A DNA stretch of 42,865 nucleotides from an uncultured Bacteroidota bacterium (lineage in GTDB: Bacteria > Bacteroidota > Bacteroidia > Bacteroidales > CG2-30-32-10): positions 1-42,865 of the forward strand of contig CAISZK010000385.1 of assembly GCA_903889915.1 (NCBI GenBank), in the 5' to 3' direction. The position numbers and the translations under genes were made by a program. This document shows, one piece after another, positions 1 through 42,865 of the stretch. Position 1 is the stretch's first letter. The number at the start of each line of letters is the position of its first letter. The notes under the pieces are model-generated. The model made no database searches, was not told where the DNA came from, and saw only the letters and a list, made by a program, of their open reading frames with translations.

Positions 1-226
1 AACATCAAATTATTGTAGCAATTAGAATCACAGGGATAGCGGATGTTTGTAGAACATCTAATTATTGTAGTAAAACAAAGTTCCGGGAAAATGGATGTTT
101 GTAGAACATCAAATTATTGTAGAAAATGAAAACACAGGGGAACGGAATGTTTGTAGAATATCCGATTATTGTAGAAAGAAAAATATCCGGGATACCTGAT
201 GTTTGAAGAACATCAAATAATCATAA
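1..226. repeat. Degenerate tandem array, ~52-bp period, each unit with a GATGTT-TGTAG-AACATC hairpin followed by ATTATTGTAG; truncated at window start
   Basis: Units at 1-18 (partial), 41-70, 93-122, 144-174 and 197-226; consensus GGATGTTTGTAGAACATCAAATTATTGTAG. Inter-unit segments also resemble each other (CCGGGA/CAGGGA core). Confidence 0.85.
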
Positions 227-356
227 AAGCACGACATCACATAAATAAAAATGATTTTATAGACTGACGTTTTTTGAAATACCTGTTCATAACTTTTTCC
301 CAAAAATAATTTGCATTTCAATTTTATTGTTTAATTTTGGACTGAATTTGTCCAAG

Positions 357-674
357 ATGAAAACTGAAAAAACTTTCGGCGACACAGTAAAAAAACTTCG
401 TGAAGAGCGAAATATGCCCTTGCGTGAAGTTGCCGAAGCATTGGAAATAGACACTTCCATGCTTGGCAAAATTGAAAAGAACAGCCGCAAGCCTTCAAAA
501 CAAATCATCGAAAAATTTGCAAAGTTTTTCAAAGTAAGCGTTAAAGATTTGACAATTGCTTTTGTTAGCGACACCGTCGCTTACCAGTTGATGAGCGAGA
601 AAAATATTTCAAATGAAGTATTGAAAGTCGCTGAGAAAAAAGTGAAATACCTGAAAAGAAAAAAAACCTCTTAA
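357..674 (+). CDS. XRE-family HTH transcriptional regulator (likely controller of adjacent methyltransferase)
   Basis: FGDTVKKLREERNMPLREVAEALEIDTSMLGKIEKNSRKPS is a classical XRE HTH. ATG at 357 is more likely than the track start at 327. It ends 2 nt before the methyltransferase ATG. Confidence 0.85.
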   Translation: MKTEKTFGDTVKKLREERNMPLREVAEALEIDTSMLGKIEKNSRKPSKQIIEKFAKFFKVSVKDLTIAFVSDTVAYQLMSEKNISNEVLKVAEKKVKYLKRKKTS

Positions 675-675
675 C

Positions 676-2286
676 ATGAAATTGATCACTGAAGCATCAG
701 CCGAAAAATTAAGAGGTGGTATTTACACCCCTGCGCCTATTGCGGAATTTATTTTGCGTTGGGGGATGAATGGCAGCGATGATTTGGATATACTTGAACC
801 AAGTTGTGGCGATGGTGTTTTTTTAGAACAATTGAAAGAACTTAACAGAAATTTTAATTCAATAACAGCCGTTGAATTTGATGCTGAAGAAGCGGAAAAA
901 GCCGATGCAATAGTTTTGGCAAATAAACAAATCATCAATGCCGATTTCCACACCTATTGCAACAATACTTTACAACGCTTTGATTTAATTGTAGGCAATC
1001 CCCCTTACATTCGTTACCAGTTTTTCAACAGGCAGCAGCAGGTTGAGGCAGGCGATATTTTTATTAAAGCCGGTCTCACTTATTCAAAACTCACCAATGC
1101 CTGGGTTTCCTTTGTTGTGGGTTCATCATTGCTGCTTAAAAACAAAGGCGGGAAAATCGGTTTTGTGTTGCCTGCCGAAATTTTGCATGTTTCGTTTGCA
1201 CAGCAGTTGCGCAGATTCATTGCACAATTTTACAATAAAATCAATATCATTTCTTTTGAAAAGCTTGTATTCCCCAACATTCAGCAGGAAGTTGTGTTGT
1301 TGTTGTGTGAGAAAAACGAAACAAAAGACCACAAGATTGAGCATATTGAATTGCGTGATGCTGCCCAACTGAAAACCCTTGACATTGCCCGACTGAAAAG
1401 CCCTCAAAAGAAAATTGATTTCAAATCCAATAAGTGGACTTTTTATTTCTTAGAGCAGGATGAAATTGATTTTTTAGAAAACATTGCCGCGAAAAGAAAA
1501 ATACCCACTCTTGGAAAATTTGCAAATGTAGAAGTTGGAATTACAACCGGCTCCAACGATTTTTTCACAGTGCCATTGACCACGGTTGAAGAATACAACT
1601 TGCAGGAATATGCCCGCCCCATGGTTGGCAGAAGCGTGCAGGTGACCTCTGCAATTTTTACTGAGAAAGACTGGGAGCAAAATAAATTTTCAAAGGCGAA
1701 AGCGCATCTTCTGGTGTTTCCAGGCAGCCAACATTCCGCGCTCAACAACGGGGCTAAGAAATATATCGCTTATGGCGAAAGTCTGGATATCCACAAAGGT
1801 TACAAGACAGGTATCCGTGATGATTGGTTTGTGGTTCCCTCATTAAAAATTTCAGATGCGCTTTTCATCAGGCGCAACAACCTTTATCCGCGGCTTATTA
1901 TTAACGAGGCAAAGGCATACACCACCGACACCATGCACCGTGTGTTTGTGCATCCCGGAACCGACATCCTGGCGCTTACTGCAAGTTATTACAACTCGCT
2001 TTCGCTTGCATTTACCGAAGTTAGCGGACGCAGCCACGGCGGTGGAGTGCTTGAACTGATGCCAAACGAAGCGGAAAGAGTTTTACTGCCATACCACATT
2101 GATAACGCTTCCTTACTTCCCCAAATTGACAAACTGATACGCAACAAAACCGACATAGAAGATGTGCTGAAAATTACCAACCAAATAATTTTAAAAGAGC
2201 ATTACGGTTTAACGCAAAAAGAAATAAACATGGCTCATAGTATTTGGAAAAAACTTTCGGGAAGAAGGTTGAATAGAGGGAAATAG
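676..2286 (+). CDS. N6-adenine DNA methyltransferase (Eco57I/TaqI-like class)
   Basis: LRGGIYTP..., SAM-binding motif LDILEPSCGDGVFLEQL, catalytic NPPYIRYQ; long C-terminal target-recognition region. Confidence 0.88.
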   Translation: MKLITEASAEKLRGGIYTPAPIAEFILRWGMNGSDDLDILEPSCGDGVFLEQLKELNRNFNSITAVEFDAEEAEKADAIVLANKQIINADFHTYCNNTLQRFDLIVGNPPYIRYQFFNRQQQVEAGDIFIKAGLTYSKLTNAWVSFVVGSSLLLKNKGGKIGFVLPAEILHVSFAQQLRRFIAQFYNKINIISFEKLVFPNIQQEVVLLLCEKNETKDHKIEHIELRDAAQLKTLDIARLKSPQKKIDFKSNKWTFYFLEQDEIDFLENIAAKRKIPTLGKFANVEVGITTGSNDFFTVPLTTVEEYNLQEYARPMVGRSVQVTSAIFTEKDWEQNKFSKAKAHLLVFPGSQHSALNNGAKKYIAYGESLDIHKGYKTGIRDDWFVVPSLKISDALFIRRNNLYPRLIINEAKAYTTDTMHRVFVHPGTDILALTASYYNSLSLAFTEVSGRSHGGGVLELMPNEAERVLLPYHIDNASLLPQIDKLIRNKTDIEDVLKITNQIILKEHYGLTQKEINMAHSIWKKLSGRRLNRGK

Positions 2287-2449
2287 AAAGAAAGTGAAAT
2301 AAGAAGGAGCTTGAAGAGACTTACATTGTGGAAAAGGGGAAAGAATTGGTTAGGAAATAGTGAAATAAATAATAATTTTTGTAGTCGTTTTTTATAAATT
2401 ATTGGGGCTAAATAGTGTTGAAGAATATTAAAGTATTTCTGGGACTAAT

Positions 2450-3766
2450 ATGAATAATGCATATAGAGAAGAATTATTGAAATCAAATCTTTCAAAAGAA
2501 GAAATGAGCCTTGCTTTTAGAAAGGCTTTAAGTACTGAAAATTTAATTACTTCGGAAGATACTGCTATTATTTTTTATGATATGGATTTTTTGAAAGAAC
2601 GAATAACTGACTTGAAGAATTTGTTCCCAAAAACAACTTTACATGCTATTGCTACAAAGACGAACCCTTTGACTAAAATATTAGCAAGGATAAAAGAAAT
2701 GGAAGTAGGGATGGAAGTTGCAAGCTTACCCGAATTATATTTAGCGGAGAAGGCAGGATTCCCACCGGAAATGATTGTATTTGATTCTCCTTCTAAAACA
2801 AAAGAAGAAATTGAATACGCATTAAAACTTGGGGTATATCTTAATGCTGATTCTTTTACTGAACTTGATAGAATAGATGACATTTTAAAAACTTTAAAAT
2901 CAACAAGCACCATTGGAGTCAGAATTAATCCTCAGGTTGGTTCAGGAACTATAAAATCTACAAGTGTTGCTGATGCTATTTCAAAATTTGGAATTCCGAT
3001 AAACGACAATAGAGAAAAGATTGTAGAATATTACCTAAAATATGAATGGCTTAAGGGTATTCACGTTCATATTGGTTCGCAAGGTTGCCCCGTTCCTTTA
3101 ATCATTGAAGGAATTAAAAAGGTGTTGAATCTCGCTAACGAAATTAATGAAAATTTAAAACGAGAATCAAGGAAAAACTTGATTGAAGTTTTCGACATTG
3201 GAGGAGGCCTTCCTGTTTCTTATCATCTGGATAAAACGCCAATTTCAATGAAGGAATATCAAAGAAAGTTACAAGAGAATTTCAAAGAGTTTTTCAATGA
3301 TAAATTCAAATTAATTACAGAATTTGGACGGTATATTCATGCTAATACAGCTTGGGTAGCTTCAAGAGTCGAATATGTAAAAAGGGAAAATAATTACAAT
3401 ATCATTATGGCACATGTTGGAGCAGACCTTTTTCTGCGGAAATGTTACAATCCTAATGATTGGCATCATCAAATTACAGTTATTGATAAAGAAGGGAACC
3501 TAAAGAGAGGGAGGGACATCAATAAATATATTGTGGCAGGTCCGCTTTGTTTTTCTGGTGATGTAATTGCTATGGATTTAGAATTACCTGTTGTAGAGGA
3601 AGGAGACTATATATTAATACATGATGTTGGTGCATACACATTAAGCATGTGGTCTCGTTATAATAGCAGACAAATTCCCAAAGTGATTGGTTATTATAAG
3701 AATGGTGAATTTGAAATTTTAAAACAGAGAGAGAATAAGGCAAGTTTATTTGAATTTTGGTCATAG
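2450..3766 (+). CDS. Fold-type III PLP-dependent decarboxylase (ornithine/diaminopimelate/arginine decarboxylase family)
   Basis: HAIATKTNP (PLP lysine region), HVHIGSQG, FDIGGGLPVSY, EFGRYIHANTAW, AGPLCFSGDVIAMDLELP, HDVGAYTLSMWSRYNS. Confidence 0.8.
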   Translation: MNNAYREELLKSNLSKEEMSLAFRKALSTENLITSEDTAIIFYDMDFLKERITDLKNLFPKTTLHAIATKTNPLTKILARIKEMEVGMEVASLPELYLAEKAGFPPEMIVFDSPSKTKEEIEYALKLGVYLNADSFTELDRIDDILKTLKSTSTIGVRINPQVGSGTIKSTSVADAISKFGIPINDNREKIVEYYLKYEWLKGIHVHIGSQGCPVPLIIEGIKKVLNLANEINENLKRESRKNLIEVFDIGGGLPVSYHLDKTPISMKEYQRKLQENFKEFFNDKFKLITEFGRYIHANTAWVASRVEYVKRENNYNIIMAHVGADLFLRKCYNPNDWHHQITVIDKEGNLKRGRDINKYIVAGPLCFSGDVIAMDLELPVVEEGDYILIHDVGAYTLSMWSRYNSRQIPKVIGYYKNGEFEILKQRENKASLFEFWS

Positions 3767-3827
3767 ATTAATTAAAAAAAATGATATTGTAATTTAACAT
3801 TTTTAATTGGAAAAAATCAACCTGACC

Positions 3828-4339
3828 TTAATGTGAAATCATCATTTCTGAAATCGCTTTACTGATACCATTTTGATTGATTCGTCTTATTGGTTTTGAT
3901 GAAACATTTTGTCCATCTTCTTTTGTAATTGCATTAGCTCCTGTAAAATATGCTACTTTATAAGAAAAGAAGGCGAACACATCACAAAAACGGCGTGTTC
4001 TGCAAGTTGATCAGGAATCTAATGCTTCCTGAGTGCTACAGCTCTTGTTATCTGGATGTATTTTGTTGAAGTTTCTTCTGTAAGATTGTTTTTTAAAAGT
4101 AAAAATTGTGCAATTTTTTCTAAATCAATAGTAGGCTGTTTTATTTGGATATGTTTTAATGAGTTTTCTAATCTCATCAAATGTTCTTTAAACAGAAATG
4201 GTTTTCCATTATAGCACATTGCAACTTCATATACTCCTTCACTAAATAAAAACCCCCTATCTAGTATGGATATTGAACAATCGGTACTTGTTTTTATTTC
4301 ATCATTCAGATATATGTAATTCTTCTGGTTCTTCATCAA
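3828..4339 (-). pseudogene. Remnant of a class IV (D-amino-acid / branched-chain-type) aminotransferase
   Basis: ORF 4019..4339 carries YIYLNDEIKTSTDCSISILDRGFLFSEGVYEVAMCYNGKPFLFKEHLMRLENSLKHI...YIQITRAVALRKH, then an in-frame TAG. The same frame continues IPDQLAEHAVFVMCSPSFLIK. A shifted frame then gives VAYFTGANAITKEDGQNVSSKPIRRINQNGISKAISEMMISH* (TAA at 3828-3830). Total span is too short for a complete enzyme. Confidence 0.7.
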
Positions 4340-5666
4340 TCATTATTTTACTTTTCTCCAAATATTCATTTACTACAGCTTCTGCTAACAGATCGAGTGT
4401 GTCAATTATAATTTTCCCTTTTCTGGTTTTATACTTTTGCTTGCTTAATAAAATAGATATTTCTGTCAAAGCAATTACAATTGTTTTAGATTTTACAATA
4501 TTATTCAAAAGATCCCTGAGTTTATTTATTCCAGCTCCTGTTGCACCTTCCTGCTTAACCTTAAATCCTAAATCTGATATTTTATGTATATCAGAATCAG
4601 ATAACTTTTCAATGTCAAAACCAGACAAATTGCTAAATCCACTTAACCCTCCTTTAATCTCTGTCACATGCTTAATACCGATAAAAGCAAATTGTTTGCT
4701 TTGATTAGACACTAAATATTTTTTTAAGATATTAGGAATAGAAATGAATTCTGCATTTTTAAGCTTACAAATTTCATTTATTGTTTTTGAATAATACTGC
4801 GTTGTGTTACATGCTACAGCAATTATTGTTGCTTCAGCATCACATAATGAATTTATTCCTCGATTGACAACGTCCCATGTGTCTTTTTCTCTAATATCAA
4901 GCTCCATTGAAAGCCCCATTTCTGGAATTGAATGCACAATTACTTCTGGAAAAGAAAGATCCCCTGCAAAATTATTTTTTAATTTTTCCCTTATTTTTTC
5001 ATTAATTTTATTCCATAGATAAATGCCGGAATCAGGACCATTTCCAGTCAGTATTCCTATTTTATATTTAATTGGCTTAATAAATTCCTTTACAATATCT
5101 GCTACTCTGCGATGACCAATGTTTTGAATTATATCTTTTGGATAAAATTCAACAGCCCATGTAAGATCACCTGCATTGGTCATCATTGTATAGGGAGCTA
5201 TTCTTTCTTCTTCAAGTGATTTATCAAAAACCTGTAATAATTCAGATTTAATAAAAAAAGGATCTAATGTAAATGGATTCACTTTTCCACGTGCCATTTT
5301 AAATAACCCAAATAATTCATTTTCTGAAATTTTTTCAATTTTATCATCAGGTTCAAAAAGTTTTTTTACTTTTTTCCAATCAATTATTTGATCCCCTTGA
5401 CAATGAAAAATAACATAGATTATTTTATTCTTTCTTTTGATTTTGGCAAAATAGCTTTTCAGTTCATCTCTAAGTGGAATTTTAGCATATCCTAATCTGT
5501 TTCTTTTTTGAGCAGCATCTCTACAACTAAATGCTTCAACGTTTCTGCTAAGATTGAACCAAATATTCTTTCTTTCAAAGAAATTAATGATCTCTTTAAC
5601 TGGCTTTGGTATGTCAGTTTCTCCTTCCATCAATAAATAGGAGAATTTATTTGCTTTTATGCTCAT
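4302..5666 (-). CDS. Fusion protein: N-terminal YbaK/prolyl-tRNA-deacylase-like domain + C-terminal Asp/Glu racemase-like domain
   Basis: N-term: VKEIINFFERKNIWF...AKIPLRDELKSYF...GKVNPFTL...TNAGDLTWAVEFYPKDI resembles the YbaK/EbsC domain. C-term: IGILTGNGPDSGIYLWNKI...AVACNTTQYY...IALTEISILL resembles Asp/Glu racemase (first catalytic Cys present, second replaced by Leu). Confidence 0.7.
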   Translation of the reverse strand: MSIKANKFSYLLMEGETDIPKPVKEIINFFERKNIWFNLSRNVEAFSCRDAAQKRNRLGYAKIPLRDELKSYFAKIKRKNKIIYVIFHCQGDQIIDWKKVKKLFEPDDKIEKISENELFGLFKMARGKVNPFTLDPFFIKSELLQVFDKSLEEERIAPYTMMTNAGDLTWAVEFYPKDIIQNIGHRRVADIVKEFIKPIKYKIGILTGNGPDSGIYLWNKINEKIREKLKNNFAGDLSFPEVIVHSIPEMGLSMELDIREKDTWDVVNRGINSLCDAEATIIAVACNTTQYYSKTINEICKLKNAEFISIPNILKKYLVSNQSKQFAFIGIKHVTEIKGGLSGFSNLSGFDIEKLSDSDIHKISDLGFKVKQEGATGAGINKLRDLLNNIVKSKTIVIALTEISILLSKQKYKTRKGKIIIDTLDLLAEAVVNEYLEKSKIMIDEEPEELHISE

Positions 5667-5685
5667 ATACTGCCGATCACCATGT

Positions 5686-7173
5686 TTATTCTTTAATAAA
5701 TATTACCAACTCCATCCCATCCCATTCTATTTGTCCCTCATCATTTTCAAGAACAACAGTAAAACTTTCCCTACCATTGCTAATAACTGACCTTATATTC
5801 TTTGTTATATCATAAAATAAAACGGTTTTTTCCTTTATTTCAATTTGCCTAAAAGTACCAACAAAATTCGCCTTGTTCAGTTCGTCCTCAGAAGAAAGTC
5901 CCCGATAAATACTAATTAGTAAATGATCCAGACTCCCTGTTTCCACTGATCCGTTTTTTAATCTTAGTATTACCCTGTCTATTGTTTCTGGACTATTTCC
6001 AATGTTATTTATTGTAAATCCACCAATACGTTCCCTTTTGTGTTCACCACTAATTTTACCTTTATTTTCGACAAAACTTGGATAGATACTTAGACTCATT
6101 TCTCCTGCGATTGATTTTTGAGCGTCTAATATTGCATCTTCGTATTTTATATCTTCATCACCTAATATATGCATCAATTTTACTAAGGCGGTTTCTGGCA
6201 AAATATCAACTCCAGAAATTGCACCAGCATCTATTAATTTCGCTGATGTATCGTACATTCCCAACACTGTTTGCCCCCCTCCAGTCTGTGTTACGATAAA
6301 ACATATTATTCTTTTGTCGGCAGTTTTTTTGACAAGATCCATTATATTTTTTTGAGTCGGAATATTACCGGCTCCATATGCAAGAAAAACTACACCTTTT
6401 AAATCTGGAATTGAAAGAATATTTTCAAGCACTTTGCTATCCTGAATACCAGGAAAGAAAAACACTGAAACTACATGTGTGTTCATGCTTGATTTTAAAT
6501 AAAAATCACCTTTTGGTATTTCCCTTATTGTCTTTTTATGAACGACAATACTTTCACCGTATTCAGCCAATTTTGGATAATTCGGACTTTCATAAGCATA
6601 GAAACTTGAAGCATCTTTCTTATGTGTCCTATTTCCACGGAATAAATTGCCATTAAAAAAAATACACACTTCGGGTATTATCGGAATTTCAGTGTATTTT
6701 GGATTGGCAATATTTAGCGCGCCAATCATATTCATTAATGAATCATTCCATACATTAAATGTATGTGATACTTGTGCTCCAGTTAGGATAACTGGTTTTC
6801 CGAGATTTCGCAACATAAAACTCAAAGCAGAAGCAGTGTAAACCATTGTGTCTGTGCCATGTAAGAGCACAAAGCCAAAATATTTATTATATGATTCGGC
6901 AATTACTTTTGCAATTTCCTGCCATTCTTTAGGCCCAATATTACAACTATCTAAAGGTTGTGTTGTGTATGCATCAACATTAAAGCCGAGTGTTTTTTCA
7001 CTCAGTTGGGGTGTATTCTTTTTAAACTCTGACCATGAGATCACAACCTGTGGGCTGGATTTATCTTCCCTGTCCTTTGGCATTGAGCCAATTGTGCCAC
7101 CAGTATAAATTACTAAAACACCTTCTCCTTTATTGCTTTCATCGTAGCAATTAAATTTTAAATTATTTGACAT
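5686..7173 (-). CDS. L-asparaginase family protein with additional C-terminal beta-rich domain
   Basis: VLVIYTGGTIGSMPKD, FVLLHGTDTMVYTASALSFMLRNLGKPVILTGAQ, RGNRTHKKDASSFYAYESPNYPKLAEYG. C-terminal ~120 aa (IGGFTINNIGNSPETIDRVILRLKNGS...) lies outside the asparaginase fold. Confidence 0.85.
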   Translation of the reverse strand: MSNNLKFNCYDESNKGEGVLVIYTGGTIGSMPKDREDKSSPQVVISWSEFKKNTPQLSEKTLGFNVDAYTTQPLDSCNIGPKEWQEIAKVIAESYNKYFGFVLLHGTDTMVYTASALSFMLRNLGKPVILTGAQVSHTFNVWNDSLMNMIGALNIANPKYTEIPIIPEVCIFFNGNLFRGNRTHKKDASSFYAYESPNYPKLAEYGESIVVHKKTIREIPKGDFYLKSSMNTHVVSVFFFPGIQDSKVLENILSIPDLKGVVFLAYGAGNIPTQKNIMDLVKKTADKRIICFIVTQTGGGQTVLGMYDTSAKLIDAGAISGVDILPETALVKLMHILGDEDIKYEDAILDAQKSIAGEMSLSIYPSFVENKGKISGEHKRERIGGFTINNIGNSPETIDRVILRLKNGSVETGSLDHLLISIYRGLSSEDELNKANFVGTFRQIEIKEKTVLFYDITKNIRSVISNGRESFTVVLENDEGQIEWDGMELVIFIKE

Positions 7174-7185
7174 AATATTTTAATT

Positions 7186-9489
7186 TTAATTATCAATTTC
7201 TCCTATAAATGATTTGTGTAAAAAGTCTTTTATGCTTTTCATCTTTGAATCAGTTTTAATGTCTCCCTTTCTTATTGCTTCATCTACTTGAGGTAATACC
7301 CACATTAATTTCACAAGTGCTGCAGAAGCAGTCATGTTCTTAGCATGTATAGCTCCTATTTCCAAAGGAGCCAAAGCAGTAACATATTTATCCATGAATT
7401 TATGGTTTATTGGGTATTTTGATGTAATTAATACCGGAATATTCATATCTTTTACTAATGTTCCTATAACAGTCAAATAGTCATATTTTTTATCTGTCAA
7501 ATGGTTTAATGAGGTTGTAAGATTTCCTATCCCTAAACTCTGAATTACTACCGCTTTAATTTTGTTTTCTTTCTTTTCAAGCAACTGTAACAACCAATTA
7601 ACTTCAAATCCTGGATATTGTGATATTTGTAAAACATTAAACTCAAACTTATTTTTTAAATCAATGAAATTTGATTCTTTTTTTAAAATAATATCCTCTG
7701 AAAGTTCGATGTTCTCCGCAATCCAAGCAAGAGGTTTAATAGTAGAATGAAAACCGTCGAAATTATAATCATCTTTTTTTTCAGCTCTTACAGCACGATA
7801 AACATAATTACCAAAGCATATACAAACCTCAGGAATTTGATCCCCTTTCGCTGCTACCATAATTGCCCTAATCAGATTGATAGTCGCGTCACCATGTACC
7901 ATCTTTGATGTTGCCTGAGCTCCTACAAAAACCACAGGGAAGGGTACTCTTCCCAAAGCAAATGCAACTGCTGAAGCTGTAAATGAAAGTGAGTCTGTTC
8001 CGGATAGAATAACGAATCCTTTATAACCATCATTTCTTTTACTATATATTTCATCGGCGATTCTGATCCAATCTTCAGGATATATATTGCATCCGTCTTT
8101 CGCAGGTGTATAAGATGAAATTGTAATATTCGCCACATCGAGAATTTGAGGATATTTCGAAAGAATTTCTTCTGGGGTATCAGGTGCAACTACCATTTCT
8201 TTACCATCCAGGTTTCTTTCAAACATACCAATAGTACCTCCAAGATTAATAAGGCATATTTCAGGCAATAAATCTTTCGGTTCTCCGGTAACTCCTTTTT
8301 TTTGACTAGATGTCTTCAGATTTTTTTCAAATTTCGCATTGATGTTATTGATCCATGTTAAATCAAAAACCTTTTTATATAATTCATTTCTGAGGATAGG
8401 TTCACCAATACTATTATATTTGATCAGTCCGGCATAAAACAATACAATTAATGCATTCTTTCTAATTTCTGGATATATGCCGGTTGTAATTTCCCCATGT
8501 ATAATTTCCCGATAAATACTAACAACATTTCTATCGCCTAACTTACTTATATACTCAGTTGGCGTGTTTAAATGTCTTAAAATTGGGGAAAAATTATCTT
8601 TTAATGCGTCCTCCCCACTTTGCATTATTCTAATAATCTCGTCAAAATAATCATCTATTTGGTTTTCTCCGCTTATTTCTCCCTTTTGAATTTTATTATA
8701 AATATCAGCTGTAATACGCGGGTGTCCAGACGTATATATAAATACTTTCTCCGATAATTCTCTCTTTTTTTCAGCTTCAATACTTAGACCTTTTAATCCA
8801 ATTTCCCATTGTTCATAAACCTTCTTAGAAACAGTGAAGTCTGGAATTTGTAAATAACTCATTTTCATTTTCATTACAGTTCCAGGAGTTTCAGATATTA
8901 ACGAACTTACGGGTGAAACCGAAGTAAGCACGATGCTTAACCTAAGATTTGGAAATTCCGTTTCAAATAAAGAAAAGAAAATCTCATAAAATCTTTGATT
9001 AAAGTCTTTGTATTGTTTATTCCAATCTATCTCGTCAAAAAACAAAATTATTTTTTTATCCTTTTTAATCTTTTTAATAAACTGAATAATTGTCTTTTGC
9101 CATGATAGTTCTTTTACCTCATCACTTTCTAACCACTTTTCTATGTCAAGGTCATTATCTGTGCTTTGAATTAAACCAATTAGAGTCTGCACAAAATGCC
9201 AACTAGTAAGTTCATTTTCTTTTAAAGATACTTTGGGTTCTTGGTTCCAGAATGAGTGAAAATAACAATCATATTTTTCTTTTAATTTATCTCGCAGGAA
9301 CAAAATCAAGCTTGTTTTGCCTGTCTGACGGGGCGCAGTAATTGATATTATTGAGCACTTACTATCAATCTCCTCAAAAACTTTTTTTTCAATTTCTCGC
9401 TCAAAGTAAAAAGCATTACTACCCGGTATTATCGCTCCCCCTGTCTGATAGAATGATGTATTTGCCATAGTCAAATTATATGTTATCAA
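7186..9489 (-). CDS. AAA/STAND-like ATPase fused to a C-terminal asparaginase domain
   Basis: N-term: FYQTGGAIIPGSNAFYFEREIEKKVFEEI...ITAPRQTGKTSLILFL (Walker A)...KKIILFFDEIDW (Walker B). C-term: EICLINLGGTIGMF...FVILSGTDSLSFTASAVAFALGRVPFPVVFVGAQ...RAVRAEKKDDYNFDGFHS. Start may be the ATG at 9468. Confidence 0.85.
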   Translation of the reverse strand: MITYNLTMANTSFYQTGGAIIPGSNAFYFEREIEKKVFEEIDSKCSIISITAPRQTGKTSLILFLRDKLKEKYDCYFHSFWNQEPKVSLKENELTSWHFVQTLIGLIQSTDNDLDIEKWLESDEVKELSWQKTIIQFIKKIKKDKKIILFFDEIDWNKQYKDFNQRFYEIFFSLFETEFPNLRLSIVLTSVSPVSSLISETPGTVMKMKMSYLQIPDFTVSKKVYEQWEIGLKGLSIEAEKKRELSEKVFIYTSGHPRITADIYNKIQKGEISGENQIDDYFDEIIRIMQSGEDALKDNFSPILRHLNTPTEYISKLGDRNVVSIYREIIHGEITTGIYPEIRKNALIVLFYAGLIKYNSIGEPILRNELYKKVFDLTWINNINAKFEKNLKTSSQKKGVTGEPKDLLPEICLINLGGTIGMFERNLDGKEMVVAPDTPEEILSKYPQILDVANITISSYTPAKDGCNIYPEDWIRIADEIYSKRNDGYKGFVILSGTDSLSFTASAVAFALGRVPFPVVFVGAQATSKMVHGDATINLIRAIMVAAKGDQIPEVCICFGNYVYRAVRAEKKDDYNFDGFHSTIKPLAWIAENIELSEDIILKKESNFIDLKNKFEFNVLQISQYPGFEVNWLLQLLEKKENKIKAVVIQSLGIGNLTTSLNHLTDKKYDYLTVIGTLVKDMNIPVLITSKYPINHKFMDKYVTALAPLEIGAIHAKNMTASAALVKLMWVLPQVDEAIRKGDIKTDSKMKSIKDFLHKSFIGEIDN

Positions 9490-10768
9490 TTATGTTTACA
9501 TAGGTCGAATCTAATTTTTTCCCATTAAGTCCTAATGTTTGCAATTGTTCTGAACCACCTTTACCAATGATTCTTTCAGGATCAGATTTATCCAACGTGT
9601 CTTTATTTACTCCATTACTAATAAAATACTCTTTCAGTATCTCTTTATATTTTGTTAATTTTTCATCGTATTCACTTTGATCAACATAACCTCCAAGGTG
9701 ATAACGATAATAATGCGCTATAAAACATGTTTCCGGATACTTCATTTTTACATCACTATCGCTCAAACCATACAGTTCATTTAGCATTATTAAATCGTCA
9801 TTGTTGAATTCTGTGCATCTTATGAGTCTTCCTTCGTTTTTAATTAATGAAGAACAAGGAATGTTATCTGGTAAATAAGGAATAGAAAAGGAAAATAAGA
9901 TTTTTCTATCATTACTAGGATGACCACAAATCCGAGTACATACTTTTGTTATCAAATCATTTATAATCGAAAAACTAATAATACCACGCAAAAGAAGTTT
10001 CTCTATAGAATCTATGATTACCATAGTATTATGAGTTTGTTTTTTTAAACCGTAATTAGCTTCAAGCTTGTTTAGATTAAATAAATCTATCCAGTTAGTT
10101 TCTGTGAGGGTTTCTTTAAATTGAATACCGGTAAACTTTGTCCATTCTTCAGTTATATATTTAATTATTGTTAAAAAGTTACTTGAAAGATTAGCCTTGC
10201 CTTTTATCATGTCCTCTAATATTTCTTCAAGATCAATATAAAGACAACGATAATCATTACGCTTATTCAGTTCTTTTTGAATATCTTTTAGAATTGAAGA
10301 TTTTCCTGATGAAATTCTACCTTCAACGAAAAGCAACAAGCGATTATCTTTACCCGAAAAACTTTTCGATACATCAAAATAATCCATCTCGGATTTTCGA
10401 ATTATATAATTGGTTGCTAAAAGATCCATTGGACCCACAGGTGCATTATACTTCGTATAAGCATTTTTAATTCTTTCAAGATTCTTTTTTGCAGCTTCAT
10501 ACTGTCCTTGGTCTTGCAGTTTGATTACTTTGGAATTAAATTTTGTCTGCAAGTAATTATAAAATTTCACTCGTAGGGTCGTTTCAAGATGTTCAGTTTC
10601 CTTGGTAGTCAAGTTAATTTCACCTTTTAAAAACTTCGACATCCTGCTTGTGTCAATTTTGATCTCATTTTTTAGTATATCTACGACCTGAGTATTTGCC
10701 ACGTCAAGCTGAGTCATTAATACCCGATAGGCAGTAATTATTTTTTCTTCATTTAAATCAGTTGTCAT
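9476..10768 (-). CDS. P-loop NTPase with N-terminal HTH-like region
   Basis: Walker A VEGRISSGKSSIL, Walker B HNTMVIIDSIEKL; N-terminal ITAYRVLMTQLDVANTQVVDILKNEIKIDTSRMSKFLKGEINLTTKETEHLE looks HTH-like. Start codon sits just downstream of a canonical promoter. Confidence 0.65.
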   Translation of the reverse strand: MTTDLNEEKIITAYRVLMTQLDVANTQVVDILKNEIKIDTSRMSKFLKGEINLTTKETEHLETTLRVKFYNYLQTKFNSKVIKLQDQGQYEAAKKNLERIKNAYTKYNAPVGPMDLLATNYIIRKSEMDYFDVSKSFSGKDNRLLLFVEGRISSGKSSILKDIQKELNKRNDYRCLYIDLEEILEDMIKGKANLSSNFLTIIKYITEEWTKFTGIQFKETLTETNWIDLFNLNKLEANYGLKKQTHNTMVIIDSIEKLLLRGIISFSIINDLITKVCTRICGHPSNDRKILFSFSIPYLPDNIPCSSLIKNEGRLIRCTEFNNDDLIMLNELYGLSDSDVKMKYPETCFIAHYYRYHLGGYVDQSEYDEKLTKYKEILKEYFISNGVNKDTLDKSDPERIIGKGGSEQLQTLGLNGKKLDSTYVNIIDNI

Positions 10769-10791
10769 TTTATAAAAAAAATTTCAGGGCG

Positions 10792-10822
10792 CAAAAGTAG
10801 TAAAATATTTCTTTCTTACAAA
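10792..10822 (-). promoter_or_regulatory. Bacteroidota sigma-ABfr-type promoter for the minus-strand NTPase/asparaginase operon
   Basis: On the minus strand: TTTG-N19-TACTTTTG (-33 at 10819-10822, -7 TAnnTTTG at 10792-10799), about 24 nt upstream of the ATG at 10768. Confidence 0.7.
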
Positions 10823-10973
10823 ATTAATTTACAAAAAAAATCATAAAATTTTTTTAATGCGATCTCATAAGATGTTGTGCATTTTTTCTGGTTGTTTAAT
10901 AGTTTTGTAAAAAACAGAAAAACAAGTTGTAAACAGCACTTCATCTGAATTAACAAAAATTAACAATAATTAA

Positions 10974-11005
10974 TTGCGTAATACGTAAAAGTACTACTAC
11001 ATTTG
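10974..11005 (+). promoter_or_regulatory. Possible divergent Bacteroidota promoter
   Basis: TTG-N21-TACATTTG on the plus strand; would give a ~430-nt leader before the ORF at 11444. Confidence 0.35.
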
Positions 11006-11443
11006 TTGCGTAAATAAATATGGTTTTCTAAGCAAGTTTTAGTAACTGTCTCGTTTATTAGTCAAAAGTAAATTCAAAAAACAGAAAGGTGTTCATGGCA
11101 AGCATATAAGCAGCTCACAAAAACCGGATAATGGTGAATCCAGTATAGAGCAACAAAGCCAGGAGATCAGCGGCCATATATCGAGGCGACTTGCAATCAT
11201 AATATATAAAGGTATAGAGAAATGAATCAAAATAAAGATAAATTTTAATGAACATTTAATCTGCAGGAACAGGATAAATACCCCATGTTTAAAAAAATGT
11301 AAGAATAGTAAAAGTTACTTAAAAAATCGGAATGTGACAGTTTCAGGGAAATGCGTCAATTCCGTTTGCATCATACAAAGTATTTTGCAAATTTAGAATC
11401 ATGATCAATATTAATTTTTATTTTACTCAAAAACCATAATTTT

Positions 11444-14400
11444 ATGAAAAAACTTTACTTTTTAATTTCGACAATCGCCTGTTTGTTCATTTGCAATTAT
11501 GCAAGTGCTACAGGACCATCTTTCCAATTAACATCAGCAATTTCATTTACTAATCCAATTACACTTGGATCGTATGAATCAGTATCAACTTATGTAAAAA
11601 ATCTTGGTGTAAGCGGCACCTTTGATTTTGAAGCTGATCTTGAAACATCTGGTGGTTCATTTATTTCAGTAATTGGTAAATATTGCGGCATTACAGTTAA
11701 CAGTAATGCTACGGCGTATATTTACTTTAACAGCGGTTCAATGGATGCCGGCTCAATAAATCCATCAGGTGGAGCAGGGTCCTATCGGATTTACATTATT
11801 GTTTCAACAATAAGCGGAACTTGTCCTGCCTGTGGAACAAAAAGTAGCTCATGTATTTCAACTGTATCGAGTGGGAGTTATTCAAATCCAGTAACTCTGA
11901 CAGTAACGAGTCCTGCCTCATGTTCTGGATGGTACACAACTCCATCATTATCAAACCTAACAGCAAGTGCAAGTACGGGCAATACCTTTAATGTATATGT
12001 TACTACAGGATCATCATGTAGTTATTCTTACGCAAGCCAAAACACATCATGGTTAAATGTTACCTCTGCTTCAGGCTCTACTATTACATATAGCGTAACA
12101 GCCAACTCAGGCAGTAGCAGAACAGGATACATTTGGATTTATGATGCAAATGGTACACATGTAGCTACTTTCACGGTAACTCAGGCAGCTGGAGTTTCAA
12201 ATTATGTAACTTCTAACTTTAGTTATTCCGCAGGATGCTCAGGGCAGACATCATATTTTTATGATGGTTCTTATGGAAACCCTGCACCAAATTACTGGTA
12301 CTGGACTTTTGGAGACGGAAATTCTTCTTACTCCCAAAATCCTTCTCATGTTTATTCAAGTTCGGGATATTTTACCACGACCTTATATGTTCAGAACAGT
12401 GCAGGAAATAACAATACGTTATCTCAGCAACTTTATGTTTCTAACTCCAGTGTATCGGCAAGTTTTACTTATGCTGCAGGATATGCAGGTTCTTCAACTT
12501 CATTTTCAGACAATTCTACTTATGGCTGCGGATCAGGTAGTTCTTGGAGTTGGAGTTTTGGTGATGGAAGCACTTCAACTGTCCATAATCCAAGCCATAC
12601 TTATACAACTGCAGGAAGCTATTATGTTCAGTTGACAGCGTGCAATTCTTTAGGTCAGTGCAATACATATTCGCAGGATGTTACGATTAGCAGCGGACCA
12701 TCAGTTACAATATCTGGAAATGTCAATGATGTAAAAGTAAATACTTCTTCTCGTACTATTGATTTGTTACCTTATGGAGGAATAACAGTCACTGCCTTTA
12801 CAGCCGGTACGTCTATTATTAAAGGGACAGCATCATCATCATCATCTGATGGAAGTTTTATAATTACTGTTCCGACAAGTGGTAATTATGATTTACAAGC
12901 GGTGGATAATAATTCAAACAAAGTTAAAATGTACAACGTGACAAGTGGTACAAATGTTGGAATTATTAAAGTACCTGCGACACTTTTAACTCAAATTAGC
13001 TCCTACAAAAGCCAGTTGTCCAGTTTGACAGCAACTATGTCATCTTTAGGTTATCAAAAACCTATCTCAAGTTATAATGTTGCAAGCCAAAGTTCAATCT
13101 TAAATCAATGGCAAAATATACAAACAAATTATTCTGCAATAATTGAAACTGCAGGACGACTCTATTTGGCAGATAAAGCTCTTACACAGTTTTATTCTAA
13201 TGCTGATGGTTTATCAGATGAGGTCGCAAGTGATATAAATGAATTGCTAAAGTCAGCTTTATCTTCCATCGTTATCTTTGATGAAACTGAAGAGTATTTA
13301 AACAATCATACTGTGTTAGATTTTCTTTTAAGGGATTACATAGAGAATCTACAGTCCATTATAATTGATAAATTGGAATCTGTGATTGATGAAACTGTTT
13401 CATTATTACCCTCAGACAAGTATTTTATCAAACTTGGTGTTGATGCTGAAATAGCAAAACTTCAGCTTTCACCTCACACCTATACTAGTGTGCTTTTTGA
13501 TGTTTTAAAACCTATTGTTGAAGATATCACTGCAATTGAATTATTACAAAAAGAATATGTTCAACCTACACAATCTTCACTTAATTATGCAAACAATAAT
13601 GCTACGAATTTAAGTTATAGCGGAACATTTTCTAACCATTATAACCAATCAAATTTACTGACAGTGCAAGCCACATCTGATGCTAATATTGCAAAAATTA
13701 ATTCGGGACTTCATCGCGATTATTCAAACATCATTTCTTCGAATGTTGCGTTTTTTAATACTGCTTCTGATGTCTCTGCAATAACCGGACTAGAGCCATT
13801 AGCTGCTGTTCTTAGAGCCTTAGCAATAGGCGGTGACTTCTGGTCTTATATGCAACTGGGACATAGCTTATCAATTGCCTTGACCGGGTTTGACGTTAAT
13901 AAATCCAGGGTACAACCGGCTCTTGGTGCATCATTTTTTACTAGTGGACATCTTTTGCATGGAATAAGTAGTTTCCCTTCTCTTTCATTATTTCAAAGCG
14001 AGCTGGATTCAGCTATTTATTCTTATGATAGTACAGTAATAGTTTTTAAAAATGAATTGCTAAGTAGTCATTTCAAACAGGCTATTAATATGCTTCCGGA
14101 AGTTGGGACAAAGAATAAATTATTATTTAAAGCAATTGATAATGCATATGCACCACTAAATGCAATAAATTATAACGCTATGCAATCTATACCAGATTAT
14201 GATTCTCTCTTTTTTAATAATTTTTTATATACTTTGAATCTTGAACCTAAAATTAATCAACGTTTTCAATTTCAATGTATAGCATTATTGGCTGATACGA
14301 CTGATACAACAAATATTATTAAGTTGACAGCTTATTCTGATTCCTTAGTCTTTTTTAATCAAAATATCAGTCCAGAATTTGCTGCAATATATAGTATAGT

Positions 14401-16828
14401 AGATACTGTGCCCTCATTAAACTATATTCAAAACTTAAAATCAAGTATTCCACATGTTGTTGAAAATAATTCAGTATCTAATTGTACTGTCATTTTTAAA
14501 AATATTGGACCTGCAGCCTGTACAGATTTATTTGCAAAAATTTCTTTTGACAATCCATTTATTACGAGTGTTGATTCTGTTTACATAGGAAATTTGGCAG
14601 TAGGTGAAGAAGACAGTTTAATTTTTTCTGTCAATGCACCTTCATCTGATACAGTTGTAAAATACTATGTCACTTTTTACGCAACAAACACAATTGCTGA
14701 AAACTTTTCAAGTGCAATTAAATCTAAAGCTAAACCGCAAATTCCACCAATTTCCTATTATGCAAATTTGTGTTTGGGAGATACTTTAAAACTTTCAACA
14801 AATGATCATGATTTTTATAATCGCTATTACTGGCAAGGACCGAATGGATTTTCCTCAAATATGGAAAACCCAGTTATTCCGAATTTTTCGCAAGACAATT
14901 TTGGCATGTACTCATGTTATATTTCATCCGAAGGTTTGAAAAGTGATACGTCATTTCTCAATATTTCATTTTCGGTGCCTGCTCCTGTCATTACCGGAAA
15001 TTTAAATTTTTGTGCTGGACAAAGCACTTCACTTACTTTAAGCCAAACTTTTTCGTCCTATTTATGGTCTGATAGTACCGTTACAGATTCATTAACGGTT
15101 ACTTCTTCGGGTATTTATTACGTAAAAGTCACAGATACCCGTGGATGTTCAGCTTTATCATCCCCGGTAAATGTTGTTATGAATCCCTTACCACAACCGA
15201 CAATAACCGTTAATAGTGCATCATCATTATGTTTTGGTGACACGGCCTTTCTTTCTTCAGATATAACAGCAGTAAATTATCTGTGGAATAATAATGAAAC
15301 CACTCAAACTATTGCAGTGAATTCCGCTGGAAGTTACTATGTGGCTGTTAAGGATAGTAATGGATGTACAGGTGTCTCAATTCCCAAAAGCATAATAGTT
15401 AACCCGATTCCGGTAGTTACAGCCTTTGCAGCAAATAACATTTTCTGCGCTGGGCAATCAACAACACTTACTGCCAATGGTGCAGAAAGTTATTTATGGC
15501 TTCCAGGCTCAGGATTAAACAACGAATCTGTCGCAAATCCTATTGCCACACCTGCCATGAGTACAGTTTACACGGTTATAGGTATTGACAGCAATGGTTG
15601 CAGCAATTCGGCAACAGTGGCAATCACAATAAACCAGTTGCCTGCTGCAACCATTGTTTCAAGTGGACCTACAACATTTTGCGCTGGTGATAGCGTAACT
15701 TTGACCGTTCCTGCATCTGCAAGCTATGTGTGGAATGACAATTCAATTGGTCAATCCATAACAACTTCTTCAACTGGCTCTTATTTTGCCACTGTTACAG
15801 ATACGAATAATTGCTCTGCTGTTTCCGTACCTGTAAATGTTTTTGTGAATCCTTTACCACAGCCAACAATAATTGCCGCCGGAGCAACAATATTTTGTTT
15901 GGGTGGTAGTGTTACCTTATCATCTGATATTACCGGTAATTATTTATGGAGCACAAATGACACAACACAGAATGTTTCTGTAAATTCTACAGGAAGTTAT
16001 TCAGTTACCGTTACAGATTCTAATGGATGCAAAGGATCATCAGCACTAATAAATGTAACTGTTAACCCACTTCCTATTGTTACTGCTACAGCAGTAAATA
16101 ATACTATCTGTTCCAATCAATCAACACAATTGTATGCAAATGGAACTGATAGTTACTTATGGACACCGAATGTCTGGTTAAGTGACAATTCAATTGCAAA
16201 TCCAATTGCATCGCCTGTTTCAAATATTACGTACACTGTTATAGGAACAGATAGCAATGGTTGCAGCAATTCAGCTGTAATTGCTATTTCTATAAATCAA
16301 TTACCAACAGTTGATGCAGGTAGCAATTCAGCAATTTATCAGGGATATTCAACTATTATTGGAGGTTTGCCTACGGCATCGGGTAGTTCTCCATTCTCCT
16401 ATTCATGGATACCATCAATTGGTTTAGACTCAAACAATGTGGATAATCCGATAGCTTCTCCATCTGCAACGACAACTTATACTGTTATTGTCACGGATGT
16501 AAACGGATGCAGTAATTCTGATAGTGTTTTAGTGACCGTAAATGTTTTGACTGGAATTTCACAAACGGCGAATGGAATAAACCTTTCAGTTTTTCCAAAT
16601 CCTACGAATGATGAATTAAATGTCACCGGTTCAAAAATAGCAGATGGTGAATACCAGTTTGAGTTAAGGAATGTTATTGGACAAACAATGTTTAAAGATA
16701 ATATTGTTGTTACTGATCATTCAATTCAAAAGCAGTATTCAATGGCAAACTTTAGTGAAGGAATGTACTTCCTGATAATTGAAAATGAAAAAACAAGGTT
16801 CACGATAAAAGTGCAAAAGCTGAACTAA
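11444..16828 (+). CDS. Large secreted multidomain protein: signal peptide, BACON-like, two PKD domains, CARDB-like and repeated Ig/PKD-like domains, T9SS C-terminal sorting domain
   Basis: Signal peptide MKKLYFLISTIACLFICNYASA; SWLNVTSASGSTITYSVTANSGSSRTGYIWI..FTVTQAAG (BACON); WTFGDGNSSYSQNPSHVYSSSGYF and WSFGDGSTSTVHNPSHTYTTAGSYYV (PKD); repeated NPLPQPTI...CAGQSTTLTANGAESYLW units; C-term LSVFPNPTNDELNVTG...FSEGMYFLIIENEKTRFTIKVQKLN. Confidence 0.9.
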   Translation: MKKLYFLISTIACLFICNYASATGPSFQLTSAISFTNPITLGSYESVSTYVKNLGVSGTFDFEADLETSGGSFISVIGKYCGITVNSNATAYIYFNSGSMDAGSINPSGGAGSYRIYIIVSTISGTCPACGTKSSSCISTVSSGSYSNPVTLTVTSPASCSGWYTTPSLSNLTASASTGNTFNVYVTTGSSCSYSYASQNTSWLNVTSASGSTITYSVTANSGSSRTGYIWIYDANGTHVATFTVTQAAGVSNYVTSNFSYSAGCSGQTSYFYDGSYGNPAPNYWYWTFGDGNSSYSQNPSHVYSSSGYFTTTLYVQNSAGNNNTLSQQLYVSNSSVSASFTYAAGYAGSSTSFSDNSTYGCGSGSSWSWSFGDGSTSTVHNPSHTYTTAGSYYVQLTACNSLGQCNTYSQDVTISSGPSVTISGNVNDVKVNTSSRTIDLLPYGGITVTAFTAGTSIIKGTASSSSSDGSFIITVPTSGNYDLQAVDNNSNKVKMYNVTSGTNVGIIKVPATLLTQISSYKSQLSSLTATMSSLGYQKPISSYNVASQSSILNQWQNIQTNYSAIIETAGRLYLADKALTQFYSNADGLSDEVASDINELLKSALSSIVIFDETEEYLNNHTVLDFLLRDYIENLQSIIIDKLESVIDETVSLLPSDKYFIKLGVDAEIAKLQLSPHTYTSVLFDVLKPIVEDITAIELLQKEYVQPTQSSLNYANNNATNLSYSGTFSNHYNQSNLLTVQATSDANIAKINSGLHRDYSNIISSNVAFFNTASDVSAITGLEPLAAVLRALAIGGDFWSYMQLGHSLSIALTGFDVNKSRVQPALGASFFTSGHLLHGISSFPSLSLFQSELDSAIYSYDSTVIVFKNELLSSHFKQAINMLPEVGTKNKLLFKAIDNAYAPLNAINYNAMQSIPDYDSLFFNNFLYTLNLEPKINQRFQFQCIALLADTTDTTNIIKLTAYSDSLVFFNQNISPEFAAIYSIVDTVPSLNYIQNLKSSIPHVVENNSVSNCTVIFKNIGPAACTDLFAKISFDNPFITSVDSVYIGNLAVGEEDSLIFSVNAPSSDTVVKYYVTFYATNTIAENFSSAIKSKAKPQIPPISYYANLCLGDTLKLSTNDHDFYNRYYWQGPNGFSSNMENPVIPNFSQDNFGMYSCYISSEGLKSDTSFLNISFSVPAPVITGNLNFCAGQSTSLTLSQTFSSYLWSDSTVTDSLTVTSSGIYYVKVTDTRGCSALSSPVNVVMNPLPQPTITVNSASSLCFGDTAFLSSDITAVNYLWNNNETTQTIAVNSAGSYYVAVKDSNGCTGVSIPKSIIVNPIPVVTAFAANNIFCAGQSTTLTANGAESYLWLPGSGLNNESVANPIATPAMSTVYTVIGIDSNGCSNSATVAITINQLPAATIVSSGPTTFCAGDSVTLTVPASASYVWNDNSIGQSITTSSTGSYFATVTDTNNCSAVSVPVNVFVNPLPQPTIIAAGATIFCLGGSVTLSSDITGNYLWSTNDTTQNVSVNSTGSYSVTVTDSNGCKGSSALINVTVNPLPIVTATAVNNTICSNQSTQLYANGTDSYLWTPNVWLSDNSIANPIASPVSNITYTVIGTDSNGCSNSAVIAISINQLPTVDAGSNSAIYQGYSTIIGGLPTASGSSPFSYSWIPSIGLDSNNVDNPIASPSATTTYTVIVTDVNGCSNSDSVLVTVNVLTGISQTANGINLSVFPNPTNDELNVTGSKIADGEYQFELRNVIGQTMFKDNIVVTDHSIQKQYSMANFSEGMYFLIIENEKTRFTIKVQKLN

Positions 16829-16865
16829 TGGACTATAATCGTTCACTAAACTTTTAGAAAAAAAA

Positions 16866-16899
16866 GAAACCCAGGAATATTATTTCGGGGTTTCTTTTT
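16866..16899 (+). terminator. Rho-independent terminator
   Basis: GAAACCC-N15-GGGTTTC followed by TTTTT, immediately after the large T9SS ORF. Confidence 0.75.
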
Positions 16900-16936
16900 G
16901 CATCGTATATTTCGCCAGTCCTTATTTGTTGCGCAT

Positions 16937-17160
16937 CGGAACGGATTTAATTAATCCGTTCCGTTTTACTTTCAGGATTTGCAATCCGACCAAAATTTAA
17001 TAATCCCTGATCGCACTCGTCCGCGAGTTCGCGCTCTGTCTGACGAGTGCATATGAAAATTTTCAATACAAAATTCAAACATTTTTATGAAGCATTTTTC
17101 ATTGTTTTTTATTGTAGCACGCGTTTGAAACGCGTGCTATCATTGAAACGCGCGCTATTA
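16937..17160. repeat. Cluster of REP-like palindromes
   Basis: CGGAACGGATT-TAATT-AATCCGTTCCG (16937-16963); GCACTCGTC...GACGAGTGC (17013-17021/17042-17050); perfect TAGCACGCGTTT-G-AAACGCGTGCTA (17115-17139) followed by TTGAAACGCGCGCTA. Confidence 0.8.
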
Positions 17161-17319
17161 TTGTTTTTTCTTAAGTTCGCGCTCTGTCTCCTGATAAGTG
17201 CGTAATGAGATAAAGGCTATAATCAGATGTATTCCTTGGATAATCCAAAAGAAGAAGGCAAGTGCATTTTTACAGGAAAACCATCAATACAAAGAGCTAT
17301 TTTTGCAAGGGCATATTAA

Positions 17320-18066
17320 TCAGAAATGTATTAACTGCCCCGCCCCGCTAATATTGGATGTTACTTTATAGGGAGAGCCTTTGTAATAGATGTTGCCCAC
17401 ACCACCGATTGTTGCATCCAATTCCTTATTAACGTTGATATAACAATCGTTTGTAGCGTCGCTTGTAATAAATGTGTAGCCGGTTGAAAGGTCACGCAGG
17501 TCAACTTTCCCATTTCCGGCAGCATACAAATAATTGACTCCTGAATTGCCTTTAACGGTAAGATCGGCAGGGCCTGTATGGAGATTGAACCAGGTGGTTT
17601 GTCCAACCATTGTCAGATCAATAGTACCGGAACCTCCATAATCATCAAGTTGAAAATAATCAACATGCATAGTGTCGGTTGAAATAATATTTCCTGAACC
17701 TTCTTTGTAAGTAATTCCTTTTATTTTTCGGCATTTCAGGTGAACATTGACCTTGTCTTTAAAACTTCTCAACCAGTTACATTTATTTTTATTTTGTAGG
17801 TACAAACAGCTATCCGTAACATCTGTTTTAATAAAATTCATAAGGTTGCTTCCTGCTTCCACAGTCAATGAAAATGCGGAATCTTCGGTAATGAATAAAT
17901 TGATGTTGTCTTCCACAGAGATTTTATTGAAACCACTGATGCTTCTTGCTTCGGTGATAATATCACCTGTGCTTTTCAGGCAATCACACTTGTTTTCATT
18001 ATGGCATGAAAGAAAGAGAAAAACAAAAAGCAAAAACGGATAAAATATGTAGTTCTTTTTCTCCAT
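17320..18066 (-). CDS. Lipoprotein with DUF2807/GIN (putative auto-transporter adhesin head) domain
   Basis: Lipobox LFLSCHNE; beta-repeat pattern ...ISGFNKISVEDNINLFITEDSAFSLTVEAGSNLMNFIKTDVTDSCLYLQNK...GSGTIDL..., as in GIN domains. Confidence 0.75.
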   Translation of the reverse strand: MEKKNYIFYPFLLFVFLFLSCHNENKCDCLKSTGDIITEARSISGFNKISVEDNINLFITEDSAFSLTVEAGSNLMNFIKTDVTDSCLYLQNKNKCNWLRSFKDKVNVHLKCRKIKGITYKEGSGNIISTDTMHVDYFQLDDYGGSGTIDLTMVGQTTWFNLHTGPADLTVKGNSGVNYLYAAGNGKVDLRDLSTGYTFITSDATNDCYINVNKELDATIGGVGNIYYKGSPYKVTSNISGAGQLIHF

Positions 18067-18067
18067 T

Positions 18068-19183
18068 CTATTTTAATTGATAACCCAATCCGAATTCAAC
18101 AAAATCGGCTTTTGTCCAGTGAGTCTTGAGAGCAAGATTGATCAATAATTTATCAGTTAACTTGTATCTCAAAGCTGTTCTCAGGTAAATAAGCCCATCA
18201 CTCTTATTAATGTTATAAATGTAAGCCCCGATTTGGTTAATAAATGAAAGGCGCGAAAATTCCAACTGATGACCGATGTGTATGCCTGGCGCCAGGAACT
18301 GGTAATCGTGTTTCACTTCAGGATCTGTTCTATTTGAAAATTCCCAAAACAAGTCAATTCCCAAACCAATTTTTCTTTTCAAACTAAGGGGTTTCAGGAA
18401 ACATGCAGATAGTGAATAACAGCCATATTTGTGACCAATATCAGGAAAACTTTCTTTCATTCCTCCTGATAAAAATGCCTGAATTTCGATTTTCTTTTCT
18501 TCTTTATTAATTTTTACATCAGGCGGTATTTTCATACTGCTTCCTGTGTTTAATGAATAAGCGAATCCGGCATTAATTGTTGGAATATTAATACCCAGGT
18601 TAGGGGCATTTAATGCACCGTTTGAAAAATGTGTCAACCCGATACCACCGGTAATGAACAGCTTTTTCGACAATCTGAATTTTAATTCGTAAAACAAATT
18701 AATGCAAACATTAAAGTTGGAACCGATAGCATTATTTTTATAGTTATTGATCCTGTCGAATTTTTTTGTGAGGTATCCCAGTCCCACACCAAACCTGAAA
18801 TTAAGTAAAAACCTTTGCGATTGTGTGAGGTGAAAATTCATGAATGGGAAAAGGGCGAACGAGGATCCAAGAACAGCAGGATTTGCCAGGTCAGCATACC
18901 AGCATGAAATACCAATTACCGGAAATTTGTATAATGCCTGCCATTTTTTATCACCATTGGTTTGCTTTCCAAAATTCAATTCAAAAGCCGGAAAGTGTCC
19001 GGTTTGAAGATGGACCATGCTTTTATGATGAGCGATAACAAACCCGTAATGCACTTTTGTTTCAATCAAAAATTTTATTGAATCATTGGGGTTAACATTC
19101 GCATGCAATTTAAAAGGATTGAATGAAAAGAAAAGCAGTAAAGTAAGGGGAATATATGTTGCTTTAAGCATTTGGCTTCTCAT
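18068..19183 (-). CDS. Acyloxyacyl hydrolase / PagL-like lipid A deacylase family outer-membrane protein
   Basis: YGFVIAHHKSMVHLQTGHFPAFELNFGKQT...WQALYKFPVIGISCWYADLANPAVLGSSFALFPFMNF...LTHFSNGA (His-Ser pair typical of the family). Confidence 0.7.
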   Translation of the reverse strand: MRSQMLKATYIPLTLLLFFSFNPFKLHANVNPNDSIKFLIETKVHYGFVIAHHKSMVHLQTGHFPAFELNFGKQTNGDKKWQALYKFPVIGISCWYADLANPAVLGSSFALFPFMNFHLTQSQRFLLNFRFGVGLGYLTKKFDRINNYKNNAIGSNFNVCINLFYELKFRLSKKLFITGGIGLTHFSNGALNAPNLGINIPTINAGFAYSLNTGSSMKIPPDVKINKEEKKIEIQAFLSGGMKESFPDIGHKYGCYSLSACFLKPLSLKRKIGLGIDLFWEFSNRTDPEVKHDYQFLAPGIHIGHQLEFSRLSFINQIGAYIYNINKSDGLIYLRTALRYKLTDKLLINLALKTHWTKADFVEFGLGYQLK

Positions 19184-19349
19184 AATCCGGCAAATTTATA
19201 ACAATTCACGATAATACTTATTACTTTTGCAAAACACTTATCAACGGTAATAGTTTATGATCACTTAAACTTTTGCTGTAATAATGGATGCTGTATGGGG
19301 AAAAAGACATTGGATTAAATTTTTAAGAAGCGACATTTTAAAATATTTT

Positions 19350-20675
19350 ATGCTTGAAAATTTTCGCAAATTCATAGTTTCAAAAAAACTTTTTACTAAA
19401 AAAGACAGGATACTTGTTGCAGTGAGCGGAGGTATTGATTCAATTGTACTCTGTCATTTGTTGCATCAGTGTGCTTATGAATTTGGCATTGCACATTGCA
19501 ATTTTCAGTTGAGGGGAAAAGAATCGGATGCTGATGAACGATTTGTTGGGCAACTGGCGACAAAATTTAATGTTCCTTTTTTTGTAAAGAAGTTCGACAC
19601 GAAGACCTATTCCGGAAAAAACAAAGTCTCCATACAAATGGCTGCACGTGATCTGCGTTATGCCTGGTTTGAAGAAATTCGCGCACAAAATAATTATAGC
19701 GCCGTTGCAGTGGCTCATCACAGGAATGATGAAATGGAAACATTTTTCATCAACCTAATCAGAGGAACAGGCATTGCAGGGCTGCATGGAATAAGGGCAA
19801 TGTCGGGCAGGCTTGTTCGTCCGCTTTTGTTTGCAGGGAGAAAAGAAATAGAAGATTTTGCAAAAGAGAATAAAATCACATACAGGGAAGATAGCAGCAA
19901 TTCCTCAATAAAATATCTCAGAAACCGTATCAGACTTCAACTTATTCCACTACTTAAAGAGCTGAACCCACAAATTGAAACAACCATTAAAGAAGACATT
20001 CAAAAAATAAGTCAAATGGAGGAGGTTATGCTTGAACTTGTGGAAGAGAAAAGAAAAGAGATCATGAGTATGGAAGGAGATGCTGTGAAATTTGATATTA
20101 ATAAACTTCTTTCACTAAAAAACATATCATTTTTCCTTTATGAATTTCTTCGGAGTTATGGTTACAGCGGCGATATTATTGAGAAAATTTCAAAAAGTCT
20201 GAAAACAAAAGAAAGTAAGCAGTTCTTTTCATCAACGCACAGCCTGGTTAAAGACAGAGAAATTCTCACATTATCGCTTGCATCACTTAAAGAACCTGCA
20301 AAAGAATTTCTTGTGGACAGTGATTGCAAAGAACTAAACGATCAGCTTCATCTGAAATTCAAAAAAAGAAAGAATACTGCAGATTTTAAAATTGTGAAAG
20401 AAAGCAGGACTGCAATGTTTGATATGGATAAATTAGAATTCCCTTTGACAATCAGAAAATGGAAATCTGGTGATTTTTTTTATCCTTTCGGCATGAGAGG
20501 CAAAAAGAAACTCAGCGATTTTTTTACTGACCTGAAATTATCCTTAATGGAAAAAGAAAAAGTTTGGTTGTTGTGCAATAAAAGTGACATTATTTGGGTT
20601 ATTGGTCACAGAACAGACAATCGCTATAAAATTACAAGTAAAACGAAAAAAGTTTTTACAGCTGAAATACTCTGA
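19350..20675 (+). CDS. tilS: tRNA(Ile)-lysidine synthase
   Basis: ILVAVSGGIDSIVLCHLL (PP-loop), IAHCNFQLRGKESDADERFV, AVAHHRNDEMETFFINLIRGTGIAGLHGI, C-terminal KWKSGDFFYPFGMRGKKKLSDFFTD. The track starts at 19284; MLENFRKFI at 19350 is the likelier start. Confidence 0.92.
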   Translation: MLENFRKFIVSKKLFTKKDRILVAVSGGIDSIVLCHLLHQCAYEFGIAHCNFQLRGKESDADERFVGQLATKFNVPFFVKKFDTKTYSGKNKVSIQMAARDLRYAWFEEIRAQNNYSAVAVAHHRNDEMETFFINLIRGTGIAGLHGIRAMSGRLVRPLLFAGRKEIEDFAKENKITYREDSSNSSIKYLRNRIRLQLIPLLKELNPQIETTIKEDIQKISQMEEVMLELVEEKRKEIMSMEGDAVKFDINKLLSLKNISFFLYEFLRSYGYSGDIIEKISKSLKTKESKQFFSSTHSLVKDREILTLSLASLKEPAKEFLVDSDCKELNDQLHLKFKKRKNTADFKIVKESRTAMFDMDKLEFPLTIRKWKSGDFFYPFGMRGKKKLSDFFTDLKLSLMEKEKVWLLCNKSDIIWVIGHRTDNRYKITSKTKKVFTAEIL

Positions 20676-20734
20676 AATTATGCTTAATTTTGTATAAATT
20701 TAATGACTAAAATTCCCTTATCCAATTAGGTTTT

Positions 20735-22804
20735 ATGAAACTGAAAAATATTTTACTGATAGCACTGATCACTATTTATAGTGCTTCCTATTCGCAAATT
20801 TTGAAACCGGTAAAGTGGACTTTCTCTTCCTCAAAAGTGAATGATTCTATTGTGAATCTTTTTTTCACTGCTAAAATAGACAAAGGCTGGCATGTATATT
20901 CTCAGAACATTAAAGGTGTAGGACCGGTACCAACAACATTCACTTTCCATAAAAGCAACGATTATCTGAGAATAGGGTTTGTTTATGAGCCACAAGGCAT
21001 TGAAGAATATGATCCGAATTTTGAAATCAAAGTAAAATATTTTGCAAACTCTGTTACCTTCACTCAACAGATAAAAGTCTTATCCACCAAAGCATTTACA
21101 CTGAAAGACACACTCAATTTCATGTGTTGCAACAATACTCAATGTCTTCAACCTACTGATGTGCCATTTTTATTTAATATAGAAGGTTACGCAAAAGCAA
21201 CTGCACAAGACACTGCGAATATAGCTTCTGCAGACACAAACAAAACAACAAAGAAAGACACTACCAAAGCTGTAGTCAAACCTTCCGGAAATAGCGAGGG
21301 TACGGGAGAAAGTTCATTATGGCTGGTGTTCATTTTTGCATTATTTCCGGGCTTACTGGCTATTTTCACTCCCTGTGTTTTCCCTATGGTGCCAATGACT
21401 GTATCGTTTTTCCTTAAAGGTAGTGAGAATAAAAGAAAAGCCAGATTTCAGGCAACGGTTTACGGGCTTTCCATCATTATTATTTATACACTACCTGTTG
21501 CTTTGTTGGTAGGTATTGCAATGCTTTTTGGTAAAGGTGCAGTTGCCACGGATGTGTTCAACTGGATCTCCACCCACTGGCTTCCGAATATTTTATTTTT
21601 CCTCATCTTCTTGTTCTTTGCGGCATCATTTCTTGGAATGTTTGAAATTGTTCTTCCAAGCAAGTTGGTGAATAAAATGGATTCAAAAGCTGACAAGGGT
21701 GGAATACTAGGCCCATTCTTCATGGCTTTCGTACTTGTGTTGGTTTCATTTTCGTGCACAGGTCCTATTGTTGGGGCAGTAGTTGTTGAATCAGCCAAAG
21801 GAGATTTCCTTCATCCTTTATTTGCGATGCTTGGTTTCTCCGTTGCTTTTGCTTTGCCTTTTGCATTGTTTGCGTATTTCCCTTCGTTGTTAAACAACTT
21901 ACCCAAATCGGGAGGCTGGATGAATTCTGTAAAAGTTGTTCTTGGTTTTCTTGAATTGGCATTGGGATTAAAATTCCTGAGTGTAGCTGATCAAACCTAT
22001 CACTGGGGAATATTGGACAGAGAAGTTTATCTTGCATTCTGGATAGTGATATTTGCATTGATGGGCTTTTATTTGTTGGGCAAACTAAAACTCGCTCACG
22101 ATAGCGATTTGAAATATCTGCCAGTCCCACGACTTATAATGGCTATTGTGGTACTTACCTTTGTCGCCTATATGATACCCGGAATGTTTGGCGCACCTTT
22201 GAAAGCCCTTGCAGGTTGGCTGCCACCGGAAACCACACAGGATTTTAATGTGAGAGCGATCGTAAGAGAAGAAGTCGCCAATGCAAGCCTGTCGGGTGGA
22301 GCTGACTCACTTGAACTTTGCGAAAAGCCAATGTTCTCAGATTTCCTGAAACTACCACATGGATTGAAAGGATATTTTGATTATGAGCAGGGTCTTGCTT
22401 GCGCCAAAAGTAAAAACAAACCTGTATTCCTCGATTTCACCGGGCATGGCTGTGTGAACTGTCGCAAGATGGAAGAAAATGTGTGGTCGGATCCGAGGAT
22501 TTTGAAATTGCTGAAAGAAAAATTTATCATTGTAACCTTATACGTGGATGATAAAAAGGAACTGCCATCATCAGAATGGGTCAAATCGAAACTGGATGGG
22601 CAGATGAAGAAAACAATAGGAGGAAAATACTCCGATCTTCAGGCTTCAAGGTTCAATGTGAATGCCCAGCCGTATTATGTGCTACTGGATACCAAAGGAG
22701 ATACTATTGGAAAACCTAAAGCTTATGACTCGGACATTGACGATTTCCAGAATTTTCTTGAAAGTGGTTTAAGAGGATTTCAGAAAAGAACTCCATCCAA
22801 ATAA
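20735..22804 (+). CDS. DsbD-family thiol:disulfide interchange protein
   Basis: N-terminal DsbD-like periplasmic domain, TM domain with FPGLLAIFTPCVFPMVPMTVSFFLKG, C-terminal thioredoxin-like PVFLDFTGHGCVNCRKMEENVW. Confidence 0.92.
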   Translation: MKLKNILLIALITIYSASYSQILKPVKWTFSSSKVNDSIVNLFFTAKIDKGWHVYSQNIKGVGPVPTTFTFHKSNDYLRIGFVYEPQGIEEYDPNFEIKVKYFANSVTFTQQIKVLSTKAFTLKDTLNFMCCNNTQCLQPTDVPFLFNIEGYAKATAQDTANIASADTNKTTKKDTTKAVVKPSGNSEGTGESSLWLVFIFALFPGLLAIFTPCVFPMVPMTVSFFLKGSENKRKARFQATVYGLSIIIIYTLPVALLVGIAMLFGKGAVATDVFNWISTHWLPNILFFLIFLFFAASFLGMFEIVLPSKLVNKMDSKADKGGILGPFFMAFVLVLVSFSCTGPIVGAVVVESAKGDFLHPLFAMLGFSVAFALPFALFAYFPSLLNNLPKSGGWMNSVKVVLGFLELALGLKFLSVADQTYHWGILDREVYLAFWIVIFALMGFYLLGKLKLAHDSDLKYLPVPRLIMAIVVLTFVAYMIPGMFGAPLKALAGWLPPETTQDFNVRAIVREEVANASLSGGADSLELCEKPMFSDFLKLPHGLKGYFDYEQGLACAKSKNKPVFLDFTGHGCVNCRKMEENVWSDPRILKLLKEKFIIVTLYVDDKKELPSSEWVKSKLDGQMKKTIGGKYSDLQASRFNVNAQPYYVLLDTKGDTIGKPKAYDSDIDDFQNFLESGLRGFQKRTPSK

Positions 22805-23035
22805 ATGTAGGAATCGGGATAGGGAAAAGACAACGGATTCAGTAAACATTATCAGAAAAATAATTTCTAAATCTCAATTTCGAGGCCGCAAATTCCGTGT
22901 TTTAAACTTCTGTTAGAAGGAGTAATAAGTCTTTTTTCTTGTGAAAGAAAACTCATTTTATCTTTTTCCTTATTATTTTCTAATTTCGCAAACTGCCCGA
23001 AAAGCAGATAATCATTGTATCATACTAAGAAAATC

Positions 23036-25921
23036 ATGGACTATAATTTTATTGAAATTGAGAAAAAATGGCAGAAATACTGGAGTGAAAACAAAACTTT
23101 CAGGGCTGATAATAATTCGGACAAACCAAAATATTATGTTCTGGATATGTTCCCTTATCCTTCCGGATCAGGCTTGCACGTTGGTCATCCGCTGGGTTAT
23201 ATTGCCTCCGATATTTATGCGCGCTATAAAAGACTGAAGGGTTTTAATGTTTTGCATCCTATGGGCTATGATGCTTATGGATTGCCTGCAGAGCAATATG
23301 CCATTCAAACAGGTCAGCATCCATTGATAACTACGGAAAAAAATATTGCACGCTATCGCGAACAACTTGACAAGATCGGTTTTTCATTTGACTGGGAGCG
23401 GGAAGTGCGTACCTGCGATCCTTTTTATTACAAATGGACACAATGGACTTTTTTGCAGTTGTTCAACTCATGGTATAATAAAGACACCGACAAAGCAGAG
23501 CCTGTTGAAAAACTCATTGAAGAATTTGAAAAGAACGGGAATATAAAAGTAAGCGCTGTTGTGAGCGAAACTATTAATTTTTCAGCCGAGGAATGGAAAG
23601 CGAAAAATGAAAAAGAACAGCAGGAAATATTGATGAATTATCGTCTTGCTTATCTTGCCGACACCATGGTAAACTGGTGTTCTGCGCTGGGGACTGTGCT
23701 GGCAAATGATGAGGTGAGTGAAGGCTTTTCAGTGAGAGGCGGACATCCCGTAGTAAGAAAAACCATGAAGCAATGGTCCCTGCGTATCACTGCTTATGCA
23801 GAAAAGTTATTGAAAGGACTTGATGAGATAGACTGGAGTGATTCTATTAAAGAAATACAACGCAACTGGATTGGCAAATCTGTTGGTGCAATGATCAAAT
23901 TCGCTATTAAAGGCCATGATGGACTGTTTATGGAAATATTTACAACCCGTCCGGATACGATTTTTGGTGTTACTTATATGACCTTTGCCCCCGAGCATGA
24001 CTATGTGAATAAAATTACTACTGCTGACAAGCTGGAGGCAGTGCAGAAATATATTAATGAAACAAAGAACCGCTCAGAAAGGGAAAGAATAGCTGATGTG
24101 AAAAGGATCAGTGGTGAATTTACAGGCGCGTATGCAATAAACCCTTTCACCAAAGAAGAGATTCCCATCTGGGTGGGTGATTATGTGCTTGCAGGTTACG
24201 GAACAGGCGCTGTGATGGCAGTGCCCGGTCATGATGGCCGTGACTGGGCTTTTGCAACTCATTTTGGACTACCCATAAAAGAAGTTATTTCAGGTGGTGA
24301 TATTTCCAAAGAAGCTTATGAACCAAAAGAAGGCAAATGTGTGAATTCAGGTTTCATCAATGACATGACTCCATTGGAAGCAATACAGGCTGTGATCAGG
24401 AAAACAGAAGAAATGGGTATCGGCTACGGTAAGGTTAATTATCGTTTGCGTGATGCCATTTTCAGCCGACAGCGCTATTGGGGCGAGCCTTTCCCGATTT
24501 ATTATAAGGATGGAATTCCCTATCCGATGAATGAATCAGAACTCCCTCTTGAATTGCCCGAAGTGGATGCTTTTCTTCCTACTGAAACAGGAGAACCACC
24601 ACTGGCAAGAGCTAAGAACTGGCGTACAAAAGAAGGCTACCCGATTGAAACCAATACCATGCCGGGCTTTGCAGGATCAAGCGCTTATTATTACCGCTAC
24701 ATGGATTCTAAAAATCCGAATGAACTTGTATCAAAGAAATCCAATGCATACTGGGAAAATGTGGACCTCTATATTGGTGGCGCTGAACATGCAACAGGCC
24801 ACTTATTGTATGCCCGTTTCTGGAATAAATTCCTATTCGATCTTGGTTTGGTTTGCAAGGATGAACCTTTCAAAAAGCTGATCAATCAAGGGATGATACA
24901 GGGAGTAAGTACTTTTGTACAATTAACTTTTAGGAATCAAAATTGCACTTATCTTTTACCTATGAATTTTAAGTGCAATAATCCACAAATTCTTTTAAGA
25001 GAATTTCGAGTTCCAGTTGATTATGTTTCGTTTGAAAATGGTAAATACATATTAACAAAACAAAATCTTGAGAAATTTAGAAATATGATCTCTGAGTATA
25101 AACAGGTTACTGAATTTACTTATGCTGTTATTCCAACAACTGAACAAATAAAAGATTGGTTTAAAGAATGGAATATGCAAGAAGATATTCCCAATAGTTT
25201 ACACGAGGGTTTTGTTGAACTCGGAACCATGGTTGAAAAAATGTCAAAATCAAAATACAATGTTGTTACTCCAGATGATCTCGTTGAAAAATACGGAGCA
25301 GACACACTGCGTCTTTATGAAATGTTTCTTGGCCCGCTTGAGCAGCACAAACCCTGGGATACAAAAGGCATTGAAGGTGTGTTTCGCTTCATACGAAAGC
25401 TGTGGAAACTCTATCATGACTTCGACAATAAACTGTGTTTGTCTGAAGAGGCACCAACAAAAAAGGAATTAAAAGTATTGCATAAAACCATTAAAAAAGT
25501 TCAGGAGGATATTGAACGCTTTTCATTCAATACAGCAGTAAGTACTTTTATGATCTGTGTAAATGAACTGACCGAACTGAAATGCAACAAAAGGGCTATT
25601 CTGAAAGAACTGCCCATCATTCTTTCGCCTTATGCACCACATATAGCTGAGGAACTTTGGAATCTGCTTGGAAATTCAGGAAGCATAACTCACGTAAATT
25701 TCCCGCCATATAATGAAGAATTTCTTAGCGAGGACAATTGTACTTATGCAGTTTCTTTCAACGGAAAAATGCGCTTCACTATTGATCTGCCTGTGGACAT
25801 GCCTTCTTCTGAAGTTGAGAAAAATGTATTAGAACATGAGGTTGCACAGAAATGGCTCGAAGGGAAGAATCCTAAAAAGGTTATCGTTGTTCCTAAAAAA
25901 ATTGTGAATGTGGTTATTTAA
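23036..25921 (+). CDS. leuS: Leucyl-tRNA synthetase
   Basis: [23 protein letters not shown] (HIGH region), editing domain [27 protein letters not shown] (KMSKS). Likely ATG at 23036 ([16 protein letters not shown]). Confidence 0.95.
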
Positions 25922-26043
25922 AAATGGTCAATTGCAGCGTCAATAGTCATTGGTCAGTAGTCATTACGTCAGTAGTCAAACTTAAAATTTCCAAAGCAAT
26001 AATTAAATCATAAATCTCAAATCATAAATCATAAATCAGACAC

Positions 26044-26886
26044 ATGTACACCTTTCGTCCCGTAGCAGTTGATGAGGCAGGCATATCGCAGTGTGCTGCT
26101 CTTCTTAAAATTGTTTTTCCGCAAACAGACATTTTAAACGAAGCATACCTTAAATGGGAATATGCTGACAATCCCGAAGGAAATATTGTTGGGTTTAATG
26201 CTTTTGAGGGAGATGAAATGGCTGCCCATTATGTGACACAGCCTGTTGTTGCAAATCTTTTTGGTAAGAAAACAAAAGGTCTGTTGTCATTGAATACCGC
26301 TACTCATCCAAATCATCAGGGGAAAAAATTATTTACTACACTGGCTGATATGACCTATAAATTTGCCGCGGAGAATGTTTATGAATTTGTTTTCGGAGTG
26401 GCCAATGCAAATAGCACTCCGGGTTTTCTGAATAAGTTAGGCTTTCAGCATGTGGCTCCTCTTCAGGCCAAAGTTGGTGTCGGAAAAATAAAATTGTCAT
26501 CAACAGAAATGCAGTATGGTTTTGAACGATTGTGGACAACTGAATTGCTTGAATGGCGACTTAAAAACCCATTTCATCATTATGAAATTTCAGGGAATAA
26601 TATTTTTGCTCCTTCCGGGAAATATGGTATTAAAGCATTCATGGGAGATTTTCAAACTGACTTGATAAGTAGATTTAATAGCCACCGAATATCTTCTTTG
26701 AACCCTATGAAACTCTGGATGGGTATTGATCCTGCTATCAACTGGAAAAGTTCCTTATACTATGATATTCCTCAAAAAATGCGACCCTCTCCATTGAATC
26801 TGATCTTTAAGGATCTGACAGGAAGCAACAGGACTATAAATGCAAACGCTGTTAAATTCAGGGCTATTGACTTTGATGCTTATTGA
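26044..26886 (+). CDS. GNAT family N-acetyltransferase
   Basis: FRPVAVDEAGISQCAALLKIVFP...YLKWEYADNPEG...LNTATHPNHQGKKLFTTLADMTYKFA...NANSTPGFLNKLGF. Confidence 0.8.
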   Translation: MYTFRPVAVDEAGISQCAALLKIVFPQTDILNEAYLKWEYADNPEGNIVGFNAFEGDEMAAHYVTQPVVANLFGKKTKGLLSLNTATHPNHQGKKLFTTLADMTYKFAAENVYEFVFGVANANSTPGFLNKLGFQHVAPLQAKVGVGKIKLSSTEMQYGFERLWTTELLEWRLKNPFHHYEISGNNIFAPSGKYGIKAFMGDFQTDLISRFNSHRISSLNPMKLWMGIDPAINWKSSLYYDIPQKMRPSPLNLIFKDLTGSNRTINANAVKFRAIDFDAY

Positions 26887-26941
26887 AAAGCAACAAAAAG
26901 TCTTTTCTGAATTTCAACACCACTGCAACCTGAATACAAAA

Positions 26942-27451
26942 TTATTTATGGACGATGATGTCCGGGGTTCTGATTTTATTGCTCATGTGCAGTGCTCTGT
27001 CGCAAATTGCAACATCGTAGGCAATGGTATCATAAACAGATGTTGGGTTATTGATGAATAAATTTACATCTATAGTTCCTTTAATTGATTTGTTCTGTCC
27101 TGAAGGTGTAACTACCGGAATGCGCAAATTGTTAGTCTCAGGAAGTACCACAGGAACATAAACGCCATTTTGTTTTTCATAATAAGTAACAAAAAGGTCA
27201 TAATAATATTGACTTCCCGGACTGAATGCACCAGTAGTATCATCTGCCGAAAGTCCAATATCCCCATCGCCATCTGTGAATGAAAAAGTCAATATTCCTT
27301 TTTGATCAATTCCCTGCGAATTCTGTATCTTGGCAAAACTTACATAAGCAATGGCCGGAATTGGAGAATATGTTTCAGGTTTTTTACAGGAAGAATATAA
27401 CAATATCCCTGCAAGAACAATTATTATCAGTAATTTTGGCTTGTGTTTCAT
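26942..27451 (-). CDS. Hypothetical lipoprotein
   Basis: MKHKPKLLIIIVLAGILLYSSCKKPETYSP lipobox; DGDGDIGL motif. Confidence 0.65.
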   Translation of the reverse strand: MKHKPKLLIIIVLAGILLYSSCKKPETYSPIPAIAYVSFAKIQNSQGIDQKGILTFSFTDGDGDIGLSADDTTGAFSPGSQYYYDLFVTYYEKQNGVYVPVVLPETNNLRIPVVTPSGQNKSIKGTIDVNLFINNPTSVYDTIAYDVAICDRALHMSNKIRTPDIIVHK

Positions 27452-27507
27452 AACATGAAAATCGGTTGTAAAGGTACTAAATTAAACGCAATACTGTCAA
27501 TATTATT

Positions 27508-28500
27508 ATGCTGTCTGATTTAATTAATAAAATTTTTGAAATTAACAATGAAGAGGAGTTCAATAAAATAGCTTTGAAAACATTCCTTCATCAGTATGAA
27601 AACAACGCTGTTTACAAAACTTTTATTGACATGATCGGCCGTGATATTCATCAAATATCTCACTATTCTCAGATACCTTTTTTGCCAATTGAGTTTTTTA
27701 AAACTCATAAAATAATTTCAGGTATAGCATCAATTCAGGCATCCTTTTGTAGCAGCGGAACAACTGGTCAGACACGGAGTTTTCATCATGTTACTGACCT
27801 TTCTGTTTATGAAAAAAGCGCCATGATTTCTTTTGAAAATTTTTATGGGAATATTTCTGATCATACATTTCTGGCTCTTCTCCCATCTTATGCAGAACGT
27901 CAGGATTCATCACTGGTCTGGATGACCAACCATTTCATAAATCACAGTCATTTCAAATCTGATTGCGGTTTCTACCTTGACAATCACGCAGAACTTCTCA
28001 GTAAGTTGAAAATTTTAAGCAGAGATAAAACAAGAAAAGTTCTGTTGCTTGGGGTTTCATTTGCATTGCTTGATCTGTCAGAAAAAATTGATTTTCCTTT
28101 AAACAATGTTGTCGTAATGGAAACAGGCGGCATGAAAGGACGAAGAAGAGAAATGATCAGGGAAGAACTTCATGAAATACTGACCGGAAAATTTCAGGTT
28201 GCTTCAATACATTCAGAGTATGGGATGACTGAACTTCTGTCACAGGCATACTCGCAAGGCAAAGGAATTTTTAATTGCCCTCCCTGGATGAAAATACTGA
28301 TAAGAGAAATAAACGATCCCTTCACTCTTTCCCAAACAGGGCAAAGCGGAGGTATCAATATTATAGACCTTGCAAATATAAACTCATGTTCATTCATAGC
28401 CACGCAAGACATAGGGCGATGTTTCGACAACGGACAATTTGAAGTGAATGGCCGTTTTGACAGCAGTGAAATCAGGGGATGCAATCTGATGTCACTATAA
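27508..28500 (+). CDS. LuxE-like acyl-protein synthetase/acyltransferase
   Basis: IPFLPIEFFKTHKI...SSGTTGQTRSFHHVTDLSVYEKS...ETGGMKGRRREMIREELHEIL...SEYGMTELLSQAYS. Confidence 0.75.
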   Translation: MLSDLINKIFEINNEEEFNKIALKTFLHQYENNAVYKTFIDMIGRDIHQISHYSQIPFLPIEFFKTHKIISGIASIQASFCSSGTTGQTRSFHHVTDLSVYEKSAMISFENFYGNISDHTFLALLPSYAERQDSSLVWMTNHFINHSHFKSDCGFYLDNHAELLSKLKILSRDKTRKVLLLGVSFALLDLSEKIDFPLNNVVVMETGGMKGRRREMIREELHEILTGKFQVASIHSEYGMTELLSQAYSQGKGIFNCPPWMKILIREINDPFTLSQTGQSGGINIIDLANINSCSFIATQDIGRCFDNGQFEVNGRFDSSEIRGCNLMSL

Positions 28501-28526
28501 ATTTGTAAATTTGAGAAATCAATCAA

Positions 28527-30083
28527 ATGAAAAAATATTTTTTCCTAATCCTTTCGTTTTTCTTTCTGATGGCTGTCAATGCCCAGCATACAAACATCAT
28601 GATAGGCAACCACAATTATCCCGAAGAAACTTCAATTGTTGTCAACCCGAAAAACACCAATGAAATTGCGGCAGCCGCCAACATCAACACCTACTATTTT
28701 TCCAAAGACGGTGGCCACACATGGGTTGAAGATACCTTAGGTTCAACCTATGGAGTATGGGGTGATCCCTGCATGATAGTGGACACAGCAGGCAGTTATT
28801 ATTTCATCCATCTTTCCAATCCTCCCGATGGCAACTGGATTGACCGCATTGTGTGTCAGAAAAAGGATAGTATAAATGGCGTCTGGGATAATGGTTCGTA
28901 TATTGGACTAAATGGCACAAAGGCTCAGGATAAAGCCTGGGCTGCCGTTGACAGGGCTCACAACATTATTTACATGACATGGACTCAGTTTGATGAATAT
29001 GGTGTTACAACCCCCACCGACAGCAGCATTATTCTCTTTTCACGATCCATTGATGGTGGTCATTCATGGGGTGTTCCTGTAAGAATAAATAGAAAAGCCG
29101 GCAATTGTGTTGATTCCGACAGTACCACAGAAGGCGCAGTGCCTGCAGTGGGTCCTAATGGCGAAGTGTATGTTGCCTGGGCAGGTCCTGATGGCATCAG
29201 ATTCAATAAATCGCTGAATGCAGGGAACACATGGCTTGCAAATGATATTCTTGTAAATGATCAGCCAACCGGTTGGGATTATATGATCCCCGGTATTCAA
29301 CGCGCCAATGGGCTTCCCATAACAGATTGCGACATTAGCAACGGACCTTACCGCGGAAATATTTATGTCAACTGGTCTGACCAAAGAAATGGAGATACTG
29401 ACACCGATATCTGGCTTTCAAAATCTACTGATGGCGGAAATACATGGTCTGCTGCGAAACGTGTAAATGATGATCCTCCGGGCAAACAGCAGTTTTTTAC
29501 ATGGATGACAATTGACCAGGCGACAGGTTATCTTTATTTTGTTTTTTATGACCGCAGGAATTACAGCAATAGCAGGACTGATGTTTATATGGCTGTTTCA
29601 AAAGATGGCGGCGAAACCTTCGTTAATTTTAAGATCAGCGATTCTCCGTTTATTCCCGGCGCTTCGATCTTCTTTGGCGATTACACAAATGTTTCAGCTT
29701 ATAATGGTGTGATCAGGCCAATCTGGACGAGGCTTAGCAGTGGTCAGCTGAGTGTTTGGACCGCTATTATTGATACTACAATGATGGGGATTGAAAACTT
29801 AAATTTGCAGGATGAATTTTCTCTTGAACAAAACTTTCCAAACCCTTTTATTGACAACACCTATATTAGTTTCAAACTGCACAAACCAACAATAGTAACT
29901 TTGAAAGTCTATGATATCTTTGGAAGAGAAATTGCAACACTTCTGGACAAAGAAAAGTACAATGCCGGCAAATACATCAGCCATTTTGATGCAGAGCAAT
30001 ACAACCTGTCATCAGGAACATATTATTTTTCCCTGATCAGCAATGAGAAGATTCTGACAAAGAAAATGCTGTTACTAAAATAG
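28527..30083 (+). CDS. Secreted BNR/sialidase-fold protein with T9SS C-terminal sorting domain
   Basis: Signal peptide; repeated FSKDGGHTW, SRSIDGGHSW, SKSTDGGNTW (Asp-box motifs); C-term LEQNFPNPFIDNTYISFKL...AEQYNLSSGTYYFSLISNEKILTKKMLLLK. Confidence 0.85.
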   Translation: MKKYFFLILSFFFLMAVNAQHTNIMIGNHNYPEETSIVVNPKNTNEIAAAANINTYYFSKDGGHTWVEDTLGSTYGVWGDPCMIVDTAGSYYFIHLSNPPDGNWIDRIVCQKKDSINGVWDNGSYIGLNGTKAQDKAWAAVDRAHNIIYMTWTQFDEYGVTTPTDSSIILFSRSIDGGHSWGVPVRINRKAGNCVDSDSTTEGAVPAVGPNGEVYVAWAGPDGIRFNKSLNAGNTWLANDILVNDQPTGWDYMIPGIQRANGLPITDCDISNGPYRGNIYVNWSDQRNGDTDTDIWLSKSTDGGNTWSAAKRVNDDPPGKQQFFTWMTIDQATGYLYFVFYDRRNYSNSRTDVYMAVSKDGGETFVNFKISDSPFIPGASIFFGDYTNVSAYNGVIRPIWTRLSSGQLSVWTAIIDTTMMGIENLNLQDEFSLEQNFPNPFIDNTYISFKLHKPTIVTLKVYDIFGREIATLLDKEKYNAGKYISHFDAEQYNLSSGTYYFSLISNEKILTKKMLLLK

Positions 30084-30152
30084 GATGAAGGAAAAAATTT
30101 GTACAAACAACCTGAGAAATTGAATTTCTAAAATACTTCAATTTTCTAAAGT

Positions 30153-30407
30153 TTATGGCAATCCTTTTTCTAAAAGTGAAGTGTCAGTCCTTTTACTTGC
30201 ATTCAGCACTGTTAATCCAATAATTTCATTGTTCTCATAACGAATAATAATTTCGTCTTCCGTCATTTCAGAATTATCAGCATGATTGGGTTTCTTGAAA
30301 TGCAAATATAGGATATCAGCTTCGGTGTCATACAAAGACCAAATAAACTGGTGCTTTAATAAAACTGGTACAGCTGTAAGTATATCTTTTAATTCGGATT
30401 TTTCCAT
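30153..30407 (-). CDS. DUF2283-like small protein
   Basis: YDTEADILYLHFKKP...DEIIIRYENNEIIGLTVLNASKR. Confidence 0.6.
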   Translation of the reverse strand: MEKSELKDILTAVPVLLKHQFIWSLYDTEADILYLHFKKPNHADNSEMTEDEIIIRYENNEIIGLTVLNASKRTDTSLLEKGLP

Positions 30408-30432
30408 TATGTAAATCCTTTATAAAAGATCC

Positions 30433-31662
30433 CTATTTCTCTGAGTAAAGCTCAATGATCTTCACGATCACTTCAACAGCTTTTACCATTGATTCCAAAG
30501 GAACATACTCGTATTTTCCATGGAAATTATGTCCTCCTGCAAAGATATTCGGGCAGGGCAGTCCCATGTAAGAAAGTCTTGCTCCATCTGTACCTCCGCG
30601 AATCGGAACAATAACAGGAACTACGTCCACCAGTTCCATTGCCTTTTTAGCAGTTTCAACAACATGAAACACTTTTTCTACCTGTTCACGCATGTTGTAA
30701 TACTGGTCTCTCAATTCCAGAACTACAGTGTTTGCACGGTATTTCTTATTCATGAAGTCAACAGCCTGTTGAATAAAAACTTTTTTGGCTTCAAATTTTT
30801 CCCTGTCATGATCGCGGATAATGTAGGCAATACTTGAGTTTTCAACACTGCCTTCCATTTTAATGAGATGGTAGAAGCCTTCATAATCCTGTGTGAATTC
30901 CGGCCTTTCGTTCACCGGCAACATGCTGTTGAATTCCATTGCAAGAATCATCGAGTTGATCATTTTCTCTTTAGCATATCCGGGGTGAATATTTCTTCCG
31001 TTGAAAATAACTTTTGCATGAGCTGCATTGAAGTTTTCAAATTCAAGTTCGCCCACACCGCCGCCGTCAAGGGTATAAGCAAATTCTGCATCGAATTTGG
31101 TTACATCAAATTTATCAACTCCACGACCAATCTCTTCATCAGGAGTGAATCCAATTTTTATGTTGCCGTGTTTTATTTCCGGATGTTTTATCAGGTAGTC
31201 CACCGCAGTCATGATCTCGGCTATTCCTGCTTTGTCATCAGCGCCAAGCAGGGTTGTGCCATCCGAAGTAATGATGGTTTGCCCTACATACTGTTTCAGT
31301 TCCGGGAATTCTTTCACATTCAGAACAACATTGTTATTCTTGTCGAGTACGATGTCGGTGCCATCATAATTCTCCAGTATCTGTGGTTTTATATTTGTTC
31401 CGCTCATATCCGGGCTGGTATCCATGTGCGAGATGAACCCTATGTTTGGAAGTTTTTTATCCGTATTGGCCGGAAGTGTAGCCATGATATAGCAGTTATC
31501 ATCAAGGCTTACATCTTTCAATCCCATCGCAACCAATTCATCTTTTAAAACTTTTGCAAGATCAAATTGTTTTGCGGAACTTGGGCATGTTTCACATCCC
31601 TCATCAGAAGTTGTGTCAATCTTCACATATCTGAGAAACCTTTCAAGAATTTCTTTTTTCAT
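30433..31662 (-). CDS. pepT: Peptidase T (tripeptide aminopeptidase)
   Basis: [99 protein letters not shown]. Confidence 0.95.
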
Positions 31663-31728
31663 AATTTTAAAAATTTTGTCATTTATAGTCTTTAATTGTC
31701 ATTTGCCTTTGGCGTCATTGTTCAATTT

Positions 31729-33927
31729 TCAATCATCTCTTTTTGCACGGAATGATTCCCAGATGAAATAACAAACCAGCAGTGCAAACATGATCAATCC
31801 TACCAATTGAGGTCCTACTGTGCCTTCGCTCCAAAGTTTCAGATCAAGGTTAACTCCTGCAAATAATAATACAGCTCCGACAACTCCGAATAATGCTGCA
31901 CCTGCAATAAATCCTGAAGCTATCAGTGTTCCGCGCTGGCCTCGTGCATTATTTAATTTTTCGTCTTTTGTGCTTTTTCCAAACCAATGAGCCAGCAGCC
32001 CGCCAATAAGAAGTGGCGTGTTGAGATCAAGCGGAATGAACATTCCCAGAGCAAAAGCAAGTGGTGAAATACCTAATAAATAAATCAGGAACGAGATGAT
32101 AGCGCCGGCAATATACAATAACCAGGGAATCGGTGCGCCTTTAGTCATCAAAGGCTCAATCACTGCAGCCATCGCATTTGCCTGCGGGGCAACAAGCGGT
32201 TTGGCATTATCAACTTCTCTTTTGTATCTATTGATAAGAGCTGTATCCGCAGCCATTTTTTTTACTGAAGCAAATTGGACAACCGTCATTTTCCCATTTT
32301 TAATAACCGAGTCTTCATAAACCCTGGATTTCACAGTATCCAATTTGTGATAGTTAATAGCGTGCATCTGTTCAGTGGAAAATATTTTCTGGTTTTCCAC
32401 ATATTGTTCTGAAGTAAAACCATAAGATTTTGCAAGCATAAATATCACCACACCTACAACAGCAGCGGAAACCAATGTGCCTAAAAATTTCCATGATTGT
32501 TGTTTGTATGGGCTTGTGCCAAGCCAATAGCCAACTTTAAGGTCAGTAATAAAACCACCGGCCATTGAAAGCGCTGTACACACAATACCTCCAATTACAA
32601 GTGAGCTTACCATGCCTCTCCAACCATGAAGTCCTGCTGCAGAAAGTATGATACAGGCAATGATCAATGTCATTAATGTCATACCTGAAACAGGGTTACT
32701 TCCAACAATAGCAATAGCATTTGCGGCCACAGTAGTAAAAAGAAATGCAATGACAACAAGTGTCGCCAGTGCAATGAGCGCTTGAACCGGCGTTACATCT
32801 ACTCCTGTAATAAGAAATACCAAAATTGCAATGATGACGAGTATGATCAGTACAAGAACAAAGTTCATTTTCAGGTCGCGTTGTGTGCGTTCAGGCTTTT
32901 CAATTTCTCCCTTTTTTCCTCCTGTGCCGCCGACAGCAAGTTTAAATGCCTGAACAATCACACCCGAAGAACGGACGATACCGATAATACCGGCCATAGC
33001 GATTGCCCCGATACCAATGGGCCTTACATACATTTTGAATAATATTTCCGGAGTAAGTCCTTCAGTAAAATTGTGGCCTCCACCCAGGCTTGCTGCTATA
33101 TTCCCTATTTCATGAATGACAGGAATCATCACCCACCATGAAAGCAAAGAACCCACAACAATGATCAGCGAAAACCGTAATCCAACAAGATAACCGAAGC
33201 TGAAAATCATTGCGCTGACATTCAATTTTAATACTAATTTGGCTCTTTCAGCAAGCATTGCACCAAAAGGAATGACTTTGGTTGTAAGAACATCGTCCCA
33301 TAAACGGAAAGAGGTAAATGCAAAATCAAACAAGCCGCCTATGAGCCCCGACACCAAAAGTATTCTTGACTGACTTCCGCCTTTTTCACCTGTCATCAGG
33401 ATTTCCGTTGTTGCAGTGGCTTCAGGGAAGGGGAATTTGCCGTGCATATCCTTTACAAAATATTTTCTGAAAGGAATAAGGAATAATATTCCAAGGAATC
33501 CGCCAAGTAACGATGAAAAGAAAATCTGCCAGAAGTTCACTTCAATATCCGGGTATTTTGCCTGCAGAATATATAAGCCGGGAATGGTGAACACAGCGCC
33601 CGCAACAATCACTCCCGAACAAGCGCCGATAGATTGAATAATCACATTTTGTCCCAGAGCATTTTTCTTTTTTGCTGCTGCGGAAGCGCCGACAGCAATA
33701 ATAGAGATGGGAATAGCTGCTTCGAATACCTGCCCTATCTTCAAGCCGGAAAAAGCCGCGGCCGCTGAAAAAATAAGAGCCATTAATAAACCCATTCCAA
33801 CTGACCAAAGTGTTACCTCCGGAAATAGTTGGCTGGCGGGCATTACAGGTTTGTAATCTTCGCCCGGTTTTAGCTCGCGATAAGCGTTTTCGGGCAGACT
33901 TCTGGTTTCTGGTATTTGTTCTGACAT
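31729..33927 (-). CDS. OPT family oligopeptide transporter
   Basis: Multi-TM; LPENAYRELKPGEDYKPVMPASQLFPEVTLWSVGMGLLMALIFSAAAAFSGLKIGQVFEAAIPISI; KFPFPEATATTEILMTGEKGG. Confidence 0.9.
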   Translation of the reverse strand: MSEQIPETRSLPENAYRELKPGEDYKPVMPASQLFPEVTLWSVGMGLLMALIFSAAAAFSGLKIGQVFEAAIPISIIAVGASAAAKKKNALGQNVIIQSIGACSGVIVAGAVFTIPGLYILQAKYPDIEVNFWQIFFSSLLGGFLGILFLIPFRKYFVKDMHGKFPFPEATATTEILMTGEKGGSQSRILLVSGLIGGLFDFAFTSFRLWDDVLTTKVIPFGAMLAERAKLVLKLNVSAMIFSFGYLVGLRFSLIIVVGSLLSWWVMIPVIHEIGNIAASLGGGHNFTEGLTPEILFKMYVRPIGIGAIAMAGIIGIVRSSGVIVQAFKLAVGGTGGKKGEIEKPERTQRDLKMNFVLVLIILVIIAILVFLITGVDVTPVQALIALATLVVIAFLFTTVAANAIAIVGSNPVSGMTLMTLIIACIILSAAGLHGWRGMVSSLVIGGIVCTALSMAGGFITDLKVGYWLGTSPYKQQSWKFLGTLVSAAVVGVVIFMLAKSYGFTSEQYVENQKIFSTEQMHAINYHKLDTVKSRVYEDSVIKNGKMTVVQFASVKKMAADTALINRYKREVDNAKPLVAPQANAMAAVIEPLMTKGAPIPWLLYIAGAIISFLIYLLGISPLAFALGMFIPLDLNTPLLIGGLLAHWFGKSTKDEKLNNARGQRGTLIASGFIAGAALFGVVGAVLLFAGVNLDLKLWSEGTVGPQLVGLIMFALLVCYFIWESFRAKRDD

Positions 33928-34059
33928 AGTGTTTTTTTTGAGTGGATAAAACTATAAAAAATATTTGATGTGAGGAAAAAAAAATCATTATTCCGCTAAC
34001 ATTTTACTTAACCATTGGAAAAAAATCCGTACTATTGTAAAACAAAAAAAACAATCAAC

Positions 34060-34299
34060 ATGGACACTACCGAACAATTAAATGCTTTATTCTGCAAGGT
34101 TTTTGATGACAATGACATTAAGATAACTCCCGAAATGACCGCCAACGACATCGAAGAGTGGGATTCTCTTTCACACGTGAACCTCGTGGTCGCCATCGAA
34201 AAAAATTTCAAGGTTAAGTTTAAAGATTCCGAGATCATCCGCTGGAAAAACGTCGGACAGATGATTGAATCAATCAATGCAAAGCTCGCCGGAAAATAA
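34060..34299 (+). CDS. Acyl carrier protein (phosphopantetheine-binding)
   Basis: DIEEWDSLSHVNLVVAIEKNFKVKFKDSEI (DSL attachment site). ATG at 34060. Confidence 0.9.
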   Translation: MDTTEQLNALFCKVFDDNDIKITPEMTANDIEEWDSLSHVNLVVAIEKNFKVKFKDSEIIRWKNVGQMIESINAKLAGK

Positions 34300-34311
34300 T
34301 TTTTTTAAACC

Positions 34312-34998
34312 GTGGCTCACCATGAAACTCATTTAAAAAGTTCGGATTTTATCTCCGACATAGTCATCGGTATGTCCGATGGGCTTACTGTCCCCTTTGC
34401 CCTCGCTGCCGGATTAAGCAGCGCTGTTCAGTCAAATGGTCTTATCATCAAAGCAGGACTTGCTGAAATTATTGCAGGTTCCATCGCTATGGGTCTTGGC
34501 GGTTATCTTGCAGGGCGCACCGCATTGGATCATTATAAAACCGAGCTTAAACGCGAATACCAGGAAACAATTGACTATCCTGAAACCGAAAAAAAGGAAG
34601 TAAGAGAGATATTTGGGAAGATGGGACTTTCGTCCAAAACACAGGATATGGCAGTTGAGGAACTCAGCCAGGACAAGGACAAATGGGTGAAGTTTATGAT
34701 GAAGTATGAACTCGAACTCGAGGAACCCGACAAAAACAAAGCCCGCAAAAGCGCTTTCAACATAGGCATTGCCTATATTGTCGGTGGCGCTATTCCCATG
34801 TTATCTTATGTTTTCACCACCGACCCGCAAACAGGTTTCAAACTTTCATTTATCACCACCGTTGTTTGCCTTCTCCTCTTCGGATATTTCAAAAGCAAAC
34901 TCACCGGACAGCAACCCATCATCGGCGCCCTCAAAGTGATGGCGATTGGGGTCATCGCTGCAATGTCGGCTTATTTCCTGGTGAGGCTTTTTAATTAA
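34312..34998 (+). CDS. VIT1/CCC1 family Fe/Mn transporter
   Basis: IVIGMSDGLTVPFALAAGLSSA...LAEIIAGSIAMGLGGYLAGRTALDHY; GTG start. Confidence 0.9.
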   Translation: MAHHETHLKSSDFISDIVIGMSDGLTVPFALAAGLSSAVQSNGLIIKAGLAEIIAGSIAMGLGGYLAGRTALDHYKTELKREYQETIDYPETEKKEVREIFGKMGLSSKTQDMAVEELSQDKDKWVKFMMKYELELEEPDKNKARKSAFNIGIAYIVGGAIPMLSYVFTTDPQTGFKLSFITTVVCLLLFGYFKSKLTGQQPIIGALKVMAIGVIAAMSAYFLVRLFN

Positions 34999-35219
34999 AG
35001 GCTGAATTTCAATCTTGCCATATTATTTTCACTTTACATTTTCTTCATTTTACATTTTTTCTGCACTTGTGTGCAATTCAAACGAGCTACATCTATTACA
35101 GTTTGTTTCAAATCTCTTTAAAGCAAATAAAGACAATGATGCTAAAACCCGGCAGCAGCTAATATTTTCTTACAGTCCGCTAAAGCCAGACTCCAATAGA
35201 TAGCGACGGTGAGCAGCAT

Positions 35220-35314
35220 TTATTTCAGTTCGTTTTAACCCCGTGGGATAGCTTTTAGTTTTTGCAAATCATTCTTATTAAGTAATATCCAACGGGGTTA
35301 ACGAACTGAAATAA
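35220..35314. repeat. Long imperfect inverted repeat
   Basis: Left arm TTATTTCAGTTCGTTTTAACCCCGTGGGATA (35220-35250); right arm 35286-35314 is the reverse complement TTATTTCAGTTCGTTAACCCCGTTGGATA (2-nt indel, 1 mismatch); 35-nt loop. Confidence 0.85.
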
Positions 35315-35518
35315 GTGCAAAAGGCAATTGACTTTAGTCTCATTTTGAAAGAGGATTTGTTTTTTATCAATTGAAAAAGACTTTCCAAGTTCTGAAAAAA
35401 ACTTTGAAAGTCATCCTGGCAATATCCAACATCTAACATCTAACATCTTTTTTATTCCTACACACAATATTTCCCACTTTCCAACGTTGACAATATAATT
35501 GTTTGTCATTTCTAAGAC

Positions 35519-36517
35519 ATGAGGCTGCATGATATTTTGATAGAATATTATACTGTCGGGCAAACCAATTCTTATATTGATTTGCTGAAGAAGCTGGACC
35601 TTTATCCGGCCCTGAATGATTTGGCAAACCGCTTCCATCGCGACATTGAGCAGGGTAAGCATGCCACAAAAATTTCCCTTTTCCGTAAAACACTCAAAGA
35701 GCTTATTGCAATATCCATGGCATATCTTAAAAGTGAAATTCATGCAACGCAGCCGGTAACGGCAACCATTGATATGTTCCAATGTATTATCACAATTATC
35801 CGTCATGCATGCCGGCAATGCTCTGTTGATTTTGCTGCATGTTGTGATATTCTCCAAAGGTACATTGACATCTGCGGACTTCTACCAGAGTCGCGGGAGT
35901 TGTTATTGTGTGTGTTTGAAATGCAACTACGCACTGAAATAACCGTTAGCAGCAGGAAAAGCAATAGTGCTGCAATAAAATTTCCGGGAGAAATACCCAT
36001 CACTCTTTCATGGATCTTTCGCGAGGGCGAAGTGGAAAACAAAAAGGTAGTAGGTGAATTTGCCGGTTTGTTGTGTGGAAAATACACTCGTTTAAAAACT
36101 CTTTACAAAGTGGAAGATTTGTTCAATCCACTTAAAAGGAAAAAGGTTGGAGTTCATAATGATGATCTGTGTGAGATTCTCACCATTTTCAGTTTGTTTC
36201 ATCAATGCGGGCGCATTGCATGCACCTATTCAAAAGCTCTGTTTCAATTCCTGAGATCAAGAATATATGTTTACCCAAAAGGAGCCTTCAAAGGAAGGCC
36301 GGACTTCAGTATGTGGAATTATGAAACTTTGCGTAGAATGAAGGACATTGATAAATTCAAAAACAGCATTAAAGAAATCTTCGACATCTTCTGCACCACC
36401 GAAAACGACAAACAAGTTTTTGAAAACTTTTTTGAAGAAAGAAAAAAAATTGCTCTCCGCAAACAAGCATCAGATCTGAAAAAGAAGAAAAGCAGAAAAA
36501 ACTGTGACGTAAGATAG
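35519..36517 (+). CDS. Hypothetical protein
   Basis: Long uninterrupted ORF with plausible composition; no family recognised with confidence. Confidence 0.6.
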   Translation: MRLHDILIEYYTVGQTNSYIDLLKKLDLYPALNDLANRFHRDIEQGKHATKISLFRKTLKELIAISMAYLKSEIHATQPVTATIDMFQCIITIIRHACRQCSVDFAACCDILQRYIDICGLLPESRELLLCVFEMQLRTEITVSSRKSNSAAIKFPGEIPITLSWIFREGEVENKKVVGEFAGLLCGKYTRLKTLYKVEDLFNPLKRKKVGVHNDDLCEILTIFSLFHQCGRIACTYSKALFQFLRSRIYVYPKGAFKGRPDFSMWNYETLRRMKDIDKFKNSIKEIFDIFCTTENDKQVFENFFEERKKIALRKQASDLKKKKSRKNCDVR

Positions 36518-36628
36518 CGGTAAGATAGCACCCCTGCCTATTGACACCCATATACAAATAGCAGTACCTTTATACCGCCGGCAGGCGCTAATGCACTAAG
36601 CCGGGTAAACCAAAAAAATAATAAAGTT

Positions 36629-37645
36629 ATGTTCACAAAAATCAAAAAATCGTTCGAAAAGTTCATTGCAGCCGTTGTAATGATGGTTCTGAACTTAGTA
36701 GGCAAACCACTTGATTTAAAAAAATCAAGTGGAAATTCACGCACAGGAAAAACTAATTCCCGTGCTAGTAATAAACCACAGATTCACTGGTCGAATAAAG
36801 AAACGATCATGGTGCGTGGCGGCCAAAACTCTTTTCAGTGTTTCGCGTTGCCGCTCTTCAACTTCTGTCCTCCTGAATTAATTCTCCATAAAACGGAAAA
36901 AATTCCGAAAAAGAGCGACAGCATGCAATTGTTTGTGCGTCCTGAATTATTTATGATGATAGTCATTCCGGAAATCTCAGGAAAGAATAATAACAAGCCA
37001 AACAAGGATGTTGTTCTTGAACACAAGGTAATCCCTGTTGTTAACTGGGGAAAAAAGAAAGGCGCTTCACTTAAAATTGAGGATTGCAAAATGAAAAAAA
37101 CAAAGCTTACCGGAAATTTGGATTTTCCATCTCCATGGTCGCCGGAGTTCCCTGCACTGACTGCTGTTGGCGCTAATATTTTGACAGCAGGAAACAAATT
37201 GCAGGACCGTTTGCAAAAACTTCCTAACAGCAAGTCCAATCTTTCAGCGGCATTGAATGTTTTGCACGACAATATGGACAGTTGGTGCATGATGTTAAAG
37301 CTGAAAGTAAAAACTGTATCGCCTGAAGAAGGAGTGCGCATTTGCAACGATGCAGGGTTTGAGTACAAGGTCATCAGCATCCGTCCGAAAAGAGGTAACA
37401 AAGTTTTTCAGGGCACAGAGCCGGGAACCCTTATCATTTGGGGTGAAGGTGAAGGATACCGTCAATGGCAGGAAAGCCCCGACCCTAATCAGGAAACCAT
37501 CATTGATCTACCGCCAACAAGAGGCGGAGAAACTTCGGTGACTGGTCGCAGACCAAAAGCAGAGTATTGGTATCGCTGGAGATTGGTGCTCACCAAAGGG
37601 CGCTATGGAGAATGGAGCAAATGGTATAACGGTACTGCTCCCTGA
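36629..37645 (+). CDS. Hypothetical protein
   Basis: 338-aa ORF ending shortly before a strong terminator; C-terminal YEYKVISIRP..GTEPGTLIIWGEGEG..YWYRWRLVLTKGRYGEWSKWYNGTAP beta-sandwich-like. Confidence 0.7.
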   Translation: MFTKIKKSFEKFIAAVVMMVLNLVGKPLDLKKSSGNSRTGKTNSRASNKPQIHWSNKETIMVRGGQNSFQCFALPLFNFCPPELILHKTEKIPKKSDSMQLFVRPELFMMIVIPEISGKNNNKPNKDVVLEHKVIPVVNWGKKKGASLKIEDCKMKKTKLTGNLDFPSPWSPEFPALTAVGANILTAGNKLQDRLQKLPNSKSNLSAALNVLHDNMDSWCMMLKLKVKTVSPEEGVRICNDAGFEYKVISIRPKRGNKVFQGTEPGTLIIWGEGEGYRQWQESPDPNQETIIDLPPTRGGETSVTGRRPKAEYWYRWRLVLTKGRYGEWSKWYNGTAP

Positions 37646-37661
37646 TCAATGCACAAAGTTT

Positions 37662-37697
37662 AAAAAAGGGGGTGACTTCATGTCATCCCCTTTTTTA
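37662..37697 (+). terminator. Rho-independent terminator
   Basis: AAAAAAGGGGGTGAC-TTCAT-GTCATCCCCTTTTTT hairpin with T-tract, right after the ORF at 36629-37645. Confidence 0.8.
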
Positions 37698-37793
37698 ATT
37701 GAGCGTTCATGAATTTTTTTAAAATTTCAGAGGACAATTAATTTCATAAAAGCAAACGAATAAATATGTACAATAGTCTAAGATATTTTCTAA

Positions 37794-38045
37794 CGAACGA
37801 TTGCTTATAGCAAACGTTCATTCGCATTGTCGGATCGAACGATCACTTTCAGCAAACGTTAATTCGCATTGTGCAATCGAACGATTGCACAATGCGAACG
37901 TTCGATAGCTTTGTCGGAACGAACGTTTCAACAAAGCAAACGTTCATTCGCATTGTCGGATCGAACGATCGCACAATGCAAACGTTCGATAGCTTTGTCG
38001 GATCGAATGATTGTACAATGCAAACGTTCATTCGCTTTAAGCTTT
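37794..38045. repeat. 12 x 21-bp array of alternating, mutually near-complementary units (6 x 42-bp composite)
   Basis: Odd units CGAACGATYGCACAATGCAAA-type, even units CGTTCATTCGCATTGTCGGAT-type, exactly 21 bp each. Contains a perfect 17-bp inverted repeat TTCGCATTGTGCAATCG-AA-CGATTGCACAATGCGAA at 37863-37898. Confidence 0.92.
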
Positions 38046-38504
38046 CGTTTTATGCAATTAAAATTTTCCGGAAAATGAAGGAAGTTTCTTTTGTTCCACC
38101 GTGTCGCCTGTCAGATTTGTGTTCACTGAGAATATGGTCGCTGAGCATGTCGAAATGTCGAAGTGCAATCCGACACGTTTATAATACCAGGATTTGTAAC
38201 CCGACAAACAAGGGCTGTCTTTTTTTAATAGCAAATAAATCCTCAAAATGGCTTCCATGAAGCTTCGAAACAAAACCATCCCTGACGCACATATTTGAAA
38301 TAAACTCAAAATAAATCAGAAATATGTTGGTGAAGTGAAAAATTTGTATTTTAGCAAATTAATTGGAGGGGGAAATGAGTGAGGGGATGAAAATTGTCGC
38401 AATTGTGATTTGAAAGATTTATGAGATTATGACATTAAAAACAATTAAAGAGAAAATGATTGAAAATGATCGGAAATAATGCTTAATGGAAAATAGTGAA
38501 ATGT

Positions 38505-38551
38505 CACGCGTTTGAAACGCGCACCAACTTGCTGACGAGCGCGATCAGGGG
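38505..38551. repeat. REP-like dispersed element copy
   Basis: CACGCGTTTGAAACGCGCACCAACTTGCTGACGAGCGCGATCAGGGG; related to copies at 41011-41058 and, inverted, at 17005-17160. Confidence 0.7.
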
Positions 38552-38619
38552 TTGGAGACCAATATTTATGTAGTGCGAAGTTGGGGACTTCGCTCAGCAG
38601 GAGAAAGAAAAAAACAGAT

Positions 38620-39366
38620 ATGCTTGAAAGAATATCCATAGACCTGACAAATTATTGCAGCAAAGAATGTGATTTTTGTTATAACAAAAGTTCAAAAAAC
38701 GGCATAACTGAATGGAAGCCGGAAGAGGTGACAAGTTTTTTGAAAGACTGTGCAAAACATGGGGTTAAAGCAATATCTATTGGTGGCGGTGAACCTTTTG
38801 AATACAAAGGGATATATAAATTAATAAGCAAACTTATGCCACATGTTTTTGTAAGCGTAACAACCAACGGAATGCCATTGACAATTTATGACAACTTCGT
38901 CAAGCTAACGAAAAACAAACCCGATAAAATTCATATAACCATTCATGACCCGGCTAATGAAACAGAGGTAAATCGTACAATTGAGATGCTTTTCTTTTTT
39001 GGAAATATTGGAATTAAGACCGGTGCAAACGTTCTTGTATCGGCGGATAAAATTGCTGAAACAAAAAAACTGACAGAACTATTATTTAAGTACAAATATT
39101 TACCGGAACAAATAATTTATGTACCGCGTAAATTTACAAAAATTCCCACTCCGCAACAGGTGGCTGAGGCTGCATTGAACAAAACCTTTCAGTCGGCAAG
39201 TTGTTTATTGGATTGTAAAATAAACGAACGATTTTGTTCCATATCATGGGACAAGCAGGTGGGATGGTGCTCGTATGGCGAGGGAAAAACAAAGCTGGGT
39301 GATTTGACTTATCAGGGACTTATGCAGTCGCTGGGAAAAATAAAATTTAAAACATGCAAAAAGTAA
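38620..39366 (+). CDS. Radical SAM protein with Cys-rich C-terminus
   Basis: CX3CX2C motif NYCSKECDFCY; ISIGGGEPFEY; C-terminal CLLDCKINERFCSISWDKQVGWC may bind an auxiliary cluster. ATG at 38620. Confidence 0.85.
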   Translation: MLERISIDLTNYCSKECDFCYNKSSKNGITEWKPEEVTSFLKDCAKHGVKAISIGGGEPFEYKGIYKLISKLMPHVFVSVTTNGMPLTIYDNFVKLTKNKPDKIHITIHDPANETEVNRTIEMLFFFGNIGIKTGANVLVSADKIAETKKLTELLFKYKYLPEQIIYVPRKFTKIPTPQQVAEAALNKTFQSASCLLDCKINERFCSISWDKQVGWCSYGEGKTKLGDLTYQGLMQSLGKIKFKTCKK

Positions 39367-40829
39367 AAACAATTGATTACCCTGCCGGACATAGCGCTGA
39401 CACCGATTGGTTCTGCGTTGACAAGGATGGGAACATTGCCATTTTCGATACAGACCAATCTGGATGCATGCCTGTAAATGAAAACGGGGAAGCTATTTCA
39501 GCCTGGTATGATTATTTGAATAACGTATTGAGAGAGATAGAACCTCATGTGTATGATTTTACTTTGGGAGAGGAAACCATAACTGACTTATTGAAATTAT
39601 GTAAAAAGGAAGATTTGCAGAAGGAATATTTTGGCGGTATCATCATTTTAAAGAAAGGGACAACAATAGGGGAGTTGAATTTGAAGCTGAGAGATTATGA
39701 GTTTTTGCTGAGATTAAGCGAAGAACAAAACATGTATTTTCTACACGATTCATATAATGAAAAGTTATTTAAAAAAGTTGTTAAAAATGGATTGGTTCTT
39801 TCGGGTTATTATTTTGATATAAAGGAACTATGGAAGGTGTTGAACCTTTTTTATTATCATTCAGATCATTCGAATTTGCCCTATAAACGTGAGTTTGCGC
39901 CTGAAAATCCGGCAAACATTAATGACATGAATTTTCCGAAAACAAATACTGTTGTTGCATTTAAGGACGTTGACTTTAGGGATAATGAATACGTGCAACC
40001 TATGGAATTTATTGAGTGCTCTGAAGGTTATATTGATTGTGATGTATTTGAAGATGGCTCTGCAACTATAATTGCATCGGATAACAAAACGCCGCTTGTA
40101 TATTATTTGGGCAAGGATGAATGGTTGTTGGAGTTTGAGAGTCGTAGAAGTTTCAGATTTTATAAACCCAATAGTAATGGTGATGTTAAACCTTTTTTAA
40201 ATTCAGCCAACCCTGAAATTTTGATTTTAAATTCAATGACAAGTAATGGACTTGGAGTATATGGTTTACCGGCAATGTGTTTGAATGATATCGAATCGTC
40301 AAATTATAAGTATTTACAAGAAAATGTCTTTGAACCCTTGAACCTGGAATTTAAGAATATTGCGGCTTTTGATGTCATCAAATCATTTGAAAGATACGTT
40401 CGCAAAAACAAATTGAAAGTTTTTTGTGCCAGCGATTTCCCTGATAGCTTTGGTTTGATTGACAGTGAGATTAAAATTGTTGATCCCCGGATAATCATTG
40501 GAGTCGGCAATTACGTGCATGGTTTCATAAATTGTAAATACGGGCTTGTGCCAAGAAACGAAATTTTCACCACTGGTGAATACTGGTTTAATTTTCACGG
40601 AAAGGAAATCATGTATATTGCCATAGAAGAATTTGAGAAAAGGAAGGATTATTCGGGACAATATGAGATTTTAAAAGGCATTGCCGCAAAAGCGAAGGAA
40701 ATTATAAGCAAACCCAGCGACAATAAGCTGCGCCCGTATTTCATAAAACTTGAAAAAGACAATAAGAACTACGACATTTATATGAAATGGATCAATGAAT
40801 GGAAGGTTTATGAGGCGAGGGAGGAATGA
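39354..40829 (+). CDS. Hypothetical protein coupled to radical SAM gene
   Basis: Start overlaps the upstream stop by 13 nt (translational coupling). N-term SADTDWFCVDKDGNIAIFDTDQSGCMPVNENGE. Confidence 0.7.
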   Translation: MQKVKTIDYPAGHSADTDWFCVDKDGNIAIFDTDQSGCMPVNENGEAISAWYDYLNNVLREIEPHVYDFTLGEETITDLLKLCKKEDLQKEYFGGIIILKKGTTIGELNLKLRDYEFLLRLSEEQNMYFLHDSYNEKLFKKVVKNGLVLSGYYFDIKELWKVLNLFYYHSDHSNLPYKREFAPENPANINDMNFPKTNTVVAFKDVDFRDNEYVQPMEFIECSEGYIDCDVFEDGSATIIASDNKTPLVYYLGKDEWLLEFESRRSFRFYKPNSNGDVKPFLNSANPEILILNSMTSNGLGVYGLPAMCLNDIESSNYKYLQENVFEPLNLEFKNIAAFDVIKSFERYVRKNKLKVFCASDFPDSFGLIDSEIKIVDPRIIIGVGNYVHGFINCKYGLVPRNEIFTTGEYWFNFHGKEIMYIAIEEFEKRKDYSGQYEILKGIAAKAKEIISKPSDNKLRPYFIKLEKDNKNYDIYMKWINEWKVYEAREE

Positions 40830-40849
40830 AAAATGGCTGAACTTTTTAT

Positions 40850-40869
40850 CCGTTGACTAAAGTCAACGG
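40850..40869. repeat. Short palindrome CCGTTGACT-AA-AGTCAACGG (REP-like)
   Basis: 9-bp perfect arms; related half-site GGCAATTGACTTTAGTC at 35323-35339. Confidence 0.7.
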
Positions 40870-41010
40870 CAATTGATAAATAGTCGGGGCAGTGATTAGT
40901 GTGATTGTATGGGACAATTGGGACTTTGGAGACAATTGGGGATGGTGGATTAAACGGAGGCAGGTTTGGAAGGAAAGGGTGGCAGGTTTTCTGACGCAAA
41001 TTTATTTATA

Positions 41011-41058
41011 GCATGCGTTTGAAACGTGCGGCAACTGGCTGATGAGCGCGATCTGGGG
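41011..41058. repeat. REP-like dispersed element copy
   Basis: GCATGCGTTTGAAACGTGCGGCAACTGGCTGATGAGCGCGATCTGGGG; aligns with 38505-38551. Confidence 0.7.
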
Positions 41059-41130
41059 AAATTCATTATTTTTCCATTTTTATAATTTTATAAAATGACT
41101 ATTGCATTTCATACTTTTACCTTTTCAATT

Positions 41131-42267
41131 CTAATTTGAACAAAATAATACACAATTACCACTTTTATCTATATATATATATTTGCCATTTTTTTTAACA
41201 TATGCAATACCATTATTAAAATCGTTACTTGATTCATATATACAGGGAATTACGAGAGACCCCTGTTTATTAATAAATCCATAAAGTCCATTTTTCTTTA
41301 CAGATGCAAACCCTTCTTTAAACCAGCTAACATATTCATATAAATTTGGTTCTTTATCTAATGCGATTTTTATTTGCCCATATTTATCACTAAAATAATT
41401 ATCACAAACAGAATAAGTATTTTTATCCTTGCAATTAGAAATTAAATGACATAATCCATCTTTAAATCCCCATGTAAAATAATATTTTGGATCCACAAGA
41501 AAATTACCATTTTTATCAATTAACCCCCATTTATTATTTATTTCAACTGGTGCAAAACCTTCACTAAAATTAAACGCAAAATCATAAATGGGTTGAATTA
41601 TAATGGATCCTGTTTTATCAATAAAGCCACTCTTCCCTTTCTTGGTAAATTTTAATAACCCATTAGAATAAGGATTCGGTGCATCACCCTGAATATTTTC
41701 AATAATTTTATTGCCATATCTATCGATATAAGTATACCCAAGATCATTTGAAGTATACATAACTTGAGCTAACCCTTCAGAAAAGTCCCAAGCACTATTA
41801 TATATGAATGGCAAAATCTCCCTTCCGGTTGTATCAATAAAACCCACTTTATTATTTCCTTTGGTGGCCACTGCAATACCTTCTGAAAACGGTAGTAAAG
41901 AAGAATAAATAATAGGCGTTATTTCAACACCTTTTTTATTTATAAATCCTTTTTTATTAGACTTAGAAACAATTGCAAAATTGCCATTAAAATTATCACA
42001 ATGATCATATTTTGGACTTATAATAAACTCATCTTCTAAATTCACATAACCTTCAAGTTTATTTTCATAAGATAAAGCTGGAATTAACAATCCATTATAA
42101 TTAGACAATATTGTGTCTTTATTATTATTTTTACTTATAGAATTTTTAGATGATGTTTTGCTAAAAGATAAATCATTATGATTAAATAGTTTGGAAATAG
42201 CTATTAAAAATATTACAAAACCAAATATTGCTATAAAGAGAAAAATAAATTTTCGCATCAATTTCAC
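41131..42267 (-). CDS. WG-repeat (KWG) protein, membrane-anchored
   Basis: N-terminal TM segment FIFLFIAIFGFVIFLIAI; repeated GFINKKGVEITPIIY, GFIDTTGREILPFIY, GFIDKTGSIIIQPIYDFAFNFSEGFAPV, GFINKQGSLVIPCIY. Confidence 0.85.
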   Translation of the reverse strand: MKLMRKFIFLFIAIFGFVIFLIAISKLFNHNDLSFSKTSSKNSISKNNNKDTILSNYNGLLIPALSYENKLEGYVNLEDEFIISPKYDHCDNFNGNFAIVSKSNKKGFINKKGVEITPIIYSSLLPFSEGIAVATKGNNKVGFIDTTGREILPFIYNSAWDFSEGLAQVMYTSNDLGYTYIDRYGNKIIENIQGDAPNPYSNGLLKFTKKGKSGFIDKTGSIIIQPIYDFAFNFSEGFAPVEINNKWGLIDKNGNFLVDPKYYFTWGFKDGLCHLISNCKDKNTYSVCDNYFSDKYGQIKIALDKEPNLYEYVSWFKEGFASVKKNGLYGFINKQGSLVIPCIYESSNDFNNGIAYVKKNGKYIYIDKSGNCVLFCSN

Positions 42268-42339
42268 TAATCTTAATATTCTATTTTAAGTTCTTTATGA
42301 ATGTTTAATATCTCCATAATCTTTAAAAACCTACATTAT

Positions 42340-42865
42340 TTATTGGATTATTCGGCCTTGAAGATTTCCTAAATTTTTTATTATTCCTCCATTATTATAA
42401 ATGTTACCAATCAATGAACTTTCAATTATTAATTCAGCATTTTTTTCTAATGTAATATCTCCTTTTACTCTTGATTGAATTACTAATTTTTTACCAGATT
42501 TTACAGTAATATTTCCAGTTACCCCTCCTTGTAAATAAGTATCATTTGAGATTGTTAAATCACCAATAACAGACTTTTGTAAATAATTTGATGTATTGAC
42601 AATTCTTTTTTGAGATGGAACAGTATTGATAATTTTTTTGGATGTAATATTTTGTGAATTTTCCTTTTGTGGAACAACATTGACTTGTTTAATTTCATTT
42701 TTTGACTAATTTTTACTAGAGAAACATCATTACTGTTATTTTCTTCTACAATTTTCTCATTATCTTCAACATAAGAACTTTGTTGTAAAGATTCTTGCTC
42801 TTGTTCTTGTTCATTTAATGGTGCTGTTTGAACTGATGATGTTTTATTGATTACCTCATTACTAT
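42340..42865 (-). CDS. Partial bactofilin-like/polymer-forming beta-helix protein, with apparent frameshift; continues past window end
   Basis: Manual translation of the minus strand: SNEVINKTSSVQTAPLNEQEQEQESLQQSSYVEDNEKIVEENNSNDVSLVKISQK / NEIKQVNVVPQKEN...YLQKSVIGDLTISNDTYLQGGVTGNITVKSGKKLVIQSRVKGDITLEKNAELIIESSLIGNIYNNGGIIKNLGNLQGRIIQ*. The frame changes at a T6 run (plus strand 42698-42703). Not in the ORF track. Confidence 0.6.

What the first reader, a model, noticed from the sequence alone, without database searches (positions are those of the whole stretch)
4302..5666. YbaK-like tRNA-deacylase domain fused to an Asp/Glu racemase-like domain missing the second catalytic Cys
Seen: the N-terminal part has YbaK-family landmarks (IPLRDELKSYF with a candidate catalytic Lys, GKVNPFTL, TNAGDLTWAVEF). 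The C-terminal part has racemase landmarks: GNGPDSG instead of GGMGPxAT, VACNTTQ with Cys present, and IALTE where the family normally has GCTE. Known: Asp/Glu racemases use a two-Cys mechanism, and YbaK/ProX deacylate mischarged tRNA. Inference: the C-terminal domain is unlikely to be a normal two-base racemase. It may be a one-way epimerase, a lyase/isomerase or a binding domain coupled to aminoacyl-tRNA editing.
Basis: partly seen in the sequence, partly recalled or inferred. Interest (0 to 1): 0.72.

Follow-up and report, generated by a model that had tools for sequence, protein, structure and literature searches.

The report
tRNA-editing domain fused to broken racemase
A bacterial protein joins a domain that normally strips wrong amino acids off tRNA to a racemase-shaped domain that has lost one of its two catalytic cysteines. 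It sits in an operon with two asparagine-degrading enzymes, so it is probably a repurposed part of asparagine metabolism rather than an ordinary racemase.

Summary
Window 4302-5666 (minus strand) is one intact 454-codon ORF: a tRNA_edit (YbaK/ProX) domain passing Pfam's cut-off, then an Asp/Glu-racemase-fold domain (residues ~200-440 modelled at high confidence). Using a motif shared with an Ensifer racemase I found a racemase subfamily in GTDB. In 43 full-length relatives both catalytic Cys are invariant (43/43 each). The window protein keeps Cys286 but has Leu400 in place of the second, and has no Cys after residue 300, so nothing substitutes. None of the motif-matched relatives carries a YbaK extension. 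In 23 of 43, an asparaginase gene lies directly downstream; some operons add aspartase or an asparagine permease. The subfamily is therefore probably part of (D-)Asn use. The window gene lies in a tight operon with two asparaginases, one fused to an AAA_35 ATPase, an HTH-ATPase, and a broken D-amino-acid transaminase. It is the most divergent member (branch ~2 subs/site), with no fusion homologue found. Known natural single-Cys racemases (EcL-DER, RacX, PH1733) lost the other Cys, so the "one-way epimerase" analogy does not transfer directly. Most likely: a repurposed ligand-binding pseudo-racemase attached to an aminoacyl-ester hydrolase. Function is untested; decay is not excluded.

The parts
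4302..5666 (-). YbaK-like / racemase-like fusion protein, 454 aa
   Evidence: Single intact ORF; only copy in the genome
5073..5666 (-). N-terminal part with tRNA_edit (YbaK/ProX) domain; residues 48-154 hit Pfam; candidate catalytic Lys70
   Evidence: Pfam PF04073 E=5.5e-9 above cut-off; K70 aligned to YbaK/ProX Lys; shuffle control
4347..5066 (-). Racemase-fold domain (about residues 201-440): Cys286 kept, second Cys replaced by Leu400, Lys371/Thr401/Glu402/Asp422 kept
   Evidence: Family alignment; AF2 pLDDT mostly >90; Foldseek to Asp racemases TMt 0.73-0.80
5686..7173 (-). Type I asparaginase-like protein with C-terminal extension, 19 bases upstream of the fusion gene
   Evidence: PF00710 2e-50, TIGR00519 2.3e-70 just under cut-off; Ilyobacter homologue shares the extension
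7186..9489 (-). AAA_35-type ATPase fused to an asparaginase domain
   Evidence: AAA_35 8.2e-8 and Asparaginase 7.7e-43; N-terminal half absent from 296 other genomes of the phylum and from plasmids
9476..10768 (-). HTH plus P-loop ATPase-like protein, first gene of the operon, overlaps the next by 14 bases
   Evidence: Weak ATPase_2 3.6e-5, below cut-off; HTH read from sequence; absent from 296 other genomes of the phylum
3829..4339 (-). Broken D-amino-acid transaminase remnant: N-terminal ~106 aa, then stops, then a C-terminal piece in another frame, middle missing
   Evidence: NF005209 4.7e-23 for the N-terminal piece; three-frame translation

Best explanation
The gene encodes an intact, fast-evolving two-domain protein. 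Shown: the C-terminal domain has the Asp/Glu-racemase fold and derives from a racemase subfamily whose genes usually sit in an operon with an asparaginase. It keeps the first catalytic Cys and the conserved pocket residues, but the second acid/base Cys is replaced by Leu and its loop is remodelled. Shown by sequence only: the N-terminal domain is a YbaK/ProX-type tRNA_edit domain with the catalytic Lys position kept. Inferred: the C-terminal domain no longer racemises and serves mainly to bind an asparagine/aspartate-type ligand, while the YbaK domain hydrolyses an aminoacyl ester, in a module with two asparaginases and two ATPases.
For: Fold and pocket: residues 200-440 at pLDDT mostly >90; Foldseek to 3s81, 5ell, 1jfl and others. 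K371 aligns with PhAspR Lys164 and L400 with Cys194 by the profile alignment. Second Cys is 43/43 in relatives, Leu here, and residues 301-454 contain no Cys. Outside the search motif, 14 of 19 family-invariant positions are kept against 65 of 217 positions overall, so it has evolved under constraint; 3 of the 5 changed invariants (398, 400, 403) cluster at the second-Cys loop. YbaK: Pfam above cut-off, K70 aligned, shuffles never reach the score. Asparagine context: asparaginase immediately upstream and a second one fused to an ATPase; 23 of 43 relatives have an asparaginase gene directly 3'; aspartase also in the Ensifer and L046 operons; a permease closest to L-asparagine permease upstream in L006. 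EcL-DER C197S is inactive.
Against: No homologue of the fusion was found, so joint function cannot be tested by conservation. The YbaK half is divergent and structure prediction did not resolve it. The neighbouring transaminase is a pseudogene, so the locus is partly decaying. A remaining Cys286 could still do one-sided proton chemistry. Ligand identity is inferred from gene neighbours only.
Confidence: 0.45

Rival explanations
1. The C-terminal domain is a working single-Cys enzyme: Cys286 protonates or deprotonates one face of its substrate, giving one-way epimerisation, decarboxylation, elimination or isomerisation rather than reversible racemisation.
For: Cys286, Lys371, Thr401, Glu402 and Asp422 are all kept. 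Natural single-Cys relatives can be active: EcL-DER acts only on L-Asp/L-Glu and RacX is active with Ala79/Cys193 (PMC12838360). From my own knowledge: arylmalonate decarboxylase works with one Cys.
Against: Those enzymes keep the second Cys and lose the first; here it is the reverse. C197S in EcL-DER is inactive and C193S in RacX markedly reduced. Leu is a non-functional replacement.
Confidence: 0.2
2. The gene is a relic: a former fusion enzyme of a D-amino-acid cluster that has lost function and is decaying with its neighbours.
For: The adjacent D-amino-acid transaminase is broken by stops and a missing middle. Branch length 1.97 substitutions/site, longest in the tree. Low G+C of 0.294 against 0.376 in the rest of the window. 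No homologue in the related genomes sampled.
Against: The 454-codon ORF is open, gene gaps in the operon are 12-19 bases, and family-invariant residues are kept far above background, 14/19 against 65/217.
Confidence: 0.2
3. The operon is an NTPase-controlled conflict (defence) module in which asparaginases and the YbaK-pseudoracemase act as effector and sensor that shut down translation by draining asparagine or charged tRNA.
For: An AAA_35-type ATPase fused to asparaginase, preceded by an HTH-ATPase; extreme rarity; Type II methyltransferase genes nearby at the contig end.
Against: No convincing defence-family match for any of the operon genes (none for the fusion, the 5686-7173 asparaginase or the transaminase remnant; only weak, partial hits for the two ATPases). 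No relative operons found to show a pattern. Asparaginase-racemase pairing in relatives looks catabolic.
Confidence: 0.12

Closest known systems
Asparaginase-linked racemase subfamily (motif G-x-G-P-[DE]-A-G-[IV]-D-L-W-x-K; e.g. Ensifer adhaerens WP_275027359.1)
   Same: Closest sequence relatives of the C-terminal domain (22-33% identity), same fold signature, same association with asparaginase genes
   Different: All members found are stand-alone and have both Cys (43/43); the window protein has a YbaK extension and Leu at the second Cys
Aspartate racemases with solved structure (PhAspR 1jfl, Salmonella 3s81, McyF 5wxx)
   Same: Fold (Foldseek TMt 0.73-0.80); first Cys and Lys164 equivalent kept
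   Different: Second Cys missing; PhAspR Arg48 position is Leu in the window and in most of the subfamily (35/43)
EcL-DER/YgeA, RacX of Halocola, PH1733
   Same: Natural members of the superfamily with only one of the two Cys
   Different: They lack the first Cys and keep the second; the window protein is the mirror case
CuyB cysteate racemase (NF052483)
   Same: Best NCBIfam match of the C-terminal domain and matched by all 43 aligned sequences
   Different: 61.6 bits against a cut-off of 190; not a CuyB
YbaK / ProX (ProXp-ala, PF04073)
   Same: Pfam match above cut-off; catalytic Lys position kept; G-x-V-x-P-F motif
   Different: Very divergent (about 19-25% to the genome's own ProX-like protein, which also exists); fused to a racemase domain

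Membership tests
Asp/Glu/hydantoin racemase superfamily (PF01177) | Racemase two-domain fold | tested here: met
   AF2 residues 200-440 mostly pLDDT >90; Foldseek E down to 5.5e-12 to Asp racemases
Asp/Glu/hydantoin racemase superfamily (PF01177) | Score above Pfam curated cut-off | tested here: not met
   19.4 bits against 31
Two-Cys Asp/Glu racemase | First catalytic Cys (CNT motif) | tested here: met
   Cys286, invariant in 43/43 relatives
Two-Cys Asp/Glu racemase | Second catalytic Cys (CTE motif) | tested here: not met
   Leu400; no Cys in residues 301-454
Two-Cys Asp/Glu racemase | Racemisation of Asp or Glu | not testable with these tools
   Needs enzyme assay
CuyB cysteate racemase | NCBIfam equivalog cut-off of 190 bits | tested here: not met
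   61.6 bits
Asparaginase-linked racemase subfamily | Adjacent co-directional asparaginase gene | tested here: met
   Asparaginase 19 bases upstream; 23 of 43 relatives have it directly downstream
YbaK/ProX tRNA_edit (PF04073) | Score above Pfam curated cut-off | tested here: met
   36.6 bits against 25.5
YbaK/ProX tRNA_edit (PF04073) | Catalytic Lys in the K-[NT]-L-F region | tested here: met
   Lys70 aligned by HMM and MAFFT
YbaK/ProX tRNA_edit (PF04073) | YbaK fold | tested here: inconclusive
   Low pLDDT with and without alignment; no homologous rows available
YbaK/ProX tRNA_edit (PF04073) | Deacylation of mischarged tRNA | not testable with these tools
   Needs assay

The most novel reading that the evidence does not exclude
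The operon is a previously undescribed NTPase-controlled module that senses or attacks asparagine supply and aminoacyl-tRNA. In it a pseudo-racemase domain reads an Asn/Asp ligand and gates a YbaK-type aminoacyl-tRNA hydrolase, working with an ATPase-asparaginase fusion.
Probability: 0.12. Interest if true: 0.75.

Novelty: new variant of a known kind. Interest (0 to 1): 0.45.

Why it matters
It is a natural case of an Asp/Glu-racemase fold that keeps the first and loses the second catalytic Cys, the mirror of the characterised single-Cys enzymes, so it could test what each Cys alone can do. It also links racemase and tRNA-editing folds in one chain. As a by-product, the search defines a racemase subfamily genetically tied to asparaginases, a candidate asparagine racemase group that ordinary enzyme assays could settle.

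Tried and rejected
No homologue of the fusion or of the two ATPase genes turned up in the genomes of the same phylum sampled, plasmids or, for the fusion, phages and viral contigs. A first genome-contig scan with a two-row alignment found nothing. Filing the C-terminal domain as CuyB was rejected by score. Filing the asparaginases as GatD was rejected because type I asparaginase models score higher, although the best PDB hit of the ATPase fusion is GatD. Arcobacter L024, whose tblastn match began in the YbaK half, proved to be a stand-alone racemase. Long upstream reading frames in L008, L014 and L015 look like high-G+C read-through, not YbaK, and no YbaK gene lies in any of the 50 loci. Attempts to collect YbaK rows from viral contigs for a better fold failed; single-sequence folding of the N-terminal half was uninformative. 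Papers on a racemase-asparaginase-YbaK link: none found.

Full report
What is there. Window 4302-5666, minus strand, is one open reading frame of 454 codons, the only copy in the genome. It is the fourth gene of a tight minus-strand operon: an HTH/ATPase-like protein (9476-10768), an AAA_35 ATPase fused to an asparaginase (7186-9489), a type I asparaginase-like protein with a C-terminal extension (5686-7173), the fusion, and a broken D-amino-acid transaminase (about 4339-3829). The first two genes overlap by 14 bases; the next gaps are 12 and 19 bases.

N-terminal half. Pfam tRNA_edit matches residues 48-154 at E=5.5e-9, above its curated cut-off. It aligns Lys70 with the invariant catalytic Lys of the family, and GKVNPFTL with the G-[GS]-[IV]-S-P motif. 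The genome also has a conventional ProX-like protein. The fold could not be confirmed by structure prediction because no homologous rows could be supplied.

C-terminal half. NCBIfam's best match is CuyB, far below cut-off. The nearest annotated relative is an Ensifer plasmid racemase next to an asparaginase and an aspartate ammonia-lyase. A motif common to both, scanned over GTDB genomes, gave 50 loci, nearly all real relatives by tblastn. An alignment of 43 full-length relatives shows the first Cys and the second Cys each in 43/43; the window protein has Cys286 and Leu400. It keeps Lys371, Thr401, Glu402, Asp422, Ser246, Met254 and Glu353. Motif positions are conserved by construction of the search and are not counted. 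Outside the motif 14 of 19 invariant positions are kept, against 65 of 217 positions overall (binomial p about 1e-4). The model of this half is confident and matches Asp racemases. The only cysteines of the protein are 48, 89, 275, 286 and 300, so none can replace the second catalytic Cys.

Evolution. In a tree of the subfamily the window protein has a branch of 1.97 substitutions per site, the longest, weakly placed beside Aquimarina and Pseudoalteromonas members. None of the relatives has the YbaK extension. No relative of the fusion was found in the genomes of its phylum, class, order or family that were sampled.

What the subfamily does. In 23 of 43 loci an asparaginase gene lies directly downstream on the same strand, with gaps from -109 (one long gene call) to +162 bases. 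Aspartate ammonia-lyase follows in Ensifer and L046; a permease best matching L-asparagine permease precedes it in L006; sodium:alanine symporters are also frequent neighbours. The position of PhAspR Arg48 is Leu in 35 of 43 members and in the window protein (alignment). From gene order I infer that the subfamily serves asparagine use, possibly racemising Asn (D-Asn to L-Asn to Asp to fumarate). This is untested and no paper on an asparagine racemase of this kind was found.

Mechanism. Published single-Cys members lost the first Cys: EcL-DER (Thr83/Cys197), RacX (Ala79/Cys193), PH1733 (Ala82). EcL-DER C197S is inactive and RacX C193S is markedly reduced (PMC12838360). The window protein lost the second. 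The simplest reading is that it no longer racemises and that the retained pocket binds an Asn/Asp-type ligand, while the YbaK domain acts on an aminoacyl ester. The last two steps are inference. One-sided catalysis by Cys286 and decay of the gene remain open.

Verdict. It is a rare, divergent variant built from two known folds, in an asparagine-centred operon, without functional proof.

Noticed in passing
L006, L018, L033, L045, L046, L002 and others: A racemase subfamily (GSGPEAGIDLW motif, both Cys present) sits directly upstream of asparaginase genes in 23 of 43 loci, sometimes with aspartase or an asparagine-permease-like gene: a candidate asparagine racemase group.
   Followed up: partly
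window 7186-9489 (-): AAA_35-type ATPase fused to an asparaginase domain; asparaginase half's best PDB match is GatD 2d6f; no homologue of the ATPase half found in 296 other genomes of the phylum or in plasmids.
   Followed up: partly
window 3829-4339 (-): Degraded D-amino-acid transaminase: N-terminal piece ends in a stop, a C-terminal piece is in another frame, the middle is missing.
   Followed up: yes
window 5686-7173 (-); L003 9001-10404: Asparaginase with a ~135-aa C-terminal extension shared with an unannotated Ilyobacter plasmid gene (37.7% over 96%).
   Followed up: partly
window 327-2286 (+): HTH control-like protein followed by an Eco57I-type methyltransferase (PADLOC MTase_II 1.4e-198) near the contig end; a restriction partner may lie beyond it.
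   Followed up: no
window 2450-3766 (+): LysA-like fold-III PLP decarboxylase, convergent with the operon, scoring below the lysA cut-off (270 against 298 bits).
   Followed up: no
L007 and L012: In two Bacteroidota loci the subfamily racemase follows an EamA exporter and a class-V-aminotransferase-like gene instead of an asparaginase, and has CNV in place of CNT at the first Cys.
   Followed up: no
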